From NCBI RefSeq assembly GCF_012516375.2, contig NZ_CP051204.2, forward strand, positions 2,356,001 through 2,420,000: 64,000 bases of DNA, written 5' to 3'. The notes under the pieces were generated by a model. That model was not told where the DNA came from. It was given only the letters and a program-made list of their open reading frames with translations, and made no database searches. Every line of letters starts with the position of its first letter. The stretch's first letter is position 1. The DNA is from Chitinophaga oryzae (GTDB lineage: Bacteria > Bacteroidota > Bacteroidia > Chitinophagales > Chitinophagaceae). Shown here piece after piece: positions 1 through 64,000 of this stretch. Position numbers and translations under genes: made by a program.

Positions 1-124
1 GTAAATTGACGGATAAATCGATTTTACACTGCCACTGAAACCTGCATTGTAGATTGGGACAAGGGAAAGCTGAAAACCTTCAGAAAAGAGTAGGCGCCAT
101 GTTTTTCGCGTTAAACCGTCTGTT

Positions 125-262
125 ATGAAAAAGAAAACAAAGAAAAAGCTCGACATTACCAAAATGAAACTGGTAAAACTGAATGAAGCCGGCCAGAAGA
201 AAGCCGAAAAAGCCACTATTCCTCCAAATACATTCTGGTGTACAACCACCGGTCTCGTATAA
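125..262 (+). CDS. Class I lanthipeptide-like RiPP precursor peptide (45 aa)
   Basis: A short frame with a lysine-rich leader, MKKKTKKKLDITKMKLVKLN, followed by a linker (EAGQKKAEKA) and a short tail TIPPNTFWCTTTGLV. The leader pattern K-K-L-x-I-x-K-x-x-L-x-x-LN is what I know from the short class I lanthipeptide precursors of Bacteroidota, where the tail supplies Ser/Thr for dehydration and Cys for thioether rings. Here the tail has one Cys and five Thr (one before and three directly after the Cys). No LanB, LanC, protease or exporter is visible in this window; they would have to lie upstream of base 1. A strong terminator follows 27 bp downstream, so the gene is the end of a transcript or a single-gene unit. 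The 124 bases before it show no other gene. Function is inferred from leader resemblance only; a random small frame is the alternative. Confidence 0.6.
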   Translation: MKKKTKKKLDITKMKLVKLNEAGQKKAEKATIPPNTFWCTTTGLV

Positions 263-289
263 ACCGAAACAAACAAAACGAACAACATG

Positions 290-317
290 GGCCGATCCGA
301 CAGGATCGGCCTTTTTG
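290..317 (+). terminator. Rho-independent terminator after the precursor peptide gene
   Basis: Perfect 9-bp stem GGCCGATCC (290-298) and GGATCGGCC (303-311) with a 4-nt GACA loop, then five T and a further T-rich run. It isolates the precursor peptide from fecR, whose start is 91 bases further on. Confidence 0.9.
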
Positions 318-407
318 CTTTTTAGCCGCCGCAAATTTTTTTCCTCCTTTTTAGGGAAACCGGTTTTTATCTGTGTCCTTTTCGCAGGTACACTATCTAA
401 CCATTCA

Positions 408-1451
408 ATGAAAGCAGAAAGAATACTGGAGCTGATGGCGCGGAAAGCCGGAAGAGCGGCAGGCAAGGCGGAACTGGAAGAACTGGAACAGCTGCTGGCA
501 GAAAACCCGGACTACCGTTTCCTGGAAAACGTGCTGGACACGGTGGAGGCGCCGGTGCAGGACACAGCCGTCGTAAGAGACGGTTGGGAGAAAATCGAAG
601 CGGTCCTGCAAACATCAGCACAAACGCCCGAAAAGCCTGAAACGCCGGTCATGTCTGCCAGGCGTCCTTTCCGGTGGGCCGCTGCAGCGGTGCTATTGGT
701 GGTTGCAGGTACAGGCATGTGGCGGATGGCCCGGAAAAAACCGGCAGCGCCGGCGCTGCAACAGATCAGTGCACCGATGGGCAGTACTATCAAAGCATTG
801 CTGCCGGATGGCACGCAGGTATGGATCAACGCGGGCAGCCAAATCAGCTATGATGCGCGCTTCGCGGGCAAGAGCAGGGATGTGAATGTGACTGGTGAAG
901 TGTTTTTTGATGTGGCCGCAGATGATAACAAACCATTCATTGTGCATTCCGATAATCTCGCTATCCAGGTGCTGGGCACCTCCTTCAATGTGAAGGCTTA
1001 TGGCGACGATCAGAAAGCGGAGGTAGCCGTCATCACCGGGAAAGTACAGGTGATGATGCGTAACAGCCCCGAGAAAAAAGTAGTACTGCTGCCCCGCGAA
1101 AAACTGGTGCTGTCGCTCGACCAACAGACCATTATCCACGAAGACGACAGCATACAACATGTCAGCTTCCGCGTGCAGGAACTGGCCAGCAGCAAGGATC
1201 CCGGTCTTGTCATGGAGACAGCCTGGCGCCACCAGAAGCTGGCGTTCATGAATGAAACCTTCGCGGAAGTGGCCCGTAAAATGGAAAGACAGTTCAACGT
1301 CAATATCGTTTTTGAAGACGAAACACTGAAGAAAGAAATACTCAGCGGCGTGTTTGAAAAAGAGGATGTCAACAAGGCGCTGCGGCTGTTGCAGATGACC
1401 ACCGGATTCCATTATAGGATAGTACAGCAACAGGTTTACCTGTCCAGATAA
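408..1451 (+). CDS. FecR family anti-sigma factor (347 aa)
   Basis: Inner-membrane anti-sigma protein that relays a signal from the STN domain of a SusC/TonB-dependent receptor to an ECF sigma factor. Visible parts: a short cytoplasmic N-terminal region (about 1-88), one membrane segment (about 89-107, RWAAAAVLLVVAGTGMW), the FecR domain (about 118-215, with LPDGTQVWINAGS and GEVFFDV) and a C-terminal DUF4974 segment (about 275-345). ATG 408 is chosen because the frame upstream of it runs through the terminator at 290-317 and is not FecR-like. It precedes susC by 226 bases, as usual. Odd point: FecR genes normally sit directly behind their ECF sigma gene, and none is present here; the upstream neighbour is a terminated precursor-peptide gene. 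Its sigma partner must be elsewhere or lost. Confidence 0.93.
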   Translation: MKAERILELMARKAGRAAGKAELEELEQLLAENPDYRFLENVLDTVEAPVQDTAVVRDGWEKIEAVLQTSAQTPEKPETPVMSARRPFRWAAAAVLLVVAGTGMWRMARKKPAAPALQQISAPMGSTIKALLPDGTQVWINAGSQISYDARFAGKSRDVNVTGEVFFDVAADDNKPFIVHSDNLAIQVLGTSFNVKAYGDDQKAEVAVITGKVQVMMRNSPEKKVVLLPREKLVLSLDQQTIIHEDDSIQHVSFRVQELASSKDPGLVMETAWRHQKLAFMNETFAEVARKMERQFNVNIVFEDETLKKEILSGVFEKEDVNKALRLLQMTTGFHYRIVQQQVYLSR

Positions 1452-1563
1452 TACATCAGCGCAACATTTTATCAACTCAAAAATCACCTGTAATGAACAC
1501 ACTGTTATACGCACGCGTCACCTGAAAGCATGTATGAGGGATGAGATAAGCTTCATCCGGAAT

Positions 1564-1590
1564 AAAAAAGGGAAGAGGTACGCTCTTCCC
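1564..1590 (-). terminator. Minus-strand terminator in the fecR-susC gap
   Basis: Perfect 8-bp stem with 5-nt loop; the T-tract (six T) lies only on the minus-strand side, while the plus-strand side continues CAAAAGGC. It therefore fits termination of a leftward transcript, not of fecR. No minus-strand protein gene exists here for it to serve. As a plain hairpin it might also act in the plus-strand susC leader. Confidence 0.6.
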
Positions 1591-1665
1591 CAAAAGGCTT
1601 ATGTGTATCTACAGGGGTAAGTCAGCCTGAGAAACTTCACTTACACCCTTCTTTACAAACCTTTC
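1564..1665 (-). ncRNA. Predicted cis-antisense RNA over the susC leader (locus 1)
   Basis: Inferred transcript of about 100 nt. On the minus strand it would start about 6 nt after the TAGATTTG box at 1678-1671 and end at a hairpin (GGGAAGAG at 1570-1577 pairing with CTCTTCCC at 1583-1590, 5-nt loop) followed on the minus strand by six T (A-run 1564-1569). It covers nearly the whole susC 5' leader. Antisense RNAs in the gap between an anti-sigma gene and a susC homologue (DonS type) are known as repressors in Bacteroides. The same arrangement occurs in the second locus of this window. No -33 match is visible 19 nt upstream of the box here, so the promoter call is weaker than at locus 2. Confidence 0.5.
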
Positions 1666-1670
1666 TAAAA

Positions 1671-1678
1671 CAAATCTA
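1671..1678 (-). promoter_or_regulatory. Minus-strand TAnnTTTG box overlapping the susC start codon
   Basis: Plus-strand CAAATCTA, which reads TAGATTTG on the minus strand, an exact match to the Bacteroidota -7 element. Its last base is the A of the susC ATG. The same register is seen at 50565-50572. Confidence 0.5.
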
Positions 1679-4600
1679 TGAAAAAAAGCAGATTTGGAGG
1701 GGCTTCCTATGCGCTCAGCCAGACAGTCAAACTACTCCTCATTATGAAGTTATGTTTTGTTGTGGTGTTATTGTCCTGTTTACATGCTTCAGCCACCGTT
1801 TTTTCGCAGGCGAAATTCACGCTCTCTTTTGTGAAGGCGGACGCTGATAAGATCTTTGCGAAGATCCAGCGGGAAAGCGACTACCGTTTTTTCTATAACT
1901 ATACCGCCATCCGGCAGCTGGGCAAAGTAGACCTGCAGGTGAAGGACGCATCGCTGGCTGAAGTCATGCGGCGGATGCTTGACAGTTCCGCGCTGGCTTT
2001 CCGCATTGTAGACAGGAACCTGGTGGTCATCTCCCCCAAATCAGAACAGGCTGGCAGGGTCGCCGGTAAAGTGGCCGATGAGAAAGGGGTGCCACTGGTA
2101 GGCGTGTCCGTAAAAGTAAAAGGCGGCAGCCAGGGCGCCGTCACCGATGTTAACGGTAACTTCTCCCTGCAGGCCGGCCCGGGCGCTATACTGGTCATCA
2201 GCTACATGGGATTCATCACACAGGAAGTGCCGGTATCCGCCGGCGAACAGCTGATGAACATCACCCTGAAAGAATCTACCAGCGGCCTGAACGAAGTGGT
2301 GGTGATCGGTTACGGCACCCAGCGCAAAAAAGATGTGACGGGCGCCATCAGCTCCGTCAGCAGTAAAGACCTGCGCAACGTGCCGGTGCGCAATGCGGCG
2401 GAAGCCTTACAGGGCAAGGTGAGCGGCGTAACCGTTTCACAGAGCAGCGGCAGCCCCGGATCTGCCCCCGTGGTACGTATCCGCGGTATCGGCTCCATCA
2501 GTGGCAGCAATACCCCGTTGTATATCGTTGACGGTCTCCCGCAAACAGACATCGGATGGCTCAATCCCAACGACATCGAAGCGATGGACATCCTCAAAGA
2601 CGCCTCCACTGCCGCTATCTACGGTTCCAGGGGCTCCAACGGCGTGGTGATCATCACTACCCGCAAAGGCAGCCGTAACGATACCAAAATGCACGTAACG
2701 CTGGATACCTACACCGGCTGGCAATCCGCCTGGAAACGGCCACATATGCTTAACGCAGCAGACTTCATTAAATATAAAACACAGGCTTATAAAGCTGACG
2801 GCGCTCCGCTGCCGACAGATATCGACACACCGGAAAAAGTAGCCCAGGTGCTGAAGTTCGTCAACGATAACTCCGGTCCTGACGGCACCGACTGGTGGAA
2901 AGAAATTATTCAGCAGAACGCTCCCGTCCAGAGCTACAACGTAGGCGTGAGCGGCGCGGGCAAAAACCTGGTGTACGCTTCCAGCGCCGGCTATATGAAA
3001 CAGCAGGGCATCGTGAAAGGATCTGACTACGAACGCCTCTCCTGGCGCACCAACGTTACCGCCGATATCAGCTCCCGGGTAAAACTCACCACCAATTTCG
3101 GCCTGATCTATGAAAACCGTCGCAATGTGGATGAGAACAACCCTTTCACCGGTACCATTTTCAGCGCCATGGCGGCAGACCCGATCACACCGGTATACCG
3201 CAATAACCTGAAAAGCGTCCCCGCTTTTTATCAGCGTATCATGACCGGCTACGAAGCCAATAACCCCTATTCCCAATACGCCGGTATCCTCTTTACCAAC
3301 AAACCCAATCCGGTGGCCCAGGTGGAGCGTATGCAGCAGAGCGTGTGGGAAGGCATCGCCATCAAAGGCGGCGCAGCGCTGGATGTGAAAATCATCGATC
3401 CGCTGACTTTCCGCAGCAATTTCGGGATGGACCTCGGACGCGGCCTCTCCAAAGGATTCACTCCGGCCTACTTCCTGAACTCATTTGATTACGCCACATA
3501 TAACACCGTCAGCAACAGCTCCAGCTGGAGCAACTATTTCGTATGGGAGAATACACTGAACTTCGACAAGACCTTCGGTAAACACCACATCACAGCACTG
3601 GCAGGTATTTCCGCGGAACTGACAAAAGGATTGTCTTACGCCGCTTCCAAACAGAACATCGTGAACAACGAGCCTGACATGCGTATCATCGATGCGGCCA
3701 CGATGAATCCCGGCGCTTCCGGTTCTACGTACTCCAGCGCCCTGCAGTCGTTTTTCGGCCGTATCAACTACGTATATGCGGACCGTTATATTCTGGCCGC
3801 TAATGTGCGCCGGGACGGCAGTTCCAACTTCGGCGACGGTTACCGCTGGGGCACCTTCCCCTCCGCTTCCGCCGCCTGGCGCTTCTCCGAAGAAAACTTC
3901 ATGAAAAACGCTAACCTGAAATGGCTGACCAGCGGCAAGCTGAGAGCCAGCTACGGCGCCATCGGCAACCAGTATGTGAATACCAGCGGACTGTATCTGT
4001 CAACCTACGGTAACACTTATTTCCGTTACCTTTTTGGCAACACCAGCACAGGTTACCTGGGAGCAGAACGGCAAACCATGGCCAATCCCAGCCTGCAATG
4101 GGAAACCTCCAAACAGACTGACCTCGCGCTGGACCTGACCCTCTGGGATGGCCTGCTCGATCTGACGGTGGATTACTATAACAAGAAAGTAAGCAATATG
4201 CTGGTGGTGGTACCCATACCTACCACTATGGGATACCCAAGGGTGGATTTCTGGACCAACGCCGGCAGCATGGTCAACAAGGGCTGGGAAGTATCACTGG
4301 GGCACAGCCATCATATCGGGGACTTCTCGTATAATGTACGCCTCAACGTATCCACTTTCCGCAACGAAGTGCTGAGCATGGGCGGCGGAGAACCTATCTA
4401 TACCACCGCACACCTCGGCGAAACGATCAGCAAAACAGAAGTAGGCAAACCCGTAGGTTACTATTTCGGATGGCTGACAGACGGTATTTTCCAGACACAG
4501 GCAGAAGTGGACAAAAGCCCGCAGCGCCTCAGCTCCCGCCCGGGCGATATCCGTTTTAAAGATATCAACGGGGTAGATGCCAACGGTAACATCGTGCCCG

Positions 4601-5148
4601 GCCCCGACGGAAAACTGGACGCTGCCGACCGCACCATGATCGGTAACCCGTGGCCCGATTTCGTCTATGGCCTGAACATCAACCTGAACTACAAACGTTT
4701 CGACCTCGGCATGTTCTGGCAGGGATCACAGGGCAATGATGTGATGAACATCCTGCGGTATGATACCGAGTCCGGCACCGGCTGGTACAATGCCCCCCAG
4801 GGCTTCCTGGAAAAATCCTGGAACGGCCCCGGCTCTACCAACAAGTATTTCCGCATCTCTTCCAATTCAGCGCTCAACAGCAGCGTGTCGGACTACTTCG
4901 TGGAAGACGGTTCCTACCTGCGGTTGAAAAACATTCAGCTGGGTTACAACTTCCCGGAAAAATGGCTGGAACGCGCCCGTATACCACAGTTACGGTTATA
5001 CGTAGGTGCACAGAACCTGTTCACCTTCACCAATTACAGCGGCCTCGATCCGGAAATGGGTAACTCCGATCCGCGCCTGATCGGTATCGATCAGGGCTAC
5101 TTCCCGCAGGCCCGCACTTTTATGGTAGGCGTGAACGCTAAATTTTAA
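1678..5148 (+). CDS. SusC/RagA-type TonB-dependent outer-membrane receptor with STN domain (1156 aa)
   Basis: Outer-membrane active transporter that forms a complex with the SusD lipoprotein encoded next. Order of parts: N-terminal extension plus signal peptide (membrane stretch MKLCFVVVLLSCLHASATVF, about 24-43), STN signalling domain (about 48-115) which talks to FecR, a carboxypeptidase-regulatory-like beta-sandwich (about 125-195), the plug with the SusC signature VVVIGYGTQRKKDVTGAISS (about 205-325), then the beta barrel to the C-terminal aromatic-rich end (FMVGVNAKF). The STN domain means transcription is probably induced through FecR. susD follows after 18 bases. The start codon overlaps a predicted antisense promoter. 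Confidence 0.97.
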   Translation: MKKSRFGGASYALSQTVKLLLIMKLCFVVVLLSCLHASATVFSQAKFTLSFVKADADKIFAKIQRESDYRFFYNYTAIRQLGKVDLQVKDASLAEVMRRMLDSSALAFRIVDRNLVVISPKSEQAGRVAGKVADEKGVPLVGVSVKVKGGSQGAVTDVNGNFSLQAGPGAILVISYMGFITQEVPVSAGEQLMNITLKESTSGLNEVVVIGYGTQRKKDVTGAISSVSSKDLRNVPVRNAAEALQGKVSGVTVSQSSGSPGSAPVVRIRGIGSISGSNTPLYIVDGLPQTDIGWLNPNDIEAMDILKDASTAAIYGSRGSNGVVIITTRKGSRNDTKMHVTLDTYTGWQSAWKRPHMLNAADFIKYKTQAYKADGAPLPTDIDTPEKVAQVLKFVNDNSGPDGTDWWKEIIQQNAPVQSYNVGVSGAGKNLVYASSAGYMKQQGIVKGSDYERLSWRTNVTADISSRVKLTTNFGLIYENRRNVDENNPFTGTIFSAMAADPITPVYRNNLKSVPAFYQRIMTGYEANNPYSQYAGILFTNKPNPVAQVERMQQSVWEGIAIKGGAALDVKIIDPLTFRSNFGMDLGRGLSKGFTPAYFLNSFDYATYNTVSNSSSWSNYFVWENTLNFDKTFGKHHITALAGISAELTKGLSYAASKQNIVNNEPDMRIIDAATMNPGASGSTYSSALQSFFGRINYVYADRYILAANVRRDGSSNFGDGYRWGTFPSASAAWRFSEENFMKNANLKWLTSGKLRASYGAIGNQYVNTSGLYLSTYGNTYFRYLFGNTSTGYLGAERQTMANPSLQWETSKQTDLALDLTLWDGLLDLTVDYYNKKVSNMLVVVPIPTTMGYPRVDFWTNAGSMVNKGWEVSLGHSHHIGDFSYNVRLNVSTFRNEVLSMGGGEPIYTTAHLGETISKTEVGKPVGYYFGWLTDGIFQTQAEVDKSPQRLSSRPGDIRFKDINGVDANGNIVPGPDGKLDAADRTMIGNPWPDFVYGLNINLNYKRFDLGMFWQGSQGNDVMNILRYDTESGTGWYNAPQGFLEKSWNGPGSTNKYFRISSNSALNSSVSDYFVEDGSYLRLKNIQLGYNFPEKWLERARIPQLRLYVGAQNLFTFTNYSGLDPEMGNSDPRLIGIDQGYFPQARTFMVGVNAKF

Positions 5149-5166
5149 TCCTTAACACTGTCTGTA

Positions 5167-6759
5167 ATGAAAAAGATCGTATATACTTTACCGTTGTTGA
5201 TGGTTTTGCTGACTGTTTCCTGTTCAAAGGATTACCTGAACAGGCCGCCGCTGGGAAAACAAACAGATGAAAACTTTTACAATTCGCCGGGCGCCGGCTT
5301 CAAGACAGTCGTTAACTGTTACCTCGGATTTTATGAATTCTGGGGATACCAGGCCGCAATTGCCGAATTGGGCAACATGGCCACGGACGAAAGTGATAAA
5401 GGCGGTTCAGACGCCAACGACCGTCCTTTTGTGGTAGACCTGGGCTGGGGCCGTTCGCTCGCAACCAACGAAACGCTCAACGGCCTATGGGGCGCCTGCT
5501 ACAAAGGCATCGGCAATTGCAACGTAGCACTGGAACGCCTGCCGGCAGCCCAACTGCTGGATGATAAAGGCAACCCGCTCGACGATAAAACCAAAGCCCG
5601 TTACCTCGCAGAAATACGTTTCCTGCGGGCTTACTATTACCTCGACCTGGTTCGTATATTCGGCGGCGTTCCCCTGCTGACGAAAACACTGCAGCTGGAA
5701 GACCGAAACAAAATTGTACGCGCAGCATCCAATGAAGTGTTTCAGTTTATCGTCAATGAACTGGAAGCGGTGGGTAATGAGGCCGCACTGCCTTCCCGCA
5801 AGGACCTTCCTGCCGGTGAACTGGGCCGCGTAACCAAAGAAGCAGCGTGGGCGGTACAGGCCCGTGCTTATCTCTTCTTTGCCGAAGACGATAAGACGCT
5901 CTACGCCAAAGCCCGCGATGCAGCAAAAAAAGTGATCGACGCCAGCGCTTTCACGCTCGATCCCCAATACCAGGCGTTGTTCCTGAAAGACGGCTATAAA
6001 AGCCCTGAAGCGGTATTCCCGGTTATCTTCGGTGACGATCCGGCCGCCTTTATCTACGGTACCACGCTGCCTATCTACTGCTCTCCACGCAGTGTGGGCG
6101 GATGGGGCTTCGATTGTCCTACACAGTCACTGGTGGATGAATACGAACCCGGTGATCCGCGTATCCTCTTCACCGTCCTCGATCAGGGCGATGTGTTCCC
6201 CGGCGGCGAAACGCTGGACTTCTCTTCCTATCCCAATACCGGTCACCATAACCGTAAAGTATTCCTGCCGGCCAACCGCCGCGGGCAGGGATGGGGCAAC
6301 GATGCCTGGACCATGCACCTGGTGCGTTATGCCGACGTATTGCTGATGTACGCTGAAGCACTGATCGAAAGCGGTGGCAGCAAACAGGAAGCGGCCAACT
6401 ACATCAATATGGTACGTAACCGCGCCAGCAATTCGTCCCACACTGATGTGGAAGCAGTGTCCCGTAAAAGGGTGATCGCCGGCACACCACTGCCGCCGGT
6501 AACGGCTGCAGACGACCTGCGTAAAGCCCTGCGCCATGAGCGCCGCGTGGAAATGGGTTGCGAATACGGCCGCGTGTTCGACCTTCTGCGCTGGAACATC
6601 TATGTGTCCACCATGAAAGACTATGCTACCAGACCTTATTCCAACGGTAAAGGCAGCGCCTTCAGAGCACCTGCCTCCGGAAATAAATACCTGTTTCCCA
6701 TACCGCAACAGGAAATAGACCGCACCGGCGGCGGCATTAAACAAAACCCCGGTTATTAA
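5167..6759 (+). CDS. SusD/RagB-type surface glycan-binding lipoprotein (530 aa)
   Basis: Cell-surface lid of the SusC transporter that captures the substrate. Lipoprotein signal MKKIVYTLPLLMVLLTVSCS with the acylated Cys at residue 19. SusD family traits are visible: N-terminal DYLNRPPLGKQTDENFYN, the helical TPR-like region with FLRAYYYLDLVRIFGGVPLL (about 150-170), and the C-terminal domain with LMYAEALIESGG, RHERRVEMGCEYGRVFDLLRW and the terminal IPQQEID...QNPGY. Length is typical. It is co-transcribed with susC. Its stop codon forms the edge of a terminal inverted repeat described separately. Confidence 0.97.
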   Translation: MKKIVYTLPLLMVLLTVSCSKDYLNRPPLGKQTDENFYNSPGAGFKTVVNCYLGFYEFWGYQAAIAELGNMATDESDKGGSDANDRPFVVDLGWGRSLATNETLNGLWGACYKGIGNCNVALERLPAAQLLDDKGNPLDDKTKARYLAEIRFLRAYYYLDLVRIFGGVPLLTKTLQLEDRNKIVRAASNEVFQFIVNELEAVGNEAALPSRKDLPAGELGRVTKEAAWAVQARAYLFFAEDDKTLYAKARDAAKKVIDASAFTLDPQYQALFLKDGYKSPEAVFPVIFGDDPAAFIYGTTLPIYCSPRSVGGWGFDCPTQSLVDEYEPGDPRILFTVLDQGDVFPGGETLDFSSYPNTGHHNRKVFLPANRRGQGWGNDAWTMHLVRYADVLLMYAEALIESGGSKQEAANYINMVRNRASNSSHTDVEAVSRKRVIAGTPLPPVTAADDLRKALRHERRVEMGCEYGRVFDLLRWNIYVSTMKDYATRPYSNGKGSAFRAPASGNKYLFPIPQQEIDRTGGGIKQNPGY

Positions 6760-6961
6760 TTACGAATTACGAATTACGAATTGGGGTGGACTATGAATCA
6801 AGGGCTTGAAATGAACCTGGAAAAACAGTTAAGAAAATATCTGTAAAGGCAAATACCAGGTTATTATCTGTAAAGGAGAAACCAGGTTATTATCTGTAAA
6901 GGCAAATACCAGGTTATTACGGTAAAACACGCCCCCAATTCGTAATTCGTAATTCGTAATT
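6758..6961 (+). repeat. 204-bp element with perfect 29-bp terminal inverted repeats
   Basis: Bases 6758-6786 and 6933-6961 are perfect inverted repeats. Each arm is itself built from three copies of an 8-bp motif (ATTACGAA on the left, AATTCGT-type on the right) capped by GGGG/CCCC facing inward. The left arm begins within the susD stop codon. The 146-bp interior carries three direct repeats (6838-6917) and a 17-codon frame (6793-6846) that I do not consider a gene. It resembles a non-autonomous intergenic palindromic repeat. There is no transposase and no clear target-site duplication. Confidence 0.85.
6838..6917 (+). repeat. Three tandem 26-27-bp direct repeats inside the inverted-repeat element
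   Basis: Units at 6838-6864, 6865-6890 and 6891-6917, each starting TATCTGTAAAGG and ending ACCAGGTTAT. Units 1 and 3 are identical; unit 2 is one base shorter with an altered centre (AGAA for CAAAT). Confidence 0.9.
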
Positions 6962-6990
6962 GTCATAAGTGAACTCTATAATCGAAAGAA

Positions 6991-9900
6991 ATGAAAAAAC
7001 TATGGTTGCCTGTGTTGCTCGCATTGCTTACAGCATGTGGGGCCAAGCGTTCTGTTACCCGGATTTTATGTTACACTAAAAACACAGAAAGCGCCTGGGT
7101 AAAACAACTACAGGAGGCAGGGCAAAAAGAAGGATGGCAGATCGTGTTTACGGGAGACAGACAGTATTTCCAGGACGATTCCCTGAAGAATTTCAGTGCA
7201 GTATGCGTACCGTTTTCGCTGACGGACAGCCTGGGCTACCGTGACATACCGGCGTTGAAACGGTATGCGGAAGCTGGCGGCGGCGGTATCCTCGCGGTGA
7301 AAGACAGCGGTACCGTGAAACAGGGATGGCCCTGGCTGCGTGAATGGAACACGTTGCCGGAGAGCAGAGCGCTGGAGCAGGATAAAGGCCGCCTGTATAT
7401 TGTACCTGCCACAGCTACGGCTGCAACCATACAACCGGCAGTCCGATACCTCGTAGGCAACAATGCATGGCCGGACTATAACAAAACCCTCACTATTGCC
7501 CCGCCGGATACTAGCCGTTACACCTATACGGTATTGGACCACGGACTGGATGAGCCGATGGAGCTGGCCATCCTGCCCGGCGGCAACGTGCTGTTCGTGG
7601 AGCGCAAAGGCGCGGTAAAACTGTATGACGCACGCCTGCGGCAAACAAAGACCATCGGCCGCTTCGATGTGTTCAGCGGTATTGAGGACGGCTTGCTGGG
7701 CGTTGCGCTGGACCCGCACTACGAAAAAAATCACTGGGTGTATTTTTATTATGCACCTGCCGGCGAAAAATGGTATAATAAGCTGGTGCGGCTGGAACTG
7801 CATGGCGATACGCTGGACATGTCTTCCGAAAAAGTATTGATGGAAGTGCCTACCCAGCGCCGCTATTGCTGCCATTCTGCGGGTTACCTGTTCTTCGGGC
7901 CGCAGGATTTATTGTACCTGTCTATCGGTGATAATACCAATGCAGAAGAGACACACGGCTATACGCCGGTAGATGAAAGAGCGGGCCGCGAGCTGTCAGA
8001 CGACCAGGCCAGTGCGGCCAACAGCATGGACCTGCGCGGAAAGATCCTGCGTATCAAACCGGAACCGGATGGCACCTATTCCATCCCTGACGGTAACCTC
8101 TTCCCGAAAGACGGTTCCAAAGGCCGCCCGGAAATTTATGTGATGGGATGCCGCAATCCTTACCGCTTCTCAGTAGACATGAAAAATGCTTTCGTGTACT
8201 GGGGCGATGTAGGACCGGACACCAAAGTCCCTTCCGCGGAAGGTAGTACGCTCAGCTTCGATGAAATCAACCAGGCGAAAAAACCGGGCTTCTTCGGATG
8301 GCCTTATTTCAATGGTAACAACGAAGCATATCCCTTGCTGGATTATGCTACCATGAAGGAGCGGCCGGGAAAAGATCCCATGCGGCCTGTCAATAATTCA
8401 CCGCACAATACCGGCACTAAGGAACTGCCTCCCGCGCAACCGGCGATGATCTGGTATGGCGATGCCGCTTCACCGGTGTTCCCGATGGTGGGCAAAGGAG
8501 GGGAGAGCGCCATGGCAGGTCCCGTGTTTTATGCGGACCAGTTTAAGGATGCACCCTATAAACTGTCCAACTATTACGACGGTAAACTCTTCATCTACGA
8601 ATGGATGCGGCACTGGATCATGGCGGTAACACTGGATTCCGCGGGTAATTACCTGCGTATGGAGCCATTCCTCGAAAATATCGACTTTGCGGCGCCTACC
8701 GATATGAAGTTCGCTCCCGACGGCAGCATCTACATGCTGGAATATGGTACTAACTGGTTTTCCAAAAACTCCAACGCGAAGCTGGTACGCATCACTTATT
8801 CGGAAGGCAACCGTCAACCGGTGGCGAACATACGCAGCAGCCAGTTGTACGGCGGCGCTCCGCTGACAGTAAAACTCTCTGCCAACGGCTCTATGGATTA
8901 CGATAAAGGCGACAAGCTTACGTATACCTGGAAGATCGGCGATAAACAGCTGACCGGTGAACAGGTGGATTACACCTTCGCGCAGCCGGGCGTGTATAAG
9001 GTAGACCTGACCGTATCCGATGATCATGGGGGCAAGGGAACTTCTTCTGTGGATATTAAAGTAGGCAACACGCCACCCGATGTAAGAATACTCACTTCCG
9101 CCAATAAGAGCTTCTACTGGGACAATGCGGCACTGGATTACAAGGTGATGGTCACAGATCCCGAAGATGGCAGCCCGGACAGCAGCAAGATTAAAGTCAC
9201 CTTTGATTATCTCCCGATGGGAAAAGATTTCGCACTGGTACTCGCTAATAACGGTGGTGGCAACACGAAGTTTGCGAAAGGACATCAGCTGTTCTGGTCA
9301 CTGGATTGTAAGTCCTGCCATACGGAGAATACCGCGTCCATCGGTCCGAGCCTGCTGGAAGTGGCCAAACGTTATCCTGATAACGAGGCCAATGTGAACA
9401 AACTGGCGGAGAAGATCATCGCCGGCGGCAGCGGCAGCTGGGGCAACCGCACCATGTCCGCCCATCCGGACATGTCTGCGGCGGATGCCAAAGAAATTGT
9501 GCATTATATCCTCTCCCTCAGCAGCGAGCAGGGCACCCTGCCAATGCAGGGCGTGCAGTCCTTTAAAGCGCACGTGGGTAAAGGCACCGATGGTGGTTAC
9601 CTGCTGATGGCCACTTACACCGATAAAGGCGCTAATAACATAGAACCTATTACCGGCAGGGAGTATATCATGCTGAAAAATCCGCGTGTGCAGGCCGAGG
9701 ATTTTGACGAAGGCAATGTAAACGTGATCACGATCACTACTGCCGGCCTGGCTTATACTGCGGCGCGCAATAACAGTTACATGCGGTTTAACCGTCTGTA
9801 CCTGGACGGTGTGAAGAGCCTGCAGTTCAACGTGCAGGAGCAGGGCCTGGGCGGCGTGGTGGAAATACGGCTGGACAGGCAGGATGGCCCGCTGGCAGGC

Positions 9901-10083
9901 CAGGTGGCTGTAAAGGGCGGTAATGCAGCCGCTGCCGGCCGTACCGCAGGCTGGAAAACCGTTTCGGCCGCGATACAACCGGTTACCGGTCAGCATGACC
10001 TGTACTTCGTGTTTAAGAGCGCGGACGGTAAAGACGGTTATCTTTTTAACATAGACTGGATATATTTCTCCAACAACAACTAA
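6991..10083 (+). CDS. Lipoprotein quinoprotein sugar dehydrogenase fused to ThuA-like, PKD, cytochrome c and CBM6-like domains (1030 aa)
   Basis: Probable periplasmic or surface oxidation of a sugar with electrons passed to a built-in haem. Lipobox LLTAC with Cys16. Domains in order: a short ThuA-like region (about 22-165), a glucose/sorbosone dehydrogenase (PQQ-type) six-bladed propeller (about 175-600, with DGLLGVALDPHYEKNHWVYF and MGCRNPYRFSVD), a PKD domain (about 605-690), class I cytochrome c with CKSCH at 773-777 and a likely axial Met in NRTMSAHP (about 757-850), and a C-terminal CBM6-like beta sandwich (about 890-1030, VQAEDFDEG). This domain series occurs in large Bacteroidota proteins. 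It lies in the susC-susD operon direction and is 4 bases from the MFS gene. Exact substrate is unknown. Confidence 0.88.
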   Translation: MKKLWLPVLLALLTACGAKRSVTRILCYTKNTESAWVKQLQEAGQKEGWQIVFTGDRQYFQDDSLKNFSAVCVPFSLTDSLGYRDIPALKRYAEAGGGGILAVKDSGTVKQGWPWLREWNTLPESRALEQDKGRLYIVPATATAATIQPAVRYLVGNNAWPDYNKTLTIAPPDTSRYTYTVLDHGLDEPMELAILPGGNVLFVERKGAVKLYDARLRQTKTIGRFDVFSGIEDGLLGVALDPHYEKNHWVYFYYAPAGEKWYNKLVRLELHGDTLDMSSEKVLMEVPTQRRYCCHSAGYLFFGPQDLLYLSIGDNTNAEETHGYTPVDERAGRELSDDQASAANSMDLRGKILRIKPEPDGTYSIPDGNLFPKDGSKGRPEIYVMGCRNPYRFSVDMKNAFVYWGDVGPDTKVPSAEGSTLSFDEINQAKKPGFFGWPYFNGNNEAYPLLDYATMKERPGKDPMRPVNNSPHNTGTKELPPAQPAMIWYGDAASPVFPMVGKGGESAMAGPVFYADQFKDAPYKLSNYYDGKLFIYEWMRHWIMAVTLDSAGNYLRMEPFLENIDFAAPTDMKFAPDGSIYMLEYGTNWFSKNSNAKLVRITYSEGNRQPVANIRSSQLYGGAPLTVKLSANGSMDYDKGDKLTYTWKIGDKQLTGEQVDYTFAQPGVYKVDLTVSDDHGGKGTSSVDIKVGNTPPDVRILTSANKSFYWDNAALDYKVMVTDPEDGSPDSSKIKVTFDYLPMGKDFALVLANNGGGNTKFAKGHQLFWSLDCKSCHTENTASIGPSLLEVAKRYPDNEANVNKLAEKIIAGGSGSWGNRTMSAHPDMSAADAKEIVHYILSLSSEQGTLPMQGVQSFKAHVGKGTDGGYLLMATYTDKGANNIEPITGREYIMLKNPRVQAEDFDEGNVNVITITTAGLAYTAARNNSYMRFNRLYLDGVKSLQFNVQEQGLGGVVEIRLDRQDGPLAGQVAVKGGNAAAAGRTAGWKTVSAAIQPVTGQHDLYFVFKSADGKDGYLFNIDWIYFSNNN

Positions 10084-10087
10084 ACCT

Positions 10088-11287
10088 ATGTCCTTTTCCG
10101 TACGGCTACGGCTGTCTGTCCTGATGTTATTGGAGTACTTCACCTGGGGCGCCTGGTATGTCACCATGGGCACTTACCTGATCACTGCGTTGAAGGCCGA
10201 TGCGGTGCAGGTAGGGGCGGCGTATGCCAACCTCTCCATTGCGGCCATTATCTCCCCGTTTTTTGTGGGGTTGATCGCCGACCGTTTTTTTGCGGCGCAG
10301 AAGGTGCTGGGCGTGCTGCATCTGGCAGGCGCGGTAACGCTTTACCTGACCGGCAGTGTACAGGACTTTGGCAGTTTCTGGTGGCTGATATTGCTGTATA
10401 CGTTGTTGTATATGCCTACGATGTCGCTGGCCAATGCTATCTCTTTCCGGCAGATGACCGATAGCGGGAGGGAGTTTCCTTCGGTACGTGTATTCGGCAC
10501 CGTAGGATGGATCGCTGCCGGACTGCTGATAGGGTTTGCAAAAGTGGAAGCTTCTGCGCTGACTTTTCATATCGCAGCGGCCAGTTCTTTGCTGCTGGGG
10601 GTATACAGCTTTTTCCTGCCCGACACGCCGCCGGTGAAGAAGAAGGTGCAGCTGTCCGACGTGCTGGGACTGGATGCGCTGGTATTGTTTAAGAGCCGGT
10701 CTTACTGGTTGTTTTTTATCACCGCTATCGCGGTATGTGTGCCACTGGCTTTCTACTACAGTTTTACCAATGCCTTCCTCAACGGCAGCGGCATGAGCAA
10801 TGCTGCCGGGAAGATGACGCTGGGACAGGTGTCGGAGTTTCTGTTCCTGTTGCTGATGCCGTTACTGTTTGTGCGCATGGGCGTAAAGCGGATGCTGGTA
10901 TTGGGGATGGCCTGTTGGATCCTGCGCTATGTGCTGTTTGCCTATGGCGACAGCGGCGCCGGCGCCTGGATGCTGTATGGCGGTATTGTGCTGCATGGCA
11001 TGTGTTATGATTTCTTTTTTGTGACCGGGCAGATCTATACTGACAGGAAAGCGGGAGAGGCGGTAAGGAGCGCCGCACAGGGGCTGATCACGCTGGCCAC
11101 CTATGGCATTGGTATGCTGGTGGGGTCTTATGTGTCGGGATTTGTGGCGCGGCGCTTCAGTCATGTTACCCCCGCCGGCGCTACTTACGACTGGCAGACG
11201 ATCTGGCTGGTGCCTGCAGGTATTACCGGGGTATTCCTGCTGTTGTTTGTTTTTTTATTCCGGGACGATGATCAACAAAAACTATAA
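10088..11287 (+). CDS. MFS permease, nucleoside:H+ symporter-like (399 aa)
   Basis: Inner-membrane transporter with about 12 hydrophobic segments. The N-terminus ([18 protein letters not shown]) and [21 protein letters not shown] match the nucleoside:H+ symporter branch of the major facilitator superfamily, members of which often sit in Bacteroidota sugar loci. It starts 4 bases after the quinoprotein and ends 11 bases before the next oxidoreductase, so it is in the same operon. I infer that it carries the oxidised or released sugar, or a glycoside, into the cytoplasm; nucleosides are the less likely substrate in this context. Confidence 0.87.
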
Positions 11288-11298
11288 AACATTTTTAT

Positions 11299-12492
11299 AT
11301 GGGAAGAAAAATTGCCATGCTGGGCAGTGGTTTTATCGGCCGGTTTTATGCCGATTCTATCCATAGCCAGCGCAGTAAAGACAGGATCGTCAGCATTTAT
11401 TCGCGCCGGGAAGAGAGTGCGCAGAAATTTGCTGCAGACTACGACACGCCCCACTGGACCACGGTGATGGAAGATGCAATCAACCACCCGGAGGTGGACG
11501 TGGTGTGTATCGCTTTGCCTAACAACCTGCATGAAGCGGCTGTGATGGCCTGCTGCAAGGCAAAGAAGGCGGTGATATGCACCAAGCCGCTGGGACGTAA
11601 CGCGGAAGAAGCCAAAAGGATGTTGCTGGCGGTAGAAGCGGCGGGCATCTTCCACGGTTATATGGAAGACCTGGTATACACGCCTAAATTTTCCAAGGCG
11701 TTGCAGAGCGTACAGGCCGGTGCGCTGGGCCGTATCCTCTGGGCTAAGTCCAGGGAAACGCATCCCGGTCCGCATAGCGAATGGTTCTGGGACAAAGAGC
11801 AGGCCGGCGGCGGTTGCATCCTCGACCTGGGTTGTCACTGTGTGGAGATCTCCCGCAGCTTTATCGGTAAAGACATCAGGCCGGTGGAGGTGATGTGCTG
11901 GGCAGATACGCAGGTGAAACCCATCGATGCGGAAGATCATGCCATTGCGCTGGTACGGTATGAAAACGGCGCCATTGGCCAGTTTGAGGTGAGCTGGACT
12001 TTCCGCGGCGGCCTGGACCTCCGCGATGAAGTGATGGGCACCGAAGGGACCATCTGGCTCAACAATTTCCTGCGTACCGGTTTTGATATGTTCACCACCG
12101 GCAAGGGAGCGGATTATGTGGCAGAGAAAGCAGAAAGCAACACCGGCTGGTTGTTTCCCGTAGGAGATGAACTGAATGACCTGGGGTATAATCATATGTT
12201 CGCCGATATGTTCAACGCTATCGAACAAAACAAGGCGCCGCGGGAATCTTTTTACGACGGTTATGTGGTGAACGCTATCCTGGACGCTGCTTACAGGAGC
12301 GCGGCGAGCAAGCTGTGGGAGCCGGTGAAACTGGACATATGGCGTGGCCTGGAAGGCGTTGCCAAAGGCGCTTCGCTGGTGGATTATGATGAGCATCATT
12401 ACCTGATCAAGGAAGAAAAGACGCACTTCGGCAGTACCAAGTTGATATTAAAAGAAAAACAAAGCGGGAAGATCATTGAAGTGACCCGTTAA
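11299..12492 (+). CDS. Gfo/Idh/MocA family oxidoreductase (397 aa)
   Basis: NAD(P)-dependent sugar dehydrogenase family enzyme. The Rossmann start [20 protein letters not shown] is at the N-terminus; the family's EKP lysine motif appears as CTKPLGR (about residues 94-100); the second motif DLGCHCVE (about 175-182) gives the His proposed as proton donor. No signal peptide, so it is probably cytoplasmic. Together with the next gene it could catalyse oxidation or reduction at a sugar C3 as in 3-keto-sugar pathways, but substrate cannot be read from sequence. Confidence 0.92.
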
Positions 12493-12511
12493 TCCTCAAA
12501 CAGAAAAAATT

Positions 12512-13507
12512 ATGACCGCATACGATCGCAGGAAATTTCTCAGAACAGCGGCAATAACGGGTGTGGGGCTCGGCCTGGTTGGCCGGGCCGGCTCCCTGTT
12601 TGCCGGCACGCGCGCAGCAGGCAAACGGATAGGCATTATCGGGCTGGACACTTCGCACAGTGTGGAGTTCACCAAAATGTTCAACGCACCGGATGCAGAC
12701 CCGGCGTACCACGGTTTTAAAGTGGTGGCGGCTTATCCGCAGGGAAGCAAAGACATTGCCTCCAGCCTGGAGATGGTGCCGGGCAATCTCGCCAAAGTAA
12801 AGGAGCTGGGCGTGGAGATCGTGGACTCTATCGCAGCGTTGCTGGAGAAAGTGGATGTGGTGCTGCTGGAGTCCAATGACGGGCGCGTACACCTGGAGCA
12901 GGCGCTCCCGGTGTTCAAAGCAGGCAAAAGGGTGTTTATCGATAAGCCGATAGCCGCTTCCCTGGCAGATACCAAAGCTATTTTTAAGGCAGCCGAAAAA
13001 TACAAGGTGCCAGTGTTCTCTTCTTCCGCCTTACGTTTTATTGACAGCATTCAGCAGGTGAAACAGGGCAAGATCGGCAAGGTGGCCGGCGCGGATGTGT
13101 ATACGCCGTCGCCCACGGAAAAAACGCATCCCGACTTGTTCTGGTATGGTATCCACGGCGTGGAGATGCTGTTTGCCCTGATGGGCCCCGGTTGCCGTAA
13201 GGTAACCCGTACCACTTCCGCGGATATGGACCAGGTGACCGGCGTTTGGGCCGATGGCCGTATCGGTACGCTGCGTGGCGTGATCAAAGGGCCATACGGT
13301 TTCGGCGGTCATGCTTTTGGCGAGAAAGGTATTATGCCCATCGGTGATTTCAGCTCATACCAGCCGTTGGTCTTGCAGATCGCTTCCTTCTTCGAAACCG
13401 GCGTAGCGCCGGTGGACCCGCAGGAGACGATTGAAATGATGGCCTTTATGGAGGCTGCCGATGCCAGCAAAAAGAAAAAAGGCGCTCCTGTAATGATGAA
13501 TGTGTAG
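12512..13507 (+). CDS. Exported Gfo/Idh/MocA family oxidoreductase with Tat-like signal (331 aa)
   Basis: N-terminal YDRRKFLRTAAITGVGLGLV is a twin-arginine type signal, so the protein is predicted to be folded with its nucleotide and exported to the periplasm. The Rossmann region starts at KRIGIIGLDTSH (about 31); DKPIAAS (about 143) is the family EKP-type motif and GIHGVEMLF (about 215) the catalytic His region. It is shorter than the preceding paralogue. It is the last gene of the operon and is followed by a strong terminator. Periplasmic members of this family can carry a tightly bound cofactor and work as hydride shuttles; that role is inferred. Confidence 0.9.
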   Translation: MTAYDRRKFLRTAAITGVGLGLVGRAGSLFAGTRAAGKRIGIIGLDTSHSVEFTKMFNAPDADPAYHGFKVVAAYPQGSKDIASSLEMVPGNLAKVKELGVEIVDSIAALLEKVDVVLLESNDGRVHLEQALPVFKAGKRVFIDKPIAASLADTKAIFKAAEKYKVPVFSSSALRFIDSIQQVKQGKIGKVAGADVYTPSPTEKTHPDLFWYGIHGVEMLFALMGPGCRKVTRTTSADMDQVTGVWADGRIGTLRGVIKGPYGFGGHAFGEKGIMPIGDFSSYQPLVLQIASFFETGVAPVDPQETIEMMAFMEAADASKKKKGAPVMMNV

Positions 13508-13514
13508 CGCCCTG

Positions 13515-13553
13515 CCCCGGGGCAGGTATCGTGCCTGCTTCGGGGTTTTATTT
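13515..13553 (+). terminator. Terminator closing the first utilisation operon
   Basis: Twelve-pair stem between 13515-13526 (CCCCGGGGCAGG) and 13534-13545 (CCTGCTTCGGGG), two pairs being G-T, 7-nt loop, then TTTTATTT. The end touches the stop codon of the convergent gene. Confidence 0.85.
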
Positions 13554-14322
13554 ACTCGTAGCCGAATTCCATGTAGGTAATGTACATGGCGGTGCCATTG
13601 TGCCACTTCACCCAGCCATAAGGTTTCTTTTTGAGTTGATAGTCATTCCTGTCCAGCAACTGCGCCCATGCTCCCCGTACTTCCCCCACACGGAAACACT
13701 CTTCACAGCTATCTTCCCGTTTAGGATAAGGTATCCGGTGGCCGTCCGGTGATTCAAAGAGGGGTATTCCCTTTTTTATTTCGATAAGATATACCCGCTG
13801 CAGCAGGTGTTCCCATGTCTCGTACAGGTACCAGCGGGGTTTATGTCCGCCTTTGGAGGACTCTTTTTCCCGGAGGGTGTTATACAGCGTATATCCGGGT
13901 TGGCGATGTATATAACAGGTGAGTTTTTCTTTTTCGTTGATGACTACCCGGAAGTGTGTTGAAGTAGCTTCCACTACGCGGAGCTGCATTTTCGCCGGAA
14001 AGTGGACCAGTCCCCTTTGGATATTGGCGCGGCCTGTTTCGTAGGTATCGCCTTCGCTCAGGCGATAGGGCTCGAAGCGGTTTTTAAGCACTTTTGTCAG
14101 AAAGGCATAGCTGCCGTCTTTCTTTTGCCGGATGACGAGGGTATCGAAAGGCGTTTTATCTGTAGCGTTGGCATACAGGGGGATTTTTTCTCCGAAACTG
14201 ATTTGCAGGATGCCCTTGCCGATGGAATCATGGCGGGTGAGGGCGGGAAAGGAGGAACCGGGCTGCTGGCCGGAGGTGAAGAGGCTGAACATCGTGGAAA
14301 GTATTAAAAAACAAAACTTCAT
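13552..14322 (-). CDS. Secreted protein of unknown function (256 aa)
   Basis: Signal peptide MKFCFLILSTMFSLFTSGQQ, then a beta-rich soluble protein without a domain I recognise. Segments such as IPLYANATDKTPFDTLVIRQ and GIPLFESPDGHRIPYP, and a terminal WAQLLDR...YGWVKWHNGT stretch suggest SH3-like modules as found in cell-envelope proteins. It has a CEEC pair at about residue 205. It converges with the first operon and lies 50 bases downstream of the phospholipase gene on the same strand, so may share its transcript. Confidence 0.75.
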   Translation of the reverse strand: MKFCFLILSTMFSLFTSGQQPGSSFPALTRHDSIGKGILQISFGEKIPLYANATDKTPFDTLVIRQKKDGSYAFLTKVLKNRFEPYRLSEGDTYETGRANIQRGLVHFPAKMQLRVVEATSTHFRVVINEKEKLTCYIHRQPGYTLYNTLREKESSKGGHKPRWYLYETWEHLLQRVYLIEIKKGIPLFESPDGHRIPYPKREDSCEECFRVGEVRGAWAQLLDRNDYQLKKKPYGWVKWHNGTAMYITYMEFGYE

Positions 14323-14372
14323 GCGCGCTTTTTAAAGTATGATGTCATCAGCAGCCCGGATTCCATAAACTA

Positions 14373-16907
14373 TCAGGAAATTTTTCCCATATAGGGGTCA
14401 GTAATGCTTTCTGCGCCTGTTTCCACGCGTCCGGCGTACCTCCGTGCGTATTGGGCGTGACCTTCGGCCAGCACAGTGAAATCGTACCATCCGTGGCTGG
14501 ACTGCAACGGCAGGGTGATCTGTGCGGACTGTTCATTTGCCACGGTACGGGTGATGGCCTTGTTGCCGTAAGCATTGTCCCGGATGGTGATGTGCAGCGG
14601 TTTGCGGCCGCTGTTGGCCACGGAGAGCAATACGTTGCCTGTCAGCTTTTGGGAAGACTTGTTTCGTTCATAGGTACACGTAGTAGTGATGCCCGGGTCT
14701 TCCGTATTGCCGGTGGCTTCGCGGAAGAAGCCATTGGGGCCGTGCAGCTGCAGGTGGTAGCGGTTGTTTTCAAACGCTTCCAGTGGCCATTCGTAGTGAA
14801 GCTGGTCGCCCGCTTTCACGGCGAAGGACCAGTTGCGGCACTTGTCGGTGTTGCCTTTATCGTCTTTATAGGTTACCGGGGCGATGACGGTGAAGGGTGA
14901 GCCTGCGGCCGCCGCACCGAATACTTTGTTGCCCGCCGCGAAGCTGGCTTTCACCTGCCCGCTTCCGGGCAGACAGTCGATATCGGCGTACAGTTCATAA
15001 GGCAGGCCGGGAGAGGGGCGTACGCCTTTTTCCTGCGGCGCCAGCAGCCGTGCCGGCGTGGTTTTGCCGGTGACCTGCGTGAGGTCATCTGCCGAAAGCT
15101 TTTTAAAGCCGCCGGGGATGGTTTTGAACTGCGCGTTATAGATTTCCTGCACGAATTTTTCTTTTTCCAGGAATGGCAGTTTTTCTTTCTTAGGCGTAAA
15201 AGTGCTGAAGGCAGCGGTGAGATCGCCGCAGATAGTGCGTCTCCACTGGCTGATATTATCCAGGTGTACCTGTTTTTTGTATTTGCGGTTCACAAATGTT
15301 TCCAAAAACTGCAGGGTAGACGTGTGATCGAACACCTGTGAGCACACTTTGCCACCGCGGCTCCACGGGGAGGCGATGAGCATCGGAACGCGGAAGCCGA
15401 GGCCGACAGGGGCTTCCCTGGCCTGCTTTTTATGGATGCCCTGCGCCAGTTCATTTTCCAGCCGCACATGTTCCACTTCCGTATCAATGCCGGCAGATAC
15501 TTTGCCGGTACCGGGCTTGTTTTCATCGGGGATGGAGAAGGGAGGCACGTGGTCGTAGTAGCCGTCATTTTCATCGTAGGTAACGATGAAGATGGTTTTT
15601 TTCCATACCTCCGGGTTGCCGGTGAGGATGTCCATGATTTCAGACACGTACCAGGCGCCGTACCAGGGGGCGCTGGGGTGGTCGGAGAAATTCTGCGGAC
15701 CGCTGAGCCAGGACACCGTGGGTAGTTTGCCATTGCGCACGTCCTGGCGGAACTGGTGCAGGATATCGCCTGCGGGGACGGTGACCTTGCGGTCCTGCCC
15801 ATCATCGGTGTACCGGAAGGTAGTGACGCTGCGGAAGTTGGGATCGCCGCTGTTGATCACAAATGCGTTGTTGTAAAGTTCTTTCTGTTGCGCTGTCAGT
15901 TGTTCGAAACTTTCTTTGTTCCATTTGGCCAGCTCTTTGGTGGCGTTGTCCAGCACTTCCTGTTTTTTCGCCACTTCGGTGCGTATTTTCTCTGCTGCTG
16001 CATCGGAAGAAGGCGAAGCTACCTGCAGTTTATTGATTTCTTCCGGCAGGGTTTCCACCTGTTTGAGCAGGGTCTGGATATAGCGGGAAGAGAATTTTAC
16101 GTGATAGGCTTCGAAGAATTCGAGGAGGTTGCAGCCGAAATTTGCCAGCCATGCTCTTTCTTCGCCTTTGAAGCCGCCGCCGCAGCTAAGATCGTTCTGG
16201 TAGAATTTCCAGGGGATATTGTTTTCTGTCAGCAGTTCAGGGAATGTTTTCCAGGTCTGCTTGCCGTAGGCGAAGTCGTCGTTGCGGATATTTTGTTTGG
16301 TGCGACCGTTTTCCTGGCTATCGATTTTGCCTGTCCAGAAGAAGGAGCGGTTGGGCGTGGTGCTGGTCATGCCGGAGCAAAAGTGTTGGTCGCATATGGT
16401 GAAAGCGTCTGCCATGGCGTAGTTGAAGGGAAGGTCTTCCCGGGTGAAATACCCCATGGTGAGCGGCATGTGTGCATATTGTTTGTTGCCCGGTTTTTTG
16501 GCGAGCAGCCATTGATCGTGTTTGCCTGCGTTGTATGCATCTACCTGGCTGGCGCGGGAATGCGGCAGGGAACCCATCCACGTGATCTTCGTGTCTTTGA
16601 TATCGAGCCGGAAAGGCGCATAGGTGTCGCCTTTTTCGTCGGTCTGGAACCATACCGGTTTCAGATCGGGCAGTGGGATGGCGCGTGGATCGCGGAAACC
16701 TCTGACGCCTTGCAGCGTGCCGAAGCAGTGGTCAAAAGAGCGGTTTTCCTGCATGAGGATGACGATATGTTCCGCATCGAGCCAGGTGCTGCCTGGTGTC
16801 GGGTCTATCGCGAGTGCCCGTTGAATAGATGCCGGCATGATAGTGGAGAAGCCGGCCGCTCCGGATAACAATAACGATTTTTTCAGGAATTCCCTCCGAG
16901 TGTCCAT
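14373..16907 (-). CDS. plcN: Phosphocholine-type phospholipase C, Tat-exported (844 aa)
   Basis: Exported phosphoesterase of the acid-phosphatase-like bacterial phospholipase C family, which cleaves phosphatidylcholine or sphingomyelin head groups. The start has a twin-arginine signal (DTRREFLKKSLLLSGAAGF), as in Pseudomonas PlcH/PlcN. The catalytic N-terminal hallmark EHIVILMQENRSFDHCFG is at about 46-63, followed by GVRGF, GMTSTTPNR and TYDENDGYYDHVPPF (about 440). The C-terminal 200 residues hold two copies of the family's beta-sandwich repeat (from PGLPYELYADI and NVLLSVANSGRKPLHI). Length fits the family. Symbol given by family only; the exact substrate class is not proven. Confidence 0.9.
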   Translation of the reverse strand: MDTRREFLKKSLLLSGAAGFSTIMPASIQRALAIDPTPGSTWLDAEHIVILMQENRSFDHCFGTLQGVRGFRDPRAIPLPDLKPVWFQTDEKGDTYAPFRLDIKDTKITWMGSLPHSRASQVDAYNAGKHDQWLLAKKPGNKQYAHMPLTMGYFTREDLPFNYAMADAFTICDQHFCSGMTSTTPNRSFFWTGKIDSQENGRTKQNIRNDDFAYGKQTWKTFPELLTENNIPWKFYQNDLSCGGGFKGEERAWLANFGCNLLEFFEAYHVKFSSRYIQTLLKQVETLPEEINKLQVASPSSDAAAEKIRTEVAKKQEVLDNATKELAKWNKESFEQLTAQQKELYNNAFVINSGDPNFRSVTTFRYTDDGQDRKVTVPAGDILHQFRQDVRNGKLPTVSWLSGPQNFSDHPSAPWYGAWYVSEIMDILTGNPEVWKKTIFIVTYDENDGYYDHVPPFSIPDENKPGTGKVSAGIDTEVEHVRLENELAQGIHKKQAREAPVGLGFRVPMLIASPWSRGGKVCSQVFDHTSTLQFLETFVNRKYKKQVHLDNISQWRRTICGDLTAAFSTFTPKKEKLPFLEKEKFVQEIYNAQFKTIPGGFKKLSADDLTQVTGKTTPARLLAPQEKGVRPSPGLPYELYADIDCLPGSGQVKASFAAGNKVFGAAAAGSPFTVIAPVTYKDDKGNTDKCRNWSFAVKAGDQLHYEWPLEAFENNRYHLQLHGPNGFFREATGNTEDPGITTTCTYERNKSSQKLTGNVLLSVANSGRKPLHITIRDNAYGNKAITRTVANEQSAQITLPLQSSHGWYDFTVLAEGHAQYARRYAGRVETGAESITDPYMGKIS

Positions 16908-17008
16908 GAGTGGAAATTGTTTAAATGTGTCGCTGGTTAGTTTGTGTCAGGGCGAAAAATACTCATCATTTTTATCAGATTATAACCATTCATCCATCTT
17001 TTACGATA

Positions 17009-18343
17009 TCATAATATGAGCCGTGACAGCAGGTACACGCATAACATGGCAACAATACCCATTACCAGCGTGGCTATCGTATACACGCGCAGCATGTCTT
17101 TTACTTCCAGGCCGGAGAAGCGGGAGATCACCCAGAAGTAGGCGTCGTTGGTGTGGGATACCATCATGGAACCGGCGCCCATAGCCAGTACACAGAGTAT
17201 GGAGCCGTCGGGCGTATGCAGTCCGAGGGCAGGCAATAACGGATGAATGATAGAGGCGGCGGTGATGATCGCCACGGTAGAAGAGCCCTGGGCGGTCTTG
17301 AGGATGGCGGTGACGATGAAAGGTAACAGTATGCCCGTGCCCGTTATGGCCGGGTTGCCGGCAATGTGCGCACCGATGCCTGCTTTCGCGAGAATGGCGC
17401 CAAATGCGCCGCCACCGCCGATGATCACGAGGATACCGGCGGCTTTCTCTGCGCCCTCCTGTAGTATTTTGCGGAAACCGTCACCCTGACTTTTACGCAT
17501 GCCCAACAGCGCCAGTGCGATACCAATGGTAATGGCGATCTCTGGCGTGCCTGCAAGGTTCAGCAGTTGCAGCGGAAGAGAAAGGGTTGTTTGTCCGAGC
17601 GTAAAAAATGAACGCAGGGCGATCAGCAGAATGGGCACGGCAATAGGCAGAACAGACATCCGGACGGAGGGGAGCGTGTCCGGCGTGGTGTCGGTCTCCA
17701 TAGCAGCGGGTGCAACGGCGGGCAGCCGCCGGCCGGCATATAACGACCACGCATATCCGCAGAAAGAAGCCGGGAGGGCAATGAGCAGGCCGTATAACAT
17801 CACGCGCCCCATATCGGCCTGGATAACGCCGGTGGCGGCCGTAATGCCCGGATGCGGCGGCATCATACAATGTACGGCATACAGGCCGGTGGCCAGCGAA
17901 GAGGCCATGATGACCATGGATACGCCGGAACGCCATGCCAGCGCTTTGTTCAGGCCACTGAGCACAATAAACCCGGAGTCGCAGAAAATAGGCATGCCTA
18001 CCACGTAGCCGATGATATTGAGCGCCAGCGGGGAACGGCCCGTGCCGGTTTGCCGCAGCACATAGGCGGCCAGCACCGTAGTGCTGCCGGTGTGTTCGAG
18101 AATGAGTCCCAGCGTAGTACCGAGAATAATCAGCAGGCCGAGAGAACCGATGATTTGTCCGAACCCGGTTTTGATAGTAGTGAGTATATCCGTCAGCGGT
18201 AGCTGGAAAATAAGTCCGGCCAGGAGTCCGGCCAGCAATAGGGCGAAGAAAGCGTGTATCCGGAAGCGTGCGGTCAATATCACAATCAGTGCGATACCAG
18301 CCAGCAGCCCGCTGATACTCTGCAACAGCGAGATATTGTTCAT
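17009..18343 (-). CDS. GntP family gluconate:H+ symporter-like permease (444 aa)
   Basis: Inner-membrane carrier for gluconate or a related sugar acid. Very hydrophobic with about 12-14 membrane segments. Family landmarks: LIFQLPLTDILTTIKTGFGQ near residue 50, IPIFCDSGFIV-like MPIFCDSGFIVLSGL (about 115), MMPPHPGITAATG (about 160) and the C-terminal MVSHTNDAYFWVISRF (about 405). No sugar-acid kinase or dehydratase is adjacent. Its stop is 101 bases upstream of the phospholipase start; that gap shows only AT-rich sequence. Confidence 0.93.
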   Translation of the reverse strand: MNNISLLQSISGLLAGIALIVILTARFRIHAFFALLLAGLLAGLIFQLPLTDILTTIKTGFGQIIGSLGLLIILGTTLGLILEHTGSTTVLAAYVLRQTGTGRSPLALNIIGYVVGMPIFCDSGFIVLSGLNKALAWRSGVSMVIMASSLATGLYAVHCMMPPHPGITAATGVIQADMGRVMLYGLLIALPASFCGYAWSLYAGRRLPAVAPAAMETDTTPDTLPSVRMSVLPIAVPILLIALRSFFTLGQTTLSLPLQLLNLAGTPEIAITIGIALALLGMRKSQGDGFRKILQEGAEKAAGILVIIGGGGAFGAILAKAGIGAHIAGNPAITGTGILLPFIVTAILKTAQGSSTVAIITAASIIHPLLPALGLHTPDGSILCVLAMGAGSMMVSHTNDAYFWVISRFSGLEVKDMLRVYTIATLVMGIVAMLCVYLLSRLIL

Positions 18344-18410
18344 GGGCGGCAGTGATAGTTCTGATATCCTACAAGATATCTATTATATCCGCATCCCGCA
18401 AATTATAATT

Positions 18411-18434
18411 AGCCCCGGGCTGAAGCCCGGAGCT
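18411..18434. repeat. Short GC hairpin in the intergenic region
   Basis: Ten-base arms 18411-18420 and 18425-18434 around a TGAA loop with one mismatch (AGCCCCGGGC and GCCCGGAGCT). No T-tract follows directly. Confidence 0.7.
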
Positions 18435-18440
18435 GTGGTT

Positions 18441-18550
18441 GATTCCCCTGATAGCGAAGATCAGCGCAGGACTATCATTGATCGGTTGTTTCATTCGGCT
18501 GTTGAGTCATCGTATTCATCTTCGCTTTGATCTTCGTTAGCAGGGGAATC
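18441..18550. repeat. Imperfect inverted repeat, 26/28-bp arms
   Basis: Left arm 18441-18466 (GATTCCCCTGATAGCGAAGA...) is an imperfect complement of right arm 18523-18550, which ends AGCAGGGGAATC; about 56 bases lie between. Placed between two minus-strand genes, it looks like a copy of a dispersed intergenic repeat rather than a simple terminator. Confidence 0.65.
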
Positions 18551-18564
18551 AGGGGTATGTGCTA

Positions 18565-19191
18565 TTACAACAAATGCGGAGGCAACGGTATTCCTTCGCT
18601 GAGCGCTTCTGTCACCGGTGTCAGGCGCCGTGTTTCCAGCGGGATGATACCGGACCAGACGGGCAGGTCTTTGTATTCATCTTCGCCGGGCATGCCGGTG
18701 CGTATCTTAGCGGAGGCTTCTTCGAGAGAAAAGGCCAGGATGGTCGTTTTCCGGACTTCGCTCTCTTTGACCGGCTGGAGGTAATCCCAGCTGTTGGGGA
18801 CAAACTTCTCCGTAAGCCAGCGGAAGGCCTCGGTTTTCTGCTGCGGGTCTTCTATTTTTTCAGGGGTGGCAAACAGGATGACGGAGCGGTAGTTCATCGA
18901 ATGGTTGAAAGCGGACTTGGAGACTACGATAGCATCCAGCAGGGTAACGGTGATGCATACCGGTAGTCCCTTTTCTATTTCGCGGATGAAATGGCTGCCC
19001 ACGGAACCGTGGATATATATTTTGTCCTCATGGCGTACAAAGCCGGTCGGAATAGCAAATGGTTTATTGTCAAGCGTAAAACTGACCGTACACACAAGAG
19101 CCTCGTCCAGGATGGCATAGATAGCGTCCCGGTCGTAGGAGGCCCTTTTGGGATAGCGGCTGGGGGTGAGATGTGGGGGAATAGGTTGCAT
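18565..19191 (-). CDS. Pyridoxamine 5'-phosphate oxidase-like flavin-binding protein (208 aa)
   Basis: Split-barrel flavin-binding protein of the Pyridox_ox_2/NimA-like group. Evidence: YDRDAIYAILDEALVCTVSF, NKPFAIPTGFVRHEDKIYIHGS and NHSMNYRSVILF in the order usual for these proteins; length is normal. It is divergently transcribed from a MocR-type regulator with a 65-bp gap, an arrangement often found for MocR regulators and their targets. The likely substrate could be a vitamin B6 vitamer or a small toxic compound. Confidence 0.9.
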   Translation of the reverse strand: MQPIPPHLTPSRYPKRASYDRDAIYAILDEALVCTVSFTLDNKPFAIPTGFVRHEDKIYIHGSVGSHFIREIEKGLPVCITVTLLDAIVVSKSAFNHSMNYRSVILFATPEKIEDPQQKTEAFRWLTEKFVPNSWDYLQPVKESEVRKTTILAFSLEEASAKIRTGMPGEDEYKDLPVWSGIIPLETRRLTPVTEALSEGIPLPPHLL

Positions 19192-19195
19192 GTCG

Positions 19196-19224
19196 TTGTA
19201 ATTTTTTACAAAGTTGTACCTTTA
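19196..19224 (+). promoter_or_regulatory. Promoter and TTGTA/TACAA operator in the MocR-flavoprotein gap
   Basis: TTG (19196-19198), 18 bases, then TACCTTTA (19217-19224), one base off the TAnnTTTG consensus. Between and overlapping them lie the half-sites TTGTA (19196-19200), TACAA (19207-19211) and TTGTA (19214-19218), giving a TACAA-AG-TTGTA dyad. MocR proteins bind such repeated sites in divergent gaps; this makes it a candidate operator. Confidence 0.5.
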
Positions 19225-19256
19225 TTGGCTCGGTGTTATCATCCGATTCAGATAAA

Positions 19257-20747
19257 ATGAGTAGTCCAATTTTCTCCCTGTTGCAATTAGACAGGGATGA
19301 CAAGCAACCAGTATACCTGCAACTGGCGAATCAATTGATGGGATTCATCCGGACCGGCCCCCTCCATGCTGGCCAGCGGTTGCCCAGCAGCCGTGAGATG
19401 GCTGAAAAACTGCAGCTGCACCGCAAGACGGTCGTACGCGCCTATGACGAACTGCTGGCGCAGGGCTGGCTGGAAAGCCATACCGGCAGCGGCACTTTCG
19501 TAGCCCGTCATCTCCCTAAAACAGAACTACAGACGCTGACGGCCAACGAGGAGGCCACTTTCAATCCGCTACGGACGGCAGGTTTCTCTTTCACGGTGCC
19601 CGAGCACCTTAACCGCCCCGTGATGAAGGCCTACAGCCAGCTGCACCTGGACGACGGTTTTCCTGACGCCCGCCTCGCCCCGCTGGATGAGCTGACGCGT
19701 AATTACCGCAGCCAGCTGCTGAATGGTAATCCCTATGTGCGCCTGGGCTACGGTGACACTACCGGCGCTTCCCGCCTGCGGCAGGAGCTGTCCGAATATC
19801 TCAATGAAACCCGCGGGCTCAATACCACCGCTGAAAATATCCTGATCGTCAGAGGCACCATTATGGGATTCTTCCTGGTAGCGACCGGGCTGGTAGGCAA
19901 AGGCGACCATGTGGTGAGCGCCAGCATGTCATGGGCCGGCGCAGCGGCTAACTTCAGGCAGGCCGGCGCCCAGCTGCATACCGTGCCGGTAGACGAACAC
20001 GGGATGGACACCGATGCGCTGGAACGTATCTGCCAGCAGAAAAAAGTACGCATGGTGTATGTGACACCGCATCACCACTATCCCACGACGGTCGTATTAC
20101 GGACTGACAGGCGTTTACAACTGTTACGCCTATCCGAAAAATACGGCTTCATTATTTTTGAAGATGATTATGACTACGATTTTCATTATCTGAGCAAACC
20201 GCTGGCGCCGCTGGCCAGCGCAGACAAGGCCGGTATGGTGATGTACGGAGGGTCGTTCACCAAAGCCATTTCCCCGGCTTTTCGTGTAGGCTATCTTGTT
20301 GGGTCGGAGAACGTGATCAACTACCTGGCGAAGCTGCGGCGTATTGTAGACCGCCAGGGAGACCTGATGCTGGAGAATGCATTTGCGGCGTTGTTGCAGA
20401 GCGGCGTTATCCACCGGCACCTGCGCAAATCGCTGCGCCTGTACCGGGAGCGCAGAGACATCTTTTGCGAACTGCTGCGCTCCGAACTGGGCGACGATGT
20501 GCATTTCCAGGTGCCGGTAGGCGGCCTTGCGGTATGGACCGGCTTCGATCCCCGTATTAACCTGAAAACGCTGGCGGAGAAAGCCCTGCAGCAGGGGCTG
20601 TACTTTTACGACGGGCATACCTTCGACGGCCCCGGCGTCAAACTGAATCATACCCGGCTGGGGTTCGCGTCGTCCAATCCATCGGAACTGGAACAGGCGG
20701 TGGGCATCCTTCGTAAAATTATCTCGCAAAGCAAGCTAAGATCTTAG
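19257..20747 (+). CDS. MocR/PdxR-type regulator: GntR winged helix fused to aminotransferase-like domain (496 aa)
   Basis: PLP-dependent transcription factor. N-terminal GntR-type DNA-binding domain (about 10-78: QPVYLQLANQLMGFIRTG, LPSSREMAEKLQLHRKTV, GWLESHTGSGTFVA), then a fold-type I aminotransferase domain to the end; the PLP lysine is Lys336 in GGSFTKAISPAFRVG. ATG 19257 is preferred over the in-frame GTG at 19233, which lies almost at the predicted transcription start. It probably controls the divergent flavin-binding gene and itself. The last codons and the stop lie in a long inverted repeat shared with the convergent channel gene. Confidence 0.93.
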   Translation: MSSPIFSLLQLDRDDKQPVYLQLANQLMGFIRTGPLHAGQRLPSSREMAEKLQLHRKTVVRAYDELLAQGWLESHTGSGTFVARHLPKTELQTLTANEEATFNPLRTAGFSFTVPEHLNRPVMKAYSQLHLDDGFPDARLAPLDELTRNYRSQLLNGNPYVRLGYGDTTGASRLRQELSEYLNETRGLNTTAENILIVRGTIMGFFLVATGLVGKGDHVVSASMSWAGAAANFRQAGAQLHTVPVDEHGMDTDALERICQQKKVRMVYVTPHHHYPTTVVLRTDRRLQLLRLSEKYGFIIFEDDYDYDFHYLSKPLAPLASADKAGMVMYGGSFTKAISPAFRVGYLVGSENVINYLAKLRRIVDRQGDLMLENAFAALLQSGVIHRHLRKSLRLYRERRDIFCELLRSELGDDVHFQVPVGGLAVWTGFDPRINLKTLAEKALQQGLYFYDGHTFDGPGVKLNHTRLGFASSNPSELEQAVGILRKIISQSKLRS

Positions 20748-20786
20748 CGAGTGGTAAGAGCGCTAAGATCTTAGCTGCTTTGCGAG
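20723..20786. terminator. Bidirectional terminator-like inverted repeat holding both stop codons
   Basis: Arms 20723-20749 (27 bp) and 20761-20786 (26 bp) are complementary except for one extra base; the loop is 11 nt. The stop codon of the MocR gene (20745-20747) is in the left arm and that of the MscS gene (20771-20773) in the right arm. No long T-tract on either side, so this is a palindrome that may block or end transcription from both sides. Confidence 0.75.
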
Positions 20787-21841
20787 ACGATGGCTCTTGT
20801 TTTCGGTAAACATTCAGGATGATTTTCCCGGATATATTTCACCAGTTCTTCGCGGATGTAGCAGCGCAGGTCAAAGGCATTGCCGGAAGTGGCGGCGCTC
20901 ATGAGCGTTCTTACTTCGATGGTCCGTTCAGTCGTGTTCGTTATCTGCAATGCGCTGGCGCGTCTGTCCCACAAAGGAGATGCTTGCAACAGCCGGTTAA
21001 AAGCATCCCTTATTTTATCGACAGGCGCGGTGTAGTCGAGATAAAAGAAAGCGGTGCCCAGTATTTCGGAGCCGGTGCGTGTCCAGTTCTGGAAAGGTTT
21101 CTCTATAAAATAATTAATCGGCAGGATGAGCTTGCGCTGATCCCAGATGTTGAGCACCACATAGGTAAGGGTAATTTCTTCCACACGTCCCCATTCTCCT
21201 TCCACCACCAATACGTCGTCGATACGGATAGGTTGTGTAAAGGCTATCTGGAAACCGGCGAGCAGGTTACCGAGCGATTTCTGTGCGGCAAAACCGATGA
21301 TGATACCGCCAACGCCTACACCGGTCAGGAGTCCTGCTCCTAACTTCCGCAGGCTGTCAAAGCTCAGCAGGATAGCACAGGCGGTGAGCACCAGTATTAC
21401 CGAAATAGCCAGTTTGCGTACAAACTGCAGCTGGGTGCGGATTTTCCGCTCTTTCAGGTTGTTGGCTTTTTTGAGGTCATACGTATGGTATACATAATCC
21501 TCCAGTACTTTGACAGCGCCGATCATCAACGCGGCGAAAGAGAGCGTTAAAGCGATTTCCACGATGCGGTTCAGCAGCACTTCGTCTTTTGCGGGCACCC
21601 GCATGAGCGGCATCAGCATGTTGAGGATGAGCAGGGGCAGAAAATAATTGAAAGCTTTCCCCAGATGAAAGAGCACGCTGTGTATCAGTGAAAAGTCTCC
21701 TTCTTTTACCGTTGTCCTGCGCAGGAAGAGCGATAGCAGAAACTTGATCAGCCATCCCGCAATTACTGAAATGCCCACCAACATCAGGTCCCACAGGATG
21801 TTGGGCAAATGGTCCGTTTTTTCTAATATATCATTCCACAT
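20771..21841 (-). CDS. MscS family mechanosensitive channel (356 aa)
   Basis: Inner-membrane channel or MscS-like protein. About four membrane segments in the first 180 residues, then the conserved MscS pore helix and beta domain: GAGLLTGVGVGGIIIGFAAQ, KSLGNLLAGFQIAFTQPIRI, DDVLVVEGEWGRVEEITLTY and LPINYFIEKPFQNWTR. ATG 21841 (MWNDILEKTD) gives the usual cytoplasmic start; an in-frame ATG at 21886 would add 15 residues. It converges with the MocR gene across a long inverted repeat. Confidence 0.93.
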   Translation of the reverse strand: MWNDILEKTDHLPNILWDLMLVGISVIAGWLIKFLLSLFLRRTTVKEGDFSLIHSVLFHLGKAFNYFLPLLILNMLMPLMRVPAKDEVLLNRIVEIALTLSFAALMIGAVKVLEDYVYHTYDLKKANNLKERKIRTQLQFVRKLAISVILVLTACAILLSFDSLRKLGAGLLTGVGVGGIIIGFAAQKSLGNLLAGFQIAFTQPIRIDDVLVVEGEWGRVEEITLTYVVLNIWDQRKLILPINYFIEKPFQNWTRTGSEILGTAFFYLDYTAPVDKIRDAFNRLLQASPLWDRRASALQITNTTERTIEVRTLMSAATSGNAFDLRCYIREELVKYIRENHPECLPKTRAIVSQSS

Positions 21842-21994
21842 AGGCGCGCAGGCCACAAAAACGGTGCCGCAGGGGTAGCTAAACATTAAAATAACATTAG
21901 AATCAAATTGTCCTGTCGGTTAAAAAAAGACAATTGAATATTTTTTGTGATGGCTGACGGTTAAATTAGTGGTACCAAGAGCTGTTATTCCGCT

Positions 21995-23758
21995 ATGAAG
22001 AAAATCTTGCTTTTACTGTTGATATTAACCCCTTCTCTGTTGCGCGCGCAGCAACGTTACAACCTCGGCATGGAAACAACCGATGTGCGCACGGCGTTGC
22101 CCGCCGGCTGGACAGCATTTACCACACCGGAAAGTGACAGCCGCGTATCGACGGACAGTACCATGGTGTATTCCGGGCGGTATGCCATCCGGTTAACGAA
22201 AGACAGCAGTCGCGCGCAAACGCCTGGCATAGCTGCTTACACGGTGCCGGTGGATTTTTACGGCAAAACGATAAAGCTGCGCGGGTATGTCCGTACAGAA
22301 GCTGTAGAAGGCGGCTGGGCAGGATTGTGGATGCGGGTGGACGGCACCGCTGCTTTCGATAATATGCAGCAGCGCGGTATTAAAGGTACTACGCCATGGA
22401 CACCCTACGAAATCGTATTAAAGCTCGACGGGAACGCCACACAGATTTCTTTAGGCGGATTGCTGACGGGAAAAGGCAGGGTATGGATCGACAGCCTGAC
22501 CTTGTTTGTGGATGGTAAAAATGCGCAGTTGATCCCGGCGGAAGATATAGCGGCCAAAACAGCAGAAATGAATTGGCTGAAGACCCATGCCATGCCGTTA
22601 AAGGCAGTGGATGCCGGTCATGGCGGTGATGATTTGCAGGGGCTGAAACCATTGATCGGCAATGCGCGCATAGTGGCATTGGGAGAATGTACACATGGTT
22701 CGGGCGAAGTATTCCGGGTGAAACACCGGCTGCTGGAGTTCCTGGTAACGGAAATGGGATTCCGGATTTTTGCGATAGAAGCTAACCTGCCGGAAGCCAG
22801 CATCATGAATGAGTATGTGTTGTATGGTAAAGGTACCGCGGAGAAAGGGCTGGATGCGCTGTATTTCTGGACCTGGCATACCAGGGAAGTGCTGGAGATG
22901 GCGAAATGGATGCGTGCCTATAATATCGCGCATCCGGATAAGATGGTGCAGTTTACCGGTTTTGATATGCAGTACAGCAAAGGCGCCTGTGATAACCTTT
23001 TACAGTTTGCCGCACAGTATGCCGCTGAACTTAAACCGCTCATGGATTCGGTGGTGCGGTATTGTGACAGGTTAAAAACGGCCGGCGCTGATCAGGCCTT
23101 TAGCCGCGAAGATAAAGTGCGCTTAAAGGAGTGGCTGGAGCAGGCAGGTGATCTGCTGAAGAAGAACCAGCGTCGTTACACGCAACAGGCCGGTGACAGC
23201 ATCGTGGAGTGGCAGGCGCGTAACCTGGTGGTATTGCAACAGTATTTTTTGCTCGCTACCCAGTATGGTAGCAGTTTTAATATCCGCGACAAGGCCATGG
23301 CGGAAAATATTGAATGGCTGGCCAAACGCTATCCCGGTCAGAAAATAGTACTGTGGGCGCATAATGGTCATGTCAGCAGGCATCCCGCCCTGATGGGCGG
23401 CCATCTCGATAAAACATTCAAAAAACAGATGGTGGTGATCGGTTTTGGTACGGCCAAAGGATCTTATACCGCCATTAAAAAAGGTGAGATAAAGCGGGAT
23501 AATGTGCTGGCGCCGCCGGTACCCCGTTCTTTTGAAGGGTATGCGCAGGCCAGCGGCATAGGTAATTTTATCCTTGACATCCGTAAGCGGCAGTTGCAGG
23601 AGGAGCCTGTATCGTGGTTGTTACGCTATGCCCGTTTACGAAGTATCGGATCGATGGCGATGGATGGCGGCAACGCACAATTTGAATACAACATATTACC
23701 GGATGCCTATGACGCCCTTATTTATTTGGATAACACCAGCGCCAGCGAAGTGTTGTAA
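21995..23758 (+). CDS. Secreted erythromycin-esterase family protein (587 aa)
   Basis: Signal peptide MKKILLLLLILTPSLLRAQQ; an N-terminal carbohydrate-binding-like beta sandwich (about 22-175, with YSGRYAIRLTKDSSRAQ and GRVWIDSLTLFVDG); then the erythromycin esterase/succinoglycan-biosynthesis-like domain (about 200-560). Conserved acid and His positions are seen in VALGECTHGSGEVFRVKHR, FAIEANLPEA, FWTWHTREVLEM and VLWAHNGHVSR. The two-domain, exported form is common in Bacteroidota and is not by itself evidence of macrolide resistance; the natural substrate is unknown. The 108-base gap before it holds a TTGTC/GACAA dyad (21906-21935). Confidence 0.88.
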   Translation: MKKILLLLLILTPSLLRAQQRYNLGMETTDVRTALPAGWTAFTTPESDSRVSTDSTMVYSGRYAIRLTKDSSRAQTPGIAAYTVPVDFYGKTIKLRGYVRTEAVEGGWAGLWMRVDGTAAFDNMQQRGIKGTTPWTPYEIVLKLDGNATQISLGGLLTGKGRVWIDSLTLFVDGKNAQLIPAEDIAAKTAEMNWLKTHAMPLKAVDAGHGGDDLQGLKPLIGNARIVALGECTHGSGEVFRVKHRLLEFLVTEMGFRIFAIEANLPEASIMNEYVLYGKGTAEKGLDALYFWTWHTREVLEMAKWMRAYNIAHPDKMVQFTGFDMQYSKGACDNLLQFAAQYAAELKPLMDSVVRYCDRLKTAGADQAFSREDKVRLKEWLEQAGDLLKKNQRRYTQQAGDSIVEWQARNLVVLQQYFLLATQYGSSFNIRDKAMAENIEWLAKRYPGQKIVLWAHNGHVSRHPALMGGHLDKTFKKQMVVIGFGTAKGSYTAIKKGEIKRDNVLAPPVPRSFEGYAQASGIGNFILDIRKRQLQEEPVSWLLRYARLRSIGSMAMDGGNAQFEYNILPDAYDALIYLDNTSASEVL

Positions 23759-23779
23759 GAGCGTACCATCATTAGCACA

Positions 23780-23811
23780 TTTGGAATTAGCCCGCGTGCT
23801 TTATATATTTA
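23780..23811 (+). promoter_or_regulatory. Promoter of the fucosidase gene
   Basis: TTTG (23780-23783), 20 bases, TATATTTA (23804-23811): one base from the Bacteroidota consensus TTTG-N19-TAnnTTTG. The fucosidase ATG is 48 bases downstream. Confidence 0.6.
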
Positions 23812-23859
23812 GTGCCGGTAAGCTACGGATTTCACGTTACTGCTAAAATTCCATTATTC

Positions 23860-25308
23860 ATGAAGAAAATGCTATCAGGCATGGCCTTGATGCTATGCTG
23901 TTTTTCCACACTCTTTGCGCAAAAATATACGGCTGACTGGAACTCCCTCAACAAGCGGGGCATCCCTGCCTGGTTTAACGAGGCCAAGTTCGGTATCTTT
24001 ATCCATTGGGGCGTTTACGCCGTACCTTCTTTTGCCGTGGTAGGGCCGGGCGGTTATTCCGAATGGTACTGGTACAATCTCGACGGCACGAAAGAAGGGA
24101 GCCATGCGAAAGTACGGGCTTTCCACGACCAGCAATACGGGCGTGATGTGCCTTACCAGCAGCTGGAAAAACAATTTACCGCTTCGTTATTTGATCCGGC
24201 GCAGTGGGCCGATGTATTCAAACGTTCCGGCGCGCGTTATGTGGTGCTGACTTCCAAACATCACGAAGGATATTGTTTGTGGGATAATAAACAGGCCGAC
24301 GCCTCCTGGGGCCGGCCGTGGAATGCTGTAACGGGGACGCCTAAACGCGATTTGCTGGGCGACCTGACGGCGGCGGTGCGCAAGGCGGGCTTACGCATGG
24401 GATATTATTATTCTTTGTATGAATGGTTCAACCCGTTGTATAAATCAGATAAACAACGATATGTGAAAGAAGTGATGATGCCGCAGTTCAAAGACCTGGT
24501 GACCCGCTACAAGCCTTCCGTTATTTTTTCTGACGGGGAATGGGAGATGTCGGACACTGCCTGGCACAGTACGGAATTGCTGGCGTGGTTGTACAACGAA
24601 TCGCCGGTGAAGGACGAAGTAGCAGTGGATGACCGCTGGGGCAGCAATACGCGGGGCAAAAACAACGGCGCCACCTACCTGACATCGGAGTACGGCAGCG
24701 GCATGCAACCGGGCGTGGTATGGGAGGAGAGCCAGGGCATCGGGCAGTCGTATGGTTACAACAGGATGGAGACGGCCGACGATTACAAAAAGAGCAACGA
24801 CCTGTTGTTATTGCTGACAGACATCGTGTCCCGCGGCGGTAATTTATTGCTGGATATTGGTCCCACGGCAGACGGCCGTATTCCCGTGATCATGCAGCAA
24901 CGTTTGCTGGACATGGGCGCCTGGCTGAAAGTAAACGGGGAGGCCATCTACGAAACCAAAGCATGGAAAGAAACCCGTCAATGGAGCAGCGGCAAGCGGC
25001 CGGAGGTGAAGGAAGCCAGCTACATGTCCGGTTATAATATCGCTGAGATGGTTCAGCCTTCTGCCGCGCACGCACATATAGAAATGTTTTTCACTACAAC
25101 AAAAGATGCGTTATATTGCATAGTGCCACGTTTTGAACAACAACTGCGCATCCGTAACTATACCGCTCCCGGGAATGCCACCTGTAGCATTCTGGGTTGC
25201 AGCAAATCAATCAAAGGACAACAGGAGGGGAAGGATTTTGTGATCAATTTATCAGGGCTTCGCCCGGGAGATGTGTCTCCGCAACTTTTTGTAGTGAAGA
25301 TAAAATAA
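23860..25308 (+). CDS. GH29 alpha-L-fucosidase (482 aa)
   Basis: Exported exo-enzyme that removes alpha-linked L-fucose from glycans. Signal peptide MKKMLSGMALMLCCFSTLFA; the family start WFNEAKFGIFIHWGVYAVPSF at about 30; YVVLTSKHHEGYCLWD (about 130); VIFSDGEWE with Asp225 as the likely nucleophile; DRWGSNTRG and NLLLDIGPTADGRIP further on. ATG 23860 is chosen because the signal peptide begins there. It is not part of a susCD locus, but a short gene follows after 6 bases. Confidence 0.95.
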   Translation: MKKMLSGMALMLCCFSTLFAQKYTADWNSLNKRGIPAWFNEAKFGIFIHWGVYAVPSFAVVGPGGYSEWYWYNLDGTKEGSHAKVRAFHDQQYGRDVPYQQLEKQFTASLFDPAQWADVFKRSGARYVVLTSKHHEGYCLWDNKQADASWGRPWNAVTGTPKRDLLGDLTAAVRKAGLRMGYYYSLYEWFNPLYKSDKQRYVKEVMMPQFKDLVTRYKPSVIFSDGEWEMSDTAWHSTELLAWLYNESPVKDEVAVDDRWGSNTRGKNNGATYLTSEYGSGMQPGVVWEESQGIGQSYGYNRMETADDYKKSNDLLLLLTDIVSRGGNLLLDIGPTADGRIPVIMQQRLLDMGAWLKVNGEAIYETKAWKETRQWSSGKRPEVKEASYMSGYNIAEMVQPSAAHAHIEMFFTTTKDALYCIVPRFEQQLRIRNYTAPGNATCSILGCSKSIKGQQEGKDFVINLSGLRPGDVSPQLFVVKIK

Positions 25309-25314
25309 GCGTTC

Positions 25315-25629
25315 ATGAACTTTGAAGGAGATTGCCTCCGCGAGGCCGGGCTGCTCGATGCACCCTCATTGCAGTCTATGCTGGGAGAAGGCTGGACAGA
25401 AGACGATGTCCGCCGCCTGTACCCGCTGGCGTTGCCGCAGGTAACAACCGGACGGAAGGTAGAGCTGCTGCGGAAGCTGGCCGATGCAGACGGTTATTCC
25501 CGTTTGTACCGGGTAGGGCAGTATTACTTGTTCGAGTCAGTAGACCCGTGGATGCATGATGTATTCGCCAGTGAAGAACTGATGCTGGATATAATCGCAG
25601 CGATGCAGCATTTGAAGCGAACAGCATAA
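25315..25629 (+). CDS. Small protein of unknown function (104 aa), coupled to the fucosidase gene
   Basis: Starts 6 bases after the fucosidase stop, so likely on the same transcript and possibly translationally coupled. Soluble, mildly acidic, with no signal peptide or membrane segment. Readable regions are LREAGLLDAPSLQSMLGEGW and GYSRLYRVGQYYLFESVDPW. I do not recognise a family. A terminator follows. Confidence 0.7.
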   Translation: MNFEGDCLREAGLLDAPSLQSMLGEGWTEDDVRRLYPLALPQVTTGRKVELLRKLADADGYSRLYRVGQYYLFESVDPWMHDVFASEELMLDIIAAMQHLKRTA

Positions 25630-25638
25630 AATAATCTG

Positions 25639-25670
25639 ACCCCGGTTGTATGCAGCCGGGGTTTCGTATT
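25639..25670 (+). terminator. Terminator after the fucosidase-small gene unit
   Basis: Stem ACCCCGGTTG (25639-25648) with CAGCCGGGGT (25653-25662), 4-nt TATG loop, one G-T pair, then a T-rich stretch. Confidence 0.85.
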
Positions 25671-25698
25671 TTTAGGCGGTAAAAAAAGAATCGACCGC

Positions 25699-26271
25699 AT
25701 GGCAAAAAAAATACAGTTGCTCGCTATTTCCGGCAGCACCCGGCAGCAATCCTCCAACCACCAGCTGATACAGGCCATTGCCGTTTTGGCGGCAGATGTG
25801 GCAGATGTGCAATTGTTCGAAGGGCTGACCGGTATCCCGCATTTTAATCCTGACCTTGACCAGGACCAGCCGCCGGCGGAGGTGACGGCCTTCCGGGAAA
25901 GGCTGCGTGCCGCTGACGCGGTACTGATCTGCTCCCCGGAGTATGCCATCGGTGTGCCTGGCACATTGAAAAATGCGATCGACTGGACGGTGTCTTCCAT
26001 GGAGTTTTCCAAAAAACCGGTCGCGCTGATTACAGCCGGCACTTCAGGCGTCAAAGCCCATGCATCGTTACTGGGCACGTTGCTGATAATAGAATCGAAG
26101 ATTGCTGTGGCTGCGCAGCTGGTGATTTCCGCGGTGAGAACGAAGCTGGACCAGGAAGGGGTGATAACGGATGCGGATACACTGGGAAAGGTGAAGGGGC
26201 TGATACACGCGTTGATAGCAGTGGTGAAGGAAGAACCCGTGGAGTTGCTTCCTCCACCATCATTGCGTTAA
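25699..26271 (+). CDS. NADPH-dependent FMN reductase family protein (190 aa)
   Basis: Cytoplasmic flavodoxin-fold oxidoreductase that reduces FMN or quinone-like compounds with NAD(P)H. Phosphate-binding loop region ISGSTRQQSSNHQL at residues 9-22 and the flavin-contact motif SPEYAIGVPGTLKNAIDW at about 78-95 are typical. Length is normal. Single-gene unit, preceded by a terminator; its stop abuts the stop of the convergent lipoprotein gene with no gap. Confidence 0.92.
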   Translation: MAKKIQLLAISGSTRQQSSNHQLIQAIAVLAADVADVQLFEGLTGIPHFNPDLDQDQPPAEVTAFRERLRAADAVLICSPEYAIGVPGTLKNAIDWTVSSMEFSKKPVALITAGTSGVKAHASLLGTLLIIESKIAVAAQLVISAVRTKLDQEGVITDADTLGKVKGLIHALIAVVKEEPVELLPPPSLR

Positions 26272-26727
26272 TTATTTTTTCTGCCAGGGAATGAGGCTGT
26301 CTGCCGGCAGATCGTATTCGTAAAGTTTTCTTGTCGCTTTGTTGATATACACCCAGCCATCGGTGACGAAGCGGGGATCGGAATGGTCCGGTTCCTCCAT
26401 GTGATGACCGAGATGGTAAATCAGGTACACCGCCGAATCTGTTTCTTCGGTACGGTCCAGCATCCATTCGAGTGTTTTGTCTTTCACCGCATAGCGGATC
26501 AGTTCATTACTGGTTTCCTGCGCATACGCCAGGATCAGTGAATCTGCCCAGCCGGGCGCAGCATCGGTCTCGTTGCCGGCTGCTGATGGTGTTTGCGCGT
26601 TACCGGCGGCAGTTGGTGCGGTGTTGACAGTAGCTGTGGTGGTGTCGGTCTTCCCTTGTTGGTTATTTCGGTCAGCACAGGCAATGGTCATGCATACAGG
26701 CAACAGGTAAATAAAATACTTCTTCAT
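26272..26727 (-). CDS. Lipoprotein of unknown function (151 aa)
   Basis: Lipoprotein signal MKKYFIYLLPVCMTIACADR with Cys17, a low-complexity Thr/Ala/Asn linker (about 20-58), then a compact domain containing WADSLILAYAQETSNELIRY and DGWVYINKATRKLYEYDLPA. The last part resembles beta-strand proteins whose value is reported per state, but I recognise no family. Convergent with the FMN reductase (no spacing) and divergent from the AraC gene. Confidence 0.75.
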   Translation of the reverse strand: MKKYFIYLLPVCMTIACADRNNQQGKTDTTTATVNTAPTAAGNAQTPSAAGNETDAAPGWADSLILAYAQETSNELIRYAVKDKTLEWMLDRTEETDSAVYLIYHLGHHMEEPDHSDPRFVTDGWVYINKATRKLYEYDLPADSLIPWQKK

Positions 26728-26797
26728 AAAATATGTGTGGTATATAAACGTCTACCTGAGTACTAAAGTATGTAAATAATTTAATACCTGTTGGACG

Positions 26798-27709
26798 ATG
26801 CCGGAAAAAACCATCAGTATAGATGACCCCGCAGCCTTTACAGCGGCCTTTATGCCGGGAATGGACAGGCAATCGGTATTCAGCGGAGGGCGGGAAAAAT
26901 TTTTTATCGTGAAGCTGGAGGACATGTATCCGCATGTGAAAGGCAAGGTGCCGGCTTCGAGATCGGCCATGCATTTCTGCCTCTTTCTGACCGAAGGCAG
27001 CGCGTTCATGAAAGTGGGCAGCGAAACACACACCATCTTTGAAAATGAACTGCTGTTTGTGGCTGCCGGGCAATTGTTTTCTTTTAACGGGGGACAGGTA
27101 AACAAAGGTTACCTGTATGGTTTTCATGACGACATGCTGATGGGCCGTTTTCTCAGCAGTATGTTGCTGAAAGATTTTGAATGCCTGCGCAGCTGGGGCC
27201 ATCCTGCCGTGCGCCCCGATAGCCGGACGGCCGGTTTTATCCGGCAGCTGCTGGAGCGTTTGTACTACGAATACCGGCAGCAGGGTATTCAGCGTGCTGA
27301 GATCATTCAAACTTATCTGATCACCTTACTGAGCGAAGTGAATGCTGTTTGCCGCCCCTTACAGCGGCCGGAGGGCACGGCGGCGCTGCAGCTCACGAAC
27401 CGTTTCCAGGACCTGCTTTTCGGTGGCATGCCCCGATGGCGGCTGGTGGCAGATCTGGCAGCGGCATTACATATCACGCCCAATCATCTCAATAAAACGG
27501 TCAAAGCCGTGACCGGCAAAACGCCTACCCGCTGGATCGCGGAAGCGACGGTACTGGAAGCCAAAATGTTATTGTCGCAGAAAGAAATGACTGTCAGCGA
27601 AGTGGCGCTGGCGGTAGGGATAGAAGATGCTTCCTACTTCGCCCGGCTGTTTAAAAAGTATGAAGGTGTCACGCCAACGGAATTCCGAAGCAGGATTGAA
27701 AAGTCCTGA
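26798..27709 (+). CDS. AraC family transcriptional regulator (303 aa)
   Basis: N-terminal sensor region (about 1-190, cupin-like: HTIFENELLFVAAGQLFSFN) and a C-terminal pair of helix-turn-helix motifs (about 205-300: LAAALHITPNHLNKTVKAVT and VSEVALAVGIEDASYFARLF). Ends YEGVTPTEFRSRIEKS as usual for AraC proteins. Likely target is the divergent lipoprotein gene or the downstream membrane genes; a 71-base AT-rich gap separates it from the former. Confidence 0.92.
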   Translation: MPEKTISIDDPAAFTAAFMPGMDRQSVFSGGREKFFIVKLEDMYPHVKGKVPASRSAMHFCLFLTEGSAFMKVGSETHTIFENELLFVAAGQLFSFNGGQVNKGYLYGFHDDMLMGRFLSSMLLKDFECLRSWGHPAVRPDSRTAGFIRQLLERLYYEYRQQGIQRAEIIQTYLITLLSEVNAVCRPLQRPEGTAALQLTNRFQDLLFGGMPRWRLVADLAAALHITPNHLNKTVKAVTGKTPTRWIAEATVLEAKMLLSQKEMTVSEVALAVGIEDASYFARLFKKYEGVTPTEFRSRIEKS

Positions 27710-27762
27710 AACATGCTTTATCTGTCCTAACGGACCGCTGCATTCCTCCTGAATTTTGCAGC

Positions 27763-28227
27763 ATGTATTCCATGCTTTTGTTTTTGCACAGCGTTACCCG
27801 CTGGTTACTGCTGACAGGTCTTGTATATGCCATCGGAAGGGGCGTGGCCGGATGGGCGGGCCGCAGGGCCTTCACCCGCCAGGACAACCTGGTACGGCAT
27901 CTCACCGCCACCATCGCGCATATACAGCTGCTGATCGGCTATGTCCTTTATTTTCAAAGCCCGCTGACCGCTTATTTCCGGGCGCATGCCAAAGAGGCGT
28001 CTATGCCTTTTGAATTCCGTTTTTTCGGCTGGATACATGTGCTGCTGATGACGGTGGCCGTCATCCTGCTCACGATAGGCAGTGCTGCGGCCAAACGGCA
28101 GGCGGCTGACGCACGGAAATTCAGGACTATGACCTTCTGGTTTTTGCTGGCGCTCTTACTGATAATGGCGGCCATACCCTGGCCTTTTTCTCCACTGGCC
28201 CACCGGCCATATATCCGAATGTTTTAG
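27763..28227 (+). CDS. Small integral membrane protein (154 aa)
   Basis: Four predicted membrane helices (about 1-25, 45-68, 85-105, 122-140) with conserved His at HSVTRW and TIAHIQLLIGYVLYFQSP, reminiscent of short cytochrome-b-like proteins; haem binding is only a guess. Two in-frame ATGs lie near the start (27763 and 27772). It precedes the DUF3817 gene by 2 bases. A near-consensus box GAATTTTG lies just upstream (about 27752-27759). Confidence 0.78.
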   Translation: MYSMLLFLHSVTRWLLLTGLVYAIGRGVAGWAGRRAFTRQDNLVRHLTATIAHIQLLIGYVLYFQSPLTAYFRAHAKEASMPFEFRFFGWIHVLLMTVAVILLTIGSAAAKRQAADARKFRTMTFWFLLALLLIMAAIPWPFSPLAHRPYIRMF

Positions 28228-28229
28228 TT

Positions 28230-28550
28230 ATGATCAGATTTTTCACCACACAATTGGGCAGGCTCCGGCTGTTAGGCCTGCTGGAAGGGATCTCTTTGTT
28301 GTTGCTCGTCGGTATAGCCGTACCCATGAAGTATTTCGCGCAGAACCCGGCGCTGGTAAAAGCGATAGGGCCGGTACACGGACTACTGTTCGTTTTTTTT
28401 GTCGTGAACACCATCAGCGTGGGGATCGCCTATAAGTGGGCCTTCCGCACCACCACCTGGAAAGTGTTGCTGGCCTGCATGATCCCGTTCGGGACTTTTT
28501 ACGTGGACCGCCACATCCTGGCAAAAATGGAAGAAAAGCAACCCAGCTGA
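28230..28550 (+). CDS. DUF3817 family membrane protein (106 aa)
   Basis: Three membrane segments in the DUF3817 pattern: LRLLGLLEGISLLLLVGIAV (about 10-29), GPVHGLLFVFFVVNTISVGI (about 47-66) and VLLACMIPFGTFYVDRHIL (about 78-96). The family is found in actinobacteria and Bacteroidota; function unknown. It is coupled to the preceding membrane gene by a 2-base gap. Confidence 0.88.
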   Translation: MIRFFTTQLGRLRLLGLLEGISLLLLVGIAVPMKYFAQNPALVKAIGPVHGLLFVFFVVNTISVGIAYKWAFRTTTWKVLLACMIPFGTFYVDRHILAKMEEKQPS

Positions 28551-28574
28551 CATACTGTTGTCACATGCCGCTGT

Positions 28575-28582
28575 TAGCTTTG
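28575..28582 (+). promoter_or_regulatory. -7 promoter box TAGCTTTG
   Basis: Exact TAnnTTTG match 24 bases before ATG 28606; a TTG is at 28558-28560, closer (14 bases) than the usual 19. It supports the downstream start for the winged-helix gene. Confidence 0.45.
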
Positions 28583-28605
28583 TGATAAATGATGATGCAG
28601 GGCTT

Positions 28606-29418
28606 ATGACAGACAGCGACATTATGCGTCACCGGCTGCGCAATCAGCTGCTGGGGGGCAGTTCCCATACGTCGGCCGCGACAGTGGTGCAGTGGATGGG
28701 ATGTGTGCAGGCGGACGATTACGCCGCCGCCAAACGGAGCATCGCAGCGCGGCTGCTGGCGCCCCGTTACAACGATACCGACCGGCTGATCAACGAAGGG
28801 CTGCTGCGGCGCAGCTTTCTGCTGAAGCCTTTGCCCGCGCTGGCAACGGCCGCGGACAGTGCGCGGATACAGCCGTTCACCTTGTCCGGCGTGCAGCAGG
28901 CCGGCCGGCGATTACACCGGATGCTGGGCATCGATGCGGTTTTGCTGAAGCAGAGCCGCCGCCGGCTGGAGGCCGCGCTGCGGGACGGGCAGCAGTTGAC
29001 CCGCGTGCAACTGGCGCCCATACTCGGACTGGGGCCGCAGGACCTGCGGATGCCTTTTCTCCTGATGGACGCAGAGCTGGAAGGCGTGATCCGGAACGGC
29101 CCGCTGGCAGGAAATACATTTACCTATCAATTGCAGCCGCATGCCCCCACGAACTATGATGCCGCAGAAGCCCTGTGGCTGCTGACCGACCGCTATTTCC
29201 GCAGCCGCGGCCCGGCACGGCTGCAGGACTTCGTGGCATGGAGCGGACTATCGGCGCCACAGGGAAAGAAAGGCATCGCCATGGCGCGCCTGGCTTACCA
29301 GGTGGTGGAAGGAGAAGCTTATTGGTATGCCGCCGATATGGAGGTAACGGCACCGGTTATACGACGCATGAAAGAATTGCCCAAAGATGGCGAATTCAGG
29401 ATGGCTTATGATAGCTGA
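28606..29418 (+). CDS. Winged-helix DNA-binding protein, AlkZ/YcaQ-like, C-terminally truncated (270 aa)
   Basis: Belongs to the HTH_42 family of DNA glycosylase-like proteins related to AlkZ (repair of bulky or crosslinked bases). The family pattern is seen at MRHRLRNQLLGG and WMGCVQADDYAAAKRSIAAR; the catalytic Q-x-Q/D motif reads QAD (Q-x-D as in YcaQ). Family proteins are usually about 350-400 residues; this one stops at about 270, just where the C-terminal domain with the LLPAYDEYL-type motif would begin. It ends 3 bases before the stop of a broken minus-strand gene, so both seem cut by the same rearrangement. ATG 28606 is preferred because of the promoter box before it. Confidence 0.8.
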   Translation: MTDSDIMRHRLRNQLLGGSSHTSAATVVQWMGCVQADDYAAAKRSIAARLLAPRYNDTDRLINEGLLRRSFLLKPLPALATAADSARIQPFTLSGVQQAGRRLHRMLGIDAVLLKQSRRRLEAALRDGQQLTRVQLAPILGLGPQDLRMPFLLMDAELEGVIRNGPLAGNTFTYQLQPHAPTNYDAAEALWLLTDRYFRSRGPARLQDFVAWSGLSAPQGKKGIAMARLAYQVVEGEAYWYAADMEVTAPVIRRMKELPKDGEFRMAYDS

Positions 29419-29421
29419 AAC

Positions 29422-29574
29422 TTATGCTTCGTCCCGTTGGTATTCCGGGATGTCGGCGGGCTGGCAGTCCAGTGCTTCGCAGATAACGTCCAGCGTGCTG
29501 AAACGCACCGCTTTGGCTTTACCTTTTTTGAGGATGGACAAATGGCCAGCGTAAGCCCCGCTTTTTTGAACAGT
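29422..29574 (-). pseudogene. Remnant of an XRE-type helix-turn-helix regulator (C-terminal half)
   Basis: The minus-strand frame VQKSGAYAGHLSIL...KAVRFSTLDVICEALDCQP and its end DIPEYQRDEA matches the second half of the short XRE regulators of Bacteroidota (usual form: NLSILK.GKAKAVRFSTLEAICKALDCQPGD). The first helices and a start codon are missing; upstream of about 29574 the sequence belongs to the next minus-strand membrane gene. It is therefore a broken copy, facing the truncated winged-helix gene. Confidence 0.65.
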
Positions 29575-29576
29575 AA

Positions 29577-30698
29577 TTACTCCTGGCGGTAATATCCCCT
29601 GGCGGTGAACAGGACGGAAGCAATAAAACAGCAGGGAAAGAGCCAGTATACTCCGCCAAACATAATACACCAGAAGAGAAGGCCATAGAGTAGGAAAATC
29701 ACCGGCAGATAACTTCTCATGTTGACGGGATAACGGTAACAGATACTCCGTAATAACTGCACATAAACGATCAGGGAGGGTACCAGTATCACATTCATAG
29801 CCGGCGGAAAGGCCAGCAGCAGCCAGGTAAGTTCCGGCAGCAGCAATAATACATGTGTCAGTACGGAGGACAGGTAAACACGCGGGATGCTGTACGGGAA
29901 ATTTCTCATAAACCGCAGGTAATGCCGCTCGAAGTGATGTTCCCGGAATATCAGCACACCGTGCGTCAGTGCAATGAACAGTACCGATGCACCGGCTGCC
30001 CGCAGGTCCCGTTGCGGATTTTCCAGCAGCCGGAACAGGCCGGTCCCGATAATCAGCGCAGTAAGCGCTTTGGTAATAGCATAGCTAAGTTTATGGCGGG
30101 CGGCTATGTGATAGAGAAAAATAGCTGGAAGCGGTTTTTTCCACTGGCGGCTTAGCCACAACAGCGCCGGGGAAGAGGATTGACCGGTAAAACGATTGGC
30201 CTGCCGGAAGCAGATCAGCGCTCCCGCAGCTGTCAACAAAAACAGGTAAATAAACAGGAGGACGGGCAACAGGTAATGTTGCCATAAAATACCAATAAAC
30301 AGCGCAAAAAAGGCATAGGCAAAAGCGGGAATATTGATATGCAGTTGTACGCAAAACCAGCTGAAAAATTGTTTCTCCGGGCGCATGGCATTGGCGCTGT
30401 AAAAGATAAACTGTTGCTCCGGCGCTGAAAGCTGCGACAGTACATATTGCCAGCTCTTGATATTGTATAGCAGGCAGGTAATAAAAAAGAGCAACAGGAT
30501 AAACGGATTACTGACCAGCGTAATGGTAATCAGTTGCTGAAAGTAGGCCATGGCACCGGGAGGAATATCGCCTGCGGTATTGATAAAAAAAGCATAGCTG
30601 ACAAACGTTACAAAGAGGAACAGGAGCAGGCCGGCGTGGACCTTATAAAAACCATAGGAGAACACGCGTGTCAGCAAAATGGTTACAGGATGTTTCAT
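29577..30698 (-). CDS. Membrane protein, probable ABC transporter permease subunit (373 aa)
   Basis: Strongly hydrophobic with about nine membrane segments (for example VHAGLLLFLFVTFVSYAFFI and LLPVLLFIYLFLLTAAGAL). No recognisable permease family motif, but it overlaps the stop of the ABC ATPase gene by 4 bases (ATGA), so the two form a unit. In Bacteroidota such pairs export unknown compounds; this is inference from context. Its C-terminal end adjoins the broken XRE gene. Confidence 0.8.
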   Translation of the reverse strand: MKHPVTILLTRVFSYGFYKVHAGLLLFLFVTFVSYAFFINTAGDIPPGAMAYFQQLITITLVSNPFILLLFFITCLLYNIKSWQYVLSQLSAPEQQFIFYSANAMRPEKQFFSWFCVQLHINIPAFAYAFFALFIGILWQHYLLPVLLFIYLFLLTAAGALICFRQANRFTGQSSSPALLWLSRQWKKPLPAIFLYHIAARHKLSYAITKALTALIIGTGLFRLLENPQRDLRAAGASVLFIALTHGVLIFREHHFERHYLRFMRNFPYSIPRVYLSSVLTHVLLLLPELTWLLLAFPPAMNVILVPSLIVYVQLLRSICYRYPVNMRSYLPVIFLLYGLLFWCIMFGGVYWLFPCCFIASVLFTARGYYRQE

Positions 30699-31330
30699 GG
30701 CGTTTCCAGCTTAAGCGTTTGTGCTTCCACAAGTATAGTGGCAGTCATAGGAAGCGCCTGTTCTTCCGGCGACTGGTGCGACGACAGCAGGAAACTGACG
30801 CCTTGTTCCCGGCTTTTCCTGATCCAGCTGTACAGCACCTCCAGCGAGGGCTGGTCCATCGTGATCAGTGGCTCGTCCAGCAGGATCAGCGAAGGTTTGC
30901 CGATAAAAGCCAGCACCAGTGACAGCTTCTTGAGCATGCCGCTGGAGTAGGTATCGATGGGATCTGTGATGTAAGCCTGCATCTGCATGGCGTCAATGTA
31001 TTGCTCCGCCTGCGTGGCAGCAGCGTTTTTAGCGGCGGCAAAAAGTGCGATCATCTCTTTACCGCTGAGATAGGGGGGGAACACCGGCTCGGCCTCCGCG
31101 AAATTGACCTCGCTGCGGTAAGCCCGTGTATGTTTTTTAAGCAACAGTTTATTGTGCAGAATGATGTCTCCTTCGAAGTGCAGGATACCGGCTATAGACC
31201 GCAACAAAGTGCTTTTGCCGGACCCGTTGGCGCCCTTGACCCAGTAAATCCCGGGGCCTATGCTACAATCGCTGACAGAAAGGACCAGCCGGTGATGATA
31301 AAATTTCCTGAATTGTTTTATCTGAAGCAT
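30695..31330 (-). CDS. ABC transporter ATP-binding protein (211 aa)
   Basis: Cytoplasmic ATPase subunit. Walker A GANGSGKSTLLRSIAG at about 33-48, signature YSSGMLKKLSLVLAFIG at about 125-141 (SSGM instead of SGGQ), Walker B LILLDEPL at about 145-152, H-loop LLSSHQSPEE at about 180. Shorter than average. First gene of a two-gene unit with the membrane protein. Confidence 0.93.
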   Translation of the reverse strand: MLQIKQFRKFYHHRLVLSVSDCSIGPGIYWVKGANGSGKSTLLRSIAGILHFEGDIILHNKLLLKKHTRAYRSEVNFAEAEPVFPPYLSGKEMIALFAAAKNAAATQAEQYIDAMQMQAYITDPIDTYSSGMLKKLSLVLAFIGKPSLILLDEPLITMDQPSLEVLYSWIRKSREQGVSFLLSSHQSPEEQALPMTATILVEAQTLKLETP

Positions 31331-31434
31331 GGTCCAAGTTAAAGTAATTTCTCTTTTGCTGTCATGCTACGGTCCCTATATGCTTTGTTAATATTATACC
31401 TTGATAACTGAGATATTTTTTTATCTTACTTTCC

Positions 31435-32334
31435 ATGAAACGTCTTCTCTTTATATTTTTTCCTTTGTTTTCTTTCGCGCAGCACCAGGTGGCCATCACC
31501 ATGGATGATGCACCTGTGATGGCTTTGCCGGGCTACTATACCGTCGCCCAACGGAAAGCTGTCAATGAAAAGCTGCTGCAACAGATTACCGTGCTGCATA
31601 CACCGGTGAGTGTTTTTATCAACGGCGCCAACTGCATCGTTCCTGATAATCAGCTGCTGTTGAAAAAATGGGCGGACCATCCGCTGGTGACGCTGGGCAG
31701 CCATACGCTGAACCATCCTGACTGTGCGGCGTTGCCACTGGATAGTTTCAGGATGGAGGTAACGATCAACGATTATATTATCAGGGCAGTGGCGAAAGAT
31801 AAGCCCGTGCCTTACTTCCGTTTCCCGTTTAACGCCATGGGGAAGGACAGCCTGGCGCAGGCCGCCACCATCGGTTACCTGAAGGAAAAAGGATATACCG
31901 CCGTTCCTTTTACGGTGGAGAGCAGCGATTATATGTTTGAACAAGCCTACCAGGAAGCCTTAAAAAAGAGAGATCACCATAAGGCGAAGGATATAGGCGC
32001 CGCCTATATCCGTTACACGCTGTTTTCTTTTGATTATTTCGAAAAGCTGGCCCGCGAAGTGTTCGGACGAGACATACCACAGGTATATCTCTGTCATGTG
32101 AACCAGCTGAACGCCGACTATTACACCACGCTGGTAAAAGCCTTGCAGCAGCGGGGCTATCAATGCATATCCTTAGAGCAGGCGATGCAGGACAAAGCCT
32201 ATGCTACGCCGCTCCACGATCATCGCCGGTTCGGTTTTTCCTGGCTGTTCCGCTGGATACCGGATGCGGCTATACGCAAATCACACCTGCGCAACAGCCC
32301 GGAACCGGACAAAGAACTGGCGGTGTTTAAATAA
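31435..32334 (+). CDS. Secreted polysaccharide deacetylase family protein (299 aa)
   Basis: NodB-type carbohydrate esterase (CE4) removing acetyl groups from cell-wall or polysaccharide sugars. Signal MKRLLFIFFPLFSFAQHQ; metal-site motifs VAITMDDAPV (Asp-Asp, about 19-28) and LGSHTLNHPD (His-x3-His, about 90-99), then PYFRFPFNAMG (about 123) and YLCHVNQLNADY near the end. Divergent from the ABC transporter; its stop touches the convergent DinB stop with no spacing. Confidence 0.92.
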   Translation: MKRLLFIFFPLFSFAQHQVAITMDDAPVMALPGYYTVAQRKAVNEKLLQQITVLHTPVSVFINGANCIVPDNQLLLKKWADHPLVTLGSHTLNHPDCAALPLDSFRMEVTINDYIIRAVAKDKPVPYFRFPFNAMGKDSLAQAATIGYLKEKGYTAVPFTVESSDYMFEQAYQEALKKRDHHKAKDIGAAYIRYTLFSFDYFEKLAREVFGRDIPQVYLCHVNQLNADYYTTLVKALQQRGYQCISLEQAMQDKAYATPLHDHRRFGFSWLFRWIPDAAIRKSHLRNSPEPDKELAVFK

Positions 32335-32838
32335 TCAGGCTGCTGCCAGTCGCGCTTTGATGTTTTCCAGCTGATGAACATGCCGTTGGGTATGAACATT
32401 GATCAGCTGCAGCCATTCGTAGCGGGTGAGCGGACCGAAGCCCGGCACTTCAAAATCGAGGCAGGTGTCTTCCAGCGGAATGGTTTGCGCGGCGGCGATC
32501 ACTTTATTCCATGTTTGCTGCAGGTCTTGCAACAGTGCCGCTTTCCGGTGGCTTTCCTGCGTGGGCAGGATATCCTCTGCTGCCTGGAATTTGAGCGAGT
32601 AATTAAGAAACAGGTCGCGGATGGCGGGGGCTTTCTCGTCCGGCTGCCGGTCGGTGGGCGCTGTATTGCCGTAGAGGATGCCGCAATCGCCGGCTTTCAG
32701 CACATGTTCGGCTACCTGTCCGGCCGTCCAGCTGCCTTCAAACGGAAGGGCGTTGAGTTGTTCGTCTGAAAAGGAAGAAATCGTTTTCAGTAAGGCATTG
32801 CCGGTGGCTTCTATTTCGTTAACCAGTTCCTGACGCAT
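32335..32838 (-). CDS. DinB family protein (167 aa)
   Basis: Four-helix-bundle DinB/YfiT-like metal-binding protein, often a thiol transferase or stress protein. Metal-ligand His are visible in WTAGQVAEHVLKAGD (about 45-59) and NVHTQRHVHQLENI near the C-terminus. ATG 32838 gives MRQELVNEIE; an in-frame ATG at 32871 adds 11 residues. Convergent with the deacetylase, zero gap. Confidence 0.9.
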   Translation of the reverse strand: MRQELVNEIEATGNALLKTISSFSDEQLNALPFEGSWTAGQVAEHVLKAGDCGILYGNTAPTDRQPDEKAPAIRDLFLNYSLKFQAAEDILPTQESHRKAALLQDLQQTWNKVIAAAQTIPLEDTCLDFEVPGFGPLTRYEWLQLINVHTQRHVHQLENIKARLAAA

Positions 32839-32987
32839 AGTAGATGGGTTTTGATACAAACCTACTATCATTTTATCACCCCGAGGGGGTGTAAGACTGA
32901 CTTTTCAGCGGGCGCATTGCGACAATTCATTTTAATAGCTATCTTGTGCGGGTTAACATTAATTCCACGTAAAAAAATAACTTCACC

Positions 32988-33287
32988 ATGGATTTTCAAA
33001 CATTTATGACTGCCATGAATGCTGCCCGCCCTCCTGACGGGCTGACGGTGTATTTGCAGGCATTGTGGTATGCCGGCAAAGGCAACTGGGACCAGGCGCA
33101 TGAGCTGGTACAGGATTTGCCCGACCGCGATGCAGCCCATATTCACGCCTATCTGCATCGTGTAGAGGGCGATCAATGGAATGCTGACTACTGGTACCGC
33201 AGGGCCGGAGAAAAAAGTCCTGCCGTGGGGCTGGAAGCAGAATGGCAACAGCTCGTCAAACAGCTGCTGGGTGCAGGTAAAAAGTGA
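32988..33287 (+). CDS. Small conserved protein of unknown function (99 aa)
   Basis: Cytoplasmic, helical, tryptophan-rich: MDFQTFMTAMNAARPPDGLT, YLQALWYAGKGNWDQAHELV, HAYLHRVEGDQWNADYWYRR. The layout (short Trp-rich protein with two-helix repeats) recalls widespread small bacterial proteins annotated as hypothetical. It lies 32 bases before the DUF1080 gene on the same strand and may be co-transcribed with it. Confidence 0.8.
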   Translation: MDFQTFMTAMNAARPPDGLTVYLQALWYAGKGNWDQAHELVQDLPDRDAAHIHAYLHRVEGDQWNADYWYRRAGEKSPAVGLEAEWQQLVKQLLGAGKK

Positions 33288-33319
33288 TCATCTAATCTAT
33301 CTAACACAACAAAAATATT

Positions 33320-34096
33320 ATGAAAGGAAAAATTATACTGACCGCCCTTTTAGCCGGCGGATGTTATATGGCACAGGCGCAGGACCAGAAAGCCAAACCG
33401 GAAGATACCGAAGTATATACACCGGTACCACCGGAAGTAAAGCCGGGCAAAAAATGCGGTGACGCCCCTTCCGACGCGATCATCCTGTTTGACGGTTCCA
33501 ACCTGGACCAGTGGGTGATGGCGGACGACAGGAATACGCCTGCCAAATGGGACGTGTCTAAAGGCGTGCTGACGGTCAACAAAAAGGTGGGTAATATCGA
33601 AACCAAAAAATCGTTTAACAACTACCAGCTGCATATCGAATGGCGGGTGCCGGCCAATATCACCGGCACCGGCCAGGGCAGGGGCAACAGCGGCGTGTTC
33701 CTGGCTTCCATCGGTAAAGGCGATGCGGGGTATGAATTACAGGTGCTGGACTCCTATAACAACAAGACCTACACCAACGGTCAGGCTGCCAGTATCTACA
33801 AGCAGCATGTACCGCTGGCCAATCCGACCAACAAACCGGGTGAATGGCAGGCATATGACGTGATCTGGACGGCGCCGGTATTCGGCAGCGATGGTAAACT
33901 GGTTAGTCCGGCCAGGGTGACCGTACTGTTCAACGGGGTATTGGTACAAAACAATGTGGAACTGAAGGGGCCTACCCAGTACATTGGTGCTCCGGCATAT
34001 CGTGAGGCGCACGGCCCAAGCCCTATCAAGCTGCAGGCCCATGGCGATAAGAGCGAGCCGCTGAGCTTCCGCAACATCTGGATCCGCGAATTATAA
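33320..34096 (+). CDS. DUF1080 (3-keto-disaccharide hydrolase domain) secreted protein (258 aa)
   Basis: Signal MKGKIILTALLAGGCYMAQAQ, then the concanavalin-like DUF1080 domain: DAIILFDGSNLDQWVMADDR (about 49-68), WDVSKGVLTVNKKVGNIETK, YQLHIEWRVPANITGTGQGRG-type strand with GNSGVFLASIGKGDAGYELQ, GEWQAYDVIWTAPVF and the end SFRNIWIREL. In recent annotation this family includes hydrolases acting on 3-keto sugars, the products of C3 oxidation by sugar dehydrogenases such as the Gfo/Idh/MocA proteins of this window, but it is not in their operon. Confidence 0.92.
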   Translation: MKGKIILTALLAGGCYMAQAQDQKAKPEDTEVYTPVPPEVKPGKKCGDAPSDAIILFDGSNLDQWVMADDRNTPAKWDVSKGVLTVNKKVGNIETKKSFNNYQLHIEWRVPANITGTGQGRGNSGVFLASIGKGDAGYELQVLDSYNNKTYTNGQAASIYKQHVPLANPTNKPGEWQAYDVIWTAPVFGSDGKLVSPARVTVLFNGVLVQNNVELKGPTQYIGAPAYREAHGPSPIKLQAHGDKSEPLSFRNIWIREL

Positions 34097-34110
34097 TATT
34101 TTATTGCTGC

Positions 34111-34257
34111 TCACCGGAACACCTGGTGGGCAGCAATCACTATCTCCCGCAGCAGTAACTGCATATCCTCCACCAGCCAGTCAAACAATGGGTCTTCCTG
34201 ACCGCGCCTGTACGCAGCAATGACCGTCCCCATTATTTTTGTTATCCGGTAGCTCAT
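34111..34257 (-). CDS. Possible small protein (48 aa)
   Basis: Minus-strand frame MSYRITKIMGTVIAAYRRGQ followed by EDPLFDWLVEDMQLLLREIV; helical and plausible as protein but without a recognised family, ribosome site or operon. It fills most of the 269-base gap between the DUF1080 gene and the GlxA-type regulator. Confidence 0.3.
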   Translation of the reverse strand: MSYRITKIMGTVIAAYRRGQEDPLFDWLVEDMQLLLREIVIAAHQVFR

Positions 34258-34330
34258 GTAGTATTTGTTGACTGCAAACTTACTGTCGTATTTTAATATC
34301 CGGGGGCCTCCATTACGACAAAAAAGGAGG

Positions 34331-34361
34331 TTGTTTACGACATTGGTTTTCTCTATATTTG
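34331..34361 (+). promoter_or_regulatory. Promoter of the GlxA-type regulator, very close to its ATG
   Basis: TTG (34331-34333), 20 bases, TATATTTG (34354-34361), an exact TAnnTTTG. The box ends 4 bases before ATG 34366, so transcription would start at about the start codon. Confidence 0.5.
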
Positions 34362-34365
34362 GTAC

Positions 34366-35346
34366 ATGAAACACATATCCATCCTCGTCCCCAAAGGTGA
34401 TGTAGCCCTATCTTGCATCGAAGGCTCATTTACTGTGTTTAACAAGGTCAATGACTTTCTGGCCGCATCGGGCAGATCCCCTTTATTTAAAGTGCAACTG
34501 GTGGGCCTTGCACGGGATCCAGAAACCTACCACCGTCTTTTTGCTGTTACGCCGGACCTCACACTGGATGAAGTCAATCAGACAGACCTGATTGTTATCC
34601 CGGCGGTTAATGGCGACATGCAGCAAGTCATCAGTATGAACCAGGAGTTCTTTCCCTGGATCGTGAAGCAGCACCATAAAGGCGCGGAAGTGGCCAGCTT
34701 ATGCGTGGGCGCTTTCCTGCTGGCTTCTACCGGCCTGCTGGACGGTAAAAAATGTTCCACGCACTGGTTTGCCGCCAACCACTTCCGTAAGATGTTCCCG
34801 GATGTAACACTGGTGTCAGAAAAAATCATCACCGACGAAGGAGGTATCTACTCCAGCGGCGGGGCGGCATCTTTCTACAACCTGATCATCTACCTGGTGG
34901 AGAAGTACGCAGGCAAAGAACTGGCGATTCTCTGTTCCAAGATGTTCGAGATTGAATTCGAACGCAGCAACCAATCCCCCTTTATCATCTTTGAAGGCCA
35001 GAAAGGGCATGATGATGAACCTATCCGCAAAGCCCAGGAATACATCGAACAGAATTTCTCGGAAAGGATCACGGTAGACCAGCTGGCCACCATGTTTTCC
35101 CTCAGCCGCAGAAACCTGGAAAGACGCTTTAAGAAAGCCACCTCCAATACCGCTGTGGAATACATGCAGCGTGTAAAGATCGAAGCAGCCAAAAACAGCC
35201 TGGAAAGAGGTTCAGAAAACGTCAGCGAGGTAATGTACAAAGTAGGCTATACCGACACCAAAGCATTCCGTACCACCTTCAAAAAGATCACGGGACTTTC
35301 TCCACAGGAATACCGCAATAAATACAACAGGGCGCTGGCCAGCTAA
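34366..35346 (+). CDS. GlxA family transcriptional regulator: DJ-1/PfpI domain plus AraC HTH (326 aa)
   Basis: N-terminal class I glutamine-amidotransferase-like (DJ-1/PfpI) domain, about 1-185, with nucleophile-elbow Cys in VASLCVGAFLLASTGLLDGK, and C-terminal AraC-type double helix-turn-helix, about 225-320 (ITVDQLATMFSLSRRNLERR and VMYKVGYTDTKAFRTTFKKI). The start matches where the DJ-1 fold begins (ISILVPKGDVALSC), so ATG 34366 is solid even though the promoter box lies directly before it. Target genes are unknown. Confidence 0.93.
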   Translation: MKHISILVPKGDVALSCIEGSFTVFNKVNDFLAASGRSPLFKVQLVGLARDPETYHRLFAVTPDLTLDEVNQTDLIVIPAVNGDMQQVISMNQEFFPWIVKQHHKGAEVASLCVGAFLLASTGLLDGKKCSTHWFAANHFRKMFPDVTLVSEKIITDEGGIYSSGGAASFYNLIIYLVEKYAGKELAILCSKMFEIEFERSNQSPFIIFEGQKGHDDEPIRKAQEYIEQNFSERITVDQLATMFSLSRRNLERRFKKATSNTAVEYMQRVKIEAAKNSLERGSENVSEVMYKVGYTDTKAFRTTFKKITGLSPQEYRNKYNRALAS

Positions 35347-35400
35347 CTGCAGGGACGGCTGTCAGCCTTTTGTAGCTTTTCTTCCTCATTCCTTCTTAGC

Positions 35401-35428
35401 CCGGATGGGTATTTTACTGCCCATCCGG
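35401..35428. terminator. Hairpin after the GlxA-type regulator
   Basis: Perfect 9-bp stem CCGGATGGG (35401-35409) and CCCATCCGG (35420-35428), 10-nt loop. T-tract is poor, so termination is only likely. Confidence 0.5.
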
Positions 35429-35469
35429 CATGGATTTGCCTTGTCGCTGTGCTATCAGGGACAGGCATA

Positions 35470-35494
35470 GTTTTTTATCACTGTTATAAAAAAC
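35470..35494 (+). promoter_or_regulatory. AT-rich inverted repeat directly before the nucleotidyltransferase start
   Basis: Perfect 9-bp arms GTTTTTTAT (35470-35478) and ATAAAAAAC (35486-35494) with a 7-nt loop, ending 6 bases before ATG 35501. It could be an operator or an RNA hairpin that masks the start. Confidence 0.5.
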
Positions 35495-35500
35495 GGTGAG

Positions 35501-36247
35501 ATGAAAACCTGTCCGGACGAAACTAACCAGGAGGCCCACGCTTTTTACCAGGAAGCACTGCACCATCTGAACGCCAGCGGCGCCGATTACATGCTCGGCG
35601 GCGCTTTTGCCATGTTCTTCTATACCGGTATTTACCGGGACACCAAAGACCTGGACATCTTCTGTAAATGGACCGAATACCCCAAGATCCTGCAATATTT
35701 TTCCGCACAGCCCGGTTATCGGGTAGAGTTGACCGATGTACGGTGGCTCGCCAAAGTATATAAAGGCGATTATTTTATCGATATCATTTTTGATACGGTC
35801 AACAATATCTGCCGGGTAGATGATACCTGGTACCAGCATACCGTTACCACCACTTTTGAAGGCGTGTCGGTGAAGCTGATGGCGCCTGAAGAGCTGGTAT
35901 GGTGCAAGATCTATGTCCAGAACCGCGAACGCTTCGACGGGGCGGACGTGAACCATATCCTGCTCCGGCATAAAAACTTTGACTGGCGACGGCTGCTTTT
36001 CCGGCTGGACCAGCACTGGCATCTGCTGCTGGCGCAACTGCTGATATTCCAGTTCGTATACCCGGCGGATTATCCCGACGTGATCCCGCGCTGGCTGTTT
36101 GATGAGCTGATGGACAGGGCCCGTCAGCAATATGAACTGCCAAGGGCGGTGGAAAGAGTATGCCGTGGCCCTTTTATTGATCAGACACAATACGAGATCG
36201 ATATCAAAGTATGGGATTACAAAGCGTACACGATTAAAACCGTATAG
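35501..36247 (+). CDS. Nucleotidyltransferase-fold protein (248 aa)
   Basis: Polymerase-beta-like nucleotidyltransferase. The N-terminal part has the glycine pair and carboxylates in order: MLGGAFAMFFYTGIYRDTKD, DLDIFCKW (Asp-x-Asp) and FIDIIFDTVNNI (third Asp). A helical C-terminal half follows (LLFRLDQHWHLLLAQLLIFQ). Substrate is not evident; possible targets are RNA, a protein or a small molecule. It is separated from a calcineurin-like phosphoesterase gene by 2 bases, so the two are probably made together. Confidence 0.8.
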   Translation: MKTCPDETNQEAHAFYQEALHHLNASGADYMLGGAFAMFFYTGIYRDTKDLDIFCKWTEYPKILQYFSAQPGYRVELTDVRWLAKVYKGDYFIDIIFDTVNNICRVDDTWYQHTVTTTFEGVSVKLMAPEELVWCKIYVQNRERFDGADVNHILLRHKNFDWRRLLFRLDQHWHLLLAQLLIFQFVYPADYPDVIPRWLFDELMDRARQQYELPRAVERVCRGPFIDQTQYEIDIKVWDYKAYTIKTV

Positions 36248-36249
36248 TC

Positions 36250-36993
36250 ATGACCGAAACCAAACATCCTGTCCGTATAGCCGCCGTGGCCGACCTGCAC
36301 GTGACGGTAGAGGACAAAGGCAAATGGACCGACTGTTTCAAAGAAGTGTCTGCTAAAGCAGATATCCTGCTGCTGTGCGGCGACCTTACCGATACCGGCG
36401 ACGAATCAGAAGCGGCGGTGTTATACGATGAGCTGAAGGTGTGCACTATCCCCGTCATCGGGGTGCTGGGCAACCATGACTGTGAAAAGGGGCGTCAGAA
36501 AATTATCCGCAATATCATACAGGGCATTGCCAATGTGCATATCCTCGATGGCGAGGCCGTTGTGGTGCATGATATCGGCTTTGCGGGGGTGAAAGGCTTC
36601 GGCGGCGGGTTCGACGGCCATATGCTGGCCATGTTCGGGGAGAACGCCATGAAAGCGTTTGTCCAGGAAGCGGTGGATGAGGCGCTGCACCTGGACAGGG
36701 CGCTGGCCAAAATAGAAAAGGAACATCCGGGTATGAGGAAACTGGTATTGCTGCACTATTCACCCGTGTCGGAAACCATTGCCGGCGAACCGGAACAGAT
36801 TTTTCCTTTCCTCGGATCGTCGCGGCTGGCGGAGCCGCTGACCAGGCGCAAGGTGACCGCGGCTTTCCACGGGCATGCCCATCACGGCCGGCTGGAAGGG
36901 CATCTGGGCGATGTGAAGATCTTTAATGTAGCCAGGCCCATCCTGCTGAAAGCAGGGTTTCAGCATCCGTTTTTTATGTATGAAATAGACTGA
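36250..36993 (+). CDS. Calcineurin-like metallophosphoesterase (247 aa)
   Basis: Two-metal phosphoesterase. All five family blocks are seen: AVADLHV (D-x-H), CGDLTDTG (G-D-x-x-D), GVLGNHDCEKG (G-N-H-D/E), VLLHYSPV (H) and AFHGHAHHG (G-H-x-H). Soluble, no signal. It starts 2 bases after the nucleotidyltransferase; the pair could add and remove a phosphate- or nucleotide-type modification, which is inference. Confidence 0.92.
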   Translation: MTETKHPVRIAAVADLHVTVEDKGKWTDCFKEVSAKADILLLCGDLTDTGDESEAAVLYDELKVCTIPVIGVLGNHDCEKGRQKIIRNIIQGIANVHILDGEAVVVHDIGFAGVKGFGGGFDGHMLAMFGENAMKAFVQEAVDEALHLDRALAKIEKEHPGMRKLVLLHYSPVSETIAGEPEQIFPFLGSSRLAEPLTRRKVTAAFHGHAHHGRLEGHLGDVKIFNVARPILLKAGFQHPFFMYEID

Positions 36994-37065
36994 AGCCGTT
37001 TGTCGCTGGCCCCGTGTTTGTGCCGTTACTCCCGGTAAATGATTATCTCACAAAATATTATTTGT

Positions 37066-37974
37066 ATGAGTACTGTGAATGTAGAAAACAGAAACCGTTA
37101 TGCGCTGATCACCGGCGCAACCAGCGGTATTGGTTATGAGCTGGCGGTGTTGTTTGCGCAGGACAGCTACAACCTGATATTAGTGGCCCGCTGCGAAGAC
37201 CGTTTACAGGAGGTGACCAACAAGCTGAAGCAGTTATACAGTGTGGAAGTGACGCCACTGGCCGTCAACCTGTTTAAGTCCACCGCGGCGCAGGAAATAT
37301 TCCGGGCCACCAGTGACATGGGGATACAGATCGATGTGCTGGTGAATAACGCGGGGCAGGGAGAATGGGGGCCTTTTGCAGAGACGGCGCTGGAGCGCGA
37401 CATGGATATTATCCAGCTGAATGTGAATGCGCCGGTAGCGCTTACCCGGCTGTACCTGCCTGAAATGCTGCGCAGGAATGAAGGCCGGATACTGCAGATG
37501 GGTTCGGAAGCCGGTACCATGCCCATGCCGCTGTTGTCGGTGTATGCCGCCACCAAGGCATTTATATTGTCATTCAGCGCGGCGCTGTCAGAGGAGCTCA
37601 GAGATACCAACGTCACTGTAACGGCGCTGTTGCCGGGCGCCACAGATACCGATTTCTTCCACAAAGCCAAACAGGACGATACCGTTACCTACCGGGAGAA
37701 GCCGTTGCTGACCCCGGAGAAAGTGGCCAGGGATGGTTATGAGGCGCTGATGAAGGGCAAAAACAGGGTGATTTCCGGGGCAAGGACCAAACTGCATGTA
37801 TTTGAAGGCGAATGGCTTCCTACGGAGAAAGTGGCCTCGGACGCCCGTAAGCTGAATGAGCCGAGCTCCAAAGGCGGGGGCGAAAAATGGCCGGTACATG
37901 CGGCATCCATGGAAGAACGGGAAAGTATCATGGGAGAAACCGGCAGTATCAGCGGCGACAGAAAGCGGCGATAA
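37066..37974 (+). CDS. Short-chain dehydrogenase/reductase (302 aa)
   Basis: NAD(P)-dependent classical SDR. TGATSGIGYELA (about 14-25) is the cofactor motif, NNAGQGEWG (about 92-100) the NAG motif, catalytic Tyr-x3-Lys in SVYAATKAF (about 168-176). The last 45 residues (from VASDARKLNEPSSKGGGEKW) are a charged extension beyond the normal fold. ATG 37066 is preferred; an ATG at 37039 would add nine residues. A terminator follows. Confidence 0.92.
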   Translation: MSTVNVENRNRYALITGATSGIGYELAVLFAQDSYNLILVARCEDRLQEVTNKLKQLYSVEVTPLAVNLFKSTAAQEIFRATSDMGIQIDVLVNNAGQGEWGPFAETALERDMDIIQLNVNAPVALTRLYLPEMLRRNEGRILQMGSEAGTMPMPLLSVYAATKAFILSFSAALSEELRDTNVTVTALLPGATDTDFFHKAKQDDTVTYREKPLLTPEKVARDGYEALMKGKNRVISGARTKLHVFEGEWLPTEKVASDARKLNEPSSKGGGEKWPVHAASMEERESIMGETGSISGDRKRR

Positions 37975-37992
37975 CGATACCGGATATACGAA

Positions 37993-38017
37993 GGGACCGC
38001 TGCAGGCGGTCCCTTTT
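37993..38017 (+). terminator. Terminator after the SDR gene
   Basis: Stem GGGACCGC (37993-38000) and GCGGTCCC (38006-38013), 5-nt loop, then TTTT. Possibly shared with the convergent small gene, since the minus strand also shows a short T-run. Confidence 0.85.
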
Positions 38018-38035
38018 AAAATGTTTTCACGTTTG

Positions 38036-38236
38036 TTACAGATCGTCTGTCAACGGTTCGTCTCCTGCCAGTTCCTCATCGTCGATGAACGTTTGTTCCG
38101 GTATATCTTCTTCTGCTCTTTTTTGTTGCATGGTCCGCTGTTTGTCGTGCGGACCAGGCGGATGCATCGTTTCATCTGTAACCTTTTTGTGCTCATTGCT
38201 ACGGTCAGAGCCGGTTGTTTTTTCTTTCGCTGGCAT
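38036..38236 (-). CDS. Small acidic hydrophilic protein (66 aa)
   Basis: Highly charged, no hydrophobic core: lysine-rich start MPAKEKTTGSDRSNEHKKV and acidic end EEDIPEQTFIDDEELAGDEP. Such disordered small proteins are common in Bacteroidota. No family recognised. Lies in line with the next minus-strand gene. Confidence 0.55.
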   Translation of the reverse strand: MPAKEKTTGSDRSNEHKKVTDETMHPPGPHDKQRTMQQKRAEEDIPEQTFIDDEELAGDEPLTDDL

Positions 38237-38273
38237 AAAAAAAGAGATTTAGATGAACAATAAAACCGGTACG

Positions 38274-38498
38274 CTACCGGCCTGCCTTCAGATGGTAGGC
38301 CTCTTCCCATGCATTGATAGCTTCTTCCGCGGAGTTACCGGTTCCGAGGATAACAGCATCACTTCCTGCACCCAGTACACAGAAATATTCAGGTCCGTCG
38401 CGGTATACATCGGGCATAAAATTTCTGGCGGCAGGCGGAAGTGCCGGATTGCTATAGTCTATCTTTACATGTTCTCCTTCTAATGAGAAATGGTTCAT
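38274..38498 (-). CDS. Small protein of unknown function (74 aa)
   Basis: Soluble protein with a compact alpha/beta pattern: HVKIDYSNPALPPAARNFMP, YFCVLGAGSDAVILGTGNSA, and helix EEAINAWEEAYHLKAGR. The frame ends cleanly and codon use fits its neighbours. No family recognised. It lies 37 bases upstream of the acidic protein gene on the same strand. Confidence 0.65.
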   Translation of the reverse strand: MNHFSLEGEHVKIDYSNPALPPAARNFMPDVYRDGPEYFCVLGAGSDAVILGTGNSAEEAINAWEEAYHLKAGR

Positions 38499-38901
38499 AA
38501 TTGAGCTGTTTTCTCCATTTACCTGCCTAAAAAACCATGCCGCCGCCGCTGATCATTTTCTTTGTTTATTACAATAAAATCAGGGAAATGTGCAACGCAG
38601 TTGACCGTAGGCTGCATTACTTTTGCTCTGACAAACGCAACCGCTGGTAGCGTATCTGCATGAACAGTAAAAACATAAAGCATATTCTGTATTTGTGCCG
38701 GTAAACCACCGCTGCCGTGGGCACCGTTCACCTTTTTTGACAAAAGATTATCTTTTATAACAGTTGTAGGTTAATGATAAACCGGGGTATTCCTATCCCG
38801 GTTTTTTCATGGTTTGTGTAGGTTGTTCTACGGTGAAAACCGGCTACTGCCTTGTTTTTTGCGGATGCGGGCCTCTGCCCGAAATTTGCGGTAAAAAGGT
38901 C
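38499..38901. other. Gap of about 400 bases with a promoter box but no supported gene
   Basis: Contains an exact TAnnTTTG box on the plus strand (TACTTTTG, 38618-38625; TTG at 38601-38603). Downstream only a 13-codon frame (from about 38660) follows before the MscS gene start. A minus-strand frame at 38519-38743 is open but reads poorly as protein. A small RNA or the long leader of the MscS gene are possible. Confidence 0.4.
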
Positions 38902-39735
38902 ATGCATTATTCTCCGATATTGGCCGGTGAGTGGACCGGCTACCAGGCGCTGATACTCGACAAGTTGTACAGGTGGGGGACCGCGGCAATAAAGATGTTG
39001 CCGAACCTGGTCCTGGCCATTATCGTACTGGTCGTTTTCTGGCTGATGGCCCGGCTGGTGCGCGGCCTTGCCAACCGGCTGGTATGGAGGGTCACCGAAA
39101 CGGCGGCCATTTCCGGGCTGATAGCCAGCACTGTTTACCTGCTGGTGCTGCTGGTAGGCCTCTTCATTTCGCTGAACGTGCTGCGGCTGGACAAAGCCGT
39201 AACCTCGCTGCTGGCCGGTGCGGGGATTATTGGCCTGGCGCTGGGCTTTGCTTTCCAGGACCTCACCGCCAATTTTATCTCCGGTATCTTTATCACTTTC
39301 CGCAAGCCTTTTGCCGTAGGGCATATCATCGAAACCAATGGATTTACCGGCACGGTCAATAATATCCGGCTGCGCTCCACCACGATGATCACGGCCGACG
39401 GTTTACATGTGATCATTCCCAACAAGGATATTTTTCAGAAACCGATCATCAATCATTCCCTGACGCCCCTGCGGCGTATTTCCCTCACGTTTACCTTACC
39501 AGCCGGCGAACGTCTGCCGGAGGCGGAAAAAATTATGTTGGACATTGTACGGCAAAGCAAGGTGGTAATGACCGACCGGCCCCGTACCGTGCGTTTCGAC
39601 AGCATCGATGGCAGCAATGTAAAAGCGCTGCTCTGCTGTTGGGTGAACAATGAACAGGAAGGCACTTATGAAGATACCGTGCATGAACTGATCGTGAATG
39701 TAGCGGGAGCGCTGAAGAAAGGCGGCATACTCTGA
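38902..39735 (+). CDS. MscS family mechanosensitive channel, short form (277 aa)
   Basis: Three membrane segments (about 25-50, 68-90, 100-125), the MscS pore helix with LLAGAGIIGLALGFAFQDLT and NFISGIFITFRKPFAVGH, then the beta domain (GTVNNIRLRSTTMITADGLH, VIIPNKDIFQKPIINHS). Length matches MscS of other bacteria (about 280). ATG 38902 is preferred; the frame is open for 93 more bases upstream but that stretch (Cys-rich) does not look like protein. A terminator overlaps its last codons. Confidence 0.93.
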   Translation: MHYSPILAGEWTGYQALILDKLYRWGTAAIKMLPNLVLAIIVLVVFWLMARLVRGLANRLVWRVTETAAISGLIASTVYLLVLLVGLFISLNVLRLDKAVTSLLAGAGIIGLALGFAFQDLTANFISGIFITFRKPFAVGHIIETNGFTGTVNNIRLRSTTMITADGLHVIIPNKDIFQKPIINHSLTPLRRISLTFTLPAGERLPEAEKIMLDIVRQSKVVMTDRPRTVRFDSIDGSNVKALLCCWVNNEQEGTYEDTVHELIVNVAGALKKGGIL

Positions 39736-39747
39736 TGCCGCCTTTTT
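39721..39747 (+). terminator. Terminator overlapping the end of the MscS gene
   Basis: Stem GGCGGCAT (39721-39728) and ATGCCGCC (39735-39742), 6-nt loop, five T (39743-39747). The stop codon TGA (39733-39735) lies in the loop, so the stem is part of the coding sequence for GGIL. Confidence 0.9.
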
Positions 39748-39762
39748 ATGTATCTTTCCCGC

Positions 39763-40233
39763 ATGACGCCCGCTGAAAATATGACGATTGCACTGCTGGA
39801 ACGGCACGATGCCCTTCCGTACGACCTGTTACTGCTGGCCGACCCGTCGCGGGAGATGATTGACGCGTATATCAGCGAATCCCGTGTGTATCTTGCCCGG
39901 ATCGGCGATGAACGTGTAGGCGTATACGTGCTGACGCCTCTCGATGATAAAAGAGCCGAGGTGAAAAATATTGCCGTACAGGAAAGCTGGCAGGGAAAAG
40001 GGCTGGGCAAACAGCTGCTGGCCGATGCCGCCATTAAGGCCAGGGAGCTGGGCTTTGAGATACTGGTTATCGGTACGGGGAATTCCAGCGTGGCGCAGTT
40101 GTATCTCTACCAGCGCAGTGGTTTCGAGATCACTGCGATCCGTAAAGATTTTTTTGTGCAACATTATCCCGAGCCTATCTATGAAAACGGGATACCGTGC
40201 AAACATATGATCATGCTGGAAAAAATCCTGTGA
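39763..40233 (+). CDS. GNAT family N-acetyltransferase (156 aa)
   Basis: Acetyl-CoA dependent transferase. The acetyl-CoA loop is AVQESWQGKGLGKQLLADAA (Q-x-x-G-x-G/A type, about 71-90), preceded by AEVKNI and followed by ILVIGTGNSSVAQLYLYQRS and GFEITAIRKDFF. Start uncertain: ATG 39763 or ATG 39781; a near-consensus box TATCTTTC at 39750-39757 would favour the latter. Substrate unknown. Confidence 0.9.
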   Translation: MTPAENMTIALLERHDALPYDLLLLADPSREMIDAYISESRVYLARIGDERVGVYVLTPLDDKRAEVKNIAVQESWQGKGLGKQLLADAAIKARELGFEILVIGTGNSSVAQLYLYQRSGFEITAIRKDFFVQHYPEPIYENGIPCKHMIMLEKIL

Positions 40234-40377
40234 CCACCATCCCGGAAATGAACAGCATCTGTATCAAAACCGAACAATTTAAATAATTGCGCTATTTATA
40301 TTATTTTGATAGATAGTTGTTGTTGAGGTTGGCGTTGGATATGCAGCCGGAAGGTGTCTGTATAAAACCGCTATAGT

Positions 40378-42738
40378 ATGTTTAAAAGTTACTTCCTGAC
40401 CACATGGCGTAACCTGGTAAAAAACAAATTTTACTCTTTGATCAATATTGCCGGTCTTACTACCGGGCTGGCGGTTGGTTTGCTGATCCTGCTGTGGGTA
40501 CAGGACGAGCGCAGCTTCGACCGGTTCCACCAGCGGGCCGATCATTTGTACCGTCTTCAGAACAGGGTGGGCACCGGTATCAGCCGCCACATCTGGACCG
40601 TTACCAACGCGCCTGTTGCCGTGAACGCACAGGCCCGGCTGCCCGAAGTAAAAGGCATGATGCGCATGACAGGAAACGGTGTGTATTCCTCCTTCCGGTA
40701 CAACAACCAGCTGTTTCCTGCCAACAAATCTTTCTTTGCAGATACCACCCTCTTCAGCATTTTTGATTTTCCCCTCGTTCAGGGAAATGCGGCGAGGCCA
40801 TTTACCGATGCACATACGGTGGTAATGACAGAAACAGCGGCGCGTAAATATTTCGGCAAAGAAAACCCTTTGGGAAAGGTGATCGTAGCCAATGACAAGA
40901 CCAGCTTCACGGTGAGCGGTATCATCAAAGATTTTCCACGGAACTCCTCCATACAGGGTGAATTGTTTTTTCCCATGCAGTTACTGAACGATATGCATCG
41001 TGCCGGCAAGGGAAAAGACTGTGACCATGAATGGGAAGAATTCGATTTTCAGACATACCTGCTGTTGCAGCCCGGTACGGACAAAGCCGCACTGGCGAAT
41101 CAATTGCGGAACATACACCTGGAGCATGAACCGAATGATACCGATATAGAGTACCTGTTACAACCGCTGGTCAGCATGCACCTGTTCGATGCAGACGGCG
41201 GCGATGAGGGTATGCAGACAGTGCGGATCTTCACCATCATAGCAATGCTGATACTGGCTATTTCTGCCATCAATTATGTGAATCTGTCCACTGCGCGGGC
41301 GGCATTGCGGGCCAAAGAAGTGAGTGTGCGGAAAATCATTGGCGCAGAAAGAAAGCAGTTGTTTTTACAGTTTATACTCGAAACTGCTTTTCTGTTCCTG
41401 TTGTCACTCGTACTGGCATTAATGCTGGCAGAAGCGCTGTTGCCGCTGTTCAACCGGTTGTCGGGCAAGGTGCTGGTGATTGACCTGATGAGCGGACGCC
41501 TTTGGATACTGACAGGTATTATCGGCGTGACTACGCTGGCGGTGTCCAGCATTTATCCAGCTTTGATGCTGTCGGCCTTTGAACCGTTGAAAGCGCTGAA
41601 AGGAGTGCTGACAGGCGGTATCCGCGATGTGGCTTTCCGCAGGGTGCTGGTGGTGGGGCAGTTTGCCATTTCCATCGGGCTGATAACGGGCACGCTGATC
41701 ATTGGGCAGCAGCTGCATTTTATGCGGACAAAAAATCCCGGTTACGATAAAGAGCATGTACTCATGTGCTGGATGCCGCAGGGCAATGCGCACTACGATG
41801 CTATCCGTGAACGGATGCTGCGGGAGCCTGAGATCAAAAGCATGGTGAGGGCTTCCGGCAATATTGCCATGCTGGGCATACAGTCCGGGGACACCCAATG
41901 GGAAGGAAAAGAGAAAGGCGAAACAGTGATGGTATATCCGCTCAGTGTGGAAAAAGACTTTATCCCGTTTTTTAAGATGCAGCTGATGGCCGGGAATAAT
42001 TTTTCCGGCACCCCGGCTGATTCCGGCCACTATATCCTGAATGAAACCGCCGTGAAGGAGATGGGCCTCAAAGATCCGGTGGGGCAGCGTTTTAGCCTGT
42101 GGAAGCGGCAAGGGACGATTGTGGGCGTTATTAAAGATTTTCACTTTGCTTCGCTGAGAGAAAAGATAGAGCCGGTAGTGTTGTATTATGAGCCGCAGCG
42201 CGCCGGCCTGCTGTTAATGAAAACCGACGGTCGGGGGGCGTCCGGCGCTATTACGGCCTTAAAAGAGGTGTGGCAGCAATACAATCCGGATATACCGTTC
42301 GAATATCATTTCATGGATGAAACGTTTGACGATATTTACCGGTCGGACCAGCGGACGGGCAGCCTGTTCAATGTATTTGCCGGTATTGCCATCTTCGTGT
42401 CCTGTCTGGGGTTACTGGGGCTGACAGCCTATACAGCGCAGGTGCGTACCCGTGAGATCGGCGTCCGCAAGGTGCTGGGGGCCGGCGTCAGCAGTATTGT
42501 CCGTTTGCTGACGCTGGATTTTATCCGGTTAATATTGGTCGCTAACGTTATTGCTTTACCTGTATCGTGGTGGGCTATGAGCCGGTGGCTGAACGAATTT
42601 GCGTACCGTATTCCGCTCAGCTGGACCGTCTTCCTTTTTTCCGGGACCATAGCTTTGCTGATAGCACTTTTTACCATCAGTTTTCAATCTGTCAAGGCTG
42701 CCATGGCCAATCCTGTCAAAAGTCTGAGAACAGAATAA
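40378..42738 (+). CDS. MacB/FtsX-like ABC transporter permease (786 aa)
   Basis: Inner-membrane protein with an N-terminal helix (FYSLINIAGLTTGLAVGLLI), a large periplasmic MacB-core domain (about 45-270), three helices (about 280-400), a second periplasmic domain and three C-terminal FtsX helices (with LLGLTAYTAQVRTREIGVRK about 680). The double-FtsX layout is the common Bacteroidota form. There is no ATPase next to it, so the partner is encoded elsewhere. Stand-alone gene in this window with a 144-base gap before it. Confidence 0.92.
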   Translation: MFKSYFLTTWRNLVKNKFYSLINIAGLTTGLAVGLLILLWVQDERSFDRFHQRADHLYRLQNRVGTGISRHIWTVTNAPVAVNAQARLPEVKGMMRMTGNGVYSSFRYNNQLFPANKSFFADTTLFSIFDFPLVQGNAARPFTDAHTVVMTETAARKYFGKENPLGKVIVANDKTSFTVSGIIKDFPRNSSIQGELFFPMQLLNDMHRAGKGKDCDHEWEEFDFQTYLLLQPGTDKAALANQLRNIHLEHEPNDTDIEYLLQPLVSMHLFDADGGDEGMQTVRIFTIIAMLILAISAINYVNLSTARAALRAKEVSVRKIIGAERKQLFLQFILETAFLFLLSLVLALMLAEALLPLFNRLSGKVLVIDLMSGRLWILTGIIGVTTLAVSSIYPALMLSAFEPLKALKGVLTGGIRDVAFRRVLVVGQFAISIGLITGTLIIGQQLHFMRTKNPGYDKEHVLMCWMPQGNAHYDAIRERMLREPEIKSMVRASGNIAMLGIQSGDTQWEGKEKGETVMVYPLSVEKDFIPFFKMQLMAGNNFSGTPADSGHYILNETAVKEMGLKDPVGQRFSLWKRQGTIVGVIKDFHFASLREKIEPVVLYYEPQRAGLLLMKTDGRGASGAITALKEVWQQYNPDIPFEYHFMDETFDDIYRSDQRTGSLFNVFAGIAIFVSCLGLLGLTAYTAQVRTREIGVRKVLGAGVSSIVRLLTLDFIRLILVANVIALPVSWWAMSRWLNEFAYRIPLSWTVFLFSGTIALLIALFTISFQSVKAAMANPVKSLRTE

Positions 42739-42739
42739 A

Positions 42740-43435
42740 TTATTTCCAGAAGCCCAGCGCCTGTATGTGATTGGCGGGGCAACCCCTTGCTTTTAATATT
42801 TTCCTGGCCGCCACTACGAGATGTGAGTTGCCTGCGAGATAGTATTGCCAGGAGGGATGCAGTGCCTGCTGTTCCAGTTGGGCCAGCAGCGTGTCCGCGT
42901 CGGGTAAGGTTTCCAGTGGCAGCTCGGGAAATGCCGTTGCAAACTGGTGGCGGTGCGCTTCGTCCGGGATGACCACCATGCCGGATATCCAGTTGTGGGA
43001 AGCGGCCAGTTGCTGCAGTCCGTTGAAATGTCCAATCGCGCTTCTGTCTCCCAGCATCACCAGGTGAGAGCCCTGAATAATTTTCTGCCGGGTACCGTCA
43101 GCCCCGAGGTAGTGAAATACATCGCCAGGGACAAGGCTTTGCGCCCATTGGCTGCCGGGGCCTTCGTGGCTGGTGTCAATAAAAAGGGTGCAGGTGCGGA
43201 GGGTGGCGTTCCAGCGTGCCGGCGTATAGTCGCGATAGTGATAAGGCGCCACGCGGCATTTGATATGCGGGGGTGATTGCCAGTTTTGCATGTTCACACC
43301 GGGAAGGTGAAGATCTATTTCACAGAAACCGGATGGATCCCAGTGACGAACGTCCAGCACAGATCCTTGCCGGTTGATGGTTTTCTCGAGAAATCCCAGA
43401 CGGCGTTGACGTAAAGTTGTTGTTTCCATCATCAA
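42740..43435 (-). CDS. Siderophore-interacting protein / FAD-dependent ferric reductase (231 aa)
   Basis: NAD(P)H:flavin ferric-siderophore reductase family. FAD-binding part about 20-115 (YHYRDYTPARWNATLRTCTL fits the R-x-Y-T-type motif) and the NAD(P)H-binding SIP part about 120-231 (VMLGDRSAIGHFNGLQQLAA, YYLAGNSHLVVAARKILKAR). Somewhat shorter than typical. It lies 51 bases from the AraC gene on the same strand, which may regulate it. Confidence 0.88.
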   Translation of the reverse strand: MMMETTTLRQRRLGFLEKTINRQGSVLDVRHWDPSGFCEIDLHLPGVNMQNWQSPPHIKCRVAPYHYRDYTPARWNATLRTCTLFIDTSHEGPGSQWAQSLVPGDVFHYLGADGTRQKIIQGSHLVMLGDRSAIGHFNGLQQLAASHNWISGMVVIPDEAHRHQFATAFPELPLETLPDADTLLAQLEQQALHPSWQYYLAGNSHLVVAARKILKARGCPANHIQALGFWK

Positions 43436-43485
43436 TTATTTATGATGCAAAGCAACGAACGAATCAGGTCCGGGAAAATAGACAA

Positions 43486-44361
43486 TCAAAGGGAAAGATT
43501 GGACAAATCGCGGTATCTGGCTCTGAAGGTCAGGGGCGTTTCGCCTGCCAGTTTCCGGAATACGCGGGCAAAATAGGTATGATCTTCAAAGCCGGTACGG
43601 AAAGCGATTTCTTTGGTGGTAAGGTCTGTATAGTAGAGCAGCCGTTTGGCTTCCCGTAAGGACTCCTGCTGAATCCAGTGGCTTACGGGGAAACCGGTAT
43701 GTCCTTTCACCATTTCGTTGAGGTAGGAAAGGGAGAGGTTCATTTTATCTGCGTAGGCAGCGGGGCTTTTCAGCGTGAGGAAGTGTTCTTTTACCAGTTC
43801 CTTGAACTGCCGGGAGATAATGGCCGCGCGGTCTGTCTGTTGCCGGCTGTCGTCGTTGGCCTGCAGGAAGGCGGTGGCCACCATGCCCACGTAGGCATCG
43901 ATGAGGGAATGCAGCACTTTACGTTGCAGCGCATCAGCGTTGGAGTACTGGTCGTACTGCATGACCAGCTGCAGGCATTGGGAAAAAGGGGCGATGTCGT
44001 CCAGGGGAAGGCATTGCAGCAAGCCTTTGGCATCTTCAAAAATATTGCGCCATGCGTCCTGCACCAGCGGGATGTCTACTGCCAGGAACCAGCCGGAGAC
44101 AGTGCCTTTATTGGTATAGTGATGTACCTGTCCGGGTGCGATGTACCCGATGCTTTTGCCTTTAGTGCGCTGGAGCGAGAAATCGATCATGAGTTCCATT
44201 TCACCGTTGTCCTGTAGGAAGAAGACAAAGTAGTCATCGCGATGTGGCTCCAGTGCAGCCATGGTGCCGGGTTGTATCTGGGTGTATTTAATTTCTATCC
44301 CGTTGCCAAAATCGGCTTTGTGAACGGGCACCTGTTTTTTCTTTTGTCGTTTGCTGCGCAT
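43486..44361 (-). CDS. AraC family transcriptional regulator (291 aa)
   Basis: N-terminal cupin-like sensing domain (about 20-150; DDYFVFFLQDNGEMELMIDF, YIAPGQVHHYTNKGTVSGWF) and C-terminal AraC double HTH (about 190-285; KSPAAYADKMNLSLSYLNEM and TTKEIAFRTGFEDHTYFARV). Ends ETPLTFRARYRDLSNLSL. Adjacent to and co-directional with the siderophore-interacting gene; a regulatory link is inferred. The first residues are Lys/Arg-rich (MRSKRQKKKQ). Confidence 0.92.
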   Translation of the reverse strand: MRSKRQKKKQVPVHKADFGNGIEIKYTQIQPGTMAALEPHRDDYFVFFLQDNGEMELMIDFSLQRTKGKSIGYIAPGQVHHYTNKGTVSGWFLAVDIPLVQDAWRNIFEDAKGLLQCLPLDDIAPFSQCLQLVMQYDQYSNADALQRKVLHSLIDAYVGMVATAFLQANDDSRQQTDRAAIISRQFKELVKEHFLTLKSPAAYADKMNLSLSYLNEMVKGHTGFPVSHWIQQESLREAKRLLYYTDLTTKEIAFRTGFEDHTYFARVFRKLAGETPLTFRARYRDLSNLSL

Positions 44362-44370
44362 GATATTGTT

Positions 44371-44400
44371 AAAAGACCCCTCCGGCGTGCCGGAGAGGTC
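44371..44400 (-). terminator. Terminator after the hydroxyacid dehydrogenase gene
   Basis: Twelve-base arms 44375-44386 and 44389-44400 with one mismatch; on the minus strand the stem is followed by TTTT. It separates the dehydrogenase from the AraC gene. Confidence 0.8.
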
Positions 44401-44405
44401 ACTGG

Positions 44406-45260
44406 TTATGCCGGGATATTATCTTTAGCGATGATGGTCCAGTCCTGGTTGCCGTGTCCTTTGGCTATCCAGCGGTCCATTTCTTCCGCGATGGCCGGGA
44501 TAACGGCGAGGTGAGTACCCTTTTCGGCAGCGGCGTTGAGGAACAGCTGTGTGTCTTTGCGGGCCATGTTGAGCTCCCAGGAGGGGCTGTCGTAAGTGCC
44601 GGCCGTCATACGTTTGAGCCTGGGGGCTACCTGTGCGCCGGGGTTCCAGGCGCTGAACAGCGTATATACTTCGTTCAGCTGTATGTTCAGCGCTTTGCAG
44701 AGCGACAGCATATCGGAGAGGCCGGAGGTGAAGGTCACGAGGAAGAGGTTGCCCATCAGTTTAATGGCGGCCGCTTTGCCTGCTTCCGGTCCGAAATTGA
44801 GCACCTGGCCGGTCAGCTTTGACAGCTCCGGTTCCAGTTGAGCGATCAGCTCCTGGTCGCCGGAAACGAGCATATTGCCGCTGCTGTCCAGTGCGTTGGC
44901 GGGGCCCATGAATACGGGTGCATGCTGGTAAATGAAGCCACGTTCTTTCCATGCTTTGGTGCGTTGAACGGCGCCTTCGGCGGAAGTAGTGGTATGATCT
45001 ATGATAATGGCGCCCGGCTTGAATCCGGCGCTGGCGGCGGCTAACACCTCATCTACAGACGCGTCGTCTTTCAGGGTAAGATGAATCCTGTCTGCTCCTT
45101 TTACGGCATCTGCCGCATTTTCAAATGCTTTGGCGCCGTAAGCTTCCAGTGCTGTTGCACGGGAGGCGGTGCGGTTCCATACCTGTACCTGCATTCCTTT
45201 GCTGATCATTGCCCTGACAAAGTTAGATCCCAGCAGGCCCATACCTAAAAATGCTACCAT
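44406..45260 (-). CDS. NAD(P)-dependent beta-hydroxyacid dehydrogenase-like protein (284 aa)
   Basis: 6-phosphogluconate dehydrogenase/3-hydroxyisobutyrate dehydrogenase superfamily (also includes imine reductases). Rossmann start MVAFLGMGLLGSNFVRAMIS, DHTTTSAEGAVQR motif (about 93-105), GPANALDSSGNMLVSGD (about 122), and the catalytic Lys region GKAAAIKLMGNLFLV (about 165-179) followed by an all-helical domain. Typical length. A promoter box lies just upstream. Confidence 0.9.
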   Translation of the reverse strand: MVAFLGMGLLGSNFVRAMISKGMQVQVWNRTASRATALEAYGAKAFENAADAVKGADRIHLTLKDDASVDEVLAAASAGFKPGAIIIDHTTTSAEGAVQRTKAWKERGFIYQHAPVFMGPANALDSSGNMLVSGDQELIAQLEPELSKLTGQVLNFGPEAGKAAAIKLMGNLFLVTFTSGLSDMLSLCKALNIQLNEVYTLFSAWNPGAQVAPRLKRMTAGTYDSPSWELNMARKDTQLFLNAAAEKGTHLAVIPAIAEEMDRWIAKGHGNQDWTIIAKDNIPA

Positions 45261-45276
45261 GATGTTGAATTTTTGG

Positions 45277-45284
45277 CAAAGGTA
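45277..45284 (-). promoter_or_regulatory. -7 promoter box TACCTTTG for the dehydrogenase gene
   Basis: Exact TAnnTTTG on the minus strand, 17 bases upstream of ATG 45260. Confidence 0.5.
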
Positions 45285-45310
45285 GGAAAGAGCGCGAATA
45301 TGCTTTGTCC

Positions 45311-46039
45311 CTACAATGTCATCAGCTGCATGAAGGATGCGGTATCGCTTTTATGCTCGCGCGCAGCATGCAATTCGTCAAGGTAGGGGAAGGTGTTGAT
45401 ATTATACCGGAAGGCAGGAAGCTGGTGGCTGAATTTTTTTTCGAGGTATTGGTTCAGTTCCACGTCAGTTTTATGTCCTTCGATGTAGGAGGTCAGAAAA
45501 TAATACAGGCTTTTGTGTTCTTTTTCCAGCAGCAGGTGCAGGGCGACCACAAAAGCGCCGTAGGCGGTGTCGTTGCTGCGGGCGATAATGTCGCCGGCTT
45601 TTTCATAGAAAGCGGTGTTCAGTTGCTGGTAATGCAGCGGCAGGAATATCAGGCAGCAATATTCAATGTTCCTGTTTTCAAAAACGCCACTGGTGGTTTC
45701 TCCGCCGTCCATGTTGTGCCAGGTGGCCCATTCCATGAACTCGTTGAGCGGCTGTTTGCCGGCCAGCAACGCTTTTAACTGATGCAACAGGCCATTTACC
45801 GTAGGGGCGGTGTCTTTGGCGTATTGTTTATAGTCCAGCCACTCAAAGCAGTAGTCCGGGTGGGCGGCTTCCAGCGCTGTTTCGAAAAGGGACACGGGGT
45901 CCGTGAATCCCGGTTCATAGGGTTCCGGTTGCAGCGTAGCTTCCAGCCGGAACATCAGTTCCCGGGTGGTCAGCTCTCCCTGGAACCAGCGGATGATCAT
46001 ATCGTGAAAAAACGGGTATTGTTTTTCCGGGGCACTCAT
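45311..46039 (-). CDS. Protein of unknown function (242 aa)
   Basis: Soluble, acidic, helical protein without signal peptide, starting MSAPEKQYPFFHDMIIRWFQ. Tryptophan- and Tyr-rich stretches (DYCFEWLDYKQYAKDTAPTV; NMDGGETTSGVFENRNIEYC) and a long helix pair (GAFVVALHLLLEKEHKSLYY) are the main visible traits. No family recognised. The frame is open to 46120 with another ATG, but the 27 residues there are not protein-like, so ATG 46039 is used. Followed by a 50-base gap to the dehydrogenase promoter. Confidence 0.78.
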   Translation of the reverse strand: MSAPEKQYPFFHDMIIRWFQGELTTRELMFRLEATLQPEPYEPGFTDPVSLFETALEAAHPDYCFEWLDYKQYAKDTAPTVNGLLHQLKALLAGKQPLNEFMEWATWHNMDGGETTSGVFENRNIEYCCLIFLPLHYQQLNTAFYEKAGDIIARSNDTAYGAFVVALHLLLEKEHKSLYYFLTSYIEGHKTDVELNQYLEKKFSHQLPAFRYNINTFPYLDELHAAREHKSDTASFMQLMTL

Positions 46040-46120
46040 GGCAAACAGGTTTAAAAGTGCTAATGTACGAAAGAACCGGTTACAGGAAGAGCTCGTATGA
46101 TTCATTGCCGGCGAGGGCAA

Positions 46121-47038
46121 TCATTTCCTGCCGAAGAACCGTTGTTTATCGCTTTTAGCGGGTATCAGGCTTTGGATGGCGGCAGCGGCTTCGATGGAGC
46201 GGTCGGCCTCTATGAGGCTGGCGCCATCGCGGATGATGGCCTGGTAGGCGGCGGCGCGGGTGGCGGCATCGGGTTGTTTGTCGTAGGTGGGCGCTGTGGA
46301 AATCATGCACATCACGCCGCGTTGGTGGAGCGCTTCGTACAGTGGTTGCAGCTGTGGTTTGTTGTCCGGTCCTACATAGGCCATGATGTGGGACCATGGA
46401 ATGCCGGCGGCTTCATATTCTGCCATGGCTTCCGGTGTTTTGACGAAGGCTTCAAACACAAAGTCCTTGTTGCGGTCGTAGTACCAGCGGGCTTCTTTCG
46501 CGGTATGTACGGTGATCATCACATGGCCTTCCGCTTTGTTTTGGGTGATGAGGCTGGCCGTCATTTCAAAAGGCACGTCTTTTTTATCGAGGATCAGGAC
46601 CGTTTTTCCTTTGGCCCAGGTAATGGCTTCCTGCAGCGTGGGGATGCGGTATTCCGTTACATTTCCTTCCACATCTTTGAGTTTCAGCTGTTTCAGTTCC
46701 GCCAGCGTGTAATCGGACACTTTGCCGGTGCCGGTGGTGGTACGGTCCAGCGTGGCGTCGTGCATGAGCACGATGGCGCTGTCTTTGGTGAGCCGCGGAT
46801 CTATTTCAAAAGTGGCGGGAGTATGCCGCAGGGTGTTTTCAAAGGCAGCGATGCTGTTTTCCGGGAAGCCTTTATTGACGCCGCCACGATGGCCGCTGAT
46901 GAAAGGAATGTCTTTGCCGGTATAACGGAGGAACGCCTGTAGTTCTTTGCTGTTGCGGATGTTGAGCACATGCATTTTTTGTGCTTGTGTGGACAGCTGT
47001 GCCAGCAGGGCTGTCGCCAGAAACAATTTTTTTATCAT
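46121..47038 (-). CDS. Exported glycerophosphodiester phosphodiesterase family protein (305 aa)
   Basis: Signal MIKKLFLATALLAQLSTQAQ; GDPD TIM-barrel motifs are in place: ISGHRGGVNKGFPENSIAAF (catalytic His-Arg and Glu-Asn, about 47-66), FEIDPRLTKDSAIVLMHDAT (Glu-x-Asp and His, about 77-96), LDRTTTGTG, then VLILDKKD in the next strand. It should release glycerol phosphate from glycerophosphodiesters, consistent with the phospholipase C of the same window. Confidence 0.92.
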   Translation of the reverse strand: MIKKLFLATALLAQLSTQAQKMHVLNIRNSKELQAFLRYTGKDIPFISGHRGGVNKGFPENSIAAFENTLRHTPATFEIDPRLTKDSAIVLMHDATLDRTTTGTGKVSDYTLAELKQLKLKDVEGNVTEYRIPTLQEAITWAKGKTVLILDKKDVPFEMTASLITQNKAEGHVMITVHTAKEARWYYDRNKDFVFEAFVKTPEAMAEYEAAGIPWSHIMAYVGPDNKPQLQPLYEALHQRGVMCMISTAPTYDKQPDAATRAAAYQAIIRDGASLIEADRSIEAAAAIQSLIPAKSDKQRFFGRK

Positions 47039-47209
47039 GGTCTGAATTTGACAAGGGCGAAATATATTTATTTTCCCGCAGCATTTACTGCTGGCGCTGA
47101 CTGGTGATATTAATTTAATATTGATATTATTTGTATATTTTATAATACCTATGCTTTTGAGAGGAGATAAAAACGGGAAAACTCCCCTAAATCTTTGAGG
47201 ACCATGAGT

Positions 47210-47217
47210 TATTTTTG
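47210..47217 (+). promoter_or_regulatory. -7 promoter box TATTTTTG for the histidine kinase gene
   Basis: Exact TAnnTTTG 27 bases before ATG 47245, in an otherwise AT-rich 206-base gap; a TTTG at 47194-47197 is too close to be a standard -33. Confidence 0.45.
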
Positions 47218-47244
47218 CGCTTCCTTTTGTGATATAATCATACC

Positions 47245-48555
47245 ATGTTCTTTAGGAAAATCGCTAACTTCTGGAATGCTGTTGTAAACACTGGAATACA
47301 CCCCGGCTTGTCTTTCATTGAAACGAGGCGGACCATGCTGCTGAATACCGTGGCGATTCCCGGCGTAATACTCACGCTGTATTTCTGTGTCCTCAACCTG
47401 ATACAGCATCGTCCTTTACTGGCGCTGGTGAACATTATCCACACGCTTGCCGACCTGCTGGTCCTGTATCTCAATAAAAGACAGCGTTACCTGCAGGCGC
47501 GCGCCGCGGTGATCATATTCAGCCTTCTCCTGTACGGCGTCTCCGGGTTCTTTTTCCGGAACGGCGTAGAGTTTTATCTTATCCTGATACTGGTACTCAT
47601 TTATCTCATTTATGATAATAAATGGTTATTAGGCTTCCTTTCTGTATTGATCATCTCCGTGATTGCCTTTGTTTATTACGCGCCGGTAATATGGTACCTG
47701 GAGCCGTTGGTCCCTTCCGGCAGAGTACTGGTGAACCTGGTCATCGCCCTGAGCCTGGTGGTCATCGCCCTGCTTTATTTTAAAAGCGTACATACGGAAT
47801 ATCAACAGGAGACGGAAGAACAGCGCAAAGCGCTGGATATCCTGAACCGCGACAAAATAAAACTGTTCTCCATTATCGCCCACGATATCCGCAGCCCGCT
47901 GGCCACACTGGAAGGGCTGTTGCTCATGTTCAGCAATAACCACTACAGCGAAAAGGACATGAAATCTGCCGCGGTGGAACTCCATCTGAAAGTGTCCCAG
48001 CTGGGAGAAACGCTCAATAACCTGCTGCGCTGGACGGCCGGACAAATGAAAGGACTGCACACTGTTCCCGCCATGCTGCCCCTGGCGCCGCTGGTAAGCG
48101 ATGCGCTGGGCACTTTTGAGCCGAATGTGCGGCAGAAGGAGATTCAGCTGGACCTGTCCATTGCAGAAGATGTACAGGTATTTGCAGATGTGAACCAGCT
48201 GATGATTGTATTACGCAACCTGATCAGCAATGCCGTTAAATTCAGCCATCAGGGCGGGAAAATCACCATCCATGCTACCATGGAAGATAAAAATATATGT
48301 CTGCATGTAAATGACCAGGGCGTAGGAATGGACCCTGACCGGCAGGCCACCCTGTTCTCTTTCGGTTATAAACCCAGCTACGGTACGGCAGGCGAACGGG
48401 GATCGGGCATCGGCCTGGTGCTGTGTGCCGAATTTATCCGGCAGAACAACGGGGATATTTCCGTGGAAAGTGAACCGGGCAAAGGCACCACTTTTCGGTT
48501 GACATTACCCCGCAGCGGGGGAGAGGCGCCGGAGGAAACAGGAGAAGACTGGTAG
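47245..48555 (+). CDS. Membrane sensor histidine kinase (436 aa)
   Basis: N-terminal membrane domain of about six segments (residues about 30-180, with a motif like the 7TM-type MASE regions), a short coiled coil (about 185-205) and the kinase core: H-box SIIAHDIRSPLATLEG with phosphorylated His213, N-box VLRNLISNAVKFSHQ, G1 VNDQGVGMDP, G2 GSGIGLVLC. No response regulator is adjacent, so the partner is elsewhere; the ECF sigma gene follows 95 bases later. Confidence 0.92.
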   Translation: MFFRKIANFWNAVVNTGIHPGLSFIETRRTMLLNTVAIPGVILTLYFCVLNLIQHRPLLALVNIIHTLADLLVLYLNKRQRYLQARAAVIIFSLLLYGVSGFFFRNGVEFYLILILVLIYLIYDNKWLLGFLSVLIISVIAFVYYAPVIWYLEPLVPSGRVLVNLVIALSLVVIALLYFKSVHTEYQQETEEQRKALDILNRDKIKLFSIIAHDIRSPLATLEGLLLMFSNNHYSEKDMKSAAVELHLKVSQLGETLNNLLRWTAGQMKGLHTVPAMLPLAPLVSDALGTFEPNVRQKEIQLDLSIAEDVQVFADVNQLMIVLRNLISNAVKFSHQGGKITIHATMEDKNICLHVNDQGVGMDPDRQATLFSFGYKPSYGTAGERGSGIGLVLCAEFIRQNNGDISVESEPGKGTTFRLTLPRSGGEAPEETGEDW

Positions 48556-48590
48556 CCGCCTGTATCTTCCCAACTTTGCATGATGCTGGG

Positions 48591-48616
48591 TTTGATGAAA
48601 TATTTTCATAGCTTTG
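48591..48616 (+). promoter_or_regulatory. Promoter of the ECF sigma gene with an operator-like dyad
   Basis: TTTG (48591-48594), 14 bases, then exact TAGCTTTG (48609-48616). The spacing is shorter than the standard 19. Between them is ATGAAATATTTTCAT (48595-48609), arms ATGAAA/TTTCAT around TAT, a possible binding site. Confidence 0.45.
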
Positions 48617-48650
48617 TTTTCGAGCATAAACATTTTCATCAGCCAAACCA

Positions 48651-49208
48651 ATGCCCGCTTACCACGTATACGAGGACAGTGAACTGCTTGACTTTATGAA
48701 GTCGGGCAATGAAGCCGCATTTGATGAAATCTACCACCGCCACTGGCATACCCTCTATCACGCCGCCTATTACCTGTTGCAGGAAGAAGCGCCCGCTATG
48801 GACATCGTACAGGACGTATTCGTCTGGTTCTGGGAACATCGCGACCACCTGGTGCTGACCACCCTGCGGGGGTATCTCCTGATGGCGGTACGTTATAAAG
48901 CCGCCAACTATTTCCGCCGCCGGAAAGTACGCGCCGCCTTTGCCGCAGAAACAGCCATGCAGGCCCGTGAAGAAGGCGCCCTCGACCACGCGCTGGAACT
49001 GAAAGAACTGAAAGCCGTGATCGCTCACTTCACCGCCACACTGCCCGACCGCTGCCGGGAAGTATTCCAACTGAGCCGGCAGGACCACTTGTCGAACCGT
49101 GAAATCGCCCGTCAACTGGGCATTTCGGAGAAAACGGTGGAAAACCAACTGACGATTGCATTGAAGAAATTAAGAGTAAGACTGGGAAGTATGAGTTTGT
49201 TGATGTGA
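48651..49208 (+). CDS. ECF RNA polymerase sigma factor (185 aa)
   Basis: Extracytoplasmic-function sigma-70 factor of the Bacteroidota FecI-like type. Region 2 (about 10-85: FMKSGNEAAFDEIYHRHWHT, MDIVQDVFVWFWEHRDHL) and region 4 (about 125-180: LPDRCREVFQLSRQDHLSNR, EIARQLGISEKTVENQLTIA) are complete. It begins the second utilisation locus; fecR follows after 111 bases. It is expected to direct transcription of susC-susD when released by FecR. Confidence 0.95.
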   Translation: MPAYHVYEDSELLDFMKSGNEAAFDEIYHRHWHTLYHAAYYLLQEEAPAMDIVQDVFVWFWEHRDHLVLTTLRGYLLMAVRYKAANYFRRRKVRAAFAAETAMQAREEGALDHALELKELKAVIAHFTATLPDRCREVFQLSRQDHLSNREIARQLGISEKTVENQLTIALKKLRVRLGSMSLLM

Positions 49209-49319
49209 GTTAGTGTGGATACTATATACCCATAGATATACCCCCTTATACCCAAAAAAACTTTTAAACCCCTTGGGGGATCTCTCCTGTTAAGGTGCCT
49301 CATATACAGGAACGTCCTT

Positions 49320-50432
49320 ATGGAACAGGAAAAACTACAACATTTATTCGGTAAGATCAGCGACGGCACTGCCACGGACGAGGAAATGGCCTTGTATCTG
49401 CGGTATTGCGCATCCGCTGAGCAGGAGGGCGAACGCATGCTGCCACCGCCTGGTACCAAAGGGGTGGAGGAGCGGATGCTGGAGGCCATTCACCAGCGTA
49501 CCGGCCGCGGAAAACCGCGCCGTATGAGGTGGTACTGGTATGCTGCAGCAGCTATGCTGACCGGCCTCATTGCGCTGGCGGTATACCTGAAACCGGCAAG
49601 GCATGCTGCCAGGCCGGCACTGGCTACAGCCGTGCAACAAGACCTCCCGGCCGGCAGCGATAAAGCAGTGCTGACCCTCGCCAACGGTAAAAAGATCACG
49701 CTGGGAACAGCCGATGATGAGGCGCTGGCAAGGCAGGCTGGTCTGCGGGTGTACCGGAGCGACAGCGGCGAGATCGTCTATGAGGCCACCGGCGCCGGTA
49801 GCGGTTTCCATGAAATAGCCACCCCCCGCGGCGGACAATACCGGGTAGTACTACAGGACGGCAGCAAAGTATGGCTCAATGCCGCTTCTTCCCTTCGTTA
49901 TCCGGCCACCTTCACCGGCAGCACCCGGACAGTGCAACTCAAGGGAGAGGCCTACTTCGAAATTGCCGGTAACGCCCGTCAGCCTTTCATCGTGCAAACA
50001 CCATCGCAACAGGTGGAAGTATTAGGCACGCATTTCAATGTAAACGCCTACGATGACAATACGCATACGCAGACGACATTGCTCGAAGGCCGCGTAAAAG
50101 TCAGCGCAGGCGGCAACGGACTGATATTACGTCCCGGAGAACAGGCCCGCCTCACCCACCAGGGCGCCTTGTCCAAAGCCCCGGCAGACGCGAACGCCGC
50201 CATCGCCTGGAAAAACGGGTATTTTATTTTTAATGAAACGTATCTCACGGAAGTGTTGCAACAACTCTCCCGCTGGTATGATGTAGAGGCAGATCTCAAA
50301 ACAATTCCAACAATGCGTTACAACGGCGTTATTCCACGGAACGTACCGCTGTCAAAAGCTTTGGAGATGCTCGAATTCACCGGCGGCGTAAAATTCAGCG
50401 TGAACAATAACAAAATCAGTATCAGACATTAA
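49320..50432 (+). CDS. FecR family anti-sigma factor (370 aa)
   Basis: Partner of the ECF sigma factor upstream. Cytoplasmic N-terminal part (about 1-62), membrane helix (about 63-84, YWYAAAAMLTGLIALAVYL), FecR domain (about 155-265: IATPRGGQYRVVLQDGSKVW, LKGEAYFEIAGNARQPFIVQ) and C-terminal DUF4974 domain (about 295-368: FIFNETYLTEVLQQLSRWYD). Complete arrangement sigma-fecR-susC-susD. The 111 bases before it contain a CCCCTTGGGG dyad (about 49272). Confidence 0.95.
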   Translation: MEQEKLQHLFGKISDGTATDEEMALYLRYCASAEQEGERMLPPPGTKGVEERMLEAIHQRTGRGKPRRMRWYWYAAAAMLTGLIALAVYLKPARHAARPALATAVQQDLPAGSDKAVLTLANGKKITLGTADDEALARQAGLRVYRSDSGEIVYEATGAGSGFHEIATPRGGQYRVVLQDGSKVWLNAASSLRYPATFTGSTRTVQLKGEAYFEIAGNARQPFIVQTPSQQVEVLGTHFNVNAYDDNTHTQTTLLEGRVKVSAGGNGLILRPGEQARLTHQGALSKAPADANAAIAWKNGYFIFNETYLTEVLQQLSRWYDVEADLKTIPTMRYNGVIPRNVPLSKALEMLEFTGGVKFSVNNNKISIRH

Positions 50433-50467
50433 AAAAACAAAACAAGGAGGAAAAAAATTCGTCAACC

Positions 50468-50502
50468 AAAAAAAGACCGGCCATGCGTCAACATGACCGG
50501 TC
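50468..50502 (-). terminator. Minus-strand terminator in the second fecR-susC gap
   Basis: Arms GACCGGCCAT (50475-50484) and ATGACCGGTC (50493-50502); T-tract of seven only on the minus strand. No minus-strand protein gene is present to use it. Confidence 0.65.
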
Positions 50503-50559
50503 ACAGATAAGGTAAAACAGTTACCAAACGCACATTCAGTAAACTATTCTTTCACCTAA
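50468..50559 (-). ncRNA. Predicted cis-antisense RNA over the susC leader (locus 2)
   Basis: Inferred transcript of about 90 nt starting about 6 nt after a minus-strand promoter (CTTG, 19 bases, TACATTTG; 50595-50565) and ending at a hairpin with 10-bp arms (50475-50484 and 50493-50502, one G-T pair, 8-nt loop) followed on the minus strand by seven T (A-run 50468-50474). It spans the susC leader. The layout is the same as in locus 1, including the box overlapping the start codon; the intervening sequence is not closely alike, so only the architecture is conserved. Similar RNAs in Bacteroides repress susC. Confidence 0.6.
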
Positions 50560-50564
50560 CCAAG

Positions 50565-50595
50565 CAAATGTATGAATTTCAGAAATCCATACAAG
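50565..50595 (-). promoter_or_regulatory. Minus-strand promoter overlapping the susC start codon
   Basis: Plus-strand CAAATGTA (50565-50572) reads TACATTTG on the minus strand, an exact -7 box; CAAG at 50592-50595 gives CTTG exactly 19 bases upstream of it. The A of the susC ATG is the last base of the box, as in locus 1. Confidence 0.6.
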
Positions 50596-53500
50596 GGGGT
50601 GTTTTGTCCCACCACCAGGAACCCCCGTCACCAGTACCTAACAAAATTTTTAAATGTTATGAAGCTGACGTTTCTGTTGATGACGGTCGCTTTTATGCAG
50701 GTGTCGGCTGCAGCATTTTCGCAGCAGGTGACGCTCAGACTGGAAAAAGCCTCCCTGAAAACAGTGTTCGCCGAAATCCGGCGACAGACCGGGTATGATG
50801 TGCTGTTCAGCACGGAAATACTGGAGAAAGCCACCCCGGTAAGCATATCGGTAAAAGACGCTTCCATCGACGAAGTGATGGCCACAGCGCTCTATCATCA
50901 ACCCCTGTCATACCGGGTCGAAGGGAAAATCATCCTGATTGGCAGCAAAACACTCACCCCCGCCACCGCGCCGCTCCTCGTGAAGATGCCGGTGAAAGGC
51001 CGGGTGACCAACGACAAAGGGGAACCGCTCCCCGGCGTCAGCATCCTCGAGAAAGGGACCGCCAACGGCACCATTACCGACGGACAAGGCGCGTTTTCGC
51101 TCAACGTGCAGGGACCGGCGTCAGTGCTGACGGTCCGCTTTATCGGGTACGCTCAGCAGGACATCAAAGCCGCGGTCACCATGAACATCGTGTTGCTGGA
51201 AGACCTGTCTGCCATGAGCGAAGTAGTGGTAGTGGGCTACGGCTCCCAGAAAAAAGCGAACCTCACCGGCGCCGTCAGCTCCGTGAAAATGGATGAAGTC
51301 CTCGGCGACAGGCCCGTGAGCTCCGCCTCACAAGCCCTGCAGGGCGCGGTCCCGGGCCTGCAGATCACCTACGGCTCCGGACAGCCCGGCACCTCCACAG
51401 CTATCAACATCCGCGGCTATACCTCTATCAACGGCGGCGAACCACTGGTGCTGGTAGACAACGTTCCCATGGACATCGATGATGTAAATCCCAAAGACAT
51501 CGACAACGTTACTGTACTCAAAGACGCAGCGGCAGCGTCTATCTACGGCGCCCGCGCTGCCTTCGGCGTGATACTGGTCACCACCAAAAAAGGAAAGAAA
51601 AACCAGCCCGTCCGCTTTAACTATTCCACCAACTTCACTTTCAGCTCACCTACCACGCTGCCGCAGAAAGCCACGCCGCTGGAACTGGTGCGCGCACTGA
51701 AAGACTTCGGTACCAACTCCTACTGGACCGGCCAGAACGTGAACACCTGGCTGAAACTGCTGGAGGAATACCAGCAAAACCCGGCTGCTTACCCCGACGG
51801 CTATACGACGGTGAACGGCCTGAAATATCCGCTGATGCAAACAGACCTCTACGGTGAACTGTTCAACCGCGGCTTTGAACAGATGCACAACTTCTCTTTC
51901 GGCGGCGGCTCTGAAAAAACAACGTTCCGCGTGTCCGGCGGCTACACCGGGGAAGACGGCATCCTTGTCACCAACAAAGACAAATACACCCGTTATAACT
52001 TCAATGCCTATCTCGGAACGGAGCTGACGAAAAACCTTAACGCCAGCGTCAACCTGTTCTACAAAAACAGCAACCGCACCACGCCGGCAGATTTCGGCAG
52101 CCTGTTCTACAACGCGATCACCTACAGTTCGTATATACCTACCGGTTATGGTACCGCTCCTAACGGCGATGTGCTGCCTTATAACACGCCGAACAACGTG
52201 GTGCGTACAGAGCCGGTCAACACGGCCTTTGGAGACGATCTGCGCCTGTTCGGTAAACTGGAGTACAATCCGCTGAACGGATTAAAGATCACCGGAGAAT
52301 ATACCTACAACAAAAAGAATGAGGACAACCGGCAGATCAGGGGTAAAAATGAATACATCAATGCCGCCACCTACGACCGGCAGTTCCTCAACAACAATAC
52401 CCGCTACACCCGCGCCAATGACCGCACGGTGTACCAGGCGGTCAACCTATACGCGAGTTATACCAAAGCGCTGGGGCAGCACCACGCCACCGTACTGATC
52501 GGTACCAACCAGGAAATCAGCAAGCAGGAAAACTTCAGTATCAACCGGCTGGACATCCTCAGCCCGCAGGTACCTTCCCTGTCTACCTCCACGGGCACCA
52601 TCGCCGGCGGCGACGGCTTCGGCGAGTACGCTATTTCCGGTTATTTCGGACGCATCAACTATGACTACAAAAACAAATACCTGCTGGAAGTAAACGGCCG
52701 TTTCGATGGCTCCAGCCGCTTTGCACCGGGCCACCGCTTCGGTTTCTTCCCCTCCGTGTCTGCCGGCTGGAATGTGAGTGAAGAAGCTTTTATGAAACCA
52801 CTCAGCCCGGTGCTGTCACAATGGAAACTGCGTGCGTCCTTTGGCGAAATCGGCAACCAGGTGGTGTTTAAAACAGATAAAGCGGGCAACAGGGTCCCTA
52901 ACTATTATCCTTATATCCCTGGCATGGAACCCTACAACGCCGCCTGGACGGACCCCGCGACCAACATCCGTTATGTGTCGCTGGGCATGCCTGCACTGGT
53001 TAGCTCCGACTTCACCTGGGAAACAGTACGTACCCTCGATTTCGGTACAGACTTCAGCCTGTTCCGCGACCGCCTCAATACCACGTTCGACTGGTACCGC
53101 CGCAGCACGCTGAACATGCTGGCGCCAGGCGCGGAACTGCCTGCCATCCTGGGCGCTCCCGCACCATTGCAGAACGTGGCCGATCTGGAATCCAAAGGCT
53201 GGGAACTGCAGATGTCCTGGAAAGATAAAATAAGGTCAGTGAGCTACTCCATCGGCTTCAACCTGTCAGACAGCCGCGCTTTCATTACCCGGTACAACAA
53301 CCCCGCCGGCCTGCTGAACATCAACGCAAACGGGCAGCTGGACAACTACTACACCGGGCAGGAGATCGGGGAGATATGGGGCTTCGGCACCTATGGATTT
53401 TACACCGTAGATGATTTCCGGAAAGGATCGCTGGACGCTAACCTGCAGAAAGGCACGCTGTTGCCCGGTGTGCCCGGATACCGCGGCGTACCGCAGAACC

Positions 53501-54093
53501 CCGGTGATATCCGCTATGAAGACCTGAACGGCGACGGCCAGATTTTCACCGGCAATAACACGCTGTCAGATCCGGGCGACCGGAAAATTATCGGCAACAG
53601 CCAGCGCCGCTTCCAGTTCGGTATCTTCGGCAACGCCTCCTGGAATAATTTCGATTTCTCCTTCTTCCTGCAGGGCGTGGGCAAAAGAGACCTGTGGCTG
53701 AGCAACCAGCTGTACTGGCCCTATCTCAACCAGTTCGGCACCATGTACAAACACAATCTCGACTACTGGACGCCTTCCAATCCCAATGGCTTTTATCCGC
53801 GCGGCTATCCTGATGGCGCCGGTAACGCAGACAAGAGCCGTTTCGTGCAGACAAAGTATTTATCCAACGGCGCTTACCTGCGGGTGAAAAATATCACGCT
53901 GGGATACACTGTTCCCAAGTCGCTGCTGAAACGCATTTTCATCGATAATATCCGTGTATTCGTGACCGGTGAAAACCTTTTCACCTTCGATCACCTGCCG
54001 GATGGTATGGAGGCTGACGCCAATATCGTGAGCGACGGCGGTATCTATCCTTTCCTGAAGAAATACAGCTTCGGTCTAAATGTTAATTTCTAA
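50572..54093 (+). CDS. SusC/RagA-type TonB-dependent outer-membrane receptor with STN domain (1173 aa)
   Basis: Outer-membrane transporter of the second locus. N-terminal extension (about 1-30) then signal segment (MKLTFLLMTVAFMQVSAAAF), STN domain (about 52-118: LKTVFAEIRRQTGYDVLFST), carboxypeptidase-regulatory-like domain (about 140-210), plug with VVVVGYGSQKKANLTGAVSS (about 220-335) and barrel ending GLNVNF. ATG 50572 is chosen over the in-frame ATG at 50659 because it has the same CAAAnnTATG context as the first susC start, and the extended N-terminus is a common Chitinophaga trait. susD follows 18 bases later. Confidence 0.97.
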   Translation: MNFRNPYKGVFCPTTRNPRHQYLTKFLNVMKLTFLLMTVAFMQVSAAAFSQQVTLRLEKASLKTVFAEIRRQTGYDVLFSTEILEKATPVSISVKDASIDEVMATALYHQPLSYRVEGKIILIGSKTLTPATAPLLVKMPVKGRVTNDKGEPLPGVSILEKGTANGTITDGQGAFSLNVQGPASVLTVRFIGYAQQDIKAAVTMNIVLLEDLSAMSEVVVVGYGSQKKANLTGAVSSVKMDEVLGDRPVSSASQALQGAVPGLQITYGSGQPGTSTAINIRGYTSINGGEPLVLVDNVPMDIDDVNPKDIDNVTVLKDAAAASIYGARAAFGVILVTTKKGKKNQPVRFNYSTNFTFSSPTTLPQKATPLELVRALKDFGTNSYWTGQNVNTWLKLLEEYQQNPAAYPDGYTTVNGLKYPLMQTDLYGELFNRGFEQMHNFSFGGGSEKTTFRVSGGYTGEDGILVTNKDKYTRYNFNAYLGTELTKNLNASVNLFYKNSNRTTPADFGSLFYNAITYSSYIPTGYGTAPNGDVLPYNTPNNVVRTEPVNTAFGDDLRLFGKLEYNPLNGLKITGEYTYNKKNEDNRQIRGKNEYINAATYDRQFLNNNTRYTRANDRTVYQAVNLYASYTKALGQHHATVLIGTNQEISKQENFSINRLDILSPQVPSLSTSTGTIAGGDGFGEYAISGYFGRINYDYKNKYLLEVNGRFDGSSRFAPGHRFGFFPSVSAGWNVSEEAFMKPLSPVLSQWKLRASFGEIGNQVVFKTDKAGNRVPNYYPYIPGMEPYNAAWTDPATNIRYVSLGMPALVSSDFTWETVRTLDFGTDFSLFRDRLNTTFDWYRRSTLNMLAPGAELPAILGAPAPLQNVADLESKGWELQMSWKDKIRSVSYSIGFNLSDSRAFITRYNNPAGLLNINANGQLDNYYTGQEIGEIWGFGTYGFYTVDDFRKGSLDANLQKGTLLPGVPGYRGVPQNPGDIRYEDLNGDGQIFTGNNTLSDPGDRKIIGNSQRRFQFGIFGNASWNNFDFSFFLQGVGKRDLWLSNQLYWPYLNQFGTMYKHNLDYWTPSNPNGFYPRGYPDGAGNADKSRFVQTKYLSNGAYLRVKNITLGYTVPKSLLKRIFIDNIRVFVTGENLFTFDHLPDGMEADANIVSDGGIYPFLKKYSFGLNVNF

Positions 54094-54111
54094 CCAGCAA
54101 AACCAATCAGT

Positions 54112-55890
54112 ATGAACCGTATTCAACATATTGTTTCCGTTGCTGCTGCCGCCTTGTTGCTGCACAGCTGCCAGGGCCGGCTGGACCTGCAACCAAAAGA
54201 CCAGCTCACAGAGAAAACCACGTTTACACAATACGATAATATCAAAGCTTACGCATGGCAGTTCTATGAAGTGTTTCCCGGATACAGCAGCGCCAACGTG
54301 AATAAAGAATATGACGGGGACCTGTTCCTGAATGCCAACCCCAACGGGGAGTCCAACTGGATATGGCAGCGCGTTACCATCCCGTCGTCTTCTGATGATT
54401 ATAAAGATCCCTATGCACGGATCCGCGCGGTGAACATCATGCTCGATAACCTGGACCAGTCGCCCATTTCAGCGGCTGATAAAGACCACTGGCGCAGCGT
54501 GGGATATTTTTTCCGCGCTTACAGCTATGCCAACCTGGTGAATAAATACGGCGATGTGCAGTGGGTAGAGAAGGCATTGTCGGACGGCGATGTGGACCAG
54601 CTTTACGCCAAACGTACGCCCCGCGCAGCAGTGACGCAAAAGATCCTCGATCAGCTGCTGTGGGCGGAAGCACATATCAAACCTGCCGGCGACGGTCCCA
54701 ATACCATCAATGTACATGTTGTGCGGGCGCTGATTTCCCGTTTCGGGCTTACGGAAGGCACCTGGCGCAGGTACCACCAGCTTGGTGATCCGCTGCCTTA
54801 CCTGCGCGCCAGCGCTGATGCCGCTGCCAAACTGGTAAAAGATTTTCCGCTGCTGAACCCTAACTACGACCTGGATTTCAACAGCGAGTCGCTGGCCAAC
54901 GTACCGGGCATCCTGCTGTATAAACAGTACGAACAAACGCAGGTGTTCCATTCGCTGGCATCGCTGGGCCGTAACTCCGCAGGCCGCTGGGACCTGACCA
55001 AAAAGGCGGTGGACATGTACCTGATGACAGACGGGCAAACCCGCTGGACCAGTCAGCAGTTTGCCGGTGATCAGTCTCCCTACACCGAGTTCCGCAACCG
55101 TGACAAACGTTTATACTTCACCGTGCCGCCACCGTTTAAAGTGGTGGTGAACCATCCCAGCATGAACTGGCAGCCTACCGGCGATCCTGCGGACCAGGAG
55201 TATTTCCCGGTGATGGCCGCTATCTCCGGTCCTAAAAACAAAACGCTGCCTACGCTCAACTGGCAGGGGCTGGTGGTACGGCAGGAGCCGCACTTTGCAG
55301 ACGATAACCGTGGGCAACCTTTTAATGTAACGTATACCGGTTACCGTTTCTATAAGTTCAGCAACAAGATACAGATGGTGCAGAACCTCGATGTGAACGA
55401 TGCGCCCATCTTCCGCATGGGAGAGGTGATGGTCAACTATGCAGAAGCGAAATATGAGCTGGGCGAATTTGATCAGGGCATTGCTGATCAGACGATCAAT
55501 AAACTGCGCGCCCGCGGCGGTGTGGCGCCGTTGCAGCTGGCGGCCATCCCTGCAGACCCTACGCGCGATCCAACGGTAACGCCTGCACTCTGGGAGATAC
55601 GCCGTGAGCGGGCGATAGAGTTGATGGGTGAATCTTTCCGGTTTGACGACCTCCGTCGCTGGAAGAAAATGGACTATGCACTGCAACAGAAACTGGGCCG
55701 CTGGATCAAAAAAGGGGTGGACGTATCCGCCACAGCGCCCATCCCTGTGCAGAACGGCGCTACCGAAGGATACATCGCCTACGAGAAGGTGCCGCCTGCT
55801 CCATTCCCTGAGTATTATTATCTTTATCCGATCCCATCCAATCAAACGGTGCTGAACCCCAGTCTGGTACAGAACCCCGGATGGAAATAA
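54112..55890 (+). CDS. SusD/RagB-type surface glycan-binding lipoprotein (592 aa)
   Basis: Lipoprotein signal MNRIQHIVSVAAAALLLHSC with the acyl Cys at residue 20. SusD helical domain and C-terminal domain are complete: DLQPKDQLTEKTTFTQYDNI (about 23-42), NIMLDNLDQSPISAADKDHW, FFRAYSYANLVNKYGDVQWV, FRMGEVMVNYAEAKYELGEF, IRRERAIELMGESFRFDDLR, and terminal LVQNPGWK. Slightly longer than average. Substrate probably is a sulfated or modified glycan, given the sulfatase next to it (inference). Confidence 0.97.
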   Translation: MNRIQHIVSVAAAALLLHSCQGRLDLQPKDQLTEKTTFTQYDNIKAYAWQFYEVFPGYSSANVNKEYDGDLFLNANPNGESNWIWQRVTIPSSSDDYKDPYARIRAVNIMLDNLDQSPISAADKDHWRSVGYFFRAYSYANLVNKYGDVQWVEKALSDGDVDQLYAKRTPRAAVTQKILDQLLWAEAHIKPAGDGPNTINVHVVRALISRFGLTEGTWRRYHQLGDPLPYLRASADAAAKLVKDFPLLNPNYDLDFNSESLANVPGILLYKQYEQTQVFHSLASLGRNSAGRWDLTKKAVDMYLMTDGQTRWTSQQFAGDQSPYTEFRNRDKRLYFTVPPPFKVVVNHPSMNWQPTGDPADQEYFPVMAAISGPKNKTLPTLNWQGLVVRQEPHFADDNRGQPFNVTYTGYRFYKFSNKIQMVQNLDVNDAPIFRMGEVMVNYAEAKYELGEFDQGIADQTINKLRARGGVAPLQLAAIPADPTRDPTVTPALWEIRRERAIELMGESFRFDDLRRWKKMDYALQQKLGRWIKKGVDVSATAPIPVQNGATEGYIAYEKVPPAPFPEYYYLYPIPSNQTVLNPSLVQNPGWK

Positions 55891-55908
55891 CCCGTAAAAC
55901 TGAACGTG

Positions 55909-57327
55909 ATGATGAAAAAAATTGTTCTACCGCTGCTGTCGGCCTTACTGTTCACAGGGGCGTCCACGCAAGCGCAGCAGCGTCCCAACATCGTGTTTAT
56001 CCTTGCGGATGACCTGGGCTATGGCGACCTGGGCGTATATGGGCAGCAGAAAATCAAAACGCCGAACATTGACCGGCTGGCCCGTCAGGGGATGCTGTTT
56101 ACCCGCTTTTACGCCGGAACGTCCGTGTGTGCGCCGTCCCGCTCTGCGCTGCTGACAGGGCAGCATACCGGTCACACTTACGTGCGCGGCAACAAAGAGA
56201 TACAGCCGGAAGGGCAGGAGCCATTGGCAGACACCGTGCAGAGCTACGCGAAGATGTTGCAGCAGGCCGGTTACGTGACCGGCGCATTCGGAAAATGGGG
56301 ACTGGGCATGGTAGGGACTACCGGTGCGCCCGATAAAAAAGGGTTCGATGTGTTTTACGGATATAACTGCCAGCGGCAGTCGCACCGCTACTATCCCACA
56401 CACCTGTGGAGCAACAACACGCGCATCGACCTGGAAGGCAATGATCTCCGGCAGAAAAAAGTATATGCGCCGGAGTTAATACAGCAACAGACGCTGGCTT
56501 TCATTGAAAACAACCGCAGCAAGCCATTTTTCCTGTTCGTACCGTCTATCCTGCCACACGCAGAATTATCAGGGCCTGACGATCAGTATTACCAACAATA
56601 TGAAAACGCTTTCCCGGAAACGCCGCATAAGGGTAACGACTACGGCCCCGGCGCGTTGGTGCCGGGTTACGCTTCCGTGGAGAAGCCACATGCCACCTAT
56701 GCGGCGATGGTCACCCGCCTGGACGCCTATGTAGGGCAGATCCTCGACAAGCTGGACCAGCTGGGGCTTACTCAAAATACCATCGTTATCTTCAGCAGCG
56801 ACAACGGTGCACACCGTGAAGGCGGCGCCGACCCGGTGTTCTTCAACAGTTCCGCCGGACTGCGGGGTTTCAAACGGGACCTGTATGAAGGCGGTATCCG
56901 CACGCCTTTCATCGTAAAATGGCCAGGCAAGGTGAAAGCGGGCAGCCGCAATGCTTTTGTGGGCGCGTTCTGGGACCTGATGCCTACTTTTACGCAAATC
57001 GCCGGCGCTCCGAAGCCACCCTATACAGATGGTGTTTCCCTGGTGCCCACGCTTATCGGCAAAGGTAAGCAGGCTCAGCATCCTTACCTGTACTGGGAGT
57101 TTCATGAAGACAACGGTACACAGGCCGTACGTATGGGCAAATGGAAAGGGTTCCGCAAAGGAGTGATGAAAGACGCACAGGCGCCGCTGGAGCTGTACGA
57201 CCTCGATAAAGACCCGGCAGAGCAGCACAATGTGGCGGCATCTCATCCCGATATCGTGAAAAAAATAAAAGGATATATGGAGGAAGCACATGTGGAAAGC
57301 CCGGTGTTCCCGCTGACAGCACATTAA
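55909..57327 (+). CDS. Exported sulfatase, type I formylglycine-dependent (472 aa)
   Basis: Hydrolyses sulfate esters, probably on the glycan imported by the locus. Signal MMKKIVLPLLSALLFTGAST-like; metal and catalytic site region NIVFILADDLGYGDLGVYGQ (Asp-Asp), formylglycine motif CAPSR with Cys74 (SVCAPSRSALLTGQHTGHTY), SSDNGAHREGGAD near 295 and the C-terminal subdomain with LPTLIGKGK-type TLIGKGKQAQHPYLYWEFHE. A GTG at 55906 is in frame just before, but ATG 55909 or 55912 is the likely start. It starts 18 bases after susD. An activating formylglycine-generating enzyme is not in this window. Confidence 0.95.
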   Translation: MMKKIVLPLLSALLFTGASTQAQQRPNIVFILADDLGYGDLGVYGQQKIKTPNIDRLARQGMLFTRFYAGTSVCAPSRSALLTGQHTGHTYVRGNKEIQPEGQEPLADTVQSYAKMLQQAGYVTGAFGKWGLGMVGTTGAPDKKGFDVFYGYNCQRQSHRYYPTHLWSNNTRIDLEGNDLRQKKVYAPELIQQQTLAFIENNRSKPFFLFVPSILPHAELSGPDDQYYQQYENAFPETPHKGNDYGPGALVPGYASVEKPHATYAAMVTRLDAYVGQILDKLDQLGLTQNTIVIFSSDNGAHREGGADPVFFNSSAGLRGFKRDLYEGGIRTPFIVKWPGKVKAGSRNAFVGAFWDLMPTFTQIAGAPKPPYTDGVSLVPTLIGKGKQAQHPYLYWEFHEDNGTQAVRMGKWKGFRKGVMKDAQAPLELYDLDKDPAEQHNVAASHPDIVKKIKGYMEEAHVESPVFPLTAH

Positions 57328-57349
57328 TGAAAGGACACTACGGATGAAG

Positions 57350-57378
57350 CGGCCGGCCTGTAAAAGGCTGGCCGTTTT
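57350..57378 (+). terminator. Terminator after the sulfatase gene
   Basis: Stem CGGCCGGCCT (57350-57359) and AGGCTGGCCG (57365-57374), one G-T pair, 5-nt loop, then TTTT. It ends the sigma-independent susCD-sulfatase transcript before the oxidoreductase gene. Confidence 0.85.
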
Positions 57379-57429
57379 GCATTAACGGTTAATTTTTTGT
57401 ATTATTAGTGACGTTTAAAATTCCCGTTT

Positions 57430-58533
57430 ATGCATACACGCCGTAATTTTCTGCAACAGGTGGCAGCCGCTACCATGGCCATTCCACTATCATCGCTTTC
57501 CGCGCTTGCCATGCCGCGCCGTGACGGACAGGTGCTCCGTGTGGCCCTGATGGGCCTTGGCGGTTATGCCAACCGCGTGGCAGAAGCCATGCAATCCTGC
57601 ACAAAAGCCAAACTCACCGGTATTGTCAGCGGTACGCCTTCCAAAATAAAGGATTGGCAAAACAAGTATGGTATTCCCGAAAAGAACTGCTACAGCTACG
57701 ACACGTTCGATCAGATCAAAAACAACCCTGACATCGACGTCGTTTACGTAACCACGCCCAATGCGCTGCATCACAACAATGTGATCCGTGCGGCTGCGGC
57801 AGGTAAACATGTCATCTGCGAAAAGCCGATGGCGCTCAATGCCAGAGAAGGCAGGGAGATGATCGCAGCCTGTAAAAAAGCCGGCGTGCAGCTGTTGGTA
57901 GGTTACCGTATGCATTTTGAACCCAAAACGCTGGAGGTGGTCCGGATGCGTAACGATGGGGAGTTCGGAAAGGTCCTTTTCTTCCAGGGGCTGTGTGGTT
58001 TCCGCATCGGCGACCCTACGCAGTGGCGGCTGAACAAGGCGCTGGCCGGGGGAGGTTCCCTGATGGACATCGGTATCTACGCGATCAACGGCGCCCGTTA
58101 TATGGTGGGTGCTGAGCCGGTATGGGTGACGGCGCAGGAAACGAAAACAGATCCGGTGAAATTTAAAGAAGGCGTGGATGAAACGATACAGTTTCAGCTG
58201 GGATTCCCGGATGGCACTGTAGCCTCCTGCCTGTCGACCTACAACATGAATAATCTCGATCGTTTCTTTTTAAACGGGGAGAAAGGATTTGCGGAATTGC
58301 AGCCATCCACCGGTTATGGCCCTATCCGCGGCCGTACACATAAAGGGGAACTGACGCAACCGCATAAAACCCATCAAACAGTACAGATGGATGAGATGGC
58401 GGGCATCCTGCTGGAAAACAAACAACCGGTGGTGCCTGTCAACGGTGAGGAAGGGCTGAAAGATCTGCAGATCATCGACGCTATCTATCAGGCGGTGAAG
58501 ACGGGCCGCCGGGTGGACCTGCACCTGGGATAA
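57430..58533 (+). CDS. Exported Gfo/Idh/MocA family oxidoreductase (367 aa)
   Basis: NAD(P)-dependent sugar oxidoreductase of the GFOR group. N-terminal HTRRNFLQQVAAATMAIPLS is a twin-arginine-like export signal. Rossmann motif MGLGGYANRVAEAM (about 39), CEKPMALNAREGR (about 130; EKP motif) and DIGIYAINGARYMVG (about 208; GIY region). It is behind the sulfatase but beyond a terminator, so it may be read independently; its stop directly abuts that of the convergent AraC gene. It resembles the exported oxidoreductase of the first locus in layout. Confidence 0.93.
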   Translation: MHTRRNFLQQVAAATMAIPLSSLSALAMPRRDGQVLRVALMGLGGYANRVAEAMQSCTKAKLTGIVSGTPSKIKDWQNKYGIPEKNCYSYDTFDQIKNNPDIDVVYVTTPNALHHNNVIRAAAAGKHVICEKPMALNAREGREMIAACKKAGVQLLVGYRMHFEPKTLEVVRMRNDGEFGKVLFFQGLCGFRIGDPTQWRLNKALAGGGSLMDIGIYAINGARYMVGAEPVWVTAQETKTDPVKFKEGVDETIQFQLGFPDGTVASCLSTYNMNNLDRFFLNGEKGFAELQPSTGYGPIRGRTHKGELTQPHKTHQTVQMDEMAGILLENKQPVVPVNGEEGLKDLQIIDAIYQAVKTGRRVDLHLG

Positions 58534-59424
58534 CTATCCCCTGAAAGTATTGGGCGCCAGCGATGTCTGTTTCCGGAAGAAATTGGAGAAATGGGCCAGC
58601 TCTTCGAAACCGAGGCTGTAAGCGATCTCGGAGATGCTCCAGTCTGTTTGCTTCAGCAGTATCTTGGCTTCCTGTAAAATCCGGTTGCTGATCAGTTCAG
58701 TGGTGGTTTTGCCCGTCTGTTCCTTCAGTACTTTATTAAGATGGTTGACATGTACGGCCAGTTGCCCGGCGTAATCCTTTGCTGTGCGCAGTCCAACCCT
58801 GTGCTGCGGCGTGGCTACCGGGAACTGTCTTTCCAGCAGTTCCATGAACAGGGAAGATACCCTGGTAGCTGCATTATGGGTGGGATTTAAGGTGTCTGCC
58901 GGTTGCAGTTTCTGGCCGTGATGGATCAGCTCCATAACGTAATTGCGTAACAGGTCATATTTATAGCGGTAGTCGGAAGCCAGTTCCTTCTGCATTTTCC
59001 GGAAGATGGCCAGTATTTCGGCCGCTTCCTCATCCGACAGCTGGAACACCGGAACGCCACCGGGCCGGTAGATCGGCAGATCTTCCAGCACAACGCCGCT
59101 TGTATGGCGGGTCAGGAATTCATCGTTGAAAATACAGAAACAGCCGCCCTGTTCTTCGTCCAGCGGCACCCAGTTATAAGGGATGCGGGGCGTAGCGAAC
59201 AGCAACGCGTTTTTTTCCACGGAGATGACCTTATCCGCGTATTCAGCGCGGTTTCTTCCCTGGATAAGGCTGATTTTATAGTATGTACGCCGGTTATAAG
59301 GCATTACCTTTTTGTTGACTTCGGCGGTATTGAACACGTTAAAATGACCGATCTCCCGTTGGGCGTCTGCCGGTTCCTGCCTGTTGGTTTCCCGGTAGAA
59401 ATCTTTCAGCGTAGTACTATCCAT
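58534..59424 (-). CDS. AraC family transcriptional regulator (296 aa)
   Basis: N-terminal cupin-like region (about 30-170; KNALLFATPRIPYNWVPLDE, FCIFNDEFLTRHTSGVVLED), C-terminal double HTH (about 205-292; YAGQLAVHVNHLNKVLKEQT, ISEIAYSLGFEELAHFSNFF). Divergent from the SDR gene, its probable target in this arrangement. A TACCTTTG box is upstream on its strand (59454-59447). Confidence 0.92.
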   Translation of the reverse strand: MDSTTLKDFYRETNRQEPADAQREIGHFNVFNTAEVNKKVMPYNRRTYYKISLIQGRNRAEYADKVISVEKNALLFATPRIPYNWVPLDEEQGGCFCIFNDEFLTRHTSGVVLEDLPIYRPGGVPVFQLSDEEAAEILAIFRKMQKELASDYRYKYDLLRNYVMELIHHGQKLQPADTLNPTHNAATRVSSLFMELLERQFPVATPQHRVGLRTAKDYAGQLAVHVNHLNKVLKEQTGKTTTELISNRILQEAKILLKQTDWSISEIAYSLGFEELAHFSNFFRKQTSLAPNTFRG

Positions 59425-59446
59425 ATAGTATCGGATTTACAGTATT

Positions 59447-59454
59447 CAAAGGTA
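59447..59454 (-). promoter_or_regulatory. -7 promoter box TACCTTTG for the AraC gene
   Basis: Exact TAnnTTTG on the minus strand, 23 bases before ATG 59424. With the plus-strand box at 59538 it defines a divergent regulatory region. Confidence 0.5.
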
Positions 59455-59537
59455 CGAAAAGGAGGACATCCGTCCGCCGGTTTGAATTTTGCAAACAATG
59501 GATTGATACACACAACCAGCCGCAGCAGTAGTGGGCC

Positions 59538-59545
59538 TACCTTTG
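59538..59545 (+). promoter_or_regulatory. -7 promoter box TACCTTTG for the SDR gene
   Basis: Exact TAnnTTTG, 31 bases before ATG 59576. No -33 match at the standard distance. Confidence 0.5.
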
Positions 59546-59575
59546 TGTTATCAAAAACAAAAACAAATTTCATTT

Positions 59576-60340
59576 ATGACATCCCGTAAAAAAATAGCAC
59601 TGGTAACCGGCGGCAGCCGTGGTCTGGGTAGAAATATGGCGCTGCGTATTGCAGAAAAAGGTATCGATGTGGTGATTACTTATCACAGCAGGAAGGAAGA
59701 GGCGGAAGCGGTGGTAGCGGCCATCGGTGAAAAAGGCGGTAAAGCAGCGGCGCTTCAGCTGGACGCCGGTAATATCAAAAGTTTCCAGGATTTTTTTCAA
59801 CGGTTAAAAGCCTTGCTGGAAAGCACTTTCCAGGCAGACCATTTCGATTTCCTGGTGAATAACGGCGGTACCGCCCTCTATAAACCGTTTGCCGAAACGA
59901 CGGAAGAAGAATTTGACACCGTGCTGAATGTGCATTACAAAGGCGTGTTTTTCCTGACGCAGCAGGCGCTGGCCTTGCTGAACGACGGCGGCCGTATTAT
60001 CAACATTTCCTCCGGCCTGGCGCGGTTTTCTTATTTCGGCAGTTCCGCTTATGGTTCCATGAAAGGCGCGATAGATACGCTGACCCGTTATCTGGCCAAA
60101 GAGCTGGCGCCTCGTCGTATAGCCGCCAACGTAGTAGCCCCCGGCGCTATTGAAACAGACTTCGGCAACGGTCATGTAAGAGATGATGCGGAGCTTAACA
60201 GGAGCATTGCAGATGCTACGGCACTGGGCCGTGTGGGCTTGCCGGAAGATATCGGCGGTGTGGTGGCTTTCCTGTTGACCGAAGAAGGAAGATGGATCAA
60301 CGGGCAGCGGATAGAGGTATCCGGGGGGATACATCTGTAA
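59576..60340 (+). CDS. Short-chain dehydrogenase/reductase (254 aa)
   Basis: Classical SDR with NAD(P): TGGSRGLGRNMALRIAEKG (about 11-29), NNGGTALYKPFAETT (about 95; NAG motif as NNGG), catalytic Tyr-x3-Lys in SSAYGSMKGAIDTLT (about 160-174), and C-terminal WINGQRIEVSGGIHL. ATG 59576 is preferred over upstream in-frame starts because the Rossmann fold begins right after it. Under the probable control of the divergent AraC gene. Confidence 0.93.
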   Translation: MTSRKKIALVTGGSRGLGRNMALRIAEKGIDVVITYHSRKEEAEAVVAAIGEKGGKAAALQLDAGNIKSFQDFFQRLKALLESTFQADHFDFLVNNGGTALYKPFAETTEEEFDTVLNVHYKGVFFLTQQALALLNDGGRIINISSGLARFSYFGSSAYGSMKGAIDTLTRYLAKELAPRRIAANVVAPGAIETDFGNGHVRDDAELNRSIADATALGRVGLPEDIGGVVAFLLTEEGRWINGQRIEVSGGIHL

Positions 60341-60411
60341 TTGCGATGAGCAGGGATATTCCTGCTATGCAGGTGTAAGCCGCTGGTAATCATCCAGGCG
60401 GATGAATAACG

Positions 60412-60452
60412 AAACAGCCATGGGCGCGATGCCATGGCTGTTTTATTTTTTT
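60412..60452 (+). terminator. Strong terminator after the SDR gene
   Basis: Perfect 12-bp stem (60412-60423 and 60432-60443), 8-nt loop, then a T-rich tract (TTTTATTTTTTTG). It lies before the convergent glucosidase stop at 60499. Confidence 0.9.
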
Positions 60453-60498
60453 GATTTTTCTGTGATTATTTCGCTTTTCGCGCGAATAATTTATAGTA

Positions 60499-62769
60499 TT
60501 ATTTTTTCCAGTTGACCGTCGCAGATTTTGTATCCGCGGAGCTGGTACCAATGCGGATAATGAATTCGCCCGGTTCCCAGACGTATTGGAGATTGCTGTT
60601 GTAGAACTTCAGGTTGTCCGGTGAGATGTTGAAGCTTACTTCCTTGCTTTCGCCGGGCTGCAGGGATATTTTACGGAATCCGATGAGGTCCTGTACGGAG
60701 CGGGTGACGGAGGCTACCGGGTCGGTGAGGTAGAGTTGTACTACCTCTTCGCCGGCATATTTACCGGTATTGGTCACGGTCACGCTGGCGGTAATGGTTT
60801 CATTGCCGGCGGGATTTTGTTTGCTCACTTTCACATCGCTGTAGGAGAAGGTGGTATAGCTGAGGCCATAGCCGAAGGGATACAGCGGTGTATTGGGTAC
60901 ATCGAGGTAATCGGATTTGAATTTCTGGAAAGCGGCGCCTTCCAGCGGGCGGCCGGTATGTTTATGATTATAGAATACCGGTATCTGTCCGACGTTGCGG
61001 GGGAAGCTGGCGGTGATTTTCCCGGAGGGGTTGTAGCGGCCGAACAGCACGTCGGCGATGGCGTTGCCTGCTTCGGTGCCGGCGAACCAGGTATCGAGGA
61101 TGGAAGTCACATGGGTGTTTTCCCAGCTGATGGTCATCGGGCGGCCGTTCATCAGCACCAGTACGACAGGTTTGCCGGTTTTAACCAGGGCTTTGAGCAG
61201 TACCTGCTGGCTTTCGGGGATGTCAAGATTGCTACGGCTGGCGCTTTCACCGCTCATCTCGGACGCTTCGCCCAGTACTGCCACCACCACGTCGGCTTTG
61301 TTGGCGGCGTCGAGGGCTTCCTGCAGCATGGCATCGGGGGTGCGGCTGTCTATTTCAGCGCGGGGACCGAAGACATTTACATTTTTGGCGAGGGTGGTAT
61401 CGTCGGTGAGGTTGGCGCCTTTGGCGTAGAGCACTTTCACTTTGTCGCCTGCTACGTTGCGGATACCTTCACGAACCGTAACGGCCTGTTGCAGGTCGCC
61501 GGATACGGCCCAGGTGCCCAGCATATTGTTTTTGCTGTCGGCCAGCGGGCCAACGAGGGCGATGGTGCCTTTTTCGGAGAGAGGCAGCGTTTGCCGGTCG
61601 TTTTTCAGCAGCACGAAGGAGCGGGCGGCTATTTCGCGGGCTGCGGCCCTGTTGGCCGGGGTCAGGATATCTTTGGCCGCGCGGTCTTCCCGTATATAGC
61701 GGTAAGGATCATCGAAGAGGCCCAATTTGTATTTGGTCTCCAGTACACGGCGGCAGGCGTTGTTGATGTCCTGCAGGGTGACTTTCCCTTCCTGCAGTGA
61801 TTTCCTGAGGGTAGTCAGGAACCCTTCACCTACCATGTCCATGTCCAGCCCTGCTTTGAGTGCCAGTGCGGACACGGTTTGCAGGTCGCCGAGGCCGTGG
61901 GCCATCATTTCGTTTACTGCGGTATAGTCGCTTACCACCAGTCCTTTAAAGCCCCACTGTTTGCGGAGCAGGTCGGTGAGCAGCCACTTGTTGCCCGTAG
62001 CAGGTACGGCATCCACATCGTTGAAGGAGGTCATGATGCTGCCAACCCCGGCATCGATAGCGGCTTTATAGGGAGGGAGGTAGTATTGGAACATTTTGAT
62101 GCGGCTCATGTCAACGGAGTTGTAGTCGCGGCCGCCTTCAGCGGCGCCGTAGAGCGCGAAATGTTTGACGCAGGCCATCAGCGTGGTGCCCTGGCTGTAG
62201 TCTTTGCCCTGGTAGCCCCTTACCATTGCTTCGGCGATGCGGGAGCCGAGGTAAGGGTCTTCCCCGGAGCCTTCTGCGATGCGGCCCCACCGGGGATCGC
62301 GGGAGATATCTACCATGGGGGAGTAAGCCCAGGAGAGCCCGTCGGCGGTGCCTTCCTGTGCGGCGATGCGGGCGCTGCGTTCAATCAGTCCCATATCCCA
62401 GGAGGCGGAGAGGCCCAGCGGGATAGGGAAAATGGTTTTGTGGCCGTGGATGATGTCCAGCCCGAAAATGAGCGGGATGTGCAGGCGGGAGCTTTTAACG
62501 GCGATATCCTGTATTTTGCGGATCTTCTCAGGGCCGGTGATCCCGAAAAGGCCGCCTACATTGCCTTTACGGATATTGTCGTCAACCCCCTGGCTGACTA
62601 CCGAACCGGTAACGGTACCGCCTCCCGGCACCACCAGGTTCAGCTGGCCGATTTTTTCTTCTAACGTCATTTTGCCCATCAGGTTACTGATAAAGGCGTT
62701 CATTTTAGCATCCTGTGCATGTGTTTCCGTGGCGACTACCAGCAGTAGTCCGATTAGTAGCTTCTTCAT
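60499..62769 (-). CDS. bglX: GH3 beta-glucosidase, BglX-like (756 aa)
   Basis: Exported exo-glycosidase. Signal MKKLLIGLLLVVATETHAQD; GH3 N-terminal TIM barrel with IPLIFGLDIIHGHKTIFPIP, RWGRIAEGSGEDPYLG and KHFALYG; nucleophile Asp281 in GLVVSDYTAVNEM; GH3 C-terminal domain (about 390-600, VVVAVLGEASEMSGESASRS) and fibronectin III-like domain at the end (about 670-755). Order and size match periplasmic BglX. It follows a PD40 protein in the same direction with a 33-base gap. Confidence 0.95.
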   Translation of the reverse strand: MKKLLIGLLLVVATETHAQDAKMNAFISNLMGKMTLEEKIGQLNLVVPGGGTVTGSVVSQGVDDNIRKGNVGGLFGITGPEKIRKIQDIAVKSSRLHIPLIFGLDIIHGHKTIFPIPLGLSASWDMGLIERSARIAAQEGTADGLSWAYSPMVDISRDPRWGRIAEGSGEDPYLGSRIAEAMVRGYQGKDYSQGTTLMACVKHFALYGAAEGGRDYNSVDMSRIKMFQYYLPPYKAAIDAGVGSIMTSFNDVDAVPATGNKWLLTDLLRKQWGFKGLVVSDYTAVNEMMAHGLGDLQTVSALALKAGLDMDMVGEGFLTTLRKSLQEGKVTLQDINNACRRVLETKYKLGLFDDPYRYIREDRAAKDILTPANRAAAREIAARSFVLLKNDRQTLPLSEKGTIALVGPLADSKNNMLGTWAVSGDLQQAVTVREGIRNVAGDKVKVLYAKGANLTDDTTLAKNVNVFGPRAEIDSRTPDAMLQEALDAANKADVVVAVLGEASEMSGESASRSNLDIPESQQVLLKALVKTGKPVVLVLMNGRPMTISWENTHVTSILDTWFAGTEAGNAIADVLFGRYNPSGKITASFPRNVGQIPVFYNHKHTGRPLEGAAFQKFKSDYLDVPNTPLYPFGYGLSYTTFSYSDVKVSKQNPAGNETITASVTVTNTGKYAGEEVVQLYLTDPVASVTRSVQDLIGFRKISLQPGESKEVSFNISPDNLKFYNSNLQYVWEPGEFIIRIGTSSADTKSATVNWKK

Positions 62770-62802
62770 CTCGTGTATTTTAGGGCCTGCAGGCGGGGCG
62801 TA

Positions 62803-63717
62803 TCAGGGTATCCGGTAGGATACGAAGGCAAGCCGCCGGCCGTCAGGAGACCACGAAGGTACATTGATTGTGCCTTGTCCTCCAAAGAAAACCGGTGTAA
62901 GGTCCCGGACGGTCTGGCTAACGATGTCGAGCAAACGAAGCTGTACATTCCTGCCGAAAGGATGTTCCTGCTGCTGGTCTTCCGTGAAACTGAGGAATAC
63001 AACCTGCTTCCCGTTGGGAGAAGGGTGGGGGAACCAGTTGGCGTAACGGTCGTCAGTCAGCTGTTCCGGATCGCTGCCGTCGGCTTTCATCCGCCAGATC
63101 TGCATCCTGCCGGTACGGTAGGAGTTGAAATAAATGTACTGCCCGTCGGGAGAGTAGTCCGGACCGTCGTCCAGCCCTTTTTCCCGGGTAAGCCTTTTTT
63201 CCGGCCCGCCGTCTGCCGGAATGGTATAGATGTCAAAATCACCGTTGCGCTGCCCTACAAAAGCCAGCGTTTTACCATCCGGGCTCCAGCCATGCCAATA
63301 AGACGGGGATTGGCCGGTGAGCTGCCGCAGGGGCCCTCCTTCGGCGGAAGCGGTGTAAATACGGGAACCGCCGTCCCCGGCGCTGATAGCCAGCTGTAAG
63401 CCGTCCGGTGAGAAACCATGATCGTTGTTGGCCTGTAAGGTGCTGTCAAACGGCAGCTCGTCCGTTATCCGATCGCTCAGCCAGTACCGGTACAGCCGGC
63501 CTTTTTTATTATAAAGCAGGTAACGGCCGTCTTTAGACCAGTTGGGCGATTCCAGCAGTCCTGCTGCCGAATAAACTACCGTTCGTTTACCGGTCCTGAT
63601 GTCGATGATTTCGAGGTAACTGTGCACGCCGGCAGGGGCCTGCGCATAGCTATACCCCATACAAAAAAGGGCTTGCAGGAAAAAGAAAGTGACACTCGTC
63701 AGGGTACGTGTAATCAT
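62803..63717 (-). CDS. Exported TolB-like beta-propeller (PD40) protein (304 aa)
   Basis: Signal MITRTLTSVTFFFLQALFCM with several WD40-like PD40 blades: SPNWSKDGRYLLYNKKGRLY, HGFSPDGLQLAISAGDGGSR, YWHGWSPDGKTLAFVGQRNG, DGPDYSPDGQYIYFNSYRTG, FPHPSPNGKQVVFLSF and VPSWSPDGRRLAFVSY. Probably a periplasmic binding or scaffold protein. It is the first gene of a unit with the GH3 glucosidase. ATG 63717 starts the signal peptide; the frame is open further upstream with no protein-like sequence. Confidence 0.88.
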   Translation of the reverse strand: MITRTLTSVTFFFLQALFCMGYSYAQAPAGVHSYLEIIDIRTGKRTVVYSAAGLLESPNWSKDGRYLLYNKKGRLYRYWLSDRITDELPFDSTLQANNDHGFSPDGLQLAISAGDGGSRIYTASAEGGPLRQLTGQSPSYWHGWSPDGKTLAFVGQRNGDFDIYTIPADGGPEKRLTREKGLDDGPDYSPDGQYIYFNSYRTGRMQIWRMKADGSDPEQLTDDRYANWFPHPSPNGKQVVFLSFTEDQQQEHPFGRNVQLRLLDIVSQTVRDLTPVFFGGQGTINVPSWSPDGRRLAFVSYRIP

Positions 63718-63952
63718 ATGCGGTTCATATGCGTTGTATGCCGACAGAATTTTTGGCGCGGGACAGATGGTCTGCAGGAGAAGGGCTTTACTATCGGATG
63801 GGTGTCCCTGTATGTTGCGTAGCTGAAAGATAAAAAGTCTTTTTGATATGAACGCGAAAAATCGGTCGCCTGGAGTCTGTGCCGGCGCCATTGCCCCCGC
63901 CTGGCGAACGGAGAAATACGAAAAGCCTCTCACCGGGAATAAATACAAACCG

Positions 63953-64000
63953 TCACTTCCCCTTTTGCCTGCTGCTGTTGGCTTTGATCTCTTTGAAAGC
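63953..64000 (-). CDS. Possible C-terminal end of a gene running in from the right edge
   Basis: On the minus strand the last 48 bases read FKEIKANSSRQKGK then a stop (63955-63953), a basic tail of plausible form. Nothing else is visible. Bases 63718-63952 show no gene. Confidence 0.25.
   Translation of the reverse strand, partial: AFKEIKANSSRQKGK

Follow-up and report, generated by a model that had tools for sequence, protein, structure and literature searches.

The closest described systems are the DonS-type cis-antisense RNAs of Bacteroides, and DonS itself, from Cao et al. 2016, is reportedly linked to ECF/anti-sigma loci. According to the accessible parts of the published reports, RNAs of this type are 78–128 nt long, are divergent to susC homologues and lower their expression; 10 of them, later 32, were annotated in B. 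thetaiotaomicron, and repression was validated for one in B. fragilis (PMC7366714, PMC10994844). Anticorrelation with the operon was found for several, not all, antisense RNAs of B. thetaiotaomicron (PMC7366714, PMC10994844), some of which correlate positively with their operon (PMC10994844). A housekeeping promoter is present for 52% of the B. thetaiotaomicron cis-antisense RNAs (PMC7366714). The main sigma factor of Bacteroidota has the −7 consensus TAnnTTTG and TTTG near −33 (PMC7366714); a related box at −12 to −5 in Flavobacterium psychrophilum is stated to occupy the position of the main motif (PMC9723704). RNAs of the FopS family, as far as the available excerpt goes, are mostly intergenic (9 of 14), are about 65–70 nt long, have a common seed acting in trans and repress susC at the start codon region (PMC11697453).

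The window, i.e., the whole analysed stretch of 64,000 nucleotides, belongs to a genome of 8.36 Mb in one contig. The genes of the locus under study are located on the plus strand in the order ECF sigma factor, fecR, susC, susD, sulfatase. The ECF sigma factor gene (48651..49208; Pfam Sigma70_r4_2, Sigma70_ECF), judged from its position ahead of fecR to be of the FecI type, is followed by the gene of a FecR-type anti-sigma factor (49320..50432; Pfam FecR 2e-20, FecR_C 6.6e-17). Next are susC (50572..54093; Pfam), encoding a TonB-dependent receptor with an STN domain and a hydrophilic N-terminal extension, susD (54112..55890; Pfam SusD_RagB 5.5e-48) and, 3' of susD, the sulfatase gene (55906..57327; Pfam Sulfatase 1.8e-62). 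The susC start at 50572 is backed by the in-frame register of the motif CAAANNTATG across loci, and in its best segment this susC is 98% identical to susC of Chitinophaga eiseniae. The gap between fecR and susC is 139 bp. A strong Shine–Dalgarno-like word, AAGGAGG, serving no obvious ORF, is located at 50444-50450 and is kept in the four nearest orthologues. The first locus of the window contains genes for a FecR-type anti-sigma factor (183..1451, plus strand; Pfam) and SusC (1678..5148, plus strand; Pfam), the STN match of the latter being slightly under the Pfam cut-off. Rfam RF02914 (DUF805b RNA motif) matches with 40.6 bits at window 60-96 on the plus strand, just 5' of the first fecR.

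A candidate promoter on the minus strand overlaps the susC start codon. Its −7 box, TACATTTG (50572-50565, minus strand), matches the consensus TAnnTTTG (PMC7366714) perfectly and overlaps the A of the ATG, while the −33 box CTTG (50592..50595, minus strand; CAAG on the plus strand) falls within the susC coding sequence and is separated from the downstream −7 box by 19 bases. The plus strand reads CAAATGTATG at 50565-50574, and the same parts are present at the first locus, namely, CAAATCTATG at 1671-1680 and a hairpin at 1569-1591. The first-pass annotation of this DNA had described the CTTG–N19–(−7 box) promoter (50595-50565), the minus-strand hairpin with a T7 tract in the fecR–susC gap (50502-50468) and the plus-strand motif shared by both loci, and all of these are present. 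It had placed the last base of the −7 box on the A of the ATG, but this A is paired with the initial T of TACATTTG when the minus strand is read 5' to 3'. Its description of the leaders as otherwise dissimilar holds for the window pair, but a leader motif recurs among susC genes genome-wide. The start codon register, claimed to be identical at two loci, is exact in 31 of 36 hand-anchored loci, with the ATG one base further on in four, where the −7 box is nevertheless kept, and neither arrangement in one. As these 36 promoter anchors were hand-picked from 49 loci, the count of 31/36 is not blind; the unanchored register count is 22 of 23 CAAANNTATG loci with the ATG in the susC frame. In positional counts at the 49 loci, bins ≥360 were ignored as an artefact of short sequence.

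The TAnnTTTG box is perfect in 22 and has one mismatch in 14 of the 36 hand-anchored loci. Neither this box nor CATACATTTG varies between the window and six named Chitinophaga orthologues, down to 64% protein identity. A −33-like CAA occurs 18–20 bases beyond the −7 box at 11 of the 23 motif loci, the −33 box being absent from the other 12; elsewhere, CAA was counted at no more than 2 of 23 loci at any single spacing of 6–39 and at 0–3 of 23 per three-base window between 6 and 41. This peak at promoter spacing argues for a promoter, since a translation signal would not predict it. The antisense promoter falls within the part of susC encoding the hydrophilic N-terminal extension (window 50572-50660). 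The hydrophilic extension before the signal-peptide core has a median of 25 residues in 31 module susC, 19 in 39 other FecR-linked susC and 8 in 60 susC not linked to FecR.

SusC genes of the genome were listed by the TIGR04057 signature (best 150 of 223 candidates). The FecR list, made from the best 150 of 177 candidates, comprised 114 matches, of which 96 were kept and 18 dropped, 17 because they fell within long frames belonging to other genes and one because its frame spans just 56 aa. Weak matches to the FecR_C profile also occur in many SusC-sized long frames (e.g., C1:3259415-3259606), perhaps at STN, which suggests related folds. Among the 150 listed SusC genes, 78 follow FecR. The motif CAAANNTATG was found near the start in 23 of these 78 genes and in none of the other 72; of 594 other ORFs (≥250 codons, same stretches), four have it at an in-frame ATG, one of the four being, by coordinates, an N-terminal fragment from an interrupted FecR-linked susC. 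For 23/78, Fisher's test gives p values of 5e-8 (against 0/72) and 2e-19 (against 4/594), but paralogues were counted as independent, which they are not, and the values are indicative.

These counts bear on the reading that CAAANNTATG is merely the translation-initiation context of susC, the hairpin being unrelated to it. Leaders do carry other constraints, as is evident from the motif that precedes many FecR-linked and other susC genes alike (10 of 22 module loci, 20 of 70 non-FecR susC, 4 of 35 FecR-linked susC without the module), and to this extent the reading is favoured. However, CAAANNTATG avoids the non-FecR susC and is rare before other ORFs, it is accompanied by a −33 box at promoter spacing, and the box stays in place at the four loci with a shifted ATG. 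Translation context was ruled out on these three grounds as the sole explanation, and its probability is taken to be close to nil.

The second part of the module is an intrinsic terminator on the minus strand. A stem-loop of 12 pairs with a 4-nt loop, minus-strand GACCGGTCATGTTGACGCATGGCCGGTC, occupies 50475..50502, as supported by folding, stem covariation and compensatory changes in orthologues, and is followed by a T7 tract at 50468..50474 (A7 on the plus strand). The hairpin begins about 60 bases after the −7 box, and the terminator is located about 90 bases from the promoter. A consensus scan yielded seven terminator-like sites in 2 kb versus 3.0 (sd 2.2) in shuffles, which alone is weak evidence. 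On the minus strand, none of 200 shuffles folds as well as the 168-nt region (z −4.98), whereas on the plus strand 4 of 200 do (z −2.26). An alignment of 28 paralogues made without reference to structure shows changes on both sides in 9 of 10 stem pairs, with 52 double-changed cells versus 14.3 in shuffles and 5–15 in slid controls. Changes in the stem are also compensatory across the six named Chitinophaga orthologues. The terminator finder detected the stem in five of the six; it missed that of C. chungangae (L170), in which the stem is visible and the T run starts a few bases late.

Located between fecR and susC on the sense strand, the same hairpin might function within the sense mRNA, whether as attenuator, as leader structure or as terminator of the sigma–fecR operon, and the plus strand does fold, though less well. 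The plus strand has no T tract, however. Between −220 and +20 of the presumed start, minus-strand terminators were found in 45 of 78 FecR-linked versus 9 of 71 other susC genes (one of the 72 had no ATG), although several of the 45 and most of the nine hairpins are long or weak and may be due to chance; plus-strand terminators in the same interval number 6 of 78 and 5 of 71. Among the nine, the hairpin at 5430086 looks genuine. Outside the family, a plus-strand terminator is present at 1 of 67 FecR loci. The contrast is milder among 34 named FecR-linked loci, with 22 minus-strand and 6 plus-strand terminators; 39 other named loci contain 8 and 9, respectively, some hairpins of the named set being long or weak and likely due to chance. 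This set comprises 73 of 78 related loci, those with too little upstream DNA (L187, L209, L226, L230, L233) having been left out. A strand-neutral stem finder applied to the 23 motif loci gave 218 Watson–Crick pairs, one mismatch and, in the minus reading, 23 G.T versus 5 A.C pairs. An RNA of the minus strand tolerates G.T and one of the plus strand A.C, and the bias favours the antisense strand; at two of the 23 loci, the best hairpin, by eye, is not the one with the T tract, and these two, which were kept, hold four of the five A.C pairs. By the strand counts and this G.T (G.U in RNA) bias, a hairpin or terminator of the sense strand was ruled out, and a role in the sense mRNA is considered very improbable.

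From the boxes and the terminator, an antisense RNA of about 93 nt is predicted at the window locus (50468..50560, minus strand), where a covariance model, for which this is a training locus, matches at 50464-50598 with 77.3 bits. The RNA start was set five bases past the −7 box and is uncertain by a few bases. The predicted RNA is antisense to positions of about −12 to −104 in the susC leader and leaves the start codon uncovered. At the first locus, the hairpin and the −7 box (1671-1678) delimit a predicted RNA of about 105 nt (1562..1666, minus strand), and the model match to this locus, likewise used in training, covers 1557-1704 on the minus strand with 49.5 bits. Across the 36 anchored loci, predicted lengths range from 66 to 124 nt, with a median of 99.5.

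The covariance model, R1 (alignment A1), was built on 28 of the 36 anchored loci; eight with atypical spacing or weaker boxes were omitted. At E ≤ 0.1, it has at least 44 matches in its own genome (best 150 of 2064 candidates scored), and 41 of the 44 listed adjoin FecR genes in antisense position, while one more adjoins susC only. Among the 16 matches outside the training set, 13 are adjacent to FecR, one to susC only and two to neither; the latter are the two weakest of the 44. Of the 44 listed, 39 sit between FecR and a listed SusC gene, in antisense orientation. Thus, at least 39 of the 78 FecR-linked susC genes have a match and the other half has none listed, although at least four further genes (2232346, 3068825, 3478848, 3851467) have the hairpin by folding. 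The median fecR–susC gap is 175 bp with a match and 96 bp without, some of the gaps without a match being long. Two matches, G000:C1:2506853-2506989 and 7742598-7742729, adjoin FecR without a SusC among those listed; a module-like match at G000:C1:5430837-5430985 (L117) precedes susC without a FecR_C neighbour among those listed.

The distributions of CAAANNTATG, of terminators and of model matches indicate that the module goes with FecR control rather than with susC in general. STN-bearing and FecR-linked susC are nearly one set and not separable, as judged by N-terminal length only. The first-pass annotation had held the coincidence of the two loci unlikely to be due to chance, which is borne out by the counts of CAAANNTATG and of minus-strand terminators, and had suggested a general antisense module for the susC genes of the lineage. 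The module is indeed recurrent, but within the genome it goes with the FecR-linked susC, about half of which have it, and it reaches beyond the lineage into some other families. Two outcomes were considered there to be damaging. That most susC leaders lack both features is true of susC overall but not of the FecR-linked half; that the motif is equally common before unrelated genes is contradicted by its frequency among the other ORFs. The promoter boxes, the antisense terminator, its covariation, the association with FecR-linked susC and the conservation are present by sequence.

Compared with described systems, the Chitinophaga module probably acts in the manner of the DonS-type cis-antisense RNAs of Bacteroides, next to which it is best classified. 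Both window loci are antisense to the 5' region of susC, as are 39 of the 44 listed R1 matches; the RNAs predicted at the two loci are of DonS-like size, with 32 of 36 within 78–128 nt as estimated from boxes and terminator only; the module has its own predicted housekeeping promoter; and the adjacency of 41 of the 44 listed matches to FecR resembles the linkage to sigma/anti-sigma loci that is said to hold for DonS. The module may differ from DonS, compared here by description only, in the fixed position of its promoter on the susC start codon, seen in most copies. It differs in its presence in Chitinophagaceae and several other families, with at least about 40 copies in this genome and at least 7–43 in each of all 12 other sampled Chitinophaga genomes (R1 matches at E ≤ 0.01, best 150 candidates per genome). 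Similar to FopS and GibS, it forms a multicopy family with a single-stranded 5' part followed by a terminator hairpin; unlike in FopS, each RNA has full complementarity to the leader of its own susC. Ten module loci gave no match at the gathering score in the Rfam copy used, which may not contain FopS; with the same reservation, the window site has three Rfam matches, all far below the gathering score. The start codon register is not mentioned in the accessible parts of PMC7366714, PMC11697453, PMC10994844, PMC9723704, PMC10861873 and PMC5061871, a search that did not extend to the original DonS paper. What is added to the knowledge of DonS is the reach, the copies per genome, the covariance evidence and the start codon register.

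On this basis, many FecR-controlled susC genes are proposed to be accompanied, each on its opposite strand, by a dedicated gene for a short antisense RNA, which probably lowers expression of the importer; the probability of this reading is put at about 0.8. The housekeeping sigma factor of Bacteroidota would start the RNA from the −7 box overlapping the susC start codon, the −33 box, where present, lying within the first susC codons. The transcript would run about 70–120 nt back through the leader and stop at the intrinsic terminator inside the fecR–susC gap. Made when the importer is not needed, it would form a perfect duplex with its cognate susC mRNA leader, beginning at about −12 and extending upstream, and would block ribosome entry, trigger mRNA decay or both; transcriptional collision or promoter occlusion may add to the effect. 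Binding of the substrate would lead FecR to release the ECF sigma factor, and sense transcription would override the antisense brake. The net outcome would be a brake at each locus holding leaky importer expression low. Both transcription of the antisense RNA and repression of susC are inferred from sequence. Between fecR and the hairpin, no sense promoter was identified; ATCAACC and CGTTATG are enriched there with no fixed spacing by eye, and overlap of the antisense RNA with the sense leader is therefore assumed. GTTATG occurs within 110 bp upstream of the hairpins at 8 of 37 loci versus 0.5 expected and is possibly part of the sense ECF promoter.

The antisense unit might instead work mainly through transcription, by promoter occlusion or collision, with the RNA as a by-product. 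With its promoter placed over the sense start region, the polymerases of the two units, if both are active, must pass through one stretch. On the other hand, the conserved intrinsic terminator and the narrow size range suggest a discrete RNA product, and the 5' end of the RNA can pair with its own leader over its full complementarity, with a median duplex energy of −49 kcal/mol (26 loci). An effect mainly through transcription is regarded as unlikely. Still less likely is a network in which paralogous RNAs also act in trans, one locus silencing other susC genes. The 5' ends of the RNAs pair with leaders of other module loci at −12 kcal/mol or better in 328 of 650 combinations versus 165 of 650 shuffled (26 of the 36 loci), and FopS RNAs of B. 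thetaiotaomicron, according to the available excerpt, bind susC start regions in trans (PMC11697453). However, pairing with leaders of non-FecR susC is near the shuffle level (569 versus 499 of 1846), and the leader motif is general to susC, so that similarity of leaders needs no RNA function. The antisense 5' end was rejected as a family-specific seed: the leader motif that it matches also occurs before other susC genes and does not distinguish module loci, an argument against a dedicated trans seed.

If the proposed cis-acting antisense RNAs exist, the few antisense RNAs known experimentally from gut Bacteroides exemplify a feature that can be predicted from genomes for FecR-controlled importers elsewhere in Bacteroidota, and the covariance model provides a search tool for such modules. 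The module also suggests that the first codons of the susC genes carrying it are under constraint, and it offers a possible handle for switching single importers on or off. The question of why importers switched by a sigma/anti-sigma pair should also need an antisense brake is made testable.

By sequence, the antisense architecture extends beyond Chitinophaga: it is widespread in the family and also occurs in part of the other families of the class. In Chitinophagaceae, R1 matches were found in at least 131 of 244 genomes and at least 62 of 101 genera (E ≤ 0.001, best 13 candidates per genome). Seven genomes were sampled from other families of the order; at E ≤ 0.01 (best 150 candidates per genome), two of them have a single borderline match each (E about 0.009), and five have none listed. 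Both parts are present at named loci outside Chitinophaga, namely, in two Sphingobacteriaceae, a Tannerellaceae MAG, Parabacteroides faecis, a Cytophagaceae MAG and an uncultured Flavobacteriaceae, the hairpin of the last being long and less convincing. It is conceivable, if rather doubtful, that a rule holds across Bacteroidia whereby FecR-controlled importers keep their start and first codons inside their own antisense promoter. Importer and silencer would then compete for 30 base pairs, forming a two-state switch tripped by the ECF factor; the promoter would shape the first codons, and limited cross-pairing could rank substrates.

A model-free count outside the family was based on 70 loci, 30 returned by search and 40 hand-picked, favouring FecR-rich genomes. 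Among 67 FecR loci, 30 have minus-strand terminators, some of them long or weak and likely due to chance, 16 have CAAANNTATG and 13 have both. The motif was found in 11 of 21 loci of family f65 (one genome), 3 of 12 of f48, 1 of 8 of f62 and 1 of 9 of f41. The other 17 FecR loci, from 13 families, contain terminators in two cases and CAAANNTATG in none, and many of them have almost no gap after fecR. In a class sample of 295 genomes, at least 13 genomes outside the family hold at least 18 R1 matches (E ≤ 1e-4, best 11 candidates per genome). Eight of the 18 matches are in FecR-listed genomes (G301, G326, G340, G367, G373), and all eight, with coordinates compared by hand, are located 24–141 bp from a FecR gene on the opposite strand.
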